Part shown: positions 1 through 64,000 of the stretch, in pieces | Layout: the number at the start of each line of letters is the position of its first letter | Position numbering within the stretch: position 1 is the stretch's first letter | Origin: Allolobophora icterica | Lineage: Eukaryota > Annelida > Clitellata > Crassiclitellata > Lumbricidae | Direction of reading: 5' to 3' | NCBI GenBank assembly: GCA_963556255.1 | Contig: OY744610.1 | Location: 9,116,277-9,180,276 of the forward strand | Length of the DNA: 64,000 nucleotides | Made by a program: the position numbers and the translations under genes | Notes under the pieces: model-generated | What the model was told of the DNA's origin: nothing | Databases searched by the model: none | What the model saw: only the letters and a program-made list of their open reading frames with translations

Positions 1-421
1 TGATTTCAATCGGATATTATGGGCTTCGATGTAGTCTACTACATGCGCTCTTTGAAAAAGTTGAAAAAGTTGAACGACAATAAAAGATTTAGTTCCTATT
101 TAAACTACGGATTTTTGTGTAAATACCTAAAATGCTTAAGTAAATGCACTGAACGCCATTCTCACTGGATTCGGATATAGCACACCATCCTTTCTTTTAA
201 AATTGAAGCAAATGTAAGAACAGAATTTAATTAAAATGTCTGCAAAGCAAAAAGGAACAAAATAATTTTTAGATAATTTAATTATGTAAACGAATTCTCT
301 ACGTTAAAAGAAAACAGGTTAATCAACAGTTGACTTGAAGTACATGTAGTAAACGCTAGGATATTAAACGAGATGTCGAAACTAGAAATTGCCCCTATCG
401 TTAATTTAATTTACACTGGTT
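1..421. other. 3' flank of propeller gene, no gene seen
   Basis: AT-rich sequence downstream of the minus-strand propeller gene. It is repeated at 34858-35313 and holds no convincing open frame. The left edge of the window cuts it. Confidence 0.5.
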
Positions 422-1352
422 TTATTCTTCTGTGAAACGGAAGATGGTTATAACACTGCTAACAAAATTATTAGTATTAAAACTCACTACCTCATTTCTC
501 TCTCTATTGTAGTGCAATCTATGGGAAATATAGAACTGTCCCCAGCTGAGACAGGAACCAGTGAAATTCAAGGGATTGAATTCAGAATCTAACAGCTCGA
601 TGCTGTTTTGCGCATCATTTATCAGAATTCTACCATAAATATCGGCACAATACACACCACACGCTCTACGTAGTGGCTTATACTGCCGTTCAATACTCCC
701 TTTCGCATCGATCTCAGTCAATACAGTTTGTGATTGGTCGTTAGAAGCAATCAATACATGGTTTCCATTTGATTTATGAATTATTCTGTCACCAAATCTC
801 AACCCAAATATTGGGTTTAATTGCGTTAACGCTAGCGTATGCTGCAAGGAACCGTGCGCGTTATATGTGATCAATGCCGCAGGAATCTGTCCTTGCTGCT
901 CTGCTAGGATTATTAAGCTGCCATTGTCGGAAACGGATATAGTAGGATGCGGACACTTTAGATCACTGATCCATGGTGATATGTTAAACTGATGTTCTTC
1001 ATCTTTCGTAATGCGTAAGACTGAAGAGCAATACGATTCCATATTTAGGCAATGTACATAGACGCAGTTTGACACGTTGCAAGCTACTATGTCCACTGGA
1101 AATGCTCCTGGTAGCGGGAAATCGTTAATCTCTGCCATGTTGTTGCGATCGTGAACTTTAATACTGAACTGATCTTGTTGATTATCTTTTCTGCAGGTTG
1201 CAAATATTCCGTCTTTCAATGTAATGACTTTGAAGACGCGAGACTGGATCGAACACTGATGCAAAATTTCCACACGAATCGTCTGCTGAGCTAAAAATAT
1301 TACTCTATTATATAAATTGCGCAAACGAGTGTCATGTATTAAACAAACTGTT
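422..1352 (-). CDS. Beta-propeller (NHL/TRIM-like) protein, terminal exon, copy A
   Basis: This is about 310 codons of open frame ending at 422, with no ATG near its left end. The open frame runs back to a non-ATG codon at 1384, through what looks like a 3' splice site: a T-rich tract and AG just before 1352. I therefore read it as the last coding exon of a spliced gene. The protein has repeating hydrophobic strands with patterns such as GSLIILAEQQG, NGNHVLIASND and YCADIYGRILI, typical of NHL-like six-bladed propellers fused to TRIM-type proteins in invertebrates. No RING or B-box lies in the window, so the family call is inference. A near-identical paralogue sits at 35314-36228 and differs by one base near the exon start. 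Confidence 0.6.
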
Positions 1353-2592
1353 CTAAAAAAAGACACAGATTTATCCAAATACACACATGCATGCGTTTAT
1401 ACGTGGAAAGAAGGCAAATGAACAATAAACTAAAAGCTTAATAATCCTGAAACGTGAGAACGGAACTAGTGGATGTCTTATCGACACCGTTTTCTATACG
1501 GAATTAAATGCAAATTATGCTAAAACTACTAACTAGCAGGGCATATTTTAACTGTATAACCAGTGGGACAAATGTCCCAGTAGTCTTAGGATTTGTCCCA
1601 GTAGTTAGGCTGATTTGTCCCAGGTAATGTATGTTGAAACTGTAACTAGTGGGACAAGTGTTGGAGGAGTTTTAAGAGTTGTCCCAGCAGTGAAATGATA
1701 AATAGTAAAAATGCATTGTTGTTACTAAAGAAAACTATGAAAATTCCCCAAAAAAGGTCATCAACTTTTTGAGGAGATGGTGTCTTGAGGAGATGATTTC
1801 CTAAAAATTCGTCAACTTTTTGAGAGACGAATTCCCCAAAAAAGTTAATAGGATTTTTCCAGAGACGAATTCCCAACAAAGGTCATTATAAACCCACGGC
1901 CGACTTTTTCCAAGTAGTCTAAATCTCTTAAAATATGCACTGCTAACTAGTCTAACTGGATTTGTCAATAGACCATGGCAAAATCTAGTTGAGCAACAGT
2001 GCATCAAATCTAATCTGGCATTCGATTGTCACTTAAGGTGAAATTTTTTAATTTGAAATCCTAAATCAAGGTTTAGATTCAATTCTACATTAGACGATCC
2101 TGAAAATGAAGTAATAAATTGAATTAAATATTGTATGATTCACATAAACAAAAGACCTCCGCATACCTACGAACACCGTTATAATATTGCATTGATGACA
2201 ACTTACCCTGCAAAATTGCATTTAAATCATGATGATTATAATCATGATGATGATGATGATAAGTAAGTAAAACGTAAGTAAGTATATTCTTTACTATAAC
2301 CAGCTGCCAAACAGCACTTTGGTGAACAAGCATCAGCAAACATACATCAGAATAAATCAGGATGATGATGACGATGATGACGATGATTATGGTGGTGGTG
2401 GTGGTGGTGGTGGTAGTGGTGGTGGTGGTGGTGGTGGTGGTGGTGGGGTGGTGGTGGCGGTGAGGAGCATAGTGGGGTGGTAGTGATTAAAGAAGGTAAT
2501 TCCAATGATAAAATCCCTTTTTACGAAATGCAGGTTTCTAGCTATTGTGCATTTTTAAGAGACACCCTAGTATGTATGAATGTATATAAGTA
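1353..2592. other. Intron/intergenic spacer with GTCCCA repeats
   Basis: No gene is visible. The region contains repeated GGGACAAATGTCCCAGTAG-type short inverted motifs (about 1563-1690) and repeated AATTCCCCAAAAAAGGTCAT-like units (about 1740-1890). It includes the Polinton empty site GCAAA at 1510-1514. All of it recurs after 55084 in copy B. Confidence 0.5.
2361..2462. repeat. GAT/GGT microsatellite
   Basis: Imperfect GATGAT and GGT triplet runs. The same locus in copy B (55834-55960) carries a much longer pure GAT run followed by GGT, so it is length-variable between copies. Confidence 0.9.
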
Positions 2593-3726
2593 GGGGAGAA
2601 GGGGGGAAGTTGGACACCTTAAGCAGTGTTTCACCTATTAAAAAGCTAATTATCAACATGAGAACAATTTTTTTAAAGAATCTCACAGAACAATATCCCT
2701 TAATTATTATTTAGCGTCAAAATAGCCCACAAGATTATAGATTATTTCTGTGTAACAGTTCAAAGTTGAGCCAGTGTGATGTCCATCTTCTCCAGACAAT
2801 CGAGGTAAGATGGACACTAACCTAGGGAAAGATGGACAGTAGAGTCCACTATAAGACCAGCCTAATAGCTCAAGTAAACTCTCTTCTGACCAACATCCAC
2901 GGTCGGTTTTCCGAACATATGTGTGTGGCAGCTAAATAAAAAAACGGTTTTAACAGACAGAAAGCTGAGTCTTACAGCTGTACAAACTGTAGGGTACATG
3001 TGGCAATAATAAGCCTAGGTCTATGCTAAAGAATTTTGCAAGAAATTAAACTAGATTAGGCATACATTTTTAATCAGACTTGTAACACAGGGTAAGTTGG
3101 ACCCCTAACTTGCAACCCTTATATCAATGCTCCACTGATCTGAGTGGCGCTATATAAGTTTTCGGTTACAATTACAATTATAATTACAATAACCACCGAC
3201 AGTATTACTAGCTACTGAACCATTAATATCGGCTCAATTGCAGTTCCAAGTAATGTTTGTTTCCACTGTGTAACTAAAATATATTTTGGACACTAACCCT
3301 TATATAAGGAGAAGATGGACACCCAAGCCTACCCGACCAACTTCACAACCGTCAACACAGTATCAAATAATTTGGTGCCTTTCAAAGCTAGTTCTACAGA
3401 CAGCTGGACTAACGCCAATTTCAGAAAACATATCATGTACTTAACCTACAAATACATTTTCTGCGCCGTATCCTTATGATTTTTCAAAAGAAAATTATGT
3501 CAATTTGGACAAAAACACGCGTATACACCATGACTGTCAATCATCAAGCGAAGAAGCCTCTTTCCGTTACGCAGGTCCCTACCATGCATAGTTAATATTT
3601 GCGCTATTGTTTTCTGTCCATCTTACACCTACATAGGTGTTCGACAGACACTCACAAAAGATTCTGTTTTAGTTTTCTCTCAGAGTGTCCATCTTACCTC
3701 GGGGGTCATCTTTCCCCAACCTACCC
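2593..3726. mobile_element. Non-autonomous pogo/Tc1-type DNA transposon (TA target)
   Basis: A 1.13-kb insertion bounded by TA at 2591-2592 and 3727-3728. The ends begin GGGGAGAAGGGG on the left and GGGTAGGTTGGGG (reverse complement) on the right. GTAAGATGGACAC-type motifs occur repeatedly inside in both orientations. No transposase frame is present. Copy B has the uninterrupted sequence with a single TA at 56101, which proves the boundaries. The ends resemble those of the larger pogo-type element at 16739-18724. Confidence 0.8.
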
Positions 3727-3728
3727 TA

Positions 3729-5442
3729 TGTTTGTATGTATGCATGTATATGCATGTATGCAGACACTTACTGTAACGCCTTTACGCCTCAAAGGCGCTG
3801 CTTGCCTGCTAGTCTAAGAGGCGCAACGGTCAACCAAGGATAACGAGTTCTTCTGTAAACAACCATGCTCAAAGTCGCCACAGAAGGATTCTCGCACATG
3901 GCAGATCCAAACCAGCAGAGTCGTCATCAGAATGAGGGTAAACGATCAGAACTCCGCTGCTAGCAGTTTGGTAACTGCTGAGAACGTGTCTACTGTAAAC
4001 GGCCTGTTATTGCAATGGTAATTGTTGTCTGACATTTATAAACCGCCACAAATAATATAACTATGGAAGGACAAATTGAGGAGCTCGAGCCGCAGCTCCA
4101 AGAAAGGCGATTCCAATCCAACTGGTGGACCCAACATAGGTAAAGCTTCTGGACTGAGTTGTAGCAGTACGCGTACGAGGGACAGTCAGGAGTCCATGGG
4201 AAGCCGATCGAAGGATGTCACGACCCGGGACCGAGGAACCTGAAATGCAGAAGTGCACCCCTCAGCCAGCGATGCGCAATATTCGGACGTACGGTCGCTC
4301 GAGGTCGTGACAGGTCGAATTGGGGGCCGTGGACAGCTTATCTAATAATCATGTTTTGCGATCGTGTGTATATTAATTCATGAATAAGGACATTGTGGAA
4401 TTCTATTCTATGAAGAACAAATATTATCCTTGAAGTAACTGCCAGGCAAACGACAACTGTATGCTTTCTGCATCGCAAGGTAGGTCTACAAGACTTATGG
4501 ACAAACGCCGTCTTCTGAAAAATCATCGCCTGCAGAGCAGCAACTTCCATTTCCCACAACCGACATCTCTAATGGAAAGCGATGAGATACAACGGGATCA
4601 CATTTCAAATGCATTCTTTTCTGCCGTCCTTGTAATGCAATGTAAAATCTCTCAGCGCCAAACATAAGCCATGTCAGGGAGACTAGCTTATAAACTGGTG
4701 CTATATCAGTTTAAACATCGGCGCGATATAAAATCAAGTCCACTATAGTCAGGTTGTTTGGTGCCAGATCAGAACCCGCGGAGGTCAAGCCGAGGAAACA
4801 GCATTTATGATATAGTGAAATGGTGGAAATCGTTGATGATGGTGATTGGGGATGGTGGCGCAAAAGTAGAATCAGGATAGGATAGCTTTAAGAGTTTGGT
4901 TTTCAGTCGTGGGTGGACAGCTGGAGAGGAAAAGACAAGCGGCGGAGAGGTGAGATTGACAGTCGTAATGAGAAGAGGAGAAACTGGCGAAGATCTTTTG
5001 AGAGTTCGTGCGAGAGAGAGCTGGTGTAGCGTAGCAGAATTTTAGCGAGGAACAGACTACATCGAAGGCCAGAAAAGATGTAATGAAAATCGAGTAGACC
5101 TGGGTGGTTGGATGGTGCATAGATGGCGAGCGAAAGAGGGTTGAGAGGTTTGAATGGCGTTGTAGGTAAGGCTGTAATAGATACAATGTTGTAATGGATG
5201 CGCTGATGGATTTTTAGCAAGTGAGGTGATTTGAGAACAGACTCAACAGAGGTCATGTGATGTCCTCGATGTCCTTCATAAGGACAATAGTCTAGAATCT
5301 TGAATACGTCTAAATGTCTCGAGGAGTGACCATTGTGCCTTTTTGTTATTCCTTTATTAACTTTGTGCTGGAAAAGGTATGGTACTGAAGCTCGTGAAAA
5401 TGGCCGACAGTAACATATTCGTAACAGTACCCTATTTCTCTG
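3729..5442. other. Spacer with old repeat fragments, no gene seen
   Basis: Matches copy B 56103-57607, except for about 250 bp (4113-4362) found only here. Short open frames exist on both strands but show no family features. The minus-strand frames near 4872-5256 and 57046-57412 differ between copies in a way that suggests no selection on protein. Confidence 0.5.
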
Positions 5443-5614
5443 TTAACCCTTCGTCGGGCGGAAAAAAAAAACTATACAACTAAGGGCGTGGGGTCAATAT
5501 TGACCCCACAGTAGTTATCATGCAAATCGAATAAAATAAGCACTTAGATTGCACGAGAAGGTCATTATTATTATTATTATTCACTGAAATGTCATTATTT
5601 ATTGTACTTCCTCA

Positions 5615-5985
5615 TGACGTAGCGTCATAAAATGACGTCATGGCATGACGTTACGTCATGATGTTATGACGCCACATACAAACGTAGGCTTGTAATACTG
5701 TTCTTAGCCTTATGTTTAGCGCCATCAATACAATGTAATGACGCTTCTTCATGACATGATGTCATGACGTGACGTCATGACGTGGTGTCATGACATGACG
5801 TCACGTCATGATGTCATGACGCCAGATACAAACATAGGCTTGTAATACTGTTCTTACGCTAACGTTCAACGCCCTCAATACAATGTAATGACGCTTCCTC
5901 AGACATGACGTCATGACGTGACGTCATGACGTGGCGTCATGACGTGGCGTCATGACGTGACGTCACGTAGTGATATCATGACGCC
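5615..5985. repeat. Tandem repeat with TGACGTCA palindromes
   Basis: About three units of 120-180 bp, each ending in GGCTTGTAATACTGTTCTTA and packed with TGACGTCA/CATGACGTGACGTCATG palindromes. These are perfect CRE/ATF-type sites, dozens of bases apart, inside the piggyBac element. Confidence 0.8.
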
Positions 5986-6197
5986 ACATACAAGCATAGG
6001 CTTGTAATACTGTTCTTAGACTATTGCATAGTGCCCTCAATACCATGAAATGACGCTAGAATGAACACAGGAGACTGCTAGGAGCCTAGGAAAGTATTTC
6101 ATCAATCAGCAGATAGACATATCTGACAGAAGATTTGACAGTGGACTGGACACACATTCTTATGAAATGCCTTGCACACAGCCGTGGCTTTTTTTTG

Positions 6198-6716
6198 TCA
6201 GTCTGTCTGGGAGAAACTTGGCAGCGACCTCGTTTCCTTGGAGGTTCGATGATTAGTGTCGTCTAACAGTCGTGCTCTAATCAGTCCACGATTAGTTGCA
6301 TCACTGTTCCTGTAGCTCTTGGCAAAGGTCTTTTTCCCAGTTTCTTGACGACGCTTTCTCACTGGAGCCACCTTCAATTTCTCATGAAGGACGTAAGCCT
6401 GAAGTGCCGAAACATCCAGTAGGTTGCAGAACAGCACTACTGGCCAAAGGCTGGTTGAGAACTTCGTGCTGAAGGTTTCTGTCATCTGGTCAGCACAATC
6501 AACTACTTTGGTCTTATGGTAGAAGTTGATAACCTCTGGAAGTTTCCTTGGTGCTTTGCCAAAAGTTCCATTGGAGATGTGCATAGTCAACAAGACGATG
6601 ACCACTTTGTCTTTCTTACAGTTGTAAGAAAGCAATGACGAGTCGCCGGTCTCATTGAACCCGACCAGGGATAAGTACAATCTCGCGTCCTCTGGGAGAA
6701 ACAAATTTGTGGGCAA
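6198..6716 (-). pseudogene. piggyBac transposase C-terminal fragment
   Basis: A 172-residue frame with the DDE_Tnp_1_7 signature region. Residues around 85-120 (VINFYHKTKVVDCADQM, then SLWPVVLFCNLLDVSALQAY) match the conserved third-Asp block and the tryptophan-proline helix of piggyBac transposases. The N-terminal two thirds are missing or frame-broken upstream (6717-6990 contains more degraded transposase-like sequence), so it should be inactive. It lies inside an element with TTAA and CCCTTCG ends, which agrees with the family. Confidence 0.75.
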
Positions 6717-7612
6717 TTCTGCTCGATTAGTAGGCTACGAATAGTACCAACAAAAGTAGATTTCTTTGTCTTCAGAACATCTCTAGCTCGGGCCAGCGAG
6801 GTGCAAAAATTATAAGTGGTAATGTTGCGACCTCCACATTCAAGAGGTTGTATGAGCTGACGTTCAATGTTTCCTCCCAGATCTTTGGTTGAAGCTGCAT
6901 CAGCGCTTTCTTTGCTGCAATATATGCTGGCATTGTAGGCTTACACGTACTTCGTTTCAGCGTCGCAGCACATTCATAACTTCATGCCGTATTTCGCCGG
7001 CTTTGACGGCTTATATTGTACAAATTTGCACCAACCTCGATATGGAGCGAGCCTTTCGTCATTTGTGAGGAATGGCCCTGTAACATAGGCGAAATTTGTG
7101 GGGGTACGAGGGGTACCCGTACCCCCATTTTTGGACTGGGATACCGTACCCCCACGTTTTGAACAATGCCAGTCAATATTTTATTATTGTACTTTCCCAG
7201 AGGTCGCAGTCTCGGCCTTGCTTCGTGCATGCAATAAACTGGTACCCCCCACTTTTTAGACCAAAGTTACGCCTCTGCCCTGAAATCATTGCACCTTGAG
7301 CGTTGTGTAAATAGGAACAATAAATAAGCAAGTAATATCGTGGGTTTTGTGTAACCCTAGACTGTCTAATGACAAAGAAACATCACTTATTGTTCTGGGG
7401 TCAAAAATGACCCCATGACCTTAAGTGTATAAATGTCTTGTAATTTTTTTCCATCTAAAATTCGCATGCATACTCAACTGGAATACGTAGAGACAACCTA
7501 TACAATAATTCTCGTAAAAGACCAAGGCAGTCATTTCAGTTTTTAACATCGATTCATGGTTTGAAAATGCACTCTGGGGTCATTTTTCACCCAACGCCCG
7601 ACGAAGGGTTAA

Positions 7613-8689
7613 TTAAAAAATCTTATTTCCCATCACAATATATTTGTTAAGACCTCATAGGAGATATTTAGCATGCCGTGATGAGAATATAAACCCTTAA
7701 TGCGGCCGACATTAACAAAAAAGATTGCACCCCTGCCATAAGGTGCGACGGAGCAGAGCCAACAAGACAATTATGCGTAAGGGTCAGGATCTGAAACTGG
7801 ATACGTTGGTGGATGGAGAACCAGTGCTAAGTACCCACATAAAGCATAATGGAAGCTATATGGCCAAACCTGGACTCTAATAAGACGGACAGCTGCATTG
7901 AGAACGGACTGAAGCTTCGAAATATTAGGCCTACCTAGTGAAAGCAGAGCAAAGATAGCGTTACAAGAGTCCACCTTGGTGCAGATAAGGACGTGAATTA
8001 AAATAGTAATGGCATGAAAGAAGCGTTTGGTTTACAGCGTCGTATCATCCGTGATACGGCGCTGATGAAGGTAACACGTCATAGTAAGAATTACGACTGA
8101 CATACACATTGACCGCATTTCCGATTTCAGATGTAGTTATTACACAAATAAAGCTAATTTCTTTATTATAATGAACTAACCAGTTCCATGTAGAGCTCTG
8201 CGAAGTTCATTTCGAAAGAAGTTGCTCGTAAGGATGCTGCTCCATTGCGCACAGACAGTTCTAAGTCTGGTTATAACAAGATCAGCTTTTTCTGTCCACG
8301 CACTTTTGGCCAGCTTCATACCCTTCACTTCCATTACTACGGCTTTAATTAGGATAGACTCAAGTAGCTCAGTTGGTAGATCATGCAGCTACAGGTTCAA
8401 TTAAAAGATATCACGTCTGCTCACACATTTCTTTAGAACTCATCATAAACACAAATCAATTAAATCAATTAAAGATCTTTCAACCGAAATATGCAAAGAG
8501 GGGCTTCTTTTGAATAAACACATATTAGAAGGTTAAGCTCAATAGAAACATGAGAACGAACTGCATGATAGTTAAGTGGTGTCTCCATAAATTTATAACA
8601 AAGGCCAGTAGGTAATGTCGCACCTATCTTTCTGCCCCATTCCAATTCAAGGTCCTCAATCATCCTTGTCTCTAAGGCTCAACTTGTTC
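7613..8689. other. Spacer with tRNA-like SINE head
   Basis: No gene. At 8361-8400 the sequence TAGCTCAGTTGGTAGA followed by GGTTCAATT resembles RNA polymerase III A and B boxes, probably a truncated tRNA-derived SINE. It is present in copy B near 58363. Confidence 0.45.
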
Positions 8690-9005
8690 CGAAATATTTA
8701 TGTGACTTAATTCATCGCCCTCACTCTGCTGCTTTTCTTCGTCCTATTCGTTCCTCTGACCGTTTGGACCTCCTCGTTCCCCGTGTCAGGACTTTCCTCA
8801 AACTAGGTCTTTTGCTTCCATTGGCAATGTTCTTTGAAATGAGCTTCCTCCGTTCGTTCGTTCTTCTATTCTCTCAGGTAACGTATCTTCCTCTTTTACC
8901 TTTCTTAAAACTTGCTTTTTCTCTCGGGGTCTCTCGCATTGGCAGCGCTTCTGAATGGCCCTCCCGCTAGAAGCGCTTTATAAATATCCGAATACAATAC
9001 AATAT
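8690..9005 (+). mobile_element. LINE 3' end, copy A
   Basis: Remnant of the C-terminus of a LINE ORF2 with its 3' tail: GCGCTTTATAAATATCCG followed by AATACAATACAAT. The protein reading is frame-broken here, whereas copy B (58690-59000) keeps a 64-codon frame with the ASIGPALWNELP-type block seen at the end of CR1/L2-like reverse transcriptases. Many other GCGCT-TCCG tails with simple-repeat ends occur in the window. Confidence 0.6.
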
Positions 9006-9530
9006 CTTTGCCGATTTGATCTTTTTTGGTATTATTAATCAGCATAAAAGCAATTCCTTTTTTCCTTTGGACCTTTTAGTTATTTTCAAGATTTTCAAAA
9101 TAATTTGCCTTTTAGACCAATGTTTAACCTATAATATATAGCGAGAAAGACGCTTTGTAAATGTCCGAATACAATGCAATACAATTAAGAGATTTGGTTC
9201 AGCATGCTGAAAATGGCGATCGTAGAGTTATATGACAGTAGTGAATTGACGCATAGGGGAAGAACGAGGAGTCGCTAAAGTGACAGCATCGATATATCTG
9301 TAGAATGCAGCTTCATCTTCCGTTTAGAACCAACGACGGATGCGATGCATAGACACAATTTGGTGTCTTCTTGTAAAATGTAGCCTAGTAGGCCTATTTC
9401 TAAGTGTTAATAAGGCTATATTTACCAAAAAAGCATAGAAAGTGTACACCTTTAAACCGCACAATTCCAGCATGTTACAAAGCTTAGATCCAGACAAAGT
9501 ATGACTTTCATTTAATGCTATGTAGCTTAC

Positions 9531-9923
9531 CATTGTGTCGCTAGATGAGGTGAGTTTTGCACGTTTAGCATTGTCTTCGTGTTGCAATACTGCTGCAAAA
9601 GAAATAAATATATTTATCTCAACTACAATTCTTGGCCTCAAAAGTTGTATATCATTTAGATATGAAGCTATAATGTAGCCACGCTAACATCCATTAGTCT
9701 CGTGTGTTTGCGCATACGTTCCTGAATACGCGTAACTAGAGAAATGATATTTTGGTACATGACTCTGACTAGCATCATAAACTGTTCATTATGGGATACT
9801 GATTGGAGCTTTTTAAAAAACCAGAATGAACTATTAGAGACTTCCTTAGATTAACTTACAGTCTGATTCTTCGGTCTTTTGCTCTTCATTACCAATTTCA
9901 GCTGATGATTGTTTCTTTGACAT
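9531..9923 (-). CDS. 5' coding exons of a spliced gene, copy A
   Basis: Two exons are visible on the minus strand. Exon 1 runs from ATG at 9923 to 9860 (64 nt), followed by donor GTAAGT. Exon 2 runs from 9592 to 9531 (62 nt), preceded by a T-rich TTTTGCAG acceptor and followed by donor GTAAGC. The phases agree: a serine codon is split 1+2. The product starts MSKKQSSAEIGNEEQ and continues through a charged LQHEDNAKRAKLTSSS segment for 42 residues, which is low-complexity and unrecognised. Later exons were not found; the propeller exon at 422-1352 on the same strand could be the 3' end, which is a guess. Copy B keeps both exons, sites and phase with two substitutions, so the structure is real. 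Confidence 0.6.
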
Positions 9924-10184
9924 GACCAAAGGGAATCACTGGCATCTGCAGATGAACAAACGTCGTGGCTCTTGCCACAATCAACATCAATATTGCAAGC
10001 AACGGCAAATGGATGTACGTAAGAGCTCGAAGGAGAATAGCAAACTCAGGTCTGTTTGCAAACGTATGCCGCCATGTAGATGAATTACAGGAAATAAAAC
10101 AGTTAAAAATATATTTGAAATTAAAGAATCGAAGCGAGTGAATCTGTTAAATATAATTATAATGACGTCTTGAAACCATTACTG

Positions 10185-10192
10185 TGACGTCA
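10185..10192. promoter_or_regulatory. CRE/ATF site upstream of the two-exon gene, copy A
   Basis: A perfect TGACGTCA about 260 bp upstream of the exon 1 ATG, conserved with its flanks in copy B at 60182-60189. A half site AATGACGTC lies 24 bp away. A promoter role is inferred from position and conservation. Confidence 0.45.
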
Positions 10193-10544
10193 CGCAAAGG
10201 ACATGTTTTACACTTCGTATTTAACAATATTATAATTGATATATAATAGTTATATAAATTATATCACGCATATAATATCATATAATAATAATTAATAGGG
10301 CATAATATTGTTTTACAAATTTTATTATTACTTACTTTTTATTGTTTAAATTCATTGTTCATCCTTAATTTTAATTATTTAGTATTATTGATATTTTTAT
10401 TATTATTATCATTATGGTTGTTTTTACTTTCAGCCCAGATGGAATATCCTAAGGGTAAGATGAAGATACACGAAGCATGTTTGAGAATTGTTGCATAGTC
10501 TTCTCTCATCTCGACGGAGGCGTCTTTCTAAGCAATAATTGTGT

Positions 10545-13500
10545 CATATTACAGCGGCAATGTGTAGCAATAATATGAAGAGCACGAGGCATATGTAACG
10601 TCTGGAGAGTACTATGAAAAGGTGTCTTAACCGTATCTAATATTATTCGTATTGTTCACTGTTTAGCGACATCTTGTGGTTGCCAGGGCCGTTAAAAACA
10701 ACGGACACAGCAGCCATTAGATGTTGTTGACCACTGGAATAGGCCTGCAGGTAAACATAACTTTTTTGAACAGATACGCTGTAATTTCGTCCAGGCCCAT
10801 ATTAATTGAGTTTTTCACAGTCTGCAGTCGGAAAGCGGTTTGCGGAATCAAACTCAGGTTCCTTATAATAGTGCCTTATTTGAAACTTTGATTCAGATGG
10901 TAGACATGTTTTACTTCTTCGATATGCGAGACTGAAAGTCCATGAAATTAAGCAGAATGAGCGACATATCGAAGGTGTTTTAAAGCTTCCAGCGCCCAAT
11001 CTTTCTCGGCTGCAATCATCAAAGTTTCTCAGCACCTTATATAAAGTTAGAACAAGGAAACAGCGCAACTTACTATTGTGACGCTTAATGTATTCAAATC
11101 CACAGAAAGCGATAACAAACCAGATTGGATCAAACTTCAGAAAGCCAAGCAGTGAGATTAGGCGAAAAGTGGTTCATTTGTACCTGGAAAATCGTTATAA
11201 ATACCAGAATAATTTCGATTGAAATTGTTCTGGTATTTATGTATGTATGTCCTTATGTATGTACGTGTGTATGTATGTTCGTATGTAGTCCTATGTATCT
11301 ATCTATCAGAATACTTACTATAGCGAATTTTAAGTAGGCTACCTCACAGAGGCTCTCTACCAATGATTATCTGACAGATCGAAACACGTGAGTTTTAAGA
11401 CAGTTATCGAATGTCTGTTGCGCAGAGTCAAAGGCAACAGCACTGTAGGTAAATGGAGTGGCAGACTGTTCAGGAGGACGGTCGACGGGATCGAACTGAA
11501 GTAAGAGGGCTTATTGTGGCTGGCCAGAAGTCAAAGTTTTATAAATTATGAGTCTTTATTTGAAACTAATCCTTTGCTGAACAGGATGCCAATGCAAAGA
11601 TTTAAGCACATGGGCTATATCTCAGTCAGTCCCAGTTTAATCGATACAGGAACAGCTAAAGATCGGTGGATGGATACGAAGTTTAAAGACATCTTGTGGC
11701 AACAAAGAATCAAAAGCTATTGACATCGGTAGAACAGTTTTTGAACAGTTCTTTTGACGTAATATAGTAACTTGACTTAGTATGTTAGTTCTTCAGTCTT
11801 TCTCTTCCTCTGTTCCTGGAACGCATGATGTCCGCTTTACTGGTTAGTGATAGCACTGACTTGGGTCCGGAGCGCCTCTGAATCGTTGAGTGGCACTTTT
11901 TGCAAATGTTTGATTACAATTACAATTACGATTACAATTCAAGATAATTAAGTCATTTTTAATTACCTGTAACAACACCGTCATGACATCCATTCAGGTC
12001 AAAGTAACGATTAAACGAAAATGCGTTATATATATTCGTTCCGTAGTGACCGATTGAAAGGTGTCTAAACTGAGCTTACTATTATTTGTTGCGATAAATG
12101 ATAACGACACCTAGCGGCTGCCAATGTCGTTGAGTTCACACAGCTTACTTAGGCCTATGACGACATCAAAACTTGGTTGAAGTACAGTAATGTATAAGAG
12201 TAAGAATAAATTATGATCATATGTAGACAGTGATGATCAGGTTAATTTGGCAATTGGAAAAAATTTGTCTACGCCTACGGGACTTTTTGAGATAGTGTAT
12301 GACGTCACGTTGTCTTTGGCAATCGGCAACAATTCCATGATCGGATATAAGCCATTTCACGGTTTGTATGACAACATAAGATACATAATTATATGTTTGC
12401 CAAATTCCCAACTGGAAGCCATCTCCCGTTGTGAATTTCAGTTGGCTTCCAGTTGGGAATTTATGACGATGACGTCACGTTTTCCTTGGCGATCGGCGAG
12501 AAGTGTTGAACGACCTTTCGCAACAATTCGATGATCGGCGCCTCTGATCCTCATATGTATTGTTTAGTTCCGGAACCTTTTTTTATAGAAAAAAACACTA
12601 TATATGTGTGACATGGCTTCCAGTTGGGAATTTCGGAAACATCTATGTATCTTCTGTTGTCATAGAAACCCTGAAGTGGCTGATCTCCGATCAATGAATC
12701 GTTGCGAAAGTTCGTTCAAAACTCGACGATGTCATGGCGCCAAGGACAACGTGACGTCATCGACGATCTCAAAAGTAATAGCATAATTAGAATAATATAT
12801 AATTTTGTAAAGTATGTAAACCAATGAAGCCACAGGATGTCGTTTAAAGATGCGCTCCTGAATAGACTGGTGTCCTGCGCTTGGCCTTCGAGTGGCGCTT
12901 TAGAAGTTTGGAGATTTCGATTACAATTACGATTACGAAGTATGAAATAACAAAGCTTCGATTAGACACCTTTCATTAAAGATGTCATATTACTATAATA
13001 AGCGTTAAATTTCGTTGCATTACTGCTAAACCGTTCCAGAAGTCGAATTTGACGAAACCACAAAATGTCGTTAAATGCGAAATATTAATTATAAGATCAT
13101 CCATTAAGTTGGAGAAAGCAGGAGGGCGGGGCTAGACATCTTCGTTATGACAGCGCTCATCAATAAACTGGTACCCTGCGCTTGACTTTCGTGTGGCGCT
13201 TTAGAAGTTTGGAGATTACGATTACGACGATTACCATAGGACACGGTGTCATTAAACAACAACTAACCAATCAATCGCTGGCTCATCACTTATTTGCAAA
13301 AGCTATAGAAAAGTTTGGAATTGACGGCCTTAGCATAAGATGTCGTTTAACACTAGCAATTAGAACAATGCTCCTCCTTCTGATCGGTTGTGGCCTGACT
13401 TCTCTAGGCTTTCTTGTGTATGACAAATATTGTTTAATTTGCAACAGATATCATATTTTCACAATACCTGTATCACAGTCGTCACAGTCGTCACAGACGT

Positions 13501-15239
13501 CTTATTTCGTTTCGGTAAACATTGAATACATATGACATTGTAAACTTATGTTTTGACATCTTTAAATGGTGTGTTTGAACGCTATAAATTAATTTTCAAT
13601 GCACTGTACGTGCTTTAAATTGCCTTCAACGGCTTTTGATGTCATATGACGACGTTAAGCCTTGTAATAATAAATAATAATTGATTCTTTTACAAGTGGC
13701 AATCGTTCTGCGCCCTATTTCTTTATTGTAGATATAAAATGCATTGCAGTAATTCGTTTCTATACATATAGGCATCGTAGGAACGTGATTAAAACTCATT
13801 AGCGTCACCCTACTGCTTTATCCAGGCTCGGGACTGGCACTGCCAGAGCGGCGGAGTTCACAATTGGATTAGAAGAAATAAAGAGTTTAGGGACGTCTTA
13901 TGACAGGAAAGGTCTTTGACGTCTTCACTTTGTTGTTGATTCTGTGGTGGATGGATTCTTTGGTCGCAACGTTGCCTTTGATATCCGTTATTTACGTCAT
14001 GTTTTTAAATAGAAGTTTTTTTTATAGATTTTATATATTTCTTCATTTCCAAGGATGCCCATGTGACTCGGAATCCGGACACCCCATGTCCATACCCCCC
14101 ATCCCTGGGTGATATGGACACTCAGATAATTTTCAATTTATGAATTTCCTACAAAAATGTGTACCGATATCCCAGGATTTAATAGCGTTCCAAGTACCTT
14201 TATTAGAGTACTTTGAAATTGAATATTGATATTGTAATCTGTATTCATACCTAGGCAAATATGAACCCAGTTGCTTAAGGGTTCCATAACCCCCCCCCCC
14301 GGCTGACCCTATCTACAACTTCCGTCGTTGGCTCTAAACTGTAAAATCACAATATTGACTTTAGCTTGTTAAGCAGTTTTATGGATTATAACAATTGTGA
14401 TGGTCAAAATGAAGATTTAACTACTGGAAGTAATTTCTTAAAATTATAGCGGTGAAGAAGAAAGCAGCGCTTTCCGTACGTTTTTGATGTCTGACCTTTC
14501 CTCCAATGCTCAGATTTCAACTATTAAGAAAAAACTGACAACTGCTAACGTATGTTGTGACTACGTTATCTTCCGTTATAGATAATTTTCTTTAAAAGGA
14601 CCTTGAGCTCTAAAAAGGCTGTGTCATCGCTCATTAGCAATGTTTTTTATAAAGTATACAAATAAGGATTTATATGGAGCCAGTTTTCTCTCTAGTTGCC
14701 TGTATAATATAGAAACACAGGCGCCCGAGTGCAACTGATTATAATTAATCTGTGAAACAGACGTTGAAGGAGAAGGTAGTGAGGAGGAACAGCAAAAAAT
14801 TAACCTGGGTCTGTTTTTGGAATAGTGAATTCGCATCTCGAAAGTTGTCGACACCAATGAAGCCTGAAGGTCATACGGTGGTGCTGTAGCGCTGAGTCCT
14901 TCCTCTCCAATGCCTCCCTCCCTAAGGCGAAGCGCAGGAATACAGCAACGGCTTTCTCATCACTACGACGAAACTGGCTTATTATTTACAGTAGGTCTGC
15001 AGATGTTATCAGTCGAGCCTCAAATCTCCGCACTGACAAGGCAAAGTGCATGTTGTGTACTTCTAATATAAGTCTACAAAGGAGAATGACTCTCCATAAG
15101 ATTCTCTTTTAACTTTGACTGATTGATAAACGTCACGCGGTCGAAATATCCGGTAAGTTAGTTTCAGTCTTTGGAATCACACGGAAAGATAAATTTCAGT
15201 TGAAAACCGGATTTGGTCACTGATACGATAAAACTCGAG
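10545..15239. other. Dispersed-repeat region without a recognised gene
   Basis: A mosaic of repeat pieces: GACATCTTGTGG / AAGATGTCGTTTAAC motifs in both orientations (10663, 11685, 13333), LINE or SINE tails ending in ATTACAATTAC (11886-11940, 12893-12945, 13193-13230), a poly-C run at 14290-14299 and an inverted repeat at 12404-12460. The short open frames show no domain. The 13330-13470 stretch is related to 28920-29090 and 60820-60970. Confidence 0.6.
12404..12460. repeat. Perfect 18-bp inverted repeat
   Basis: Arms 12404-12421 and 12443-12460 (ATTCCCAACTGGAAGCCA and its complement) with a 21-nt loop. A third copy of the arm lies at 12612-12630. It probably marks a foldback repeat, with TGACGTCACG nearby at 12300 and 12469. 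Confidence 0.8.
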
Positions 15240-16736
15240 TTACTTGTTAATAATACGATGCTTTTGCAGAATAAACCTGCGAATGATGTGTTCAAACGGA
15301 AGATTAGTTTTCTGAGCAGTAAATTCAGTCATTGCTTCTGAATACGGAAGATTGGAGTCGATAGAACATTTGAGTTTCAAATATCTTGCAAGGAAATGTC
15401 TTCCAACGAAATATTGACATTTAATGTAGTATTTACATTGAAGAAAAGACGAGATCCTATTATCACGATCTTTTATAATATCTGCAAAATATTGTGCAAA
15501 CGTTGAATTTAGCACAGAATTCCGCATATCGCCATTCAGAGGTGATAAATAATAAAAGAGTGTGTGAAATCCAAGCAGCGACTGTACGTCTTCATCAAAA
15601 AAAGTGTCCAGCGGTGGCAACACTAAAACATTCGCCAATGAAAGTTCCTTCAAATCGCTCTCCAGATCAGGCTCATGAAGAATTCGTTCGCATAAATGCA
15701 AAACTTCATCGTATTGGCGACACTTGTAAAGGTACAAAGCACGATAGCAGTCGACTGTGTTGCACTGGATACCAAACTCTTTGTGAATCGCATTGTAGAA
15801 TGTTGTCAAATATTCTAAAGCATATTCCATTAAAGCATCAATTACATTTTCTTTGACAATCACAGGATCAACAGCAGTAGCTTCAATTTCTTCCAAACCA
15901 TCTGTTCTATAGTAAACGATCTGTCTTTTAGCATTGACACGCGTATCTGACTTCATCGCAGCAACACATTTCGGCTTTGTTAAAGCCTTCAGATATTCGT
16001 CCATAGGAAATACTGAATCAGGCAAATAATTATAAATTTCGAAAGGTTTGGATATTCTTTCGGCAGATAATACCGCTAAATAATGAACGAACACATTTGG
16101 TGAAAGACGAAGATCAAGGTAAAGCCGCCTGCCAATGTAATGAATGTTACTGTCAGTTATCTTCCTGCGAAGCACGCACAATCCAACGATTCTTACGACA
16201 TCGTCCACAAACAACAAGCAACCTGCGTTGAGTATTTCCTTATTCTTTTGAGAAGTCTGATCTGTGAGGACTGCCAAGCAGAAACGTATTGCTTGTCGGT
16301 AATCTGATGCAGTATAATGGAGAGCAGCCAGATAGGCCAAAGCTGCAGGTGCAATGCCGTTCGATTTATAATCGACGTATTCTAAAGCTTTTCTCAGAAA
16401 CTCTTTTGACATGAGAGAAAAAAGTTTAAATTCAGAACGGCTATTTGATCCAGTTATATTTTGCATGAGATCCTGGGCGCGCAGAAATTGAAACTGACAA
16501 CTTTCAGCTGTATACGGTTTCGGAAAGTTATGATACCGAGACCTTATAATTTTCGATTGCATTGAAATTGCATTGACCAATTCGACAAAGAGACTGCTAT
16601 CCCATGAAATCTCTCCGCAACTTAAACCATATGTAGCATGCAAAATATACAGAAGAATGTCACAGTACGTGAAACATGAGACGTTGTCTGCTGTGAGATT
16701 TGCTATTCTAATGTACATTGTTGGATTAACATGTAG
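15240..16736 (-). pseudogene. C-terminal TPR-like part of Mab-21/cGLR-type gene
   Basis: An open frame of 492 residues from ATG 16718, open further back to the transposon junction at 16736. It is mostly alpha-helical with pair-wise helices (for example AALAYLAALHYTASDYRQA and ALYLYKCRQYDEVLHLCERI), like the TPR-type tails that follow a Mab-21 domain in invertebrate proteins. Removing the pogo element and one TA would put it in frame with 18725-19207, so it is the C-terminal half of one gene. The internal ATG could be used only if the gene were truncated. The frame itself is intact over 1.5 kb, suggesting recent breakage or an insertion allele. Confidence 0.7.
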
Positions 16737-16738
16737 TA

Positions 16739-18724
16739 GGGGAGACCGGGGCTGGTTGCAACAGGGGTTGGTTGCAACACCCTCGCTAGTTAAGCGCTGT
16801 ATAATAGCAGCGTGAAATTAACTCGCCTCACATATACAGAATAGCTTTTAGGTCAATGTGACCTAATATGTTTGTAGGTAGTTGATAATGGCTACATAAC
16901 AAAATTAAAAGTTTTTTTTTCGCAATCAAAGTAAGTTTCCCGGCTTCGTTTTCTTTCGTAATGTAGCTGAATGTTTTGGATTAATTTAATGTGGTTTGTT
17001 GTCATAATTGGGACAAGGAATTGGGCTTCAAAATGCATTTAGCCATTTTATTTAAAAACAACGTTGTCGACAAAATTTTCCATAACAATGTCTCTGCAGT
17101 GCCTCGGGGTTGATTGCAACATTTTCATTGGGGTTGGTTGCAACATGTTGCAACCAACCCCATGCATTTGTTTCGGTAAACCGTGTTCATAAACTCGTCA
17201 CAATTATGGCACATTATATCCTAATATTATAAGCATTGCACAAATTGGTACTAATTGAATTATTTTAACCATGGACGTGTTTTAATCACCTAATCATTGT
17301 GTTTTGCAAACCTAATTACTATGTGTGACTATGATAAATCATAAACGAAAAAGTGATCGCGGTTCTGCTAGTAAAGAAGCAACTTGTCTTAGACAGTCTT
17401 GAAAAAGTCAAAACGTTCATTATTCAACATTAACTTAAATCTGCTCGTTTGGCCAATGTGGCAATGCCGAATTCAGAATATAAACCAAACAGAAAAATAT
17501 TTTCAGACCAACAAGAACAATTAATTGCTAAATATTTGGTGATGGTTGGGGACATGTAATATGGGTTGTCGTCTAAGTTAGCACATGAACTTGCTTACCA
17601 ATGTGCTACTAAATTCAGTGTGAACTTTCTCCCTCAGTGGTCTGCTAAGTCTGCTGCTGGTGAAGATTGGCTTTCGGGATTTATTTTGTGAATCGTTTTA
17701 TCAATACAGAGACCAGAAGCCACGAGTATGGCAAGAGCAACTAGTTTCAACGCAACAACCGTATACTCGTTCTTTGACAAACTATGTGCAGTTATTGATC
17801 GTCCTGCTTTCCAAGCAAGTGATATTTACAATCTCGATGAAACCAGAGTAACCAATTTTTGCAACGCCTTCATGAGTTATCTCTCGCAGGGGCCTAAAGC
17901 AGACTGATGCGTTGACATCGCTAAAGTGGGGAGTTCGTGACTTTGGAGTAAGGGTTAGCAGTGAATGCATGTGGGAATTCTGCACCTCCAATGTTTGTTT
18001 TCCGCTTTAACTTCAGAGAACATTTAATAAGTGGCTGTATCGCAGTCGCACATTTTTATGAGACATTTTAACAAACATGTTAAACAAAATTTAGATCATT
18101 CAGTCCTTTTTGCTGATGGACAGCCACACATTAGCATCGAAGCTATAGATCTCTGCAAACAGAACGGTGTGGTGATACTGACGTTTCCACCACACTGTTC
18201 TCGCAAACTTCAGTCCCCACTTGACCGCAATGTCTACGGGCCCTTCAAGAAATATTTCAATATTGTGGGTGTAACCTGGATGAAAAATCATCCTGAGATT
18301 AACATGACAATTTTTGATTTACCAAGAATTGTATCTCAAGCCCTCCCAAACTTCATGACGCCGTCGAATATACAAGCAGGGTTTCGGATATATTATTAAT
18401 TTGTTCAGTTTATTACATTCTTAGATGTAGGCAGGCCTCAGTAAACAGCTTGAGTTGAATAATTAGACTACTTTCAATACTGTTGCAACCATCCCCAGGG
18501 TCGTTGCAACCAACCCCGGCCCGGGGTTGGTTGCAACACTTTGAAGCCTTCTGTTCAATTGGCTATTGTGGGCACATGTTTTGTCACAGAGACTGTCGCC
18601 ATAGCTTGTTTTGGTGCCGAGATATAAAGGATATATATGGGCTAAACTGGTTTTAGGTTGTTCCAAAAATATATAAAATATCACAACAAATATGAAATTT
18701 GTTGCAACCAACCCCGGTCTCCCC
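16739..18724 (+). mobile_element. pogo/Tigger-like transposon inside the Mab-21-type gene
   Basis: A 1986-bp element flanked by TA at 16737-16738 and 18725-18726. Its inverted ends read GGGGAGACCGGGG(C/T)TGGTTGC. GGGGTTGGTTGCAAC and its complement recur at 16763, about 17105-17160 and 18483-18535 as subterminal repeats. Plus-strand transposase debris spans roughly 17480-18400. It includes PEATSMARAT, DIYNLDETRVT (first catalytic Asp region) and a 122-codon frame at 18031-18399 with a DGQPHISIEAIDLC block followed by FPPHCSRKLQSPLDR, matching the DDE_1/jerky-pogo family. Several stops and shifts make the transposase dead. Confidence 0.85.
18031..18399 (+). pseudogene. pogo-like DDE transposase fragment
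   Basis: A 122-codon frame carrying the second half of a DDE_1 domain: the LFADGQPHIS block where the second catalytic Asp sits, then the PPHCSRKLQSPLDRNVYGP block that normally reads PPHTSHxLQPLD. Upstream pieces of the same transposase (17480-17880) are in other frames with stops. Relic of the element at 16739-18724. Confidence 0.75.
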
Positions 18725-19207
18725 TACATTACATTCAGTTCGTAAGTTCAGGCGCAGTCCTGAACTTGCCCCGATTTTAATCATAGGACGACAAATTCCA
18801 GAAATTGCGAACATGCAAGAAAACAACCAATCAGATGTTCGCAATTTCCTCCCTTTCCGAAGTTCATCGAGAGGCAATAGGTAATCCGTAAAATGTTGGA
18901 ATACTTCCAATGTCCCTTCGACTTCGAAATTTGTTTGAATGAATGACAGTATATGATTTCCTATAAACCAATTACAAAGAATGCCATAATTGCGGAACTC
19001 ACTTAGTCGTTTTTCAGTCTTGTCAAGGATTGTGGAGGTCGATGGTTCATGAAATAAATTTGCTTCAGGAATGAAATAGTTTGGATAGGATTTCCTCTTC
19101 AGCCATTCTGAAAGCTTTTGTAGCAACTCACTGCAGATCGCAATAACAGAAGATGGGTTCCACCATTCCGGTGACATCTCTTCACAAGTCCATAACATCA
19201 ACGTCTT
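18725..19207 (-). pseudogene. Mab-21 domain, C-terminal half
   Basis: This frame reads KTLMLWTCEE at its start, then WWNPSSVIAICSELLQKLSEWL and YFIPEANLF. That is the signature second half of Mab-21/cGAS-like folds (xxFIPxxNLF). It has no ATG at its beginning; it continues the 19208-20097 frame after a 2-base slip. The normal junction YHIKT is split because the run CATATATAAAG has one extra TA, giving a stop at 19207-19209. At its other end the pogo element interrupts codon GTA at the TA target. Confidence 0.75.
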
Positions 19208-20097
19208 TATATATGATACGGACAGAGAACCTCATCTTCCTTTGAACAATCCTTTTGTATTAATTCTCTCTTGGCGAAGAATCTCAGCAAATGATAAACA
19301 ACCTGCTGAACTTGAGTCCAACTCTGAAGTAAAATAACCTCCGCGACTGAAAATGAAAATCTCCACTGATATATATCGTCTCTGCAATAACGATGCTGCA
19401 CGCATACAACATGACAACCATTTTGTACAACTTCCGAGATTGTATCAGTTGTCGGCCATCCGAATTTTCTTGGTCGAATGGGCCAATTTTGGGCTTCCTT
19501 AGGCCACTGAGGGCTCCACATGTTGTTTACCGCATCAAATGCAAGACAACCATCAGCATTTAATTTATATTTAGTGGCTGGACCTTGAGCAGAGTTTAGC
19601 AAAGTTTCTCCATACAACGTACTAGTCAAATTCGACCCTGAAAGAGTAGATCTATTGAACGTTCCGTAGAGTTCTGGAAGAGCTGATCGCCTAAATTCGT
19701 ACTTTTTATATTTCCAATCATAGTTCATTTCGCCCCAATATTGTACTTGAACAAAACCTGGATAATTTTCGTATGATTCAATCTTGTAGCACTTGATCGT
19801 ATCTGCTAGGCCACTCATATCATTTGGCAATACTGGGAAGTCGCCACTGAAGACCAGCTCATCAGTGTTGGAAATTAAGGAATCAGTGTCGTCAATACAT
19901 GACTTCAGTGGTCGGATGTAAAACTCCGCGGCGCTGCCACACAAGATCGAATAACCTGTTGGTGCAGTTTCTTTGGACGCCATTAAGTCATGCATGCGAT
20001 CAGTAACAAAGGAAACGGACTTTTGGAGCAATTGACATGTACCAACGATGCACTCTGATAGCATTTCTTCTTTTGATTTATCCGAATATTCCGTCAT
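19208..20097 (-). pseudogene. Mab-21 / cGAS-like nucleotidyltransferase domain, N-terminal part
   Basis: 296 residues from ATG 20097, preceded by a TTTATTTAG-type 3' splice site, so an upstream non-coding exon is likely. It carries a nucleotidyltransferase core: GS at residues 54-55 with E58, an acidic DDTD at 69-72 as candidate metal ligands, a third Asp near 188 (LAFDAV), then WPIRPRKFGWP at 205-215 and WRFSFSVAE at 245-253, all characteristic of Mab-21-like proteins and cGAS-like receptors. In animals these can sense nucleic acid and make cyclic dinucleotides, but many Mab-21 relatives are not enzymes, so activity here is unproven. The frame ends at a stop created by an extra TA. Confidence 0.75.
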
Positions 20098-20680
20098 CCT
20101 AAATAAAACACATCTCCATTCTAAAACCTCATCATTATCATCATCAGAAGCAGTAGTAACAGAATTCTAGTTAATACATATATCTACTTTCATCTAAACA
20201 TCTATCTGATGAAGTTTCCAACTCTAACACAACGAATTACAGTCATCATTGTCGATCAATCAATCAATTTTCGTTTATTCCTCTCGCAAAGAACGCAACT
20301 TGGTGCATAGTAAGGTAATTGCTAGGTGAGGGGAATGGAGCTATACTGTTTAACAATTTTTTGCGATATGAGTTGTCTATAAGTTGGGTTTGTCGGATTA
20401 TTCAAGAACGTTGATCAAACAATTTCATCCCCCGCGTATAAAAGCAGCTTCAATCCATCTGACTTATTCTAAAATCTCGCTAGCACATACACATTTCTTT
20501 GTCATAGCACTGGGAATATATACTTTATTATTTAATATTATCATTATTGCTTTTATCACTTTAGAGTCTATAGACTGTTGTAAGCTGTGATGCGGTGTGT
20601 CATACTTCGTTGATTTAAACTAAACGAATATACATAATTCTAACTCTCCACATACGATACATCTAAAAAGACCTTCTTTG
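20098..20680. other. Spacer upstream of the Mab-21-type gene
   Basis: AT-rich, no coding signal. It contains a CAATCAATCAA-type short repeat at 20257-20265 and probable 5' untranslated or intron sequence of the Mab-21-type gene. Confidence 0.5.
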
Positions 20681-21325
20681 ACTATGAGGTTTTTCGCCTG
20701 TTAGATGGAATCACCGGCACCTCGCTGGGTCCAGATGGGCTGGCCCCTTGGTTTCAAAGAGAGGCGTCAACTGAGCTCGCTATTCCCGTTGCGCATATTT
20801 TAACATCTCCCTCGGCCAAACACACATCCTTCGTCAATCGAAGGTAAGTAGGATAACACGGGTTGCTAAAATCGCAAACCTACCTCAGAATAAGATTACA
20901 GACCCATCTCAATTAGCCTACTCCTATTTATGTTAGTCCATAGATTTTTCTACCCGAACCTAACTAACCCCCGAATGAATCACATGTACTCAGACCAGTT
21001 TGCTTTCAGACCCAGGGGTTCTGCCTCGGCTGCTCTTATACCCCTTACACACAGCCTCGCCTTTATGCTTAACACCAACCAGTTTGTACACTTGATAGCT
21101 TTAGATTTTCCAGGACTTTCGACACAATAACACATGCTTACTTGACCAACATTCTAGCAGATATGCCTATATCAGATAATATATTTAACTGGATTATTAC
21201 CCTTTTAGATAGACGAAGTCACTATACCAAATTTCAGCAGAAAATATGTAAGTTCTTACTCTCATTTAAATCAACTCAAGCATTGTTCAAGGCTTAAGCC
21301 TCGGGCCAACCAATTTCATCACAAC

Positions 21326-21709
21326 CATAGGCGCCGACTTTTGCTTTTGTCTCTGGGTGCCAGTGGGTCCATGGGTCCTTCCTCCCTTTCCCTACCCCTC
21401 CCCATAGGTAGGTGAGTCTTAGCGGAATTTCGGAAAAAGAAAACTGATTTCTTGTCAAGGGTTCCAGTGTTATTATTTATTTATTATTTTAAATAATAAA
21501 TAAATAATTTATTTATGTACGGCTGTGACTGTGAGATCATGCAATGTTGGGTATTCGTGTTGTATAGTTGTACTTCTCACGCTGTCAGATTACTGCTGAG
21601 GTGTAAAAATTTGAATTTGGGGTCCGAATTCTTCTGGGTGCCAGGCACCCACTGAACTTTCTCTCTGTGTGCATTGGCACCCAAGGCTCCCAAGAAGTCA
21701 GTGCCTATG
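21326..21709. mobile_element. hAT-type non-autonomous element in the LINE RT
   Basis: 384 bp with inverted ends CATAGGCGCCGACTT / AAGTCAGTGCCTATG and an 8-bp target duplication ATCACAAC at 21318-21325 and 21710-21717. Without it the LINE frame GPTNF...ITTIYDHI reads through, confirming the boundaries. Confidence 0.85.
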
Positions 21710-22040
21710 ATCACAACCATTTACGACCATATATCAGTGCATCTTCTCAAACTTATCCTGAAATATGCTGACGACACATATCTCTTGGTATCTTCGTCAA
21801 ACAGTGCAACCACACCTACAGAAATCGACCACATAACCCAATGGGCTTCCAGGTGTAATCTGAAACTAAACATTAAGAAGTCCTCAGAAATGCATATAGG
21901 TAGGCCGAGAAAAGGTCTGTATATCGACGCAACTACAGCCGAGGTGCAGGGGCTCCCTAGGGTCGCTAGTATGACAATTCCGGTTGCTGTCTTCACGAAA
22001 GAACTCAACGTTAGAACCCACATAGACCAAATGCGACGCA

Positions 22041-22470
22041 AGGGCTCAAAAGTCAAAACCCGTCGCTTGTCGCTTCCTAGATATTGAGCTAGAAGCCGAA
22101 ATAGGCGAGAGGGGTCGAAAATATTGAACATTCTTCAATTCACCAGTTGCATATTAACTTGTCATAATTTGCAATGTAGTAATCCGATTTTGATGCCGTT
22201 TATTTTATTCGATACAGGATAGAGCCCTTTATTGCACAGCAAAATTGTAGTACAATCAAATAATGATTGCTGAGAGCTTTTATGACGCGAATATTCCGAA
22301 ATTTTTTATTTGATTTTCTCACTATATATTGATGAAAGAATCAAACGAGCATAACTTTAGTTAGCAAAAAGATATTTTCATTCTGTAAATTGTATTTTGA
22401 AGCAGATTAATTGTAGAATATGACTAAATAAAAAGGTCAGAAACCGACATGCGACGGGTTTTGAGCCCTG
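22041..22470. mobile_element. hAT-like non-autonomous element
   Basis: Inverted ends AGGGCTCAAAA...ACCCGTCGC / GCGACGGGTTTTGAGCCCT. Candidate 8-bp duplication GCGACGCA (22033-22040) versus GCGTCACA (22471-22478) matches at 6 of 8, consistent with age. No transposase. Confidence 0.6.
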
Positions 22471-22555
22471 GCGTCACAAATATGTGCCCGGGCTCGTCAG
22501 TCGTCCTTTGCATTTCGAACTCTATCGGCCCATGGTCTGAGAGGGCCAAGTATGT

Positions 22556-22578
22556 ATCAATCAATCAATCAATCAATT

Positions 22579-22613
<35 letters not shown>

Positions 22614-22634
22614 TAATCAATCAATCAATCAATT
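22556..22634. repeat. (AATC)n microsatellite, LINE tail
   Basis: Near-perfect AATC tetranucleotide run with two AATTAATC interruptions, acting as the 3' tail of the minus-strand LINE fragment. Confidence 0.9.
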
Positions 22635-22877
22635 TTTTATTGCAACGATATAACAGACATCAGTTCAACATTGGTATGACATTGTTACAAGAAAACGTTG
22701 ACAAAGGAAAGGCCCAGAAGGAATGGAAATCCTGCTAATAGGGACACCCAATTTTGTCAGTTAATTACGTTGAAGAAAGGGGTTCGATTGAGAGACACAG
22801 TGGTAAGCTTAACTAAGTGATTAAACAGAGGTAATCATAAGCATACAAAAACAGAGCACATTGTTTTGATTATGAAC

Positions 22878-23155
22878 CAGTGTTTAATCTAGACACCTTT
22901 TGGGGGATTCCCCCCAGGATTGATGTTTCCCTCCCCAGAGGCCAGCAATATTATAATGTGAGATGTTTTTTGGGGAGGGAAATCCCCAGGATACATTCCC
23001 CCCGCCCCCCGAGAGGTGAGTGATATATGAAAAAGTCTGAAACTCTGAACTTTGGCAAGATGGATGAAATTACGAACAAAGGTCATGTGTAAATTCGTTG
23101 GTCTCCCCACAAACCTTGTTTCCACTCCCAGAAGAGGGCAATAGATTAAACACTA
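22878..23155. mobile_element. hAT-type MITE inside the minus-strand LINE
   Basis: Inverted ends CAGTGTTTAATCTA / TAGATTAAACACTA and a direct repeat TTATGAAC (or ATTATGAAC) at 22869-22877 and 23156-23164. The interior is rich in GGGGGATTCCCCCC-like palindromes. Third nesting level at this locus. Confidence 0.8.
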
Positions 23156-23755
23156 ATTATGAACATTATAGTCTTAGATTAACAGTTGCAAGACAGCATG
23201 TAATATAGTTTAAATGAGTTCCATGAATTGTCATTGATTAATCCATCCGTCAATTGAGAACGCAGTAGTTTTTTTAAAGATGAAGATTTGGTCCAGTTGA
23301 ATATTTGTGGGAACACAGCTCCAGATCAGGGGACCATTGTATTTAGTTGAGAAATGGCGAATATTTGATCTAGCAAAAATAGTGCGATAGGAATTTGCTG
23401 CCCTGGTATTATGAAAGTGATAGTCAGCACCAATGTTGTAATAGTGAGTAAACCTTGGGGTTAAGCGGACATGGGTATGACGTTGTCGAAGCCACGGCTC
23501 TGTCAAGGTTGCACTATGCCTCCCCGGTATGGTGGGTTTCACAACCAATAGTGAGCGTAAGAGGCTGGGAGCCATGCTTGGGGCGCTTGATAAGAAGTGG
23601 TTACCTCCCCGATGACTCTCCGTCCATCCAGCAGCTGTGTAGCTTGGCCGACAACCGCCTTTTCTCGGCAGTTCTGGGTATTAAGCTTAAACCGGAATCA
23701 GAACATCGAGCAGCCTGTCTTTCGATTTCATGGGCCTTAGAGGCCTAAACTTAGA

Positions 23756-25629
23756 CATCGGATTAGGATAAGAAGCGTGCAGTCCCTTGAGTTTTCCTGA
23801 GGAGTAATGTAGGCTACAGGACTCTACGTTTTGGGGTTTGCAATTGGCCTATTCTACTTTTGCATTGGTAAATTATTTAAAACTACCCTCAGTTATCTTT
23901 TTTTCTTGTCTTAAGATATCTTATCTTATAATGTAATCTGCCTATTTCGTGCTCACATGTGCTGTTGAAGCCCAAGTTCAGTCTGTTCCTTTCTCTAAAA
24001 TAAGATTATTTCGTCTTAAACTGACTGTGTTTATCAATTTCCAGGTGTTGCCAAACCTTCCAAGGTCATGCTGCTATAAAACGAATGACCTTGACAGTTT
24101 GCGTAAACATCAGTCACCCAAATCGACAGTTTCCGCTAATTCATCGTGTACGTTTGCTAGTCTTTGTGTTCGCCTCTGTCTGTATGTCTCCAAATGGGTT
24201 TATTTGTCTTATGGGTGTTTGTGTATATACTGCTGGATGTCCCTGTGTGTATTAGTCAAAAACCCTCTGCGGTATTTAGAGTTCCCATTTTTGCGGATGT
24301 CCGAGTGGCTCTGTTTTCAATCCTGGTGCGAAAAAACATAGCTCGCTGCATCAAAATTACGTCTAAAAAACGATTCCAATTATTTTGTCCAATTTTGCAG
24401 ATCATGTGTGACAAAATAATCGTACATTGTAAGTGTACACGTTTTTATAAAGCGACTGTGTAACCTCGACCCTGTTCATATCGGGTGAAATTATTCTTCA
24501 TGAACGCTTCCCGTTTGAATGGGCGCCACGCCTTTTAAGGTACCCACGTCCCACGTAGGCACCGTGCTAGAGCTACCGTTTGACTCCGACCCTGCTTCTT
24601 TTAATATTATTAGGCCACGCAATTTACAGTTAGACCTGAGCAAAATTGCTTCACAAGCTTTTTAAACGGTTTCCTGTCCAGAAAAAATGGCTGAATAACA
24701 TATCCAAAATTCTACAAAATCGGAATAGGGGAACACCCCAAAAATGAATTTCAAAATGATGGATTGGGGCTTTCTGAGAAATACCAATAATAATAATACA
24801 AATAATTTGCAATTAGAGCTGGAGAAAAAGCTTCAGAAGCTTTTTAAACGGTTCCCTGTCCAGCAAACATTGCTGAATAACATATAAAAAATTCTACAAA
24901 ATTGGACCACGGGATTATTACAGAAATATTGTTGCTTTGATTAGCTCACCTTTGCAACTGATTCGAAATGCTCTCTGCAGATAGAAATGCTGTCTCTAAA
25001 TCTCAATCTCTGCAGTGCGGGCAAAATGGCGGACTATTGATCCTCGTTCAGCAGCGGCTGCTGTTGCTGCTGCTTCTGCTGCTGTTCATAATATAAACGG
25101 CGAATATGCATGGACGAAGTGAAGGATGTCAAAGGAGTTGAGGCTGGTCGCTAGGTGGCCAAAGATCGTCTCCATTCCGGACAAGTATTTTTAACAGATT
25201 TTTAGGACACGTTAGCCAATAGCCAAGTCAAATTTTGAGTAAATATTGCACATTTTTTACTGTAAAAAATATAAAATGGGTGGTATACATACTAATTTAT
25301 TATATCATTTTCATTCATTGTTTGACTTTTGATTCCTATATGCTGTTGGGAAGAAAGGAGAAACATCTGATAATTCACAAAACAATATTAGACTACAGGT
25401 AGACACCTAGATATTGCTCTTCAACAACATTATAATTATACACTTTATTTTCGTTAATAAAAGAGCTGTAATATGCCAAACCAATTTCTGTCGATGTCAA
25501 CAGCCTTTGTTGCTATAAGATGTCGTTAAACTCGGGATCCATCCGTTTAATGGCCAGGAAGAGCTGTACAATGCCAAAGTAAAAGTAATTTCTGTCGACG
25601 TCAACAGCCTCTGTTGCTATAAGATGTCG
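23756..25629. other. Intergenic, with a tandem duplication
   Basis: No gene recognised. A ~180-bp unit containing CTTTTTAAACGGTTTCCTGTCC is present twice (about 24620-24725 and 24800-24905), diverged. A CTGCTG run lies at 25059-25085. From 25497 the AAGATGTCGTTAAAC dispersed repeat occurs twice, the second copy hosting the 25634 element. Confidence 0.5.
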
Positions 25630-25633
25630 TTAA

Positions 25634-27114
25634 CCTTCGCAGAACGAAGAGGGGTAAATAATAATTACCCCAGCGGTGCTTCGATGCTGATTGCGGAGCA
25701 ACTGTAGGTAGGTATAATTTGTTGTTCCATGTGTTTACAAGTTACCACCAATGACATATTCTGACTGCATACCAACCACATTGCCATGTGGTGGGAAAGA
25801 GATTTTTCAAACCAAGGTGTCCTGGGGTAAAAATTTACCCCACTTCATCCCCGACGTCGTTATTTTTTCGTTTATAGGGCAGATATGTTTTTTAAAGATA
25901 TGAGCTCAAAAGTGACTTCCAATCATAAATCAAGTGTGGAATCTACCATGGAACTGAGTGTTAATAGTTTCATAATTGTGGAGAGTTTATTTTCCAAGAT
26001 GGCGGCCAATATGGCCGCCAAAACAAAAATATGCATGTCTCATCTCATAGGTAAGGCAAGATGACAAATTAAGTGTCATTTGTAATATTTCCAGGATCAA
26101 GGAATCGCTTTATCGCAGTGGCAATAGTGTGTGAGTACTACTGTCCAAGATGGCGGCCAACATGGCCGCCAAAACACAAAAATGTGTATATCTCGGCTCG
26201 TATGTAAGATACACTCACAAATGAAGTGTCAATTGTAGCATTTCCAACGTCAAGGAATTCATTTATCGTATTGACAATAGCGTGGGAGTTCTACTATCAA
26301 ATATGGCGGCCAATATGGCCGTCAAAACACAAAAATAGGATATATCAATCACCTGACAGATCGGTCACTATTGCCACTGCGATAAATCGATTCCCTGACC
26401 TTGGAGCTTACCTACTACCTGAGATATACATATTTTTGTGTTTTGGCGGCCATGTTGGCCGCCATCATGGAAATTAGTATTCCCACACGATTGCCACTAC
26501 GATAATTTGATTTCTTGACCTTAGAAATGTTACAACTGATACCTCATTTGTCATTGTAGCCTACCTATGTGCTGAGATATATATATTTTTGTGTTTTCGC
26601 GGCCATATTGGCCGCTATCTTGGAAAGTATTATTCCTACACTATTACCACTATGATTAATCGATTCCTTGACCTTGAATATGTTACAATTGACAATTCAT
26701 TTGCAATTGCAGCTTACCTATGAGCAGTGACATACCTATTGTTGTGTCTGGTGGACATATATTGGCCGCCATCCTGAAAATAGTATTCCCACACTATTGC
26801 CACTGCAATAAATCGATTCCTTGACCTTAGGAATGTTACAATTGACACTTCATTTGTCATTGTAGATTACCTACGTGCTGAGATATACATTTTTGGGGGT
26901 TTTTGCGACCATATTGACCGCCATCTTGAAAAGTAGTATTTGCACACTATTGCCAATATGATAAATCGATTCCTTGACCTTGGAAATGTTACAATTGACA
27001 CTTCATTTGTCATCGTACCTTACCTGTGAGCTGAGATATTACACATTGTTTTGGGGTGAAAAATTACCCCTCTTCGTCCTCCGTGTATCGTAAAATCTTT
27101 CCGTCCTGCGAAGG
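25634..27114. mobile_element. piggyBac-like non-autonomous element with inverted array
   Basis: TTAA at 25630-25633 and 27115-27118, ends CCTTCGCAG / CTGCGAAGG, and subterminal GGGGTAA-spacer-TTACCCC palindromes at 25652-25672, 25823-25842 and about 27053-27070. The interior is about eight ~130-bp units with GGCGGCCAATATGGCCGCC palindromes; the first three point one way, the rest the other, making a large imperfect inverted repeat. No transposase. It inserted in a TTAA of the AAGATGTCGTTAAAC repeat. Confidence 0.8.
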
Positions 27115-27934
27115 TTAAACTTTGGATTAATAATAATAAATCAAATCAACTTGGAGACGTTGCATTGGTATTGATTAGAAGAAGTGGCTAAGTGATCTCA
27201 ACTACATCATTTTGAGGCCGCTGCTGCACGACGTGGTGCGGAAGACCACACACTGGCATGCGTAGCCACGGCATGGTGTGAGTTCGTGGGGACCAGGAGT
27301 GCAGTCGAGTGTTGTCTGTGATGAATCGATTGATCCGACTACGCTTTCTACCGAATGGAAGCCGATCTTTGGAGCAGCTGTGTCGCAGGGTAGACAAGAG
27401 CCTCTTTGCTGATGTCCTGGACAATTTGTGTCACGTGCTGTAGGCCTACCCGCCTGAATTGGCGATCCCCTACTCCCTGCGCCCATGACCGTACGACCAA
27501 ATCGTCCCACGAGCAGACCATTTATTGCGTAAAACGTTCTTAATGAGAATGTTGCATCTTATTAAATGTCATGTTTTCCAAAGTGCAGTAAAAGCAGTTG
27601 GAATTAATAAAGAATGGCCTAAATTATCTTAAAGACATCTTATGACAACAAAGCATCAAAGGTTATTGACGTCGTACAACATGTTTTCAACAGTTCTTAC
27701 CGTTCGTATGACTTAATATAGCATCAATATAAAAATTAAGTCACTTTTAATTACTTGCAAACTTTATTGAATTCTCGAACCAACAATTAAACGAATAATG
27801 CGTTATATATAGGGTTCTTAGTTACCGATTTAAAGGTGTCTACACTAAGCTTAAAATAATTCGTTGCGATCGGCGTGCGCCATGGTAATTTCGAATGCTA
27901 AGGCTAAGCGACCTTTCGTAACGATTCGGTGATC

Positions 27935-28130
27935 CAGGGCCGTAGCCAGGATTTTGTTTCGGGGGTGTTTTCTGTTTCGGGGGGTGTTTTCTCGTCCTTA
28001 AGCAAGCCGACAAGCAGCCGAATTAACTGATCAAGGGGTTTATAGTTAGTAAATGCATTATTTCATTTCTACGTTATTTAATTTCGGGGGTGTTTAAACA
28101 CCAAAAACACCCCCCCTAGCTACGGCCTTG
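27935..28130. mobile_element. hAT-type MITE, 196 bp
   Basis: Inverted ends CAGGGCCGTAGC / GCTACGGCCTTG with an exact 8-bp target duplication CGGTGATC at 27927-27934 and 28131-28138. The interior has inverted CGGGGGTGTTT motifs. Intact boundaries suggest a relatively young insertion. Confidence 0.9.
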
Positions 28131-28899
28131 CGGTGATCGACTCCGTTGGAGAGCAGCCATCTCAGGGTTTCTATGACAACAGAAATACATGGATGTTTGC
28201 TACAATTCCACATTGAAAGCCATCACAAGTATATATAAAATGTATTTAAAATAATATATATTCATTTTTATGCATAAAACAAGGATATATAGTAATAAAA
28301 TATTGTAATGTTTAAAATTTAGGACGAAATACATATTAGACGGATTTATTTAGGTTAATTAGACGATTGGAAAATGTTTCTTTGCCTACCGCACTGTTTG
28401 AGATAAATATTTGTTTAATTCCACAATGAAGCCATTTCGTACATATATGACATATTATATTTAAAATAATATATTTTTATGCATACAAAACATTGAAGCT
28501 ACACGATGTCGTTTAACGATGGATGATAACGTATAAAAATACAATGCTCCTATTAGACACCATTATTTAAAGACCTCATATTACTATAATATTTGTTTGC
28601 GTCGATGCATTTCTAAGCTATTTTCAAAATTGATCCGTGCTATAATGCTAATGTAGAAGGCGTCGTATTTGACGAACCCAGAAATTGTCGTTAAAGGCAA
28701 AATATTAATCACGTTCTCATTCATTAAAGTTGAAGAAAATAGGAGGGTGACTCTAATCATCATTGTTATGTCAACACTCGTGAATAAGCTTTAGAAGTTT
28801 GGCGATTACGATTACAACGATTACGATACGACACAGTTTCGTTAACAACAACTAACCAACCAATCGCTGGATCATCTCCACTTATTTGCAAACGGTGTA

Positions 28900-30420
28900 G
28901 GCAAGGTAGGAGTCAATGGTGTTGGCAGCCATAAGATGTCGTTTAACACTGGGAATTATTACTATGCTTATCCTTCATACTTGTTGTGGCCTGACGAATT
29001 ATCGACTTCTCCACGCTTTCTTGTTTATGGCAATTGCTGCAAATTATAGCTTAATTTGCAACAGATATCATCTTATCATAATACATGTATCATAGACGTC
29101 ATAAGCTGTATTATTTTATTTCGCTAAACAAAGAATACCAATGACATTGCAATGTTTTGTTTGACACCTTTAAATGGTGTCTTTCGGACGCGCTGAATTC
29201 ATTTTGACTGCACTCTATTTGTTTTAATTATCGTCGACGGCGTTTGATGTCATATAATTATGTCGACGTTAAACCTTAGAATTAATAATATAAGCGAACA
29301 GAAATGTCATTTTAAATGTGACCGTTTGCATGTCACGCTCCTCTCACTGGCTACTTCAACTAATGAATATTATTGACCAATGACGTCACTTTTTAAAAAT
29401 GGCGACCTTCCGACGGACCTTCGTTTCACACTTTAATAATAATAATAATATTTATTCTTTAATTAAGCGCCTGCAAACGCACTGCGCTGTACATGTACAT
29501 GTTAGGCTATGCGATAAATCTTAACTACTAACAGAACAGACAGCCTGCAATACACGGCGCAAATTGCAGCCTACAAAGCATGTCCGCCTATGGGACTCGA
29601 TCTCTGTACCTCTCGCACTCTACGCCAGATGTTATCCAATGCGCTATCGGGCCCCCCAAAGTAAGTTTCAACATAGCGTAAACGGCTGCTCTTTTAAACT
29701 AACGGCTTCAAACGAGCTTCTACTAATTTACTTAGGGGGCGAACAGGCTGAAATGAACGAACGAAAATGCATTTTTAAAATGTGTTCAACCGTCTTAGGA
29801 CGGGCAAAAATCTTGCTGCCTTTTCGCCAGCTGTCGCCGTGCATGCGGGAACGATATGATTAATTTATGTAGGTGGCAAACAGGCTGAACAAGAGAACGA
29901 AGATACATTTCGAAATTGTTCTTAACCATCTTAGTACGGGCAAACATATAGCAATAAATACTTGCTCCCGTTCAAAATGGGTGTTTGTCGTTAAAGACTA
30001 GAAACTCATCTAACGTTCGTTGCTGTATTAGACACCTTTAAATCGTGCCTGAGCAATAACATAAATAACTTATTTTCGTCTACTCGCTACCTCGTTAATT
30101 CCGTTCTTTTGCGTTGTGCTGGGTTAATTGTGTTGCCCAAGGGTGTAATTTTCTTCTAAGTCGTGATATATCAACCTAACACTGCCACTGTCCTACCTAG
30201 TGGTAGTGTCATCCCAATAATCGTTTTCGTTCAATCGCTAGCTCATATTGACACATGCACAAAATATACAGGCATGGTCGGCTTCAATGGCCTTGGTAGT
30301 CATAAGATGTTGTTCAAACGTAACATAAAGTATTATTGTTATTTCCAAAGTTTAACGAGATCTTATAATTATCTGCAATGACAGTTAAATTTCTCATAGA
30401 TAAGAATTGTATTTCTCAGT
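28900..30420. repeat. Diverged long repeat, copy 1
   Basis: Collinear with 60820-62960 but clearly less similar than the A/B duplication, and partly related to 13330-13560. Shared landmarks are AAGATGTCGTTTAACACTGGG, TTGCAACAGATATCATCTTATCA, ATGACGTCACTTTTTAAAAAT, CCTTCCGACGGACCTTCG and CTGTATTAGACACCTTTAAA. Probably a dispersed non-coding repeat rather than part of the recent duplication. Confidence 0.65.
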
Positions 30421-30959
30421 TTAGTTAATGAGAGTTTATTCTACAATTTTACTAATATGCAGTAATCGCAAACTCCAAATTTCTAAACCTTTAATCGAAT
30501 GTTAAGAGCAGGGCACCAGCTTATTAACGAGAGCTACGTCGTGTCAGAAGGGTTGTACAAAGATGTGAAGGGAAGACACGGGATCTAGTAATTACTTTTA
30601 CATAGCGTTCGGTTAACTCCGGTCCAAAGTTGTGTTATTTGACGATCGAATAAATTGGATGCCACTCGGTATTGAAACTGAAAAGCAGATCGATGGGCTA
30701 TTACAAAACTTAATAGATGGTCACCTTGACCGACATACCAAGATTAACATATATTAACTCTCTAACGATTAGAACATACTAAAAGTGACTGGCAGAGGAT
30801 TTTCAAAGAAATTTCCACTGGTGGGGATATTTTGAAAAAGAACATTTTTGTGGGTAATTTTAAGTCTACAAGAGTCTATGAAGCGTGTAAAAAGAACATT
30901 TATATCAAGGGACTGTTGTTTTGAAATGTAGTAACATCGAACGATTATGTATGTAGTCC

Positions 30960-31290
30960 AATGTAAACGACATTTTATAGCTACAGCGAACTCTGCAGCC
31001 CTGTTCTCAGCACGCGGGGCTCTCGAGCCCTTCGTTCGTCTGAGAAGGGTTGCTCTTTGTTCCTTTTGCCCGTACATCTACCAGGCAGAATAGCGCTTTC
31101 TCGGTGGTGGGCCCTCTGACCTCGAATAGCCTTCCCCTAGCGCTTTGCCTGCTCCCCAGAACCTTTGCTTCCACGTTCTTTCCTCGCCTTAAGACCGCTC
31201 TATTCAGCCGTGCTGGAGTCTGGAGCACATATGAGTAGTTTTCCTTGAAGATGCGCTATGTAAATGTCCGAAATGAATGAATGAATTAGT
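30960..31290 (+). mobile_element. LINE 3' end
   Basis: The frame 31050-31238 contains NSAFSVVGPLTSNSLPLALC, the terminal block of a LINE ORF2, followed by GCGCTATGTAAATGTCCG and an (AATG)n tail. Truncated and non-coding. Confidence 0.65.
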
Positions 31291-34200
31291 TTCCAGTCTA
31301 TTGCGACATCTCGTGGCTGCCACAAACACCCAATGTAAGAGGGAGGGAAGGACGAGGCTTCATGTGCCACAGATATAAAGTAGGCCTACGTTGCTGTATT
31401 AGACACCTTTTAATCGGTTCTTTACAAAGCTATAAATAACTTTTTTCGCCTTATCGTTAGTCGCTCTCCACTAACTGGGTTACGGTAGGTGAGCTCGCCG
31501 TCAATGGCCTTGGCGGCCGTAAGCTGTCGCCTAAGATTGAAAAATAATAAGTGCGCTGCCGCATTATACACCTTTAAATTGTTTCTTTTTGGCTGTAATA
31601 TGCCCTAATAATTTCTGCCGACGTCAACGAAGAGCTGTAACATTGTAACATGCGAAACTAATTTCTGTCGACGTCAACAGCCTTTGCTGCCATAAGATGT
31701 CGTTAAACTCTGGATCCATCCTTCGCTTTGCGAATTAAAGACAGATGCTTGTTAAGGAATATAACTAAGAAACCCCGATGCCAGTGGTCTTGATACTGAT
31801 ATCCATAAGATCTTGCTAAGCACAGGGAACTAGTGATATGGTACGATGTGTATGCGCGGCGCCAAATCCTCAGGGTATCATGGACTGCGAGGGAAACAAA
31901 CGAGTGGGTGTTGGAGAATGCTGTAGTAGAGTGGAAAGTAGTCTACTCGGATTGATCAAGCGGAGGAGCAGTCTTATTTCGGGCATAATTTATGCTGTGG
32001 AAGAGTTGAGATTCCCTTTATCCAGATGCATATCTTGATAAATGGTTACTCTAATTAATGTCCATGGAAATCTGCAGTATAATAACTAGCTATCAATTAC
32101 GTTTAATGCTTTGTTGCTATTAGATGTCGTTAAACACTGGAACACATACATAATCGCTCGATGTTCCTAAATTTCAAAAGAGCAGTCCCTTAAGATACCT
32201 CGAGGGGCAGAACTGGCAGTCACCTAACCGCTCCGCAGTATCAAAGGGGTTGTCAAGAAATTTAAAATAGAGATCCAAGCCCGGTGCTAGAGAAACCAGA
32301 GAGTGGAGGCATTAATTAGATGTGGGCCATATTGGCTTTATACGGGTCCCATATGGGAATTTGGGTACTATATCGACTTCATGTGGGCATACTGGCAGAT
32401 GATCAGCTGGAAGCAGGAGGATCAGATGATTCGGGGTACGAATTCTTGAAAAGGTGAGACTTAAGTTTTGATTGGAAATCCCGAGGGTGAGAGATAGAAG
32501 AGACTGAGGTAAAAGATGAGCCCGATTGGCAATTATGATGTACCTGCATGGGAAGGACTGAGTAAAAACGTAACCATGTAGTCCCATATTAATATTTCTT
32601 GTTTAACCACATCTCTTTACATATAATCGGACACAATACAGCGATTGAATGCGGATGCCGAAAGCTCAACAAGCATTGTGAAATCAGCCGTCACGCGTCA
32701 TCTTACGTCAATGGCACAGTTGGTTGCTAGTCAATGTTCATTCATTCATTCAGAGAATTTATATAGCGCCTCTTCAAGAGACCTACTCAGATAACGGAAC
32801 TGAAGTGAGATAGGCCTACTAGATGAATAGGCCTACTATATTATGCAGCGATACGAAAAATTAAGAATACGATACACAAAATACGCTGTACACAAGAGCT
32901 CCCGAGGTCGACCGCGTATCGCTCGCCTATTCGATCCAGCGCGATCGATTTTCAACTCGCCTACTATTTTCAAATCATACCCACTGTCCACCTGACGTCG
33001 ACAACGTCCGAGGCAGCGACGGAACTGGCCGCGACGCGAAAAATATGAAGTATGCAGCCCTCCCTGCTACGCTTAGCTTTGTCCCTATTGCGCCAGGAAC
33101 TCTGTGCCCCATCAATATATCTGGCCCTGAATTCATTACAGAGTTAGGCCGGCGACTGACAACGATCACGGGGGACCCACTCGAGACCATACACTTGATC
33201 CAGCGCCTCTCCATATGCACTCAACGACTTAACGCCCTGACGTTTCGAGGCACTTTTGCACAGTAACTGTTAATGTGGGACGATGACCGCTAACTCTGGA
33301 ACATAACGCCTCTGAGAGTAGTTTCTAAGAGTCTGAGGGATCAATTGTACCTCAGGAGAAAAACAATAATATAGAATACTTTCGCATCACGATTTACGGT
33401 TGGCAATAAGTGAGATCAGTTAGTTTCCTTACGAACTTTGAAGCGATATGAAAGTCGACAACTTACGATAGAAGCGGTGAAAGTTAAACGTGTTTAACGA
33501 TCACCGTTTCGATGCATGTATGTAATGTGTTTAGCGGTTAACTGGTAGAGCGAAACTAGGTTGAAGTCGACGGTTTACCCATAACAAGTTCGTCCGTCAT
33601 TTACAAGGGCAGAACGTAGGACGAATCACTCCTCTCGACGGCCAATCATCCAGTCAACGACTCAAAGAAAACGTAACCGTGCAACCAAATCCACGTATTT
33701 TGGGATCTAATAATGATGATAAATTAAATCTGATGCTGAGTTAGGTATATTTATAAAGAATTGGATTGATAATTCTTAGACATAGATTAACTGTCTGGAT
33801 TACTTGTACATATAATGCTGGCTTGAACGCTGGACATTAAATCTTTTATAGAAAAACGTGGAGCCCGTTTTCTATACAATCTCCTGTTGCTTCCCGGTTT
33901 TTAAATTTAAAGTGATTCGACAGAAAAAGAGGTTCTTCTGTCGAATCATTTAGAATTTTTAAAAAGTCAGTCATCACAGTAAAATCGTTTTAACAATTAG
34001 ACTGACACAGCGTTCTAACCTTTCTTTAGGAAAAATCTCTCTTGTGTGGCCTGTTCTGCGTGTTTTCTTCATCTCGGTTTTACTTCGTCTGTTCAGTTTG
34101 TTGCCATCGTATTTCTTCTTCAGTTTTCCTTTCTTAAATTCTCTCTTCTGCTTAAGTCTTGATCGATGGGCCTCGTATGTAACGTTCTCGCGTCTGTTCT

Positions 34201-34857
34201 ATTTACATTTCTAACTGCTGCTCCTATAACTCTTGTCTTACTTATCAAGCTTCGTCTGCTTTCTTCTCTTTCCTCCCTGCATAGTTCTGTTTTTCTTATT
34301 TCTCTCTCAGTAGACGACTAGACGTACATCTTCTTGTCTTCTTTCTCTCTCCTCCTGTCTATGCCTTTCCTCTCTATCTTTTTCATCTGTACTACGTTTC
34401 TATCCTATCTTTCTTCCCATCAAGTCATCATCATCCTTCATCATGTTAAACACTTCCATTGTCATAGGCCAAGTTGTTTCAACAGCATCTCTTACGTCAC
34501 TTTCTTCCTCCTATCAGCTAGATCTCTGCAAGAATTCCATCAAAGCGTTCTTCGACAATTCTTTAGTTTCTCTTCCTAGCCAATCTTCGCAAATGTTTGT
34601 TTCATCCTTCATGACGATCTTTATTTCTGCGTGTGTAGGCCCTATGAACATTTTGTCGTTCAACGTCACTCCAGTGAATCCACTTCATAAAAACGATGTA
34701 TTTCTGCGGACTTTCAACGATAGTTTTCTTTACCTGTGGACTATATCGTGGGACGATTTCTAGGTTGGCGATGGATTCGGTTGTTATTTGTCCAGCCGCT
34801 GCATTCACGGTTCTGTTCCGCACCAAGCGAAATCAGTTTTATGTTGTCATCAAATTG

Positions 34858-35313
34858 ATTTCATTCGGATATTACGTGCTTCGATATAGTCTACTACTGT
34901 ACATTCGCTCTTGTGCGCTCTTGTACATACACAAGAGATTGAAAAAGTTGAAAAAGTTGAATGACAATGAAAGATTTAGTTCCTATTTAAACTACTGATT
35001 TTTGTGTAAATACCTAAAATGCTTAAGTAAATGCACTGAACGCCATTCTCACTGGATTCGGATATAACACACTATCCTTTCTTTTAAAATAGAAGCAAAG
35101 GTAAGAACATAATTTAACTAAATATCTACAAAGCAAAAAGGAACAAAATAATTTCTAGATAATTGAATTATGTAAACGAATTCTCTACGTTAAAAGAAAA
35201 CAGGTTTATCAACAGTTGACTTGAAGTTCATATAGTAAACGCCAGGATTTAAACGAGATGTCGAAACTATTTAATAGAAATTGCCCCTATCGTTAATTTA
35301 ATTTAAACTGGTT
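34858..35313. other. 3' flank of propeller gene, copy B
   Basis: Counterpart of 1-421; no gene seen. Confidence 0.5.
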
Positions 35314-36228
35314 TTATTCTTCTGTGAAACGGAAGATGGTTATAACACTGCTAACAAAATTATTAGTATTAAAACTCACTACCTCATTTCTCTCTCTATT
35401 GTAGTGCAATCTATGGGAAATATAGAACTGTCCCCAGCTGAGATAGGGACCAGTGAAATCCAAGGGATTGAATTCAGAATCTAACAGCTTGATGCTGTTT
35501 TGCGCATCATTTATCAGAATTCTACCATAAATATCGGCACAATACACACCACACGCTCTACGTAGTGGCTTATACTGCCGTTCAATACTCCCGTTCGCAT
35601 CGATCTCAGTCAATACAGTTTGTGATTGGTCGTTAGAAGCAATCAATACATGGTTTCCATTTGATTTATGAATTATTCTGTCACCAAATCTCAACCCAAA
35701 TATTGGGTTTAATTGGGTCAACGCTAGGGTATGCTGCAAGGAACCGTGCGTGTTATATGTGATCAATGCCGCAGGAATCTGTCCTTGCTGCTCTGCAAGG
35801 ATTATTAAGCTGCCATTGTCGGAAACGGATATAGTAGGATGCGGACTCTTTAGATCACTGATCCATGGTGATATGTTAAACTGATGTTCTTCATCTTTCG
35901 TAATGCGTAAGATTGAAGAACAATACGATTCCATATTTAGGCAATGTACATAGACGCAGTTTGACACGTTGCAAGCTACTATGTCCACTGGAAATGTTCC
36001 TGGTAGCGGGAAATCGTTAATCTCTGCCATGTTGTTGCGATCGTGAACTTTAATACTGTATTGATATTGTTGATTATCTTTTCTGCAGGTTGCAAATATT
36101 CCGTCTTTCAATGTAATGACTTTTGAGACGCGAGACTGGATCGAACACTGATGCAAAATTTCCACACGAATCGTCTGCTGAGCTAAAAATATTACTGTAT
36201 TATATGAATTGCGCAAACGAAGTGTCAT
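35314..36228 (-). CDS. Beta-propeller (NHL/TRIM-like) protein, terminal exon, copy B
   Basis: About 300 codons, almost identical to 422-1352. One extra A in the exon start region (AACGAAGTG here, AACGAGTG in copy A) shifts the upstream frame. Here an ATG at 36226-36228 begins MTLRLRN and a TAA lies six bases before it, whereas in copy A the frame runs straight through to the putative splice acceptor. Either this copy starts at that ATG or its spliced frame is broken. Substitutions between the copies are few and mostly conservative over the propeller, so at least until recently both were constrained. The Polinton inserted 180 bp upstream of this exon. Confidence 0.6.
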   Translation of the reverse strand: MTLRLRNSYNTVIFLAQQTIRVEILHQCSIQSRVSKVITLKDGIFATCRKDNQQYQYSIKVHDRNNMAEINDFPLPGTFPVDIVACNVSNCVYVHCLNMESYCSSILRITKDEEHQFNISPWISDLKSPHPTISVSDNGSLIILAEQQGQIPAALITYNTHGSLQHTLALTQLNPIFGLRFGDRIIHKSNGNHVLIASNDQSQTVLTEIDANGSIERQYKPLRRACGVYCADIYGRILINDAQNSIKLLDSEFNPLDFTGPYLSWGQFYISHRLHYNRERNEVVSFNTNNFVSSVITIFRFTEE

Positions 36229-36407
36229 GTATTAAACAAACTGTTCTAAAAAAAGACACAGATTTATCAAAATACATACATGCATGCGATTATACGTGGA
36301 AAGAAGGCAAATGAACAATAAACTAAAAGCTTAATAATCCTGAAACGTGAGAACGGAATTAGTGGATGTCTTGTCGACACCGTTTTCTATACGGAATTAA
36401 ATGCAAA

Positions 36408-36623
36408 AGTAGATAGGAGATACAGGAACTGGCGCATTCGCTAGGTGTCGTTCTGAAAGCTTAAAAACCGTTACAATGAGTGAATCTGAAACCGGAGTTA
36501 ACGCATTCGCCAGGCGGCGTTCTGAAAGCTTAAAAACCGTTACAAAGAGTGAATCTGAAACACCAACCCGTTGGTGCTATCAAGGGCCTGCCAGAGGGGA
36601 ATGGAATGGTCATTCAGGGTAAA
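36408..36623 (+). repeat. Left terminal inverted repeat of the Polinton, 216 bp
   Basis: Matches 54868-55083 in reverse complement with no mismatch that I can see; similarity ends after CATTCAGGGTAAA. It contains two direct copies (69-bp period, starting near 36434 and 36503) of GCATTCGC...TTCTGAAAGCTTAAAAACCG...GTGAATCTGAAAC. Polinton ends normally start with AG, as here. Confidence 0.97.
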
Positions 36624-37406
36624 TATGAGTGCATTGTCTGGCGCATTCACCAGGTAACGTTCTCAAAGCTTAAAACCCTTTAAATGAGTGATGGTTTATA
36701 ATGACATAATTCATATTACGGTGCAAAATCTAGACATATCTACGAGACGCTTTTTAATTTATTAGAGCGCATTTATGGGGTACTCAAAACAACACAGATA
36801 CACACACCTACAGACACAGGCACCTGCAGACACACATACAGACACACATACCCGGAACTTGCCTATACTCTGTTTATGAAACAAATTAAATTTTAAGTTA
36901 GAGAATCGGATAGAGGGTGAAAAATCCGGAATTTTGCGTACCTACACGGCATACTTCGCTTCATAAATAAAGAAACGCAGTGCTGGCCCATTTAAATCTT
37001 CAGCCATGAAGAACATACTGGGCCAAGCTGCCCATCTTAACGACTGCAGAACAAGCCACCTATCGAGTGTGGCGGAATCATTTGATAATGCGATAGATAT
37101 AACAAACTGAAATATGGTTCTTCTCGTAGCTGGCACAGTAGCTACATTAGTAGGAGCGTTAGGCTTGATTGTTACGATCTCAGTTCGCCTCCCGAAGACG
37201 GCATGACTTTTGTAAATACTTTAGTGATTTAAAATCTTGGTCTATCACGGTTGGTATTATACACTGGGACCTTAAATTGCGTAGTTCCGACCCATACGGG
37301 CAGCGGTGATGAAGATTCTCATCCGATCAATGATCAAGGTCGAGGCAATACAGTCGCTATATAAAATTTGCATGTTCCCATTTCAGGTTACACGATGACT
37401 TAAGTG
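36624..37406. other. Polinton left non-coding region
   Basis: Contains a CA-rich run (about 36800-36860). The minus-strand frame at 36942-37136 has a WPSMFFMAEDLNGPALRFFIY segment faintly like the C-terminal tryptophan-proline block of piggyBac transposases. That match is weak and could be chance. No other gene seen. Confidence 0.4.
36643..36691 (+). repeat. Third subterminal repeat unit, left end only
   Basis: A degenerate copy of the TIR internal repeat (GCATTCACCAGGTAACGTTC, AAAGCTTAAAACCC) just inside the left TIR. Its spacing does not follow the 69-bp period. No equivalent is visible inside the right TIR. Confidence 0.8.
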
Positions 37407-37415
37407 ATGCAACCA

Positions 37416-37656
37416 TCATTTGTGGGGCGTGGTGGCTCAGTGGTAAGTTTGACACCTTGTGACCGGAGGGTTGCAGATTCGAATCCCACTCTAGCCGTTG
37501 CGTACGGACCTTGGGAAAGTCCATCGCTCGCAATTGCTGGTGGCGCTTCGGCGTGAAAATTCCGACACAGTATCAAATGCTGTAGTCGGGAGTGCCTCTG
37601 AGTAGTAGTTGACTTCGAGAGGCGCTATAGAAATATCCGGAATAAATAATAAATCA
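37416..37656 (+). mobile_element. tRNA-derived SINE inside the Polinton
   Basis: A box TGGCTCAGTGGTAAG at 37433-37447 and B box GATTCGAATCC at 37476-37486 have tRNA spacing. The body ends in GGCGCTATAGAAATATCCGG plus an AATAAATAAT tail. Direct repeats ATGCAACCA flank it (37407-37415, 37657-37665). It landed after the Polinton did. Confidence 0.85.
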
Positions 37657-37715
37657 ATGCAACCAATGCATAGCTAAAGTACACACACAATGGTTTCAGA
37701 CAATAAGCTACACAA

Positions 37716-39821
37716 TAGGGTGCATCGAAAAAATAAATTTCTGAAAAGAATATTCTAATAGTTGCCGATAGGTGCCTTTTATACTGCTTAGTTTGCATGC
37801 AAATTTTAGAATTTTTTGAATGAGTTCTTGAGGTGCCCCAACGACCCTAAAGTGTTCATGATTTGAAGGCTCTGGAGCACTGCATGTAGCGTAATTTGTT
37901 GTAGGGCAAAGTAATTTATGTATAGCTTTAAAGAGTTCTGTTGATCTTTTAGTAGGTAGATAGCAATTCATTCGAGTTCCTAAAGATGAGCAGGAGTTTC
38001 TAACTGACCAGAGTGCAGTAAGGTTGATGTGTATCAGCAATGTCGACAAACTTACAACAAATAAGCTTGTTAACAAGCAGAAAAGAAAAGCTATGCAAGT
38101 TCGTCGAGTCAAAATATATTAAGTCATTGTGTGGTGAGAAGGTCGTGGATGTTAATGTTGACTCAGTAGACGAATCTGAATCTAATTTCGATACCAGCAG
38201 GTCAAACACTTGTATTCAACCAGGTGATTAAACTAAAGATTATATTGTTCAGTTTAGTAGTAATCAACTTGTGATGAACCTACATAAAACGTCATAGTCA
38301 AGAGACTAACGTAGTAGACTACCAACTTTAGCTTAAGCCTGTGATCGTTATGGTGTTTCAGACAGACCAGCTGCTGAGATAACACCAGTGTACTGTACTG
38401 CAAGATTTTGATGTTATATGTGATGTTTATTTGTCAAATGTTATTAACCAAAATAAAGTTAGACGCGAATGATGAAATTAGCGTAACGAGCTGGAAGACT
38501 TGAACATCGCAAAGTGATTTACTCGGTTTATTTTTGATGGTCGAAAAGATAAAACTCTATAGTGCAGAATGCCAAGGAAGGAAATAAGTACTATCGACAA
38601 GTTGTTATCGAGGAACACTTATCGTTGGTTCGACTCACCCACGACTAGACCAGCCTTGCAAAATTGTTAACCACATCGGAGCATATACTTTCACTACGTA
38701 CATCGCCAGCATTTGAAGCTCTACTGCTGGAGGTACCTGATTGGCAACTGCCAATGTACAATTCCAATATGCTATTCGCAGTTGTCAACCACCGCAAGTG
38801 ATTCAATGTTCCAGGGTCTTGTTTTAGATTAATTCAACGAGCACTAGCTTCTAACGACCGCGTTACAAATGTCCCACAAATACTGCCGGTCACTACTTAG
38901 ATTAGTTAAATTTGCAGGTGGCAAATCCGATTCAATTTTATCAAAGAACTATGCTAGTAACTGTTTACACGTTAATAAACCATGACCAATTGGTCCAGAG
39001 AAAGCATGAGGACTATTTGTTGCTCCATGTGAACTCATGACCGTAAGAAAATTTGAACGCTAGGAATGCGTCAATCCTGAAAGCTAGGAAAACTTTACAG
39101 TCTGAATTCGAAATTCGTTGTTCCTATGCTAAAGCTTGAGGCCTCTTATGACCTCATGGACTGTCAAATATGCGTAGCAGAACACCACTAACATTGGAGG
39201 TACCTGATGAAGAAATGATACAATTTGTAGCGACGCACCCAGCACAAAAGTTCGACTTTCCTAGATTCCCATGCCACTGTGGAGCGTGATGTGAAAGTAG
39301 TGAAAGTAGTGACTGAGGTTTCAGCTGCAGTCTGCGGCATCAAGCTAGGGACGGTTTCATAAGAACAAGATTGGAATCAAGGCGAACAATGCCGACTTTT
39401 AACACTAAGAAAGAATATCGCATAGCCTGACTACCTATAGGCCTACTTGCATTAATAGGGTAAGACTACTACTGTAGCTTACCGCTACTGTAGGTTAGAC
39501 TCAACTCATTGTTTCATCACTGGTGTAATGGACATAATGATGGAGTAATATACCTAATATGTTTAACGAGTATTGCATTCTACTTGCCATCAGATTCATA
39601 CTGTAGAAGCTTGTTTTTCTGGACATTACTCCTTGCGTAACATGGGCAAATATTATGTGTCTAATATCAAAACTTCAAGGTCATTGGGGCACCTCAAGGT
39701 CATGTGCTAAATTGGTGAAATTGCACCAGAATATTGTTGACATCAATTGGCAACTACTTTGCACTATTAGAAATAAAAATGAGAAAAATTTTTTTTCTCC
39801 CATTATGATCGATGCACCCTA
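37716..39821. mobile_element. Nested 2.1-kb DNA transposon with 8-bp target duplication
   Basis: Ends TAGGGTGCATCGA / TCGATGCACCCTA, flanked by exact 8-bp repeats CTACACAA (37708-37715 and 39822-39829). The inverted similarity extends inward imperfectly, including GAGGTGCCCCAACGACC (about 37830) versus GGTCATTGGGGCACCTC (about 39681). The 8-bp duplication fits hAT or P-type transposons. No transposase is recognised; minus-strand frames at 37708-38112 mirror the right arm and are not genes. Confidence 0.8.
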
Positions 39822-39905
39822 CTACACAATGGACCAATGCAACTAGGAAATAAATTATAAAAAATAGAACAGGTTGTGCAAAGCAATCATGGAACAAACC
39901 CAACG

Positions 39906-40375
39906 GTGTGGTAACGCATTGGGACGTCTGCAAAATTTTGACCCCCCTTAATAATTTTGCTATAAATCAAAAAATTAAGCCTTCCGCACTATTAGAAGTA
40001 TGATATGGGTGTGGTAACGCATTGGGACGTCTGCAAAATTTTGACCCCCCTTAATAATTTTGCTATAAATCAAAAAATTAAGCCTTCCGCACTATTAGAA
40101 GTATGATATGGGTGTGGTAACGCATTGGGACTTCTGCAAAATTTTGGCCCCCCTTAATAATTTTGCTATAAATCAAAAAATTAAGCCTTCCGCACTATTA
40201 GAAGTATGATATGGGTGTGGTAACGCATTGGGACTTCTGCAAAATTTTGGCCCCCCTTAATAATTTTGCTATAAATTAGAAAAATTAAGCATTCTGCGGT
40301 ATTAGAAGTATAATACGGGTGTGGCACTACTACGAAACGTCGGCAAAATGTTGACCCCCTCCTAATAATATGCTG
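39906..40375. repeat. 103-bp tandem repeat, four copies plus a partial fifth
   Basis: GTGTGGTAACGCATTGGGAC starts at 39906, 40009, 40112 and 40215 (period exactly 103); a degenerate fifth starts at 40319. Copies differ by a few bases (GACGTCTG/GACTTCTG, TTGACC/TTGGCC). It lies just beyond the 3' end of the outermost late-type gene. Confidence 0.95.
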
Positions 40376-40429
40376 GTGGTGCGCTAGGAATTACAGACTC
40401 ACTACTCCAACCACCTACGACGAAAACTT

Positions 40430-41035
40430 TTATTTTGAGGTTTGCGGGCAAGACCCAGCGCTGGTTAGTTTCTTGATTAGTTCTGCCACCACCTGGTCTT
40501 TGCTTTGACTCGGCAACTCTTTTTTTCCATTCTTGCTTTGTATATCGCGTTTCATCGTTCTATATTTCTCCTCCTCTCCCAGAATAAGCTTATACTCTTC
40601 ATCGCTAATAGCCGTGTCCTCCAGCGCCTTAGAAATGTGGTCATGAACTGTGTTTAGTTTACTTTCCGCCAAAATACAAATTTCGTCGTGTTTTGAAGCT
40701 TTAGCAACAAAACTTCTACTGACAACATTTCCAATAATATCCAGAAAACTCGTCGCTATGGCCAAACTCTCCAGAACAATACCAGGAATAAAACCAATGC
40801 CAGTGGCTAACATAGCTGCCCCACCCACCCCAGTTCCAAGACTAACCAGAGCAAGGCCGGCCGATGCCCCATTAGCCACATCTACAACCCTCTTATACTT
40901 TTTGCACAGTTGTCCCCGACTTATCGACTCTGACCTCAGGAAGGCTTCTATTTCGCCAATCTTCTGCAGACGAAATGTTTGCGACGTCGTGTCTGACGAA
41001 ATTGTTGACTCCATAAGCGTTGGGTACAAAGACAT
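40430..41035 (-). CDS. Two-helix membrane protein of the Polinton (201 aa)
   Basis: Residues 1-50 are polar with an SLYPTL start and a FRLQKIGEIEAFL helix. Two hydrophobic segments follow at about 54-105 (GASAGLALVSLGTGVGGAAML and GIGFIPGIVLESLAIA). Then a charged, predicted helical tail includes KHDEICILAESKLNTVHDHI. I recognise this as a recurrent, functionally uncharacterised protein in animal Polinton-like elements. A membrane role in the particle or in egress is inference. ATG 41035 is 8 bp after the preceding gene's stop. The TAA stop lies inside a polyadenylation signal AATAAA (40429-40434 on the plus strand as TTTATT), so the transcript probably ends here. Confidence 0.75.
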   Translation of the reverse strand: MSLYPTLMESTISSDTTSQTFRLQKIGEIEAFLRSESISRGQLCKKYKRVVDVANGASAGLALVSLGTGVGGAAMLATGIGFIPGIVLESLAIATSFLDIIGNVVSRSFVAKASKHDEICILAESKLNTVHDHISKALEDTAISDEEYKLILGEEEKYRTMKRDIQSKNGKKELPSQSKDQVVAELIKKLTSAGSCPQTSK

Positions 41036-41043
41036 ACTTTTTT

Positions 41044-41589
41044 TTATAGTTGCTCTATCAGTAACGTTACGTTTAACTCAATAGTTGAAGTACTTAAAAC
41101 GCCTATCTTTTTTCCTTCAATTCGAAAACTCGTTTGTCCTGGAATGAATATTGCCCTAGATGCATCAAATTGTCCACTTTGAATGTCAACTGTACGATCG
41201 ATGCTACCCGCGGCTGTAATAATGCGAACTGACGCATCACCGGTACTAACACCAAACATTGTAAGCCTCCAGAATCCGCGGTCTAAAGAGACCGTCTCAT
41301 TATTAGTTTGCAACGTAATACAGGGATAGCGTGCCGCGGTCAATGGAAGCGTTTGCCACGAACTTAGAGTCACAGTTTTGGTCGCTGTGTAAATATCGCG
41401 GCTGTGGTAATCATCCGACACGAAATCGATGTGAATTTGGGGAACCGCGTCTAACATATCTGCGGTGGGCTTAGGGATACTATATCCCCAGTTGGTAAGG
41501 CCAACCAAATCATCGAGGTTGTACTTGTGCATATTTGCTTCTCCTTTTTGTCGGAGATAACCACGAATCTTGTAGTGTGAGTCGGCCAT
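41044..41589 (-). CDS. Beta-rich Polinton protein (181 aa), unknown
   Basis: Not recognised. After a short helical N-terminus (KIRGYLRQKGEANMHKY), the rest alternates polar and hydrophobic residues with many T, S and V residues, as in an all-beta domain. No signal peptide or membrane segment. It sits 9 bp after the fibre-like gene stop and 8 bp before the membrane-protein gene, so it is likely co-transcribed with virion genes. A capsid-surface or fibre-assembly role is only suggested by this position. Confidence 0.65.
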   Translation of the reverse strand: MADSHYKIRGYLRQKGEANMHKYNLDDLVGLTNWGYSIPKPTADMLDAVPQIHIDFVSDDYHSRDIYTATKTVTLSSWQTLPLTAARYPCITLQTNNETVSLDRGFWRLTMFGVSTGDASVRIITAAGSIDRTVDIQSGQFDASRAIFIPGQTSFRIEGKKIGVLSTSTIELNVTLLIEQL

Positions 41590-41598
41590 TATTAAGTC

Positions 41599-43419
41599 TT
41601 ACGTGTCTCCAACTTTAAAATATGTGTAGATCTGAAAGTGGGATATTCCAAAAGTAGCTTGTGTTGGGCTGGTGGCCATGACTATCAGCCTTAATTTTTT
41701 GTATGCTCTGGAGGCGGAAAGGTGAGTAGTGAAGGTGAACTCTTGTGCGGAATTAGTCAAAGTGACATTGGAGGTGATGTGCACATAAAATGTATTTTCA
41801 GCGTCGGGTGGAATCCCATAAATCTTCCAGGACGTGATACGTGGTGCAGTAGGACTAGATCCCCCAGCCAGACTAACCTTCCATAATCGCACAGGCGTCG
41901 GGAATTCAATCTGTAACCAAGTCCCACTAACCATAATATCGGCTCTCGATGTGCACGCCGTCTTCCACTCACCTTCGACACCCGAGTTGAATGCCATATA
42001 AGGCGGGTTGGTGGGGATGGATTCGTTGGCTGAGGCAATGAAACCAGTTTCGGAAGAGTCTCTGGACAGCGGTGGAATATGACCTGTATGGTTAAGAAAC
42101 TTGAGGTTATTCACGTACTCTTTTACAGCGGTCTCTTTACTATCTGTATACCTTTTAACCACAACAGCCTGATTGTCGACATATTGTTTATTGGCCACGT
42201 TCAAAGGCTCCGTCGGTATTTTATTTAATTTTGTCATTTTGCCGGTTACGATTCTCGTCACCTGCCCGATACTCGCCGCGTCGGTATTAGTTGTTGAGGC
42301 CCCCGTGTAAAGCCCAGTCACCCTCTGACCGCCCATAGCTAAATTTCCAGTCATTGCGTCGCCAACTTTAAGCACGCAAGCGCTCCTGACCATAGCGTCT
42401 TGTTCTTCGGCGTAAGTTTTTGCAGCTTCGGCTTTCTGGTCCGCGTACCCCCTTGCGGCGGCGGTCTTTTGATCTGTATACAACCTCACGGCCGAATTAA
42501 TCGCGGTGTCCTGATCGACCGCGTACTGTCTAGCAGCAATATGTTGAACATCAACATATTGTTTGTTAACCACGTGCAACGACTCCGTGGGAACTCTATC
42601 GAGGCTCAATAGAGCGCCGGCGACCGCTGTTGACACTTGTTTCCAACTCGCTGCGTCGCTATCAGATCCTGGAATCTCTGTTGGAAGTCCAGTTACTCGG
42701 TGGCCACCCATGACTAAACTTCCAGTCATAACGCTGCCAGATTTTAGCACACACGCGTTCTTGACAATAACATCTTGCTCGTTGACGTAACTTTTTACAA
42801 TAACATCCTTTTCGTCCGCATACTGCCTAACGGAATCTCTCAGCACCTCGTTCTTCTCGTCCGTGTACTGCTTGGCATCGACAAGCTTCTGGTCTGCATG
42901 GTTCTCGGCTGCGGCTGCCTTCTGGTCCGCGTACAGCCTGACTGCAGTGTCCAGCAGAGTGTCCTTATCGTCTGCGTAACGTTTAACGAGACCAGTTGCC
43001 TCGGAGCTTAAGCCGTCTGCATACAACTCAGCTTGGTGCGCCCGCTCTTTCGCGTACTCCGTTATTTGTTTCCAACTCGCAGCGTCGGACTCTCCCACCA
43101 ATTCATCCCAACCCTCGTCTTCACTGTCAGATCCCGGAGTGTCCGTGGGCAAACCAGTCAATTTATGACCGCCCATTTTTAGAATGCCAGACATCGTTCC
43201 ACCGGTGATTTGTAAGTTGTCCTGATCTACGATGTCCGCATAAGCCTTTGTCGCGGCGTCCGTTTCCATCGTCGGCGTTCCCACGTTTGTCAACCGAAAT
43301 CCCCCAGCCGACAGAATTCCCAGCATTGTGTCACCCGCTTTGTGGACGAGCCCAGCGGCGCTTATCTGCCCCCCTCCCACCCCACCTCCACCGTCTCTTC
43401 CAAATTTATCAACCGGCAT
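41599..43419 (-). CDS. Fibre-like protein: phage-tail-type repeats plus discoidin-like tip (606 aa)
   Basis: Four modules of the GDxMxGxLxMGGxxxxGLxxP...DAAxxxxV type start near residues 28, 73, 228 and 352, closely resembling tail-fibre repeats of bacteriophages. Between them are long helical stretches of ADQK, YADEKD and YTDSKE units (about 120-225, 290-345, 410-440), expected to trimerise as coiled coils. A glycine-rich N-terminus (GGGGVGGG) precedes them. Residues about 459-600 form a discoidin (F5/8 type C)-like domain with WLQIEFPTPVRLWKVSL and ITSWKIYGI, a carbohydrate-binding fold. The layout shaft-then-lectin suggests receptor attachment; that role is inferred. It lies between the protease and the beta-rich gene in the late cluster. 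Confidence 0.8.
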   Translation of the reverse strand: MPVDKFGRDGGGGVGGGQISAAGLVHKAGDTMLGILSAGGFRLTNVGTPTMETDAATKAYADIVDQDNLQITGGTMSGILKMGGHKLTGLPTDTPGSDSEDEGWDELVGESDAASWKQITEYAKERAHQAELYADGLSSEATGLVKRYADDKDTLLDTAVRLYADQKAAAAENHADQKLVDAKQYTDEKNEVLRDSVRQYADEKDVIVKSYVNEQDVIVKNACVLKSGSVMTGSLVMGGHRVTGLPTEIPGSDSDAASWKQVSTAVAGALLSLDRVPTESLHVVNKQYVDVQHIAARQYAVDQDTAINSAVRLYTDQKTAAARGYADQKAEAAKTYAEEQDAMVRSACVLKVGDAMTGNLAMGGQRVTGLYTGASTTNTDAASIGQVTRIVTGKMTKLNKIPTEPLNVANKQYVDNQAVVVKRYTDSKETAVKEYVNNLKFLNHTGHIPPLSRDSSETGFIASANESIPTNPPYMAFNSGVEGEWKTACTSRADIMVSGTWLQIEFPTPVRLWKVSLAGGSSPTAPRITSWKIYGIPPDAENTFYVHITSNVTLTNSAQEFTFTTHLSASRAYKKLRLIVMATSPTQATFGISHFQIYTYFKVGDT

Positions 43420-43447
43420 TTTTTATACAAAAAAGGGTGACGGAAGT

Positions 43448-43822
43448 CTAACATAAGTCAAGCACGATATCTTCAAAATTCTTTCCAGCAGCGAGCTCTC
43501 TTAGCACGGTCAGGCAGAGATGACCACATACCACATCATCGGGCCCCTGTAGCTGAAATGTTTGTGTTCTTATGGAACGGTTTAAATATCGAGAAATTTC
43601 GAGAGGCGGATCCAGCCCATAACTGTCAAAATAGACGGCTTTAGGTCCATCTATCCAATAGGCGACCCAGTGAGTACCATCACCAGAACCGGAATCTAAA
43701 TTAACAACTCCACACTCCTTCTCACGAGCCACGGCGGGCAGACCATCTCGCATGAAAACACCGCGGAAATGCGGCAGCGCTCTGGCAACTTTCTCTATGT
43801 CAAAGTTGCTCAGCGGTTTTAG
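43448..43822 (-). CDS. PRO: Adenain-like cysteine protease, probably made by -1 frameshifting
   Basis: The ATG-started frame (43753) gives 101 residues with the adenain-type catalytic set: His28 in GTHWVAYW, Asp43 in YFDSYG, Gln69 and Cys76 in VVCGHLC. The conserved N-terminal part (SNFDIEKVARALPHF) lies upstream of that ATG in the same open frame, which has no start codon. This frame is entered exactly by a -1 slip at A AAA AAC (43822-43828) at the end of the 168-aa gene. Such proteases cleave capsid and core precursors during maturation. Translation from ATG 43753 alone would lack the first strand and helices. An indel in a 7-A run or a non-ATG start are alternatives. Confidence 0.85.
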   Translation of the reverse strand, partial: LKPLSNFDIEKVARALPHFRGVFMRDGLPAVAREKECGVVNLDSGSGDGTHWVAYWIDGPKAVYFDSYGLDPPLEISRYLNRSIRTQTFQLQGPDDVVCGHLCLTVLRELAAGKNFEDIVLDLC

Positions 43823-43828
43823 TTTTTT
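43782..43828 (-). promoter_or_regulatory. Candidate -1 ribosomal frameshift signal
   Basis: Read on the minus strand: slippery heptamer A AAA AAC (43828-43822) in the frame of the upstream gene, then its TAA stop at once (43821-43819) and an 8-nt spacer. A stem follows: CTG-bulged A-GCAACTTT (43813-43802) pairing with AAAGTTGCCAG (43792-43782) around a 9-nt loop, giving 11 base pairs. Heptamer type, spacer length and stem match known eukaryotic -1 frameshift sites such as retroviral gag-pro. Confidence 0.75.
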
Positions 43829-44325
43829 TGTCCGATGTAGAGACCCGATCCTTTACACATTGGGCAACAACCACCACGAGTCTCACGCCCGAGATATAAA
43901 CCAGTCCCGCGGACCTGGGCCTCGAGTTCGCGATTGTGACGCGCCGCCTCCGCCAGTGCAGCGTCGCTGGCCTGTTTGCTCTGCACAGCCTTTACTACCC
44001 CAGCGGTCCCACCAGCCACGGCACCCGCCGCGGATAACCCACCAAAAAGCAGCGGGAGGAGAGCCAGTAGTGGAAGAAATCCACCCATTTTAGTCATCTT
44101 TTTCAATTGCGTTTTGGTGAATCTCAGCTCCATGCCAACGCCTTCCGAAATCTTCTTCACGATTCGGGCGGCTTGAACTTTTGTCAGCGCGAGCTTGTCG
44201 TCTCCGCGAAGCTGGCCATGAGTGAGCCGGATCGTGGCGCCAGTGCCGGCACGCGCAGCTCTAGCCAATGTTTGCTTTTGCCCTTTGGTCAGCGAAAGGC
44301 CGAACGCAACGTATTCAGTTTTCAT
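43819..44325 (-). CDS. Glycine-rich basic core-like protein (168 aa)
   Basis: Starts MKTEYVAFGLSLTKGQ. Its basic N-terminal half includes two imperfect repeats of TKxQ(A/K) motifs with GATIRLTHGQL and GMELRFTKTQL. A hydrophobic glycine/alanine segment follows at about 83-110 (GFLPLLALLPLLFGGLSAAG), then a helix, then a cysteine-pair tail with GLYLGRE/GLYIGQ repeats. Small basic proteins with such a hydrophobic stretch recur beside the protease in Polintons, and adenovirus core/pX-type proteins are the usual comparison. DNA condensation or membrane interaction is inference. It is the upstream partner of the putative frameshift, so a fraction would be made as a fusion to the protease. Confidence 0.7.
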   Translation of the reverse strand: MKTEYVAFGLSLTKGQKQTLARAARAGTGATIRLTHGQLRGDDKLALTKVQAARIVKKISEGVGMELRFTKTQLKKMTKMGGFLPLLALLPLLFGGLSAAGAVAGGTAGVVKAVQSKQASDAALAEAARHNRELEAQVRGTGLYLGRETRGGCCPMCKGSGLYIGQKN

Positions 44326-44381
44326 TTTCGGAAAAAATATATCAAAAGAGGGCCTTGTATCTAAATGTGAAAAACCGATTT
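44326..44381 (-). promoter_or_regulatory. Short intergenic leader before the core-like gene
   Basis: 56 AT-rich bases between the capsid-like gene stop and the next ATG, containing ATATATC. It could hold a promoter for the core-like gene, but no firm motif is seen. Confidence 0.2.
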
Positions 44382-45677
44382 CTAGTAGACGACGTTGAAT
44401 TTGCTGCCATCCGATTCAAAGCTCAGGAGTCGGTCGCTGATCAGGACGGCATATGCTGTCGTATTATTTGGTACCCCTTCGTTAAAGTCCACCTTGATTT
44501 GTATGTCCTGTACAGAGGTTTTAAGTCGTTCGGATTGCCTGCGCACGTCCAGGACGAAGATCGGAAACAAATCTACAAATTCGATTGGTGTCAATTGGCA
44601 TGACGATTCACGCGCGTCTATACCGCAATATTCCTCCTTGAAGTCACGTAGGGCCTTGTAAGCGCGAGAAGTTGTCCTCTTCGTGAAGTCGAGATTCATG
44701 TCAACCACTGGGTAGCGATCGGTGTTGAGCAAAGCGAATATGTTGCGAACCTGTGCATGGTCAAACAGTGCCGGATTCTGGCCTTGATGTGCATTCTTTC
44801 CAGTCTGAAAAGCAACAAGAATCCAGCGTGGCTTTTCCGTGCCCGACTTAACGCTCAAACGCCAGGAAAAAGTCGTCGCTCGTGGCACCGCAATGTTGTC
44901 GCATTGCATGGCGCGGAATGCTACAGGTACCTTAACCTTGGCTTCAATCTGCTTCATAAGCATGCTTTTATACTCCAAAGCGGGTATTATATGCGGCATG
45001 AACCAGGAGAGTTTAGTCAGCGCGATCTGGCCATTGGCCGCAGCGGCTTCCTTGAAGATCGCGTCTGCATCCCCCTGCCGGCTCAGCAGTAAAGAGTGTT
45101 TGATCCCGTATACGACCTTGTGATAATCATCGCAAAAACCGAATAGATGTCTTAAGGGAACGATGAATGAAAACGTTCCAATAGGGACGGGTTTTCCAAT
45201 GATCATCAGTCGACGGGCCTCGAAGCCGATATTCGCAGCCGCCGCCGCCGCGGTCGTGTCCTTCTGCCAACACATGTTTAAACCTTCGCCTTTGGAAAAA
45301 TCATCGCCGTAAACCAGCATGCCTTTCATCGTCGTGGCTTGCCCAGGTGACATAACATTCTCTATCTCGGTATTGTTAGCCAGGTATCGAATTTGAGAAA
45401 ACATGTACGGGATGGCGTTGTTGATGAATGACACTAACGAGTCTGCGATGTAAGCTGCGCCTGTTGTGGTAAGCCTGCCCTCCACAAGAAGGTAGCTCTT
45501 GGAAGGCTGTGTGAAAATGTCTTGGTTCTGGATGTCTATCTGTATGGCCTGGCCGTTGTTAATAGCCGCAGGGTTTTGTGATTCATACTCGCGGTATTCA
45601 AACGATTCGATGCTATTATCATCGGGTACCGCCGAAGCGATGTCCAACATTTCACTCGGCACGTCAAATGCCGCCAT
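44382..45677 (-). CDS. Double-jelly-roll-like major capsid protein (431 aa)
   Basis: The start is MAAFDVPSEMLDIASAVPDD, then a beta-rich first half with NNAIPYMFSQIRYLANNTEIE and GQATTMKGML, and GTFSFIVPLRHLFGFCDDY near the centre. The second half repeats a strand-rich layout and includes AVPRATTFSWRL and RYPVVDMNLDF. This pattern (IxYxxNxxEIE, ATTxKG, IPLxHLFGF) is that of the double-jelly-roll-like family seen in animal Polinton-type elements and insect/cnidarian genomes. It would build the hexameric capsomers. The length is shorter than many hexon-type proteins, and the assignment rests on sequence pattern, not structure. No frame damage. The largest structural gene, centrally placed in the late cluster. 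Confidence 0.7.
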   Translation of the reverse strand: MAAFDVPSEMLDIASAVPDDNSIESFEYREYESQNPAAINNGQAIQIDIQNQDIFTQPSKSYLLVEGRLTTTGAAYIADSLVSFINNAIPYMFSQIRYLANNTEIENVMSPGQATTMKGMLVYGDDFSKGEGLNMCWQKDTTAAAAAANIGFEARRLMIIGKPVPIGTFSFIVPLRHLFGFCDDYHKVVYGIKHSLLLSRQGDADAIFKEAAAANGQIALTKLSWFMPHIIPALEYKSMLMKQIEAKVKVPVAFRAMQCDNIAVPRATTFSWRLSVKSGTEKPRWILVAFQTGKNAHQGQNPALFDHAQVRNIFALLNTDRYPVVDMNLDFTKRTTSRAYKALRDFKEEYCGIDARESSCQLTPIEFVDLFPIFVLDVRRQSERLKTSVQDIQIKVDFNEGVPNNTTAYAVLISDRLLSFESDGSKFNVVY

Positions 45678-45792
45678 TATTATAGCTAAAAAAGTTCAAG
45701 CTTCAATTATTAATCATGTTGCAAATTAATTTCATATGTGGTGGGTTAAACATTTTTTTCCGTTTTGTGAATTAGTCGGAATTTTTTTTATT
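45678..45792 (-). promoter_or_regulatory. 115-bp intergenic region upstream of the capsid-like gene
   Basis: AT-rich gap holding the polyadenylation signal of the upstream gene (AATAAA on the minus strand, plus-strand TTTATT 45787-45792, touching its TGA stop) and probably the promoter of the capsid gene. It is the widest gap in the late cluster. Confidence 0.4.
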
Positions 45793-46251
45793 TCATTTTG
45801 CGAGAAACAGACCCCTACCACCACGACTCGGCTTTATAGTTTTGAAACCGGATCCAGCAATGCGGCTGTTTATGTCGGCCATTGTCGGAACAACGGGTGG
45901 CGGACTCACAGCCAGTTGTTTTAAGTATTCAATGCTCTTGTCGCTGAGCGCCTTCTCCAAAGGTGCGGGAACAACAGGCGCGGCAGATGAATTTTCATTT
46001 CGTAAATGAGCTTCATTTACGGCCGCAGCGCGTCTCGCTTTCACGGCATCAACAATTTGCCTGACGGCAGATGCTGTTGTGGCGCCGGCTTTCGCGACAT
46101 TACCAACCGCCTTGGCAACGTTTGTGATTGTGCCTCTATTCGCCGAAATGAAGGAGCCTGCACGGCCAAGGAAACCCGCGATTTTGGGTATCCAGTCGAA
46201 AAGTCCACCACCCACGACACGACGCCGCTTTTTAATTCCAAGAACAAACAT
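45793..46251 (-). CDS. Small amphipathic/lytic-type virion protein
   Basis: The frame is open from a GTG at 46281, but the first ATG is at 46251, giving 152 residues (MFVLGIKKRRR) and removing an overlap with the next gene, so I choose that start. A basic KKRRR cluster is followed by a GGGLFDWIPKIAGFLGRAGSF amphipathic segment and a long alanine-rich helix (AVGNVAKAGATTASAVRQIV). A proline-rich linker and a basic glycine tail complete it. Small internal capsid proteins with a membrane-active amphipathic helix (adenovirus protein VI-like) have this make-up; the function is inferred. It could be a protease substrate, though no cleavage site is assigned. Confidence 0.65.
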   Translation of the reverse strand: MFVLGIKKRRRVVGGGLFDWIPKIAGFLGRAGSFISANRGTITNVAKAVGNVAKAGATTASAVRQIVDAVKARRAAAVNEAHLRNENSSAAPVVPAPLEKALSDKSIEYLKQLAVSPPPVVPTMADINSRIAGSGFKTIKPSRGGRGLFLAK

Positions 46252-46273
46252 GAGAATATTTAAGTGTGAAAAT

Positions 46274-46630
46274 CTACGCACTGCGGATGTGAAACCTTAT
46301 AGTTACTGTCTCACCGCGGAGGTTTAATTGTTCACCATTCTGGTCGGTCAGCCACACACGAATGCCCTGTACGTTGCCAGCCGGTGCTACTGGTAGGTAC
46401 ACTAGATTTTTCGGAGACTCGATTACCTTATAGCCGGGCGACACATCCGGGAAAAAACTGTAGATTACTGGCAGCTGGCTACCATTTCGATACGATCCAG
46501 AGATAATATCACAATTTACCAGGATTGTGTCCACCCGGAGAATATCGACTGGATTTTCTCCCTCTTTATAACCAAGACTAAGCGTCTGAGGGTTAAAACC
46601 GAGCGTTTGCCTGATGGTAGATGCGGCCAT
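46274..46630 (-). CDS. Minor-capsid-like protein, C-terminal fragment (118 aa)
   Basis: Beta-rich with QLPVIYSFFPDVSPGYKVIE, ESPKNLVYLPV, GIRVWLTDQNGEQLNLRGE and a TIRFHIR end. These are conserved blocks of the second half of a single-jelly-roll-like protein common in animal Polinton-type elements. The first half is the separate frame at 46660-47067. Both are normally one protein; here 59 bp with a stop and a new ATG split them in a different frame. The fragment could be translated from ATG 46630, but whether two pieces assemble is unknown. Confidence 0.7.
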   Translation of the reverse strand: MAASTIRQTLGFNPQTLSLGYKEGENPVDILRVDTILVNCDIISGSYRNGSQLPVIYSFFPDVSPGYKVIESPKNLVYLPVAPAGNVQGIRVWLTDQNGEQLNLRGETVTIRFHIRSA

Positions 46631-46683
46631 ATCTACCTTAAAACGGGCCTTCGTTATCTTTACGAAGGCGCGAAGGTAGATGC
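46616..46683. repeat. Hairpin insertion flanked by 9-bp repeats in the minor-capsid gene
   Basis: GGTAGATGC occurs at 46616-46624 and 46675-46683, 59 bp apart. Between and partly over them are nested inverted arms: outer 46632-46639 with 46673-46680, inner 46647-46654 with 46662-46669 (8 bp each, perfect). The 59 bp introduce the stop after residue 135, shift the frame by two and supply a new ATG. Confidence 0.8.
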
Positions 46684-47067
46684 GTTAGCTCCTACAGTAA
46701 TAGGAGAATCAAAGCTGAGTTGAGCAACACCTGGCGGCGGCGGATTTTGCATTTCTAACTGCCGGCTGATTTCATAATTAATCTGTGCGATCTCGTAGCT
46801 TCCGTCGGGTAAAATGATCGTCTTCCAGGTCTGTCCATTGGTGGAGCTGTAGACGAACTTGTTATTTGAACTGTCAATGTTCGGAATCGAATTATAGGTT
46901 TCAAGATTGACCAAAGCAAGCTCAAAGCGTCTTTTTGGATCCAGGTACAGCGGCGGTGAGAAAGCCGTGGTCCACCCTGTAGTATCTGAGGAAACAACTA
47001 TACTAAAATTTTCCTTAGGCTGCAAAAGGTCTCGAATTTCCTCGAGCAGTTTCTCCGAGCGTTCCAT
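46660..47067 (-). CDS. Minor-capsid-like protein, N-terminal fragment (135 aa)
   Basis: Starts MERSEKLLEEIRDLLQPKE and has the typical first half of the jelly-roll-like Polinton protein: a WTTAFSPPLYLDPKRRFELAL block, LETYNSIPNIDSSNNKFVY and PDGSYEIAQINYEI. The family then continues into a second half with an LGF block, which here lies in the shifted frame at 46274-46630. The last residues (about ASTFAPS) and the TAA are encoded by the hairpin insertion. The family is thought to be a penton/minor capsid component; that is inference from published comparisons of Polinton capsid genes. Confidence 0.7.
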   Translation of the reverse strand: MERSEKLLEEIRDLLQPKENFSIVVSSDTTGWTTAFSPPLYLDPKRRFELALVNLETYNSIPNIDSSNNKFVYSSTNGQTWKTIILPDGSYEIAQINYEISRQLEMQNPPPPGVAQLSFDSPITVGANASTFAPS

Positions 47068-47077
47068 CTTGTGTACT

Positions 47078-48181
47078 TTATTTTATGAGCATGTTTCTAT
47101 TCAATTCGAGTGCCAGCTCTTTGGAGATCGCACCGGAACGCAGTAACTCGTCAAGAATGGCGGAGATTTCGTTGCCGAGTCCTGTGTTTCCCGCGGCCCT
47201 AGAGGCCAACAAAAGCTGCAACCTCTCTACCAGGGCGTTTGGATCGTTGTAAAATTGCACCGCGCCGCCTCGAATCAGCTGGAACTTTTTACTTTTCCGG
47301 CCATGAATAGGCAGACCAGACATCTGTACGAGCTTTTTGAAAGTTTCAATTGCCTGAGGCGAATATTGCTTAGTCTTAACGAAGCGTTTCGTTAACAGGC
47401 TGAACAATGACTCATCGGCAGGAGCTTCGAGCACGAGGTTCCCACCTTTAAACACTCTTAGTCTACCAGCAGACAGCGCGACGGGGTCGACGGAGAGCTC
47501 ACCCAAGGCGCTACCTTGTAATTTAAGAGGAACGGCTGGGACACTGAAACCCTTTCCCTTTTTGATGAGGCTGTGGCCCGCTAGCAGTGTATGGATTCGC
47601 TTTTTATATTCCCTTAGGGCTTCGATATCTGCAGTCACCTCATCTACCTTTTCTTCGTCTCCTTGCTTATTGGCTTTCCTTTTCTCTTTGCCCAGGGTGT
47701 GGCGATTATAGTGATTTACCTCACCGATTATCTTTTCAGCACCTGCAATGTCGGCTAAATCGAGCTCGCTCGGAGGTTTAAACCCATGCCGTGTGATTGC
47801 CGCGACGTTGAGATATTTGTTTGGATCTACTAACAATGCGGGGGGAATTCGGGATGTTGGAAGCGCTGGAAGGGCTGGAGCAGCTGCTGTTCCTGCGGAA
47901 TCACCGAACAAAGCTGCTATCGGGTTATAATTAGCAGACTCTGAAATCTGTGCTGGCAAATCCTGTAAAGCGCTGGTAACTTTCTGCAGCTCCTTGGATG
48001 TAGCCGCCTGGGATTCAGCCGTGGCTGTGGCGATTGGTTTGAAAAGCTTTGCCGCATCGTACTGAAGGTTGGCTTCACCGAGCTTCTCATCCACGAAACG
48101 CTGTCTCAATCGATTTCTGCGAGCTAAATAATCCTGAGTTAACGCGTCTCGCTCCTGTTTAGAAGAAACCTTTGTCCACAT
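47078..48181 (-). CDS. Polinton virion-associated protein (367 aa), conserved, unknown role
   Basis: An N-terminal charged helical region (1-75) is followed by an alanine/proline-rich linker (AAPALPALPTSRIPP), a lysine-rich coiled stretch (about 160-200) and a C-terminal domain. That domain has AGRLRVFKGGNLVLEAPADE, SLFSLLTKRF and KLVQMSGLPIHGRKSKKF. The C-terminal pattern (G-K-L-x-V-[YF]-K-x-G-x-hydrophobic, then 'L..LL..K.....Y') recurs in uncharacterised proteins next to Polinton ATPases, possibly the DUF8207 family. A scaffold or core role is a guess. The TAA stop overlaps AATAAA (plus-strand TTTATT 47077-47082), suggesting a transcript end here. ATG 48181 is 40 bp from the ATPase stop. 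Confidence 0.65.
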   Translation of the reverse strand: MWTKVSSKQERDALTQDYLARRNRLRQRFVDEKLGEANLQYDAAKLFKPIATATAESQAATSKELQKVTSALQDLPAQISESANYNPIAALFGDSAGTAAAPALPALPTSRIPPALLVDPNKYLNVAAITRHGFKPPSELDLADIAGAEKIIGEVNHYNRHTLGKEKRKANKQGDEEKVDEVTADIEALREYKKRIHTLLAGHSLIKKGKGFSVPAVPLKLQGSALGELSVDPVALSAGRLRVFKGGNLVLEAPADESLFSLLTKRFVKTKQYSPQAIETFKKLVQMSGLPIHGRKSKKFQLIRGGAVQFYNDPNALVERLQLLLASRAAGNTGLGNEISAILDELLRSGAISKELALELNRNMLIK

Positions 48182-48221
48182 CGTGATTGTATGTCGGCTA
48201 TATGTTGCCTATATCGTGTCT

Positions 48222-48908
48222 TTAAATACTTGCCTTGGGCTTATAGAAGCGATCGAACCCGCAACGATATTTTCCATCGTACACTTTAGACGTCAAATCT
48301 ATGACTGCGAATCCATATGGCTGGGCAGCACACTCGCTGAAGAACGCACGGAACTCATCGAAAGACATGTCGCCGCCCACGAACGTATCGTGAATGGCTC
48401 GCAAATTTTTGCTGTCTTGGTTGAAGAGGACGATAAGATTAGCATTGTCACGGATCGCTTGCTTCGGAATTCGAAAATAATTCTGTGTTAAGTAGAAGCA
48501 GTCCGCGCCACCGTGTCGACCCATAGTGAAATACCTTTCGATGGGCGACTGTTTTTCAAGCATGACGTCATCGAAAACTAGAAGGCTTCTGGCATTCTTA
48601 TTTAATGATTCAACTGGAACTATTTCATCTGAGCAAGAGTGAAAGGAAGCCACTTCCTTACCGGCAACTTTTTCGAGTTCTGTTATCCAGTCCCGAAGAA
48701 ACTGATATTTTTCCTGTCCCAGAGACTTTGAGTATAGATAGAGCCGGTCAAAACGTAGGTACCCCTTCTTCAGAAGGAGGTTGAGCAGTAGGTTTGTTTT
48801 CCCACATCCGCTAGGCCCGCAGATTATACACCGTATGCTGGATGGCAACAACCAATGGTGGTGTTTTTTCCAATCGTCGGCTTCGAGATCGAAATTTGTT
48901 ATTTCCAT
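48222..48908 (-). CDS. ATP: Genome-packaging ATPase (FtsK/HerA, A32-like), 228 aa
   Basis: Walker A GPSGCGKT at residues 31-38, Walker B LLVFDDV (Asp113, Asp114), and a TQN sensor motif near 141-143 (FYLTQNYFRIPKQAIRDN) identify the family that pumps DNA into capsids. I start at ATG 48908 (MEITNFDLEADDW), because the longer frame to 49055 has no conserved residues and would overlap the divergent gene. The stop is 40 bp from the next gene on the same strand. Only about 38 bp separate this ATG from that of the plus-strand gene at 48947, so a very compact bidirectional promoter must lie inside coding sequence or in that gap. Confidence 0.93.
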   Translation of the reverse strand: MEITNFDLEADDWKKHHHWLLPSSIRCIICGPSGCGKTNLLLNLLLKKGYLRFDRLYLYSKSLGQEKYQFLRDWITELEKVAGKEVASFHSCSDEIVPVESLNKNARSLLVFDDVMLEKQSPIERYFTMGRHGGADCFYLTQNYFRIPKQAIRDNANLIVLFNQDSKNLRAIHDTFVGGDMSFDEFRAFFSECAAQPYGFAVIDLTSKVYDGKYRCGFDRFYKPKASI

Positions 48909-48946
48909 ATAGAGACAACGAGTTATGATTGTATTCAACGAAAACA
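48909..48946. promoter_or_regulatory. 38-bp divergent intergenic gap
   Basis: The only sequence between the start codons of the ATPase (minus) and the zinc-ribbon/PLA2 gene (plus). No TATA box is obvious; promoters probably overlap the coding 5' ends. Confidence 0.35.
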
Positions 48947-49525
48947 ATGTATTGCCTACGATGTAAGAAACATACTGAGACTTCAAATGAAACAATTGTC
49001 GAGTTACGAAACGGTCGGCCAGCCAAGAAGGGAACCTGTGCCGTCTGCGGTGCAAAGAAGAGCCAAATTTTGCCTTCTAAAGCGCGGAAGCATAAGTCTC
49101 GTGAGACTTATGGAGGCTCTCTACTGAATAGGGCCCTCAACGCTCTTCCTCTGCCTGAGATGCATATGAGCCTTCCATCCGGTATGTCTTCGGAAGATAA
49201 TCCGGGAGGTTCTTTTCAGAATACAGGAAAGTACTCTTACTGTGGACCATTCACAAAACTCGATAAACGGCTGTCACAGCGCTATCACGGTGTTAATCAG
49301 CTCGACCGTGCGTGCCTCCACCATGATGTGGCTTACGCAGTTCATAAAGATACCCCAGGGCGTAACCACGCAGATGACATCCTCGCTGCAGCCGCGTCGA
49401 AGATCGCACTCACCGATGAAACTCCAGATTATGAGAAGAAGGATGCCCGGCTTGTATCGGCCATTATGTCAGCAAAGTCCAGGCTGGGGATGGGCGTCAG
49501 AACGAAGGGCCAGCGAAAACGCTAA
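48947..49525 (+). CDS. Zinc ribbon plus phospholipase A2-like protein (192 aa)
   Basis: The N-terminus (MYCLRCKKHTETSN ... GTCAVCG) holds four cysteines as CxxC...CxxC, a small zinc ribbon frequent in Polinton/adintovirus-like proteins (DUF5679-like). The C-terminal half has YCGPFTKLDKRL (calcium loop type) and LDRACLHHDVAY, with the catalytic His-Asp pair of parvovirus VP1-type phospholipase A2, then HADDIL. Such enzymes open endosomal membranes during parvovirus entry; an entry role here is inferred. The tail RTKGQRKR is basic. ATG 48947 is chosen because the longer frame begins at TTG. The stop is shared within TAATG with the next frame. Confidence 0.85.
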   Translation: MYCLRCKKHTETSNETIVELRNGRPAKKGTCAVCGAKKSQILPSKARKHKSRETYGGSLLNRALNALPLPEMHMSLPSGMSSEDNPGGSFQNTGKYSYCGPFTKLDKRLSQRYHGVNQLDRACLHHDVAYAVHKDTPGRNHADDILAAAASKIALTDETPDYEKKDARLVSAIMSAKSRLGMGVRTKGQRKR

Positions 49526-49578
49526 TGAAAATCATTTGTGTATGTGTTTACCTGTTTGAAATATATAGTTTTACTGAA

Positions 49579-50592
49579 ATGTCTAAGCACCTTTCAGCCG
49601 TCTATTACAGTCCTAGAGGTTACTGGCGAGGTAAGGCTGCGGTGAAGAAACTAGCCTCAGCCGCCAAAGTTTCCGAGGCAGAGGCTCGCGATTGGCTGAA
49701 GAAACAAGCTGTGTGGCAGATTTATCTACCCGTTCCTCGCCCCATACCGCATCCAAAGTTTGAGGAAAATCGACCAAACGCCGTACACCAAGCCGATCTC
49801 TTGTTTTTACCTCACGATAAAGTAGGTCGAAAGACTTATAAATACGCTCTCACTGTTGTTGATGTTGCCTCACGATACAAAGAAGCTGAACCGTTGATCA
49901 ACAAAAGTGCGACCGAAGTCGCCGCCGCTTTAAGCCGGATCTATAAGAGGGGTCCATTGGCTTGGCCTCGACTTCTTCAGGTCGATTCTGGACGCGAATT
50001 TATGGGTGATTTTACGCCGTTGCTGAAGAAACACGATGTTCTTGTAAGACGCGGACAGGCCGGTAACCATCGTCAACAGGGCATCGCTGAACGCTTTAAC
50101 CGTACTCTAGCTGAGCGACTTTTCGGTGCCCAGTACGCTCAGGAATTGCTCCTGGCTGCAAGGGGGTCATCCGAACGGTCGGTGGAATGGGTTCGCCGGT
50201 TGCCCGAAGTTGTGGCTGCACTAAACGATGAGCCGACGCGCTTGCTCGACATGAAGCCGGTTAAAGCGATGAAAGCTGCTAAAGTGACACAGAAGCCCTC
50301 TCATTCACAAACTAAAACTCGTTTATGGGGCTTGGATGAGCCTGTTCTCGGACACGACGTTCTCGTCCGATACTTGTACGCTCCCGGGGAACTCGAGGGT
50401 GGTAGCAAACGAGCCACCGATCCTAACTGGTCGCTCACCATCCACCCTATTTTGGATGTTGTTCGGCAGGCCGACCAACCGGCTTTATACCATCTAGTTG
50501 ATGGGCCTGGCCGCGGGTTTGTACGTGAGGAGCTGCTTCTGGTGCCAATGGGCACTGAGTTACCCCCCGATAGAATACTCAACCGTCGTTGA
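49579..50592 (+). CDS. INT: Polinton retroviral-type integrase (337 aa)
   Basis: rve-family DDE core: Asp73 in HQADLLFLP, Asp136 in LQVDSGREFMGD and Glu171 in QQGIAERFNRT, with 34 residues between the last two. A helical N-terminal domain and a C-terminal beta-rich region (DVLVRYLY...FVREELLLVP) flank it. It would cut and join the element ends, making the 5-bp target duplication. Start at ATG 49579 (MSKHLSAVYY) follows the conserved region; ATG 49525 adds 18 unconserved hydrophobic residues and touches the preceding stop (TAATG), so reinitiation is possible. The 3' end overlaps the converging polymerase gene by 14 bp. Confidence 0.95.
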   Translation: MSKHLSAVYYSPRGYWRGKAAVKKLASAAKVSEAEARDWLKKQAVWQIYLPVPRPIPHPKFEENRPNAVHQADLLFLPHDKVGRKTYKYALTVVDVASRYKEAEPLINKSATEVAAALSRIYKRGPLAWPRLLQVDSGREFMGDFTPLLKKHDVLVRRGQAGNHRQQGIAERFNRTLAERLFGAQYAQELLLAARGSSERSVEWVRRLPEVVAALNDEPTRLLDMKPVKAMKAAKVTQKPSHSQTKTRLWGLDEPVLGHDVLVRYLYAPGELEGGSKRATDPNWSLTIHPILDVVRQADQPALYHLVDGPGRGFVREELLLVPMGTELPPDRILNRR

Positions 50593-53500
50593 TTTTGTAG
50601 TGCCCATATGCCCGCGTTGTTATCCCGTCCGGAGAAATCCACTTTTTTGTGTCTAATGGAGAGAGGCTGATCTTATTCTGCTCGTACACTCCGATCTGAT
50701 GGTCGTGGCTTCTAATCACGACTTGTGTGTGCCGCATCTCTTCTCGTTCGAACAGGCACTCCTTGTATAGCTCGTGGTGCAGATCCTTCTTCACAACTGC
50801 TCTCTGAACGCCTTTTGCTTTCCTGATTTCTGAACCGCCCGATTTTAAGATCGAGTACATCTTCGGACGCAGTCCTACGAATTCAGCGATGGCCACTCCG
50901 TTACATTCATCCTTGAACTTGCCCACGACTTTCTTGTTCTCAACGTCGTAGAACGGGCTGTCTCTAGGAAACTCACTAAAGTCGTATGAATGTTTTTTGT
51001 TCCACATATCGGTATAGGCGTTCGGAGTTTCCACCTGAAATAACAGGCTGTCAGTGTCTGTGTATAGCAACTGGGCTTTTTCTCCGTACTCGTTTTTCAC
51101 ATCGTTGTACCAGAAGTCGTACATGAGATGCTTGCTGAGGTCCAGGACAGCCTGACCAACATATACAGGTCTGTTTAACTTGAGCTTGTTCTTCAAACTG
51201 TGAATCGCGGCGAGTTGGTCGTTGAAGATTTTGTGCGATATGTAGGCCGGGTCGGCAATTAGTTTACGAAGTTTGTCAACTTTTGAGGTCGGGACCAGGT
51301 TGACCCTAATTCTTTTTCTAAGATTTTCCATGGTTTTTCCGAAAACTGCATTATTAGCCAGTTTGAAGAAGTCTTTTTCAAATTCTGACGTTGCCTTCGC
51401 CCTCAATTTTGTATTCATCTCGATATATGGAGCCATCCACGCCTCCTGTCTAAATTTAATGGCACGATGGATCTTAGAAACTCGCAGCCCCAACGAGTGA
51501 TATAGTTTGAGATTTCTATAATGGACCACATACCGCTCCTTAGGTCGCAGGCTTGGTACTAACTTCACATGCTTTGTGAACTTGCCTCCCAACTCGTTCA
51601 TAAGCACATTCTGATAGTCACTCAACCACTCCTCTTGGACTGTCAGGGTCTCCGGTGCTAGGGGATAGTCGCTATGTGATTCGTGGAGGTGCTCCGGGTA
51701 CTCAAGATCGACTTCGAGCAGGAAGCCTTCAGGCGCGTCGTCTGGAGTTTCCAACACTTCATCGAGAGTTGGACTTTCCCAGCTAAATCCTCCAACTGGC
51801 AATGACTGTTGCATCGCCCAGCCATAGAGGTTATTAGCATCGAGGTACATGATCCAGTTGTCTGGCTTCGTGGTATCGTGATCTGGGCATTGCGGATTGT
51901 TAGCCTTTGCGAAGCGCTTAGATACCATCGAAATTCCGCCTCGGAGACCGTTCTCTACAAATAAGTGCATGTCTATATCGGTGAGAAGTTCGAGCTCGAT
52001 TTTCGTCTTTTTCAGCAAAGCGTCCCAGGCCATTCCTGGCAGGCTGAAGTAGTTAGCCGGGTCCAGACTGTAGTGTTTCATCGATGTGTTTCTGAAGGTC
52101 TCGAATACATCGGCTAGTAGGAGTACATCCGTACGGAGATACAAGTCGTGATAGTCACCCAGAGTCTTACATTCGAATTCATCCCATACTCTTTGAGCGT
52201 GTTGATAATCCTCATCAGAGATGTTCTCTCGGGAAAGCCTGCTGTAGAACGCTTCTTTGGGTGGAAGTCGGTCTTCTTCGAAGCGGTGGTAATCGTCAAT
52301 GTGCTCGTAACAATATACGCCCTTTCGCCTCAAAAGATCTAGTTTTGTCCTATCATTGTGAACGAAACTTTCCTTTATATATGCTGTTGTGACTTTCAGA
52401 TCCTCTAGCGGCAGATTTCCTGATAATTTATCCAACGAGCTGTTTAGAAACTGGAGACTATCAATGAACTGTAGTTGTCCAATGTTGAATGTCATATATT
52501 TCTCCATATTGTTTGGGATGCAGTTAATTTCAGTTTCCTCATCCTGTGCGGCCTCGCAGCTACCTATCGCTTGCATTATGAGGTGGCTGTCGTAACCTCG
52601 CAGATTGTGGAAGACCACCGGTACCTTACACTTATCTGGATATATTCGAAGTTTGAGGTTGCAGGCGTTGTGAGCGGCACCTCGGTACTTACCGGTAATG
52701 TGGCAGTGGTCACGAACTCTATCCGCTTCGAGAGCATTTCCACAGATGTGACATTCGGTAGCCTCGCGAAATGATTGGCGGTCGGCCGCTGACATAACCA
52801 TCTTAGCTGGGGTGGCCAGCCTTTGTTTGATAGAGGCCAGCTCGCCTTGTAGTCGTTGCAAGAACTCCGGCACGGCGTTCTCTCCCCGGTATAGAACCGG
52901 CTTCTTCGTGCGGCCGTCGCATCGAACCACTATGTAACAGAAGCTGCATGGTTTCTGCTCAGCTATCTGTCTGGTGTTGCTCTCGCTGGGATTCATGGCT
53001 GCACCTTCAATTGGTACGTTTAGAGCCTCGAAGTCTGCGTAAACGATATACGGGGCTCGCATCTGTTTGTGATGGTTCTGGAATTTGAGGATATTTTCAT
53101 CGTCTTTTGGCATCTCAATCCGCTGAGGCTTCTTACTAATACCCTGGCAATCTTTGATATGGGCATCCAGCAAGTCTTGTCTACAGAATATGTGTAGGCA
53201 GCGACGACATGGGTGTTTCTTGTGCTTGTCTTTGCTATTTTGATGAAGAATTCGGCCAAGGTCTTTAATCCAGACGTAGTGGTAATCCTCACCTTTAACT
53301 AATAGTAGAAGATCGATATTATAGTCTCTATTGGTCTGCTTTGAGACATAAATCGGGTACAGCCCTTCATTCCATCCGAAGACCGATACGGACACCATCG
53401 GGTTCTGACGCTCGAACTTGCCGACATCTGTGACCTTCACTGGAAATTCTATTCCGTCGAAGTTTAGCTCGAGGAGGTGGGCACGATACTTAGTTGGGCG

Positions 53501-54319
53501 TTGAGGGTCCTTATCTACTGGATACATTGCGCTTAGAATGGCCCACTCGAAGCACCGGTTGTCTTCATTCTTTACATTAACGACTGAATGATAGGGGATA
53601 TACTTCGGTGTTGCAAAATAGCTCTTGCCTCGGAAAGGCTTATATCTTGCAAAACTGAGGTCTAGCGCCACGACCCGCCTCACCCTCCACCCCGACCCCT
53701 CATTGGTGTAATCCTCGAGGAGTTTTAGTATTTCGGCCTTGGCCTTCCGTATAGCCCCTTGGATTTTACCCGCATTGGTAACTGGTACTGCTTTGCTTCG
53801 AAAGTATGTTGTAGTGGTAATAATACCGGGAGCCGCGTTGCCATCGTACACGTTGTCAATAGTCGGCGCCAACTTTTCCAAATCAACAGTCAACACTTGA
53901 GAGTATTTCAGACCGTCCTGTTTCAACAACTCTTCGTTGAGTTGTGCCTCAATGCTGTGCTCCATTGCACTCAAGAAAGCCAATGCATCTCCTTCCAGCC
54001 TGTGGTTAAGAGGTACTTCTGCACGGAAGTCTCTCAGAAGCTTATTGGCGAGCTCTTTGTGTAGTAGAAAGGGTGGTGGTCCACCTCTATCCTTCTTAAT
54101 TAGGAGTGGATCAAATTGCGCCAGAAGGGCCTTACGTTTTGCCCCTCTATGCTTGCGCACTGGCGGAATTGGCCTTGGAAGCAGTGGCTGTAGTAAGCGC
54201 CTTTTGACTGCATCTGGGATAGGTTCATCTAAGATATTCTGTAGAACAGCTCGAAGAGCTGGGGGACCAGTAAACTCACCCAACAATTGTTCAATTTTTT
54301 CATTCGTAGACAATGCCAT
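50579..54319 (-). CDS. POLB: Protein-primed DNA polymerase B (1246 aa)
   Basis: Exonuclease motifs: YADFEAL at 427-433, HNLRGYDSHLI at 571-581 and YLRTDVLLLAD at 727-737. Polymerase motifs: YLDANNLYGWAM at 825-836 (Asp827), KLANNAVFGKT at 986-996, YTDTDSL at 1086-1092 (Asp1088, Asp1090) and RPKMYSI near 1151. The 400-residue N-terminal extension with NEDNRCFEWAILSA and a C2H2-like HPCRRCLHIFC region at 369-391 is usual for animal Polintons and may supply the priming protein. Between exonuclease motifs lies an HNH/endonuclease VII-like insert (CHIC...RDHCHITGKYRG...ACN, 523-554). The frame is undamaged over 3.7 kb. It replicates the element from its ends. Confidence 0.97.
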   Translation of the reverse strand: MALSTNEKIEQLLGEFTGPPALRAVLQNILDEPIPDAVKRRLLQPLLPRPIPPVRKHRGAKRKALLAQFDPLLIKKDRGGPPPFLLHKELANKLLRDFRAEVPLNHRLEGDALAFLSAMEHSIEAQLNEELLKQDGLKYSQVLTVDLEKLAPTIDNVYDGNAAPGIITTTTYFRSKAVPVTNAGKIQGAIRKAKAEILKLLEDYTNEGSGWRVRRVVALDLSFARYKPFRGKSYFATPKYIPYHSVVNVKNEDNRCFEWAILSAMYPVDKDPQRPTKYRAHLLELNFDGIEFPVKVTDVGKFERQNPMVSVSVFGWNEGLYPIYVSKQTNRDYNIDLLLLVKGEDYHYVWIKDLGRILHQNSKDKHKKHPCRRCLHIFCRQDLLDAHIKDCQGISKKPQRIEMPKDDENILKFQNHHKQMRAPYIVYADFEALNVPIEGAAMNPSESNTRQIAEQKPCSFCYIVVRCDGRTKKPVLYRGENAVPEFLQRLQGELASIKQRLATPAKMVMSAADRQSFREATECHICGNALEADRVRDHCHITGKYRGAAHNACNLKLRIYPDKCKVPVVFHNLRGYDSHLIMQAIGSCEAAQDEETEINCIPNNMEKYMTFNIGQLQFIDSLQFLNSSLDKLSGNLPLEDLKVTTAYIKESFVHNDRTKLDLLRRKGVYCYEHIDDYHRFEEDRLPPKEAFYSRLSRENISDEDYQHAQRVWDEFECKTLGDYHDLYLRTDVLLLADVFETFRNTSMKHYSLDPANYFSLPGMAWDALLKKTKIELELLTDIDMHLFVENGLRGGISMVSKRFAKANNPQCPDHDTTKPDNWIMYLDANNLYGWAMQQSLPVGGFSWESPTLDEVLETPDDAPEGFLLEVDLEYPEHLHESHSDYPLAPETLTVQEEWLSDYQNVLMNELGGKFTKHVKLVPSLRPKERYVVHYRNLKLYHSLGLRVSKIHRAIKFRQEAWMAPYIEMNTKLRAKATSEFEKDFFKLANNAVFGKTMENLRKRIRVNLVPTSKVDKLRKLIADPAYISHKIFNDQLAAIHSLKNKLKLNRPVYVGQAVLDLSKHLMYDFWYNDVKNEYGEKAQLLYTDTDSLLFQVETPNAYTDMWNKKHSYDFSEFPRDSPFYDVENKKVVGKFKDECNGVAIAEFVGLRPKMYSILKSGGSEIRKAKGVQRAVVKKDLHHELYKECLFEREEMRHTQVVIRSHDHQIGVYEQNKISLSPLDTKKWISPDGITTRAYGHYKINDG

Positions 54320-54364
54320 AGTTATAACTTAGTTTATATTACTGTGGCAAACTTTTCTTTAATA

Positions 54365-54510
54365 TAATAATTATATCATTTGTTCAAAATGAAATTTTGT
54401 TTACTGATATTCGATTGACGCTTGCTCGTCTGTATTATCTCAATACAATAACTATATCATTTGTTCAAATGATAATTTTTATTCTACTGATATATTTGAT
54501 AGTCGCTTCC
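54365..54510. repeat. ~85-bp direct duplication at the 3' end of the Cys-rich gene
   Basis: Two diverged copies of ATATCATTTGTTCAAA...TTTACTGATAT...GCTT lie at about 54365-54425 and 54450-54508. The second includes the last codons and stop of the 91-aa gene, so that gene's 3' end was duplicated downstream. Confidence 0.8.
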
Positions 54511-54754
54511 ATTCTTTATTAAATTCGCGGACTAACCCACCTCGTCGAGCTCTTAAATATTTAGCGAAATAACCACACTTCATACACTCACCTAAGTGGT
54601 TTTTGATACCCCTCCCACATTTAGCGAAGGGTTTTGTCCCGCAACCGTTTCGCAGTCGTGCTAAATGCTTGAAACAGTACTCCCCAATGCACCTGTGACA
54701 GCAGAGAGTTGTTTTGCCTATCATAAGCCATTTGCAAAAGTTTTGCCCTAACAT
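54479..54754 (-). CDS. Cysteine-rich small Polinton protein (91 aa)
   Basis: MLGQNFCKWLMIGK is followed by CCHRCIGEYCFKHL, a second cluster KPFAKCGRGIK and LGECMKCGYF, with a basic tail. The cysteine/histidine spacing suggests two zinc-binding knuckles. Short proteins with a KWLM...CxxxxxYCxxH pattern sit near the TIR of other animal Polintons; the function is unknown, perhaps an early regulatory or nucleic-acid-binding role. It is the outermost gene at the right end, transcribed inward from the right TIR. The TAA stop lies within AATAAA (plus-strand TTTATT 54478-54483). Confidence 0.7.
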   Translation of the reverse strand: MLGQNFCKWLMIGKTTLCCHRCIGEYCFKHLARLRNGCGTKPFAKCGRGIKNHLGECMKCGYFAKYLRARRGGLVREFNKEWKRLSNISVE

Positions 54755-54867
54755 TATGTTTTATGTATACCACAACCTATTCATTTATTTAAATTGAAAA
54801 ATGACCCGGTTTGGGCCGGCCTCGTGGGAGGTTCTCGGCCGGCAGCAAACGTTGGTAATCTCATTTC
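54755..54867. promoter_or_regulatory. Gap between the Cys-rich gene and the right TIR
   Basis: 113 bp containing an inverted GGCCGGCC...GGCCGGC pair at 54815-54843. Likely promoter sequence for the rightmost gene, by position only. Confidence 0.35.
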
Positions 54868-55083
54868 TTTACCCTGAATGACCATTCCATTCCCCTCTGG
54901 CAGGCCCTTGATAGCACCAACGGGTTGGTGTTTCAGATTCACTCTTTGTAACGGTTTTTAAGCTTTCAGAACGCCGCCTGGCGAATGCGTTAACTCCGGT
55001 TTCAGATTCACTCATTGTAACGGTTTTTAAGCTTTCAGAACGACACCTAGCGAATGCGCCAGTTCCTGTATCTCCTATCTACT
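54868..55083 (-). repeat. Right terminal inverted repeat of the Polinton, 216 bp
   Basis: Reverse complement of 36408-36623 with no difference found by eye. It ends CTATCTACT followed by the target duplication GCAAA and copy B host sequence. Confidence 0.97.
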
Positions 55084-55088
55084 GCAAA

Positions 55089-55833
55089 TTATGCTAAAAC
55101 TACTAACTAGCAGGGCATACTTTAACCGTATAACTAGTGGGACAAATGTCCCAGTAGTCTTAGGATTTGTCCCAGTAGTTAGGCTGATTTGTCCCAGGTA
55201 ATGTATGTTGAAACTGTAACTAGTGGGACAAAAATGTTGGAGGAGTTTTAAGAGTTGTCCCAGCAGTGAAATGATTTAATAGAAAAATGCATTGTTGTTA
55301 CTGAAGAAAGTTATGAAAATTCCCAAAAAAGGTCATAAACTTTTTGAGGAGATGATTTCATAAAAAAGGTCATCAACTTTTTGAGGAGATGATGTTTTGA
55401 GGAGATGATTTCCTAAAAAGTCGTAAACTTTTTTGAGAGACGAATTCCCAAGAAAAGGTCATCAGATTTTTCCAGAGACGAGTTCCCAATAGAGGTCATC
55501 ATAAACCCACGGCCGACTTTTTCCAAGTAGTCTAAATCTCTTAAAATATGCACTGCTAACCAGTCTAACTGTATTTGTAAATAGACCATGGCAAAATCAA
55601 GTTGAGCAACAGTGCATCAAATCTAATCTGGCATTCGATTGTCACATAAAGTGAAATTTTTTAATTTGAAATCCTAATTCATGGGAGAATCAAGGTTTAG
55701 ATTCAATTCTACATTAGACAATTCTGAAAATGAAGTAATAAATTGAATCAAATATTGTATGATTCACATAAACAAAAGACCTCCTGTTATAATATTGCAT
55801 TGATGACAACTTACCGTATAAACTTGCACTTAA

Positions 55834-55902
<69 letters not shown>

Positions 55903-58689
55903 GTGCCGGGGGTGGTGGTGGGGGTGTGGTGGTGGTGGTGGTGGTGGTGGCGGCGGTGAGGAGCATAGTGGGGTGGTAGTGATTAAAGAAGGTAATTCCA
56001 ATGATAAAATCCCTTTTACGAAATGCAGGTTTCTAGCTATTGTGCATTTATATATGCATGTATGTGATTATTTATGTATGTATGTATGAATGCATATAAG
56101 TATGTTTGTATGTATGCATGTATAGGCCTATGCATGTATGCAGACACTTAATATAACGGCCCTCTACGCCTCAAAGGCGCTGCTTGCCTGCTAGTCTTAG
56201 AGGCGCAAAGGTTAACCAAGGATAACGAGTTCTTCTGTAAACAACCATTACATGCTCAAAGTCGCCACAGGTGGATTCTCGCACATGGCAGATCCAAACC
56301 AGCAGAGTCGTGATCAGAATGAGGCTAAACGATCAGAACTCCGCTGCTAGCAGTTTGGTAACTGCTGAGAACGTGTATGTTGTGAACGGCCTGTTATTGC
56401 AATGGTAATTGTTGTCTGACATTTATAAACCGCCACAAATAATATACATTTTAGGCTCTTGCGAAACTATGGAAGGACAAATTGAGGAGCTAGAGCCGCA
56501 GCTCCAAGAAAGGCGATTCCAACGAGCGTCGTGTGTATATTAATTCATAAATAAGGAAGTTGTGGAATTCTATTCTATGAAGACAATAGAATATTATCCT
56601 TGAAGTCACTGCCAGGCTAAACGACAACTGTATGCTTTCTGCATCGCAAGGTAGGTCTAGAAAAGTTATGGACAAACGCCGTCTTCTGACAAATCATCGC
56701 CTGCAGTGCAGCTACTTACATTTCCCACAACCGACATCTCTAATGGAAAGCGATGAGATACAACGGGATCGCATTTTAAATGCATTCTTTTCTGCCGTCC
56801 TTGTAATGCAATGTAAAATCTCTCAGCGCCAAACATAAGCCACGTCAGGGAGACTAGCTTATAAACTGGTGCTATATCAGTTTAAACATCGGCGCGATAT
56901 AAAATCAAGTCCACTATAGTCAGGTTGTTTGGTGCCAGATCAGAACCCGCGGAGGTCACGCCGAGGAAGCAGCATTTATGATATAGTGATATGGTGGAAA
57001 TCGTTGATGATGGTGATTGAGGATGGTGGTGGCGCAACAGTAGAATCAGGATAGGATAGCTTTAAGAGTTTGGTTTTCAGTCGTGGGTGGACAGCTGCAG
57101 AGGAAATGGCAAGCGGCGGAGAGTTGAGATTGACAGTCGTAATGAGAAGAGGAGAAACTGGCGAAGATCTTTTGAGCGTTCGTGCGAGAGAGATCTGGTG
57201 TAGCGTAGCAGAATATTAGCGAGGAAAAGACTATATGGAGGGCCAAAAAAGATGTAATGAAAATCGAGTAGACCTGGGTGGTTGGATGGTGAATAGATGG
57301 CGAGTGTAAAATGGTTGAGAGGTTTGAAGGGCGTTGTAGGTAAGACTGTACTAGATTCAATGTTGTAATGGATGCGCTGAGGGCAAGTGAGGTGATTTGA
57401 GAACAGACTCAACAGAGGTTATGTGATGTCCTCGATATCCTTCGTAAGGACAATAGTCTAGAATCTTGAATGCGCTAAATGTCTCGAGGAATGACCATTG
57501 TGCCTTTTTGTAATTCCTTTATTAACTTTGTGCTGGAAAAAATATGGTACTGAAGCTCGTGAAAATGGCCGCCAGTAACATATTCGTAACTGTACCCTAT
57601 TTCTCTGTTAATTAAAAAATCTTATTTCTCATCACAATATATTTTTTAAGACCTCATAGGAGATATTTAGCATGCCGTGATGGGAATATAGACCCTTAAT
57701 GCGGCCGACATTAAAAAAAAGGTTGCACCCCTGCCCTAAAGTGCGAAGGAGCAGAACCGACAAGACAATTATGCGTGAGGGTCAGGATCTGAAACTGGAT
57801 ACGTTGCTGGATGGAGAACCAGTGCAAAGTACCCACATTAAGCATAATGGAAGCTATATGGCCAAACCTGGACTCTAATAAGACGGACAGCTGCATTGAG
57901 AACAGACTGAAGCTTCGAAATATTAGGCCTACCTAATGAAAGCCCAGCAAAGATAGCGTTACAAGAGTCCACCTTGGTGCAGATAAGGACGTGAATTAAA
58001 TAGTAATGGCATGAAAGAAGCGTTTGGTTTACAGCGTCGTATCATCCGTGATACGGCGCTGATGAAGGTAACACGTCATAGTAAGAATTACGACTGACAT
58101 ACACATTGACCGCATTTCCGATTTCAGATGTAGTTATTCATGTACACAAATAAAGCTTATTTCTTTATTATAATGAACTAACCAGTTCCATCTAGAGCTC
58201 TGCGAAGTTCATTTCGAAAGAAGTTGCTCGTAAGTGTGCTGCTCCAATGCGAACAGACAGATCGAAGTCTGCTTATAACCAGATCAGCTTTTTCTTTCCA
58301 CGCACTTTTGGCCAGCTTCATACCCTTCACTTCCATTACTACGGCTTTAATTAGGATAGACTCAAGTAGCTCAGTTGGTAGATCATGCAGCTACAGGTTC
58401 AATTAAAAGATATCACGTCTGCTCACACATTTCTTTAGAACTCATCATAAACACAAATCAATTAAATCAATTAAAGATCTTTCAACCGAAATATGCAAAG
58501 AGGGGATTCTTTTGAATAGACACATATTAGAAGGTTAAGAAACATGAGAACGAACTGCATGATAGTTAAGTGGCGTCTCCACAAGTTTATAACAAAGGCC
58601 AGTAGGTAATGTCGCACCTATCTCTCTGCCCGCATCCAGTTCAAGGTCCTCATCCTTGTCTCTAAGGCTCAATTTGGTTTCGCTTCGAA
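55089..58689. other. Copy B host flank, no gene seen
   Basis: Collinear with copy A after 1515: GTCCCA motifs, AT-rich spacer, GAT repeat, pogo empty site at 56101, piggyBac empty site at 57608, tRNA-like head near 58363. No coding signal. Confidence 0.5.
55834..55955. repeat. (GAT)n then (GGT)n microsatellite
   Basis: About 22 uninterrupted GAT triplets from 55834, followed by GGT-rich sequence. Longer than in copy A. Confidence 0.95.
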
Positions 58690-59000
58690 ATATTTATTTA
58701 TCGCCCTCACTTTGCTGCTTCTCTTCGTCCTCTTCGTTCTTCTGACCGTTTGGACCTCCTCGTTCCCCGTGCCAGGACTTCTCTGGCTCAATCTAGGTCT
58801 TTTGCTTCCATTGGCCCTGCTCTTTGGAATGAGCTTCCTCTGTTCGTTCGTTCTTCTATTCTCTCAGGTAACGTCTCTTCCTCTGTTACCTTTCTTAAAA
58901 CTTGCTTTTTCTCTCGGAGTCTCTCGCACTGGCAGCGCTTCTGAATGGCCCGCCCGCTAGAAGCGCTTTATTAATATCCGAATACAATACAATATCTTTG
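58690..59000 (+). mobile_element. LINE 3' end, copy B
   Basis: The frame at 58750-58944 reads DLLVPRARTSLAQSRSFASI then GPALWNELPLFVRSS, the ORF2 C-terminal block of a CR1/L2-like LINE, with a GCGCTTTATTAATATCCG and AATACAAT tail. Counterpart of 8690-9005. Confidence 0.65.
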
Positions 59001-59527
59001 CCGATTTGATCTTTCTTGGTATTATTAATCAGCATAAAAGTAATTCTTTTTTTCCTTTGGACCTTTTAGTTATTTTCAAGATTTTCAAAATAATTTGCCT
59101 TTTAGACCAATTTCTAACCTGTAATCTGTCCTAGTGTTGACATAGGATGCAATATATATATATAGCGGGAAAGACGCTTTGTAAATGTCCGAATACAATG
59201 CAATACAATTAAGACATTTGGTTCAACATGCTGAAAATGGCGATCGTAGAATTATATGACAGTAATGAATTGACGCTTAAGTGACAGGATCGATATATCT
59301 GTAGAATGCAGCTTCATCTTCCGTTTAGAACCAACGACGGATGTGATGCATAGACACAATTTGGTGTATCCTTGTAAAATGTAAGTAGGCCTATTTCTAA
59401 GTGTTAATAAGGCTATATTTACCAAAAAAGCATAGAAAGTGTACACCATTAAGCCGCACAATTCCAGCATGTTACAAAGCTTAGATCGAGACAAAGTATG
59501 ACTTTCATTTAATGCTATGTAGCTTAC

Positions 59528-59920
59528 CATTGTGTCGCTAGATGAGGTGAGTTTTGCACGTTTAGCATTGTCTTCGTGTTGCAATACTGCTGCAAAAGAA
59601 ATAAATATATTTATCTCAAATACAATTCTTGGCCTCAAAAGTTGAATATCATTTAGATATGAAGCTATGATGTAGCCACGCTAACATCCATTAGTCTCGT
59701 ATGTTTGCGAATACGTTCCTGAATACGCGTAACTAGAGAAATGATATTTTGCTACATGATTCTGACTAGCATCATAAACTGTTCATTATGGGATACTGAT
59801 TGGAGCTTTTTTAAAAACCGGAAAGAACTATTAGAGACTTCCTTAGATTAACTTACAGTCTGATCCTTCGGTCTTTTGCTCTTCATTACCAATTTCAGCT
59901 GATGATCGTTTCTTTGACAT
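59528..59920 (-). CDS. 5' coding exons of a spliced gene, copy B
   Basis: Exon 1 runs from ATG 59920 to 59857 (64 nt) with donor GTAAGT; exon 2 from 59589 to 59528 (62 nt) between TTTTGCAG and GTAAGC. Same splice phase and lengths as copy A. The first 42 residues differ at two positions (Gln5 to Arg, and a Glu to Gly near residue 19). The protein is unrecognised and later exons are not identified. If linked to the propeller exon at 35314, the Polinton would sit in an intron or between them. Confidence 0.6.
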
Positions 59921-60181
59921 GACGAAAGGGAATCACTGGCATCTGCAGATGAACAAACGTCGCGGCTCTTGCCACAATCAACATCAATATTGCAAGCAAC
60001 GGCAAATGGATATACGTAAGAGCTCGAAGGAGAATAGCAAACTCAGGTCTGTTTGCAAACGTATGCCGCCATGTAGATGAATGACAGGAAATAAAACAGT
60101 TAAAAATATATTTCAAATTAAAGAATCGAAGCGAGTGAATCTGTTAAATATAATTATAATGACGTCTTGAAACCATTACTG

Positions 60182-60189
60182 TGACGTCA
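60182..60189. promoter_or_regulatory. CRE/ATF site, copy B
   Basis: TGACGTCA conserved with copy A at the same distance (about 260 bp) upstream of the exon 1 ATG. Confidence 0.45.
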
Positions 60190-60229
60190 CGCAAAGGACA
60201 TGTCTTACACTTCGTATTTAACAATATTA

Positions 60230-60379
60230 CTAGCTGTAAACCCGTGAAAAATCACGGTATATAAAAAACAATTATTAATAACGTCATATTATAGGCCTAT
60301 AGCCGTCGTCAAAACGACCGTCAAGACAACCGTCGCCAAGGCGGCAGTATAGTGACGTCACAATAGTGTTTGTTTACGG

Positions 60380-60434
<55 letters not shown>

Positions 60435-60459
60435 GTACAACGGTTATTATGTAAGTTGA
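60230..60459 (-). mobile_element. Small non-autonomous Helitron
   Basis: On the minus strand the 3' end reads CCGTGATTTTTCACGG (hairpin), a short spacer and CTAG, then host T. The 5' end begins TC at 60459. Copy A lacks it: insertion lies between A10232 and T10233, as Helitrons do, with no target duplication. It contains an (ACAG)n run at 60381-60434. Confidence 0.75.
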
Positions 60460-60967
60460 TAATAATATAATTGATATAATTATAATAGTTATATGAATTA
60501 TATCACGCATATAATATCATATAATAATAATTAATAGGGCATAATATTGTTGCAAAATTTTATTATTACTTACTTTTATTGTTTAAATTAATTGTTCATC
60601 CTTAATTTTAATTATTTAGTATTATTGATATTTCTATTATTATTATCGTTATGGTTGTTCTTACTTTCAGCCAAGATGGAATATCTTAAGGTTAGATGAA
60701 GATACATGAAGCATGTTTGAGACTTGTTGCATATAGGATGGCTAGTCTTCTCTCATCTCGACTGAGGCGTCTTGCTAAGCAATAATTGTGTCGAAGTGTT
60801 GGATGGCTACAGAAGGCGTTTAAATATGTCGTTAAGCACTGGGAATTAGAACTATGTTCCTTCTTCGTACGTGTTGTGGCCTGACGAATTATCGCCTTCT
60901 CCACTCTTTCTTGTGTATGGCAATTGCTGCAAAATATAGTTTAATTTGCAACAGATATCATCTTATC

Positions 60968-61078
<111 letters not shown>

Positions 61079-62494
61079 CAATTGTACATGTATCATAGAC
61101 GTTTGTACATGTATCATTGACAATTGTACATGTGTCATAGACGTTATCAGTTGTATTATTTTATGTAATTAAACACTGAATATTAACGACATTGCAATGT
61201 TCTGTTTGACACCTTTAAATGGTGTTCATCAGACCTTACAATAAACTCTCACTGCTCTGTATGTGCTCTAAATAGTCGTCAATGGCCTTTGATGTCATAT
61301 GCCGACGTTAAACCATAGAATTAATAACATAAGCGAACAGAAATGTCAAAAAAAGTAATGAACATTTGCATGTTGCGCTCCTCTCATTGGCCACTTCCAA
61401 CCAATGAATATTAATGAACAATGACGTCACTTTTTAAAAATTTGGACCTTCCGACGGACCTTCGTTTCACAGTTTATTAAAAGTAAATTTCAGTAAAGCG
61501 CAAAAAACTGTTTTTTTTACTAACGGCTTCAAACGGGCTTAAACTAATTTACTTAGGGGCGAACAGGCTGAAATGAACAAACGAAAATGCAATTTTATAT
61601 TGTGTTCAACCGTCTTAGGATGGACAAAGATCTTCCCGCCTTTTCGCCACCTGTCACCGTTCATCTGGCAACGATATTATTAATCTACTTAGGTGGCGAA
61701 CAGTTTGAAACAAACGTACGAAAATACATTTCAAATGTGTTTTTAAACCATCTTAGTACGTGCAAACTTCTAGCAATAAATAATAATTGATCCCGTTCAC
61801 AATTGGCGTTTGAAGTTAGAATAGAATAGAATAGAATAAGTTTAATTGATCCAACTCAAAGGTACATAATTTGTAAGAGATTGATCTGGGTAACAGTTCC
61901 CAGATCACTAGAGAAAATGAAATGTATAAACTTATACAAAATGCAGAATACAATACCTGGGTCAACGTACACATAAGTCCAAAGTTCCTGTCAAATCTGA
62001 CAGGCCCATGAGTAAACTGCCAATAATGCCACACTCAAAAGGAGTGCCTTTGAATATAAAGTAATAAAACAAGAAGTCAATTCGGATAGTTGACCTCAAT
62101 TGGGAAGTCCAGAAGGGATTAGATCCCGCTAAGAAGGGCCCCCTATTACAAATGGAATTTTTGGCAAGATGGCTTTCAGTGAAGGAACAAATTGAAGATT
62201 AACTTGTTTTACTGGTAAACAGGATAGTAGCCTACATAAAAAATATATAAAAAAATAAACATAAACAGTTACAGACTAGAAATTAATATAAAGTGCTCCA
62301 TTAGACACCTTTGAATCGTTTCTGTGCAATAATAAAAATTACTTATTTTCGCCCAATCGCTTTAGTTCTCACTTATTCTGGTCCTTTGTGTTATTCTGGG
62401 TTAGTTGTGTTGCCCAAGGGTGTAAGTTTCTTCTAAGTCGTGATATATCAACCTAACTCCTCCACTACTCTGCCAGTGGTAGTGCCAAACCCAA

Positions 62495-62720
62495 ACATCG
62501 TGGGGGGTCCATAGAGTAGTGGTAACATCACTGGCGTGAAGAGCAATAGGTAGCGGGATCGCTTCCCGCAACCCTCCCAAAGGTCTACTCAGCCTATCAT
62601 TCGCGAGATGGCGCGTTGTGAAAATGAGATGTAGGACGTGATGGGCGCCTTTAATGGCTGCCGTATAGTTAAAATTCGACTCCTGTAATAACTTGTGATC
62701 ATCCGTTCATACTGATTTGT
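62495..62720 (+). mobile_element. tRNA-like SINE, diverged
   Basis: TAGAGTAGTGGTAACATCAC resembles an A box and GCGGGATCGCTTCCCGC a degenerate B box. The insertion is absent from the related stretch at about 30215. The 3' part includes GGCGCCTTTAATGGCTGCCG. Confidence 0.55.
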
Positions 62721-62960
62721 AATCATAATGCGTAGTTGTCATTTTGAAAATATTAAACGAAGATTAGGGGCCGTTCAATCGCTAGCTCATGTTAACACAT
62801 GCGCCAAATGTTCAGGCAAAGTCGGCGTCAAAGGCCTTGGCAGCCATAGGATGTCGTTAAGCATAACATAACGTATTATTCTTATTTCCAAAGTTTAACG
62901 ACAGCTTCTGTCTGCAATGACCGTTGACGTCGTCAAAGATAATAATTGTATTGCAGTTCA

Positions 62961-64000
62961 GCTTCCAGTTTTAAAGGACATCTTGGCGTCGACCTTATAT
63001 TATATTCCTGATAAACACTAGAAAGGTTTTGTATATAATTGGACGTTTGGACGGATTCCAACAGTTTATCGGTATTTTATGGTATCGAAGGCCGTTGCAA
63101 AGAAAAGAAAGAAATATTATTGTGTACAGTTTTCACTGTTAGTTAATGTTACTAATGCCTTCAGTGAGCGAATGCCAATGCTTGTGGTGATTAAATTTCT
63201 TTTTGAAAAGAGCTATTTATAGCGTCTGAAATAAATTATTTAAAGGTGTTCAACGCGAGCCGAACACTTCATCCAGTATACTGTGTTTAACGACATCTTG
63301 TGGCTGTGGTTGACGTCGACCTCGCTTGTGGTTATTAAAAACAGCCAAATGTTAATTGAATGGTAATTGAACATTTATACAGCGCCGCTCAGAGAGTAAA
63401 ACAAATCTGAAGCCTATGATTATGACGTAAAATGTCATTTAGAACTAGTCTACTACATTGCAATCGAAATCTCGAGATTTTTAAAGCGCCTAAAGGAAGC
63501 TTAGTCGTGAGAACTAACGTCATTTAAAGGTAGTCGGTCGAAACAAAATCAAAAGACAAACAGGGTAAAACTTGGTTAGGCTTATGGTAACAAAGACAGT
63601 TGAAGAGAATTCGCAAGTTTCTTCCCCATTTTAGTATCAAATTTCTATCATATTTATATATGAAAATATCCCGCTTACTCTGACCAAGGAAAGATCTTAA
63701 GCCAATATTACCACACATAGTCAAAGTAATTCACTAATTACACATGGATCATTGTAAACATAATTATTGTGTATATGAAAACCTATGCTGAAAAATAAAC
63801 GAAATTGATTGAGAGATAGGGCCTATACATTTCAATACACTTACTAATAATATTATATGTACAATGGGATTAATAATCAAACGAACAATATATTTTCTAT
63901 GCGGTATTTCTATTATCATTGGCAGTTTTCTTTAAATACTTCTCATGGAGAATCAGATGAGTCGAGTTGGAATTCTTGAAGAGGTGAGACTTCAGTTTTG
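62961..64000. other. Intergenic right edge
   Basis: No gene seen. GACATCTTGTGGCTG dispersed repeat at 63290; a reversed LINE/SINE tail near 63360-63410. The last ~60 bases resemble 32415-32470, probably a shared repeat. Confidence 0.5.

Follow-up and report, generated by a model that had tools for sequence, protein, structure and literature searches.

Organization of the element and its genomic setting

The window analyzed here is a stretch of 64,000 nucleotides from Allolobophora icterica (contig OY744610.1, positions 9,116,277 to 9,180,276 of the forward strand), and all coordinates given below are positions in this window. It contains a Polinton flanked by terminal inverted repeats (TIRs), in which a pX-like gene (hereafter referred to as PX) overlaps an adenain-like protease gene at a candidate frameshift site. 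The features considered are as follows:

36408..36623, plus strand: left TIR, 216 bp, identical to the right TIR
54868..55083, minus strand: right TIR, 216 bp
44382..45677, minus strand: major capsid protein with a double jelly roll (DJR; Pfam PF21738, 6.3e-55), directly upstream of PX
43819..44325, minus strand: PX, 168 aa, adenovirus pX/mu-like, ending in -QKN*
43822..43828, minus strand: slippery heptamer A AAA AAC, in the PX frame (CAA AAA AAC TAA)
43782..43813, minus strand: stem-loop 8 nt downstream of the heptamer (3+8 bp, one bulge), a candidate stimulator that is not conserved
43448..43828, minus strand: adenain-like cysteine protease read in the -1 frame, extending from the slip site (KKLKPLSNFDIEK...) as far as its stop
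43754..43828, minus strand: protease frame before its first ATG, with the conserved PLSNFDIE..FRGVF and a bias among variants
43751..43753, minus strand: first ATG of the protease frame, initiation at which would give an N-terminally truncated protease

The gene content is that of a Polinton/Maverick, with PolB (DNA_pol_B_2), an rve integrase, an A32-type packaging ATPase (Pox_A32) and the DJR-like capsid recognized by Pfam, and the protease recognized by a profile. On the minus strand, the genes follow the order capsid, PX, protease and a long repetitive ORF. The sequence GCAAA flanks the element on each side and occurs a single time in an empty paralogous site, the TIRs being accompanied by a short target-site duplication, of 5 bp here, the usual length in Polintons being 6 bp. 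The empty site lies inside a duplicated flank (1496-1530, versus 36396-36407 and 55084-55097), which indicates that the insertion probably postdates the duplication. The host genome (1.12 Gb) yielded 1662 first-look candidates for the protease and 1559 for PX, with 150 scored for each; the very large number of near-identical Polintons, belonging to at least two clades, suggests a recent burst.

The PX gene and the candidate slip site at its end

PX has a hydrophobic stretch (Gly/Leu) as well as a CCPMC motif close to its C-terminus. No Pfam match was obtained for the window PX at 1e-3, and it was not recovered as a member of Adeno_PX (PF05829). One of its relatives, P0149, does match this family (2e-8, 34.4 bits against a cut-off of 25), and the relatives P0148, P0131 and P0146 score below this cut-off. 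On the basis of its sequence, the window PX is best described as pX-like, and not as an Adeno_PX family member. Twelve of the 32 PX relatives end in KN and several others are cut short, with ends other than KN in P0122, P0127, P0133 and P0135. In the C-terminal part of PX (ORF 43822-44325), CCPMC is flanked by two GLYLG-like motifs, an arrangement present in many close relatives and absent from P0146-P0149. An adenain cleavage motif was absent from the last 70 residues of the window PX and present in the tails of 14 of 23 long PX sequences, against a mean of 8.1 and a maximum of 14 after shuffling, and no claim is made on this point.

The earlier note on this DNA placed A AAA AAC in the upstream frame directly before its stop, and proposed that a -1 slip at this site enters the protease frame exactly; both statements were confirmed on the minus strand. 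The heptamer has the form X XXY YYZ in the PX frame and is followed immediately by the PX stop TAA (43821-43819). The stop-to-stop frame of the protease (43852-43448) is -1 relative to PX, overlaps it by 34 nt and has no start of its own. A -1 slip on the heptamer reads on as KKLKPLSNFDIEKVARALPHFRGVFM, the M of which (43753) corresponds to the first ATG of the protease frame. Among 14 ORFs scanned, A AAA AAC was found in frame once, and the -1 run that it opens there was the longest detected (126 aa). In random 11-codon tails with the composition of PX, a canonical heptamer is expected in 2.2% of draws; with the real peptide end (...GQKN*) fixed, codon choice alone yields A AAA AAC in 12%. 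Because of this latter value, the single copy in the window constitutes weak evidence, and the case is carried by conservation.

The protease and the segment preceding its first ATG

A profile built from 44 relatives matched adenain (1avp) with an E value of 1.6e-6, relating the protease to the adenain (C5) family, and no Pfam match was obtained at 1e-3 with the single window protease. The first ATG of the frame sits within the conserved FRGVFM motif. The proposal that the conserved N-terminal segment lies upstream of this ATG, with no ATG start of its own, therefore held for the window.

The variants in this segment were analyzed over a stretch of 60 nt beginning at the PX stop. Fifteen of the 24 distinct variants were synonymous in the protease frame, versus 29% expected (p=0.00065), as were 10 of the 14 variants present in at least two haplotypes (p=0.0012). 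No synonymous excess was detected over the same 60 nt in the PX frame (p=0.66) or in the third frame (p=0.97). This bias, confined to the protease frame, makes it very likely that the segment before the ATG is translated in that frame.

A second Polinton clade in the host genome, found with P0042, was read in 10 copies. In nine of these copies, a stop is followed by an ATG located 16-19 codons before PLTN, PLSN or ALSN; in the remaining copy (L094), no M was found before the segment. The presence of an ATG ahead of the segment in this clade indicates that the corresponding pre-ATG segment of the window is part of the normal protease. By eye, the frame upstream of the protease in seven of the 10 copies looks like the end of PolB (GIHTLAYGHYSL).

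Conservation of the junction within the host genome

We surveyed 103 distinct copies from 107 loci of the same genome, four loci being repeats of a copy. A copy was considered intact if PX was open to KN*, the A-run was followed by C and the protease frame was open. The full arrangement was intact in 92 of the 103 copies, comprising all 57 top-ranked distinct loci and 35 of 46 copies hand-picked across open-frame classes, a sample that is not fully neutral. Dead copies are under-represented in these counts, because the survey was seeded by matches to the protease and PX. The PX ends of the intact copies were GLYIGQKN (75 copies), LYYIGQKN (11), GLYMGQKN (three) and others (three).

Runs of six or eight As had been singled out in advance as evidence against the site. 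The window and 94 of the 103 copies have a run of exactly seven As and then C, and the run is followed by C in 101 of the 103; few copies have A6 or A8. In L107, the run is A10, a +3 change that amounts to one codon and keeps all frames, and this copy was counted as intact. The 11 departing copies have A8 (three copies), A6, A9, a T within the run, AAG or AAA replacing AAC, a stop in PX (L070) or a shifted upstream PX frame (L071 and L075), and the protease frame is still open in most of them. In the A8 copies (L064, L085 and L086), PX and the protease form one open frame of more than 300 codons; two of these copies are near-identical in sequence, so the fusion may itself have been propagated.

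The downstream stem

The stem described in the earlier note, of 11 bp with one bulge and beginning 8 nt downstream, is present in the window, and it is here that the proposal failed with respect to conservation. In the window copy, the 40 nt after the heptamer fold at -11.5 kcal/mol (z=-4.6); the same 40 nt of the commoner sequence variant give a z of -2.5. The 60-nt segment starting at the heptamer (GGAC...) had the lowest z (-2.67, 60 shuffles) among 38 segments spanning 1.2 kb, and folding 91 nt of the window copy gave an ordinary value (z=-1.04). All 11 pairs are kept in 17 of the 103 copies, ten in four, nine in 72, eight in two, seven in three and six in five, and five copies keep only four of the eight upper stem pairs. 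No compensatory change was found at any pair across the 103 copies; a further comparison used another register for the lower stem pairs. The stem was thus rejected as a conserved element. Its arms fall on the SNF and KVA codons; the residues there are mostly KAA or RAA-like in close relatives. A weaker stem-loop persists in most copies and might act as a downstream stimulator.

Relatives outside the host genome

The junction was also found in L031, a 19.4-kb IMG/VR contig, the protease of which is 40% identical to that of the window over 109 aligned residues. L031 codes for Prim-Pol, helicase-like domains and an A32 ATPase, on which grounds it was taken to be a Polinton-like virus rather than a Polinton. 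Its upstream gene ends in ACT AAA AAA AAA AAC CCA GAG TTT TAA. The heptamer A AAA AAC is again in the upstream frame, with the protease in a -1 overlap and no ATG before FRGVFM, and the protease-frame stop is formed with the first two As of the A-run; the length of this run, 11 As, comes from one contig alone. The upstream gene was aligned with PX by hhalign with a probability of 67% and a single-pair E value of 5e-5, versus 4.7 with plain BLAST, and on this sequence evidence it is a probable PX relative. Scans of IMG/VR for more viral contigs returned only the contig behind L031, L062, L063 and L091, and none was obtained from a scan of genome contigs or from phage records.

Among the 120 protein relatives of the protease listed, 15 have KK shortly before the conserved protease start (P0001-P0007, P0009, P0010, P0012-P0014, P0017, P0021 and P0039), and 13 are annotated from the MRD methionine. 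The earlier note considered that an in-frame ATG for the protease N-terminus in related elements would speak against frameshifting. Twelve of the 15 KK-type relatives, which are metagenomic, are indeed annotated with a start at an in-frame M within the overlap, the position of this M varying between them; no such M is present in the window or in L031.

We used a joint codon test, in which a PX end and a protease start were fitted to a single DNA sequence. The pairs P0128 (PX)/P0001 (protease) and P0124/P0005 each fit one DNA, with 10 of 10 upstream residues accommodated in the -1 overlap, whereas the maximum in shuffles (60 per pair) was 4 of 10 residues; with this fit, the codon table forces A AAA AAY. 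The contigs of one PX/protease pair are of equal size (1356), suggesting that they are the same contig. Over the 17 relatives tested, P0001 and P0005 were clearly above shuffles, P0007 and P0010 slightly so, and 13 were not, the true PX partner not being known for these 13. P0012, with KKV, points to A AAA AAG. The expectation that the heptamer would be conserved among relatives was borne out by the 92 intact copies, L031 and the two metagenomic pairs inferred from this test. A tree of 97 proteases contained four changes between the labels "KK" and "own M" (P0016 being labeled KK despite an M directly before KK, and P0101 and P0110, with KKL further upstream, being labeled own M). This tree is based on few columns and places L031 on a long branch, and no conclusion on the origin of the arrangement was drawn from it.

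Proposed mechanism and alternative explanations

Programmed -1 frameshifting probably yields PX together with a minor PX-protease fusion, as judged from the sequence comparisons above. PX and the protease would form one translational unit, in which most ribosomes would end PX at the TAA adjoining A AAA AAC. A smaller share, holding the AAA codon in the P site and AAC in the A site, would slip back by one base, re-pair on AAA AAA and continue in the protease frame to give the fusion. The protease would thus be sub-stoichiometric and joined to a pX-like virion or core protein, and the PX part would bring it into the assembling particle at a low dose, for later release by its own cleavage. We infer the slippage itself, together with its rate and the packaging and release of the protease; the fixed core:protease ratio and the packaging as a fusion envisaged in the earlier note would likewise be consequences of such a switch. 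Of the gag-pro type switch as originally proposed, the heptamer, the frame relationship and the start-less N-terminus stand, and the coding constraint and the arrangement in L031 have been added in its favor, whereas the conserved stem has been lost.

Several other explanations could account for a protease frame with no start. Transcriptional slippage, in which the polymerase lengthens or shortens the run by one A such that some mRNAs carry PX and the protease in frame, would suit a site consisting of an A-run (A7 in the window, A10 in L107 and A11 in L031), and the genomic A8 copies show that one added A fuses the frames. We nevertheless consider it unlikely: A7 is short for polymerase slippage, and the C after the run and the KN* end recurrent in PX relatives disfavor this explanation, because only ribosomal slippage on A AAA AAC requires that base. 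The protease might instead be started independently of PX, either within the PX overlap, from an internal or non-AUG start, or at the ATG at 43753, where reinitiation would give a shorter active protease. The methionines within the overlap of the 12 KK-type relatives and the 13 relatives annotated from MRD are consistent with such a start, for which a CTG is available at 43813. This CTG is replaced by CTT or TTG in other copies, the window frame has no ATG before 43753, and five in-frame PX ATGs, including the PX start, lie upstream; the segment before the ATG is, moreover, under coding constraint and is kept behind an ATG of its own in the second clade. We therefore regard independent initiation as quite improbable.

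Splicing of the mRNA, joining a start codon to the protease frame, is very improbable. Introns are possible, given that Polintons are expressed in animal nuclei, and two AG dinucleotides occur within the last 80 nt of PX. However, synonymous variation is seen in the P and L codons that precede the first downstream AG in the window copy, implying that the acceptor would need to be located before the A-run, a position that would leave the constant heptamer and KN* end without a reason. The frame break could also be a mutation in a dead copy or an assembly error, and broken frames do exist in 11 of the 103 copies, but the occurrence of the same break in the other 92, on many contigs, among copies with several different PX ends, and also in a distinct virus contig, argues strongly against this possibility, which we consider extremely improbable.

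Relationship to known systems

The heptamer A AAA AAC is also used at retroviral gag-pro sites. The retroviral protease is an aspartic enzyme, versus a cysteine (adenain) protease here. The arrangement nevertheless resembles gag-pro of beta- and deltaretroviruses in having a -1 protease after a virion-core gene and a heptamer before the upstream stop, and the slippery sequence listed for five astroviruses is the same heptamer (PMC3835772). It differs in that it is found in a self-synthesizing dsDNA element, with a pX-like protein in place of Gag and no conserved stem-loop found. Gag-pro-like -1 frameshifting is a known kind of event; what is new is its setting, together with the conserved PX junction.

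The closest precedent concerns adintoviruses, for which a 2024 preprint mentions possible Penton and potential Hexon-Adenain isoforms generated by -1 frameshifting (PMC11071296). The likeness extends to related viruses, the same protease family, a -1 slip toward the end of a virion gene lying upstream and a proposal based on sequence. The upstream gene in adintoviruses is Hexon or Penton, whereas PX lies between the capsid and the protease in the Polinton; in the available text of the preprint, the proposal takes up one sentence, without a conservation test (PMC11071296). A PX-protease frameshift was not found in the literature searched. The suggestion that a switch of this type had not been described for Polintons thus stands for the PX-protease case and is qualified by the adintovirus Hexon-adenain mention.

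Activation of the adenovirus protease involves DNA and a peptide derived from a virion precursor (pVIc) (PMC4246237, PMC4740752). As in adenovirus (PMC4246237), the protease considered here would be joined to a piece of a virion-core precursor; the adenovirus partner is a cleaved 11-residue peptide joined by a disulfide, whereas the candidate N-terminal fusion of the Polinton would be made in translation. Tentatively, an old, recurrent and conserved pX-protease -1 frameshift might dose and package the maturation protease in Polintons and Polinton-like viruses, as a DNA-virus counterpart of Gag-Pro. The PX tail might then serve as a built-in tether or cofactor, comparable to the pVI peptide in adenovirus, and an ATG of its own might have been gained where the protease left PX.

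According to the available text of one source, Polinton virions are still argued for mainly from capsid genes, and viral particles have not been observed (PMC8097293). A conserved switch setting the amount of protease and tying it to a core protein would be a detail that only a working virion needs, and it would bring gag-pro logic to the group of eukaryotic DNA viruses including the relatives of adenovirus. Entry into the protease by slippage, before the ATG, would also explain the truncated protease reported by gene finders (P0153 for L031).

Other ORFs

Two further ORFs were noted. The long ORF at 41599-43422 of the Polinton and an ORF of L031 (9164-11692) are composed of repeated units ending in AA..YVD. 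This repeat ORF adjoins the protease or the ATPase in the Polinton and the Polinton-like virus alike, and looks like a fiber or spike protein. An ORF on the plus strand (48929-49525) contains the motif CGPFTKLDKRL..LDRACLHHDVAY, which we take to resemble the phospholipase A2 of parvovirus capsid proteins.
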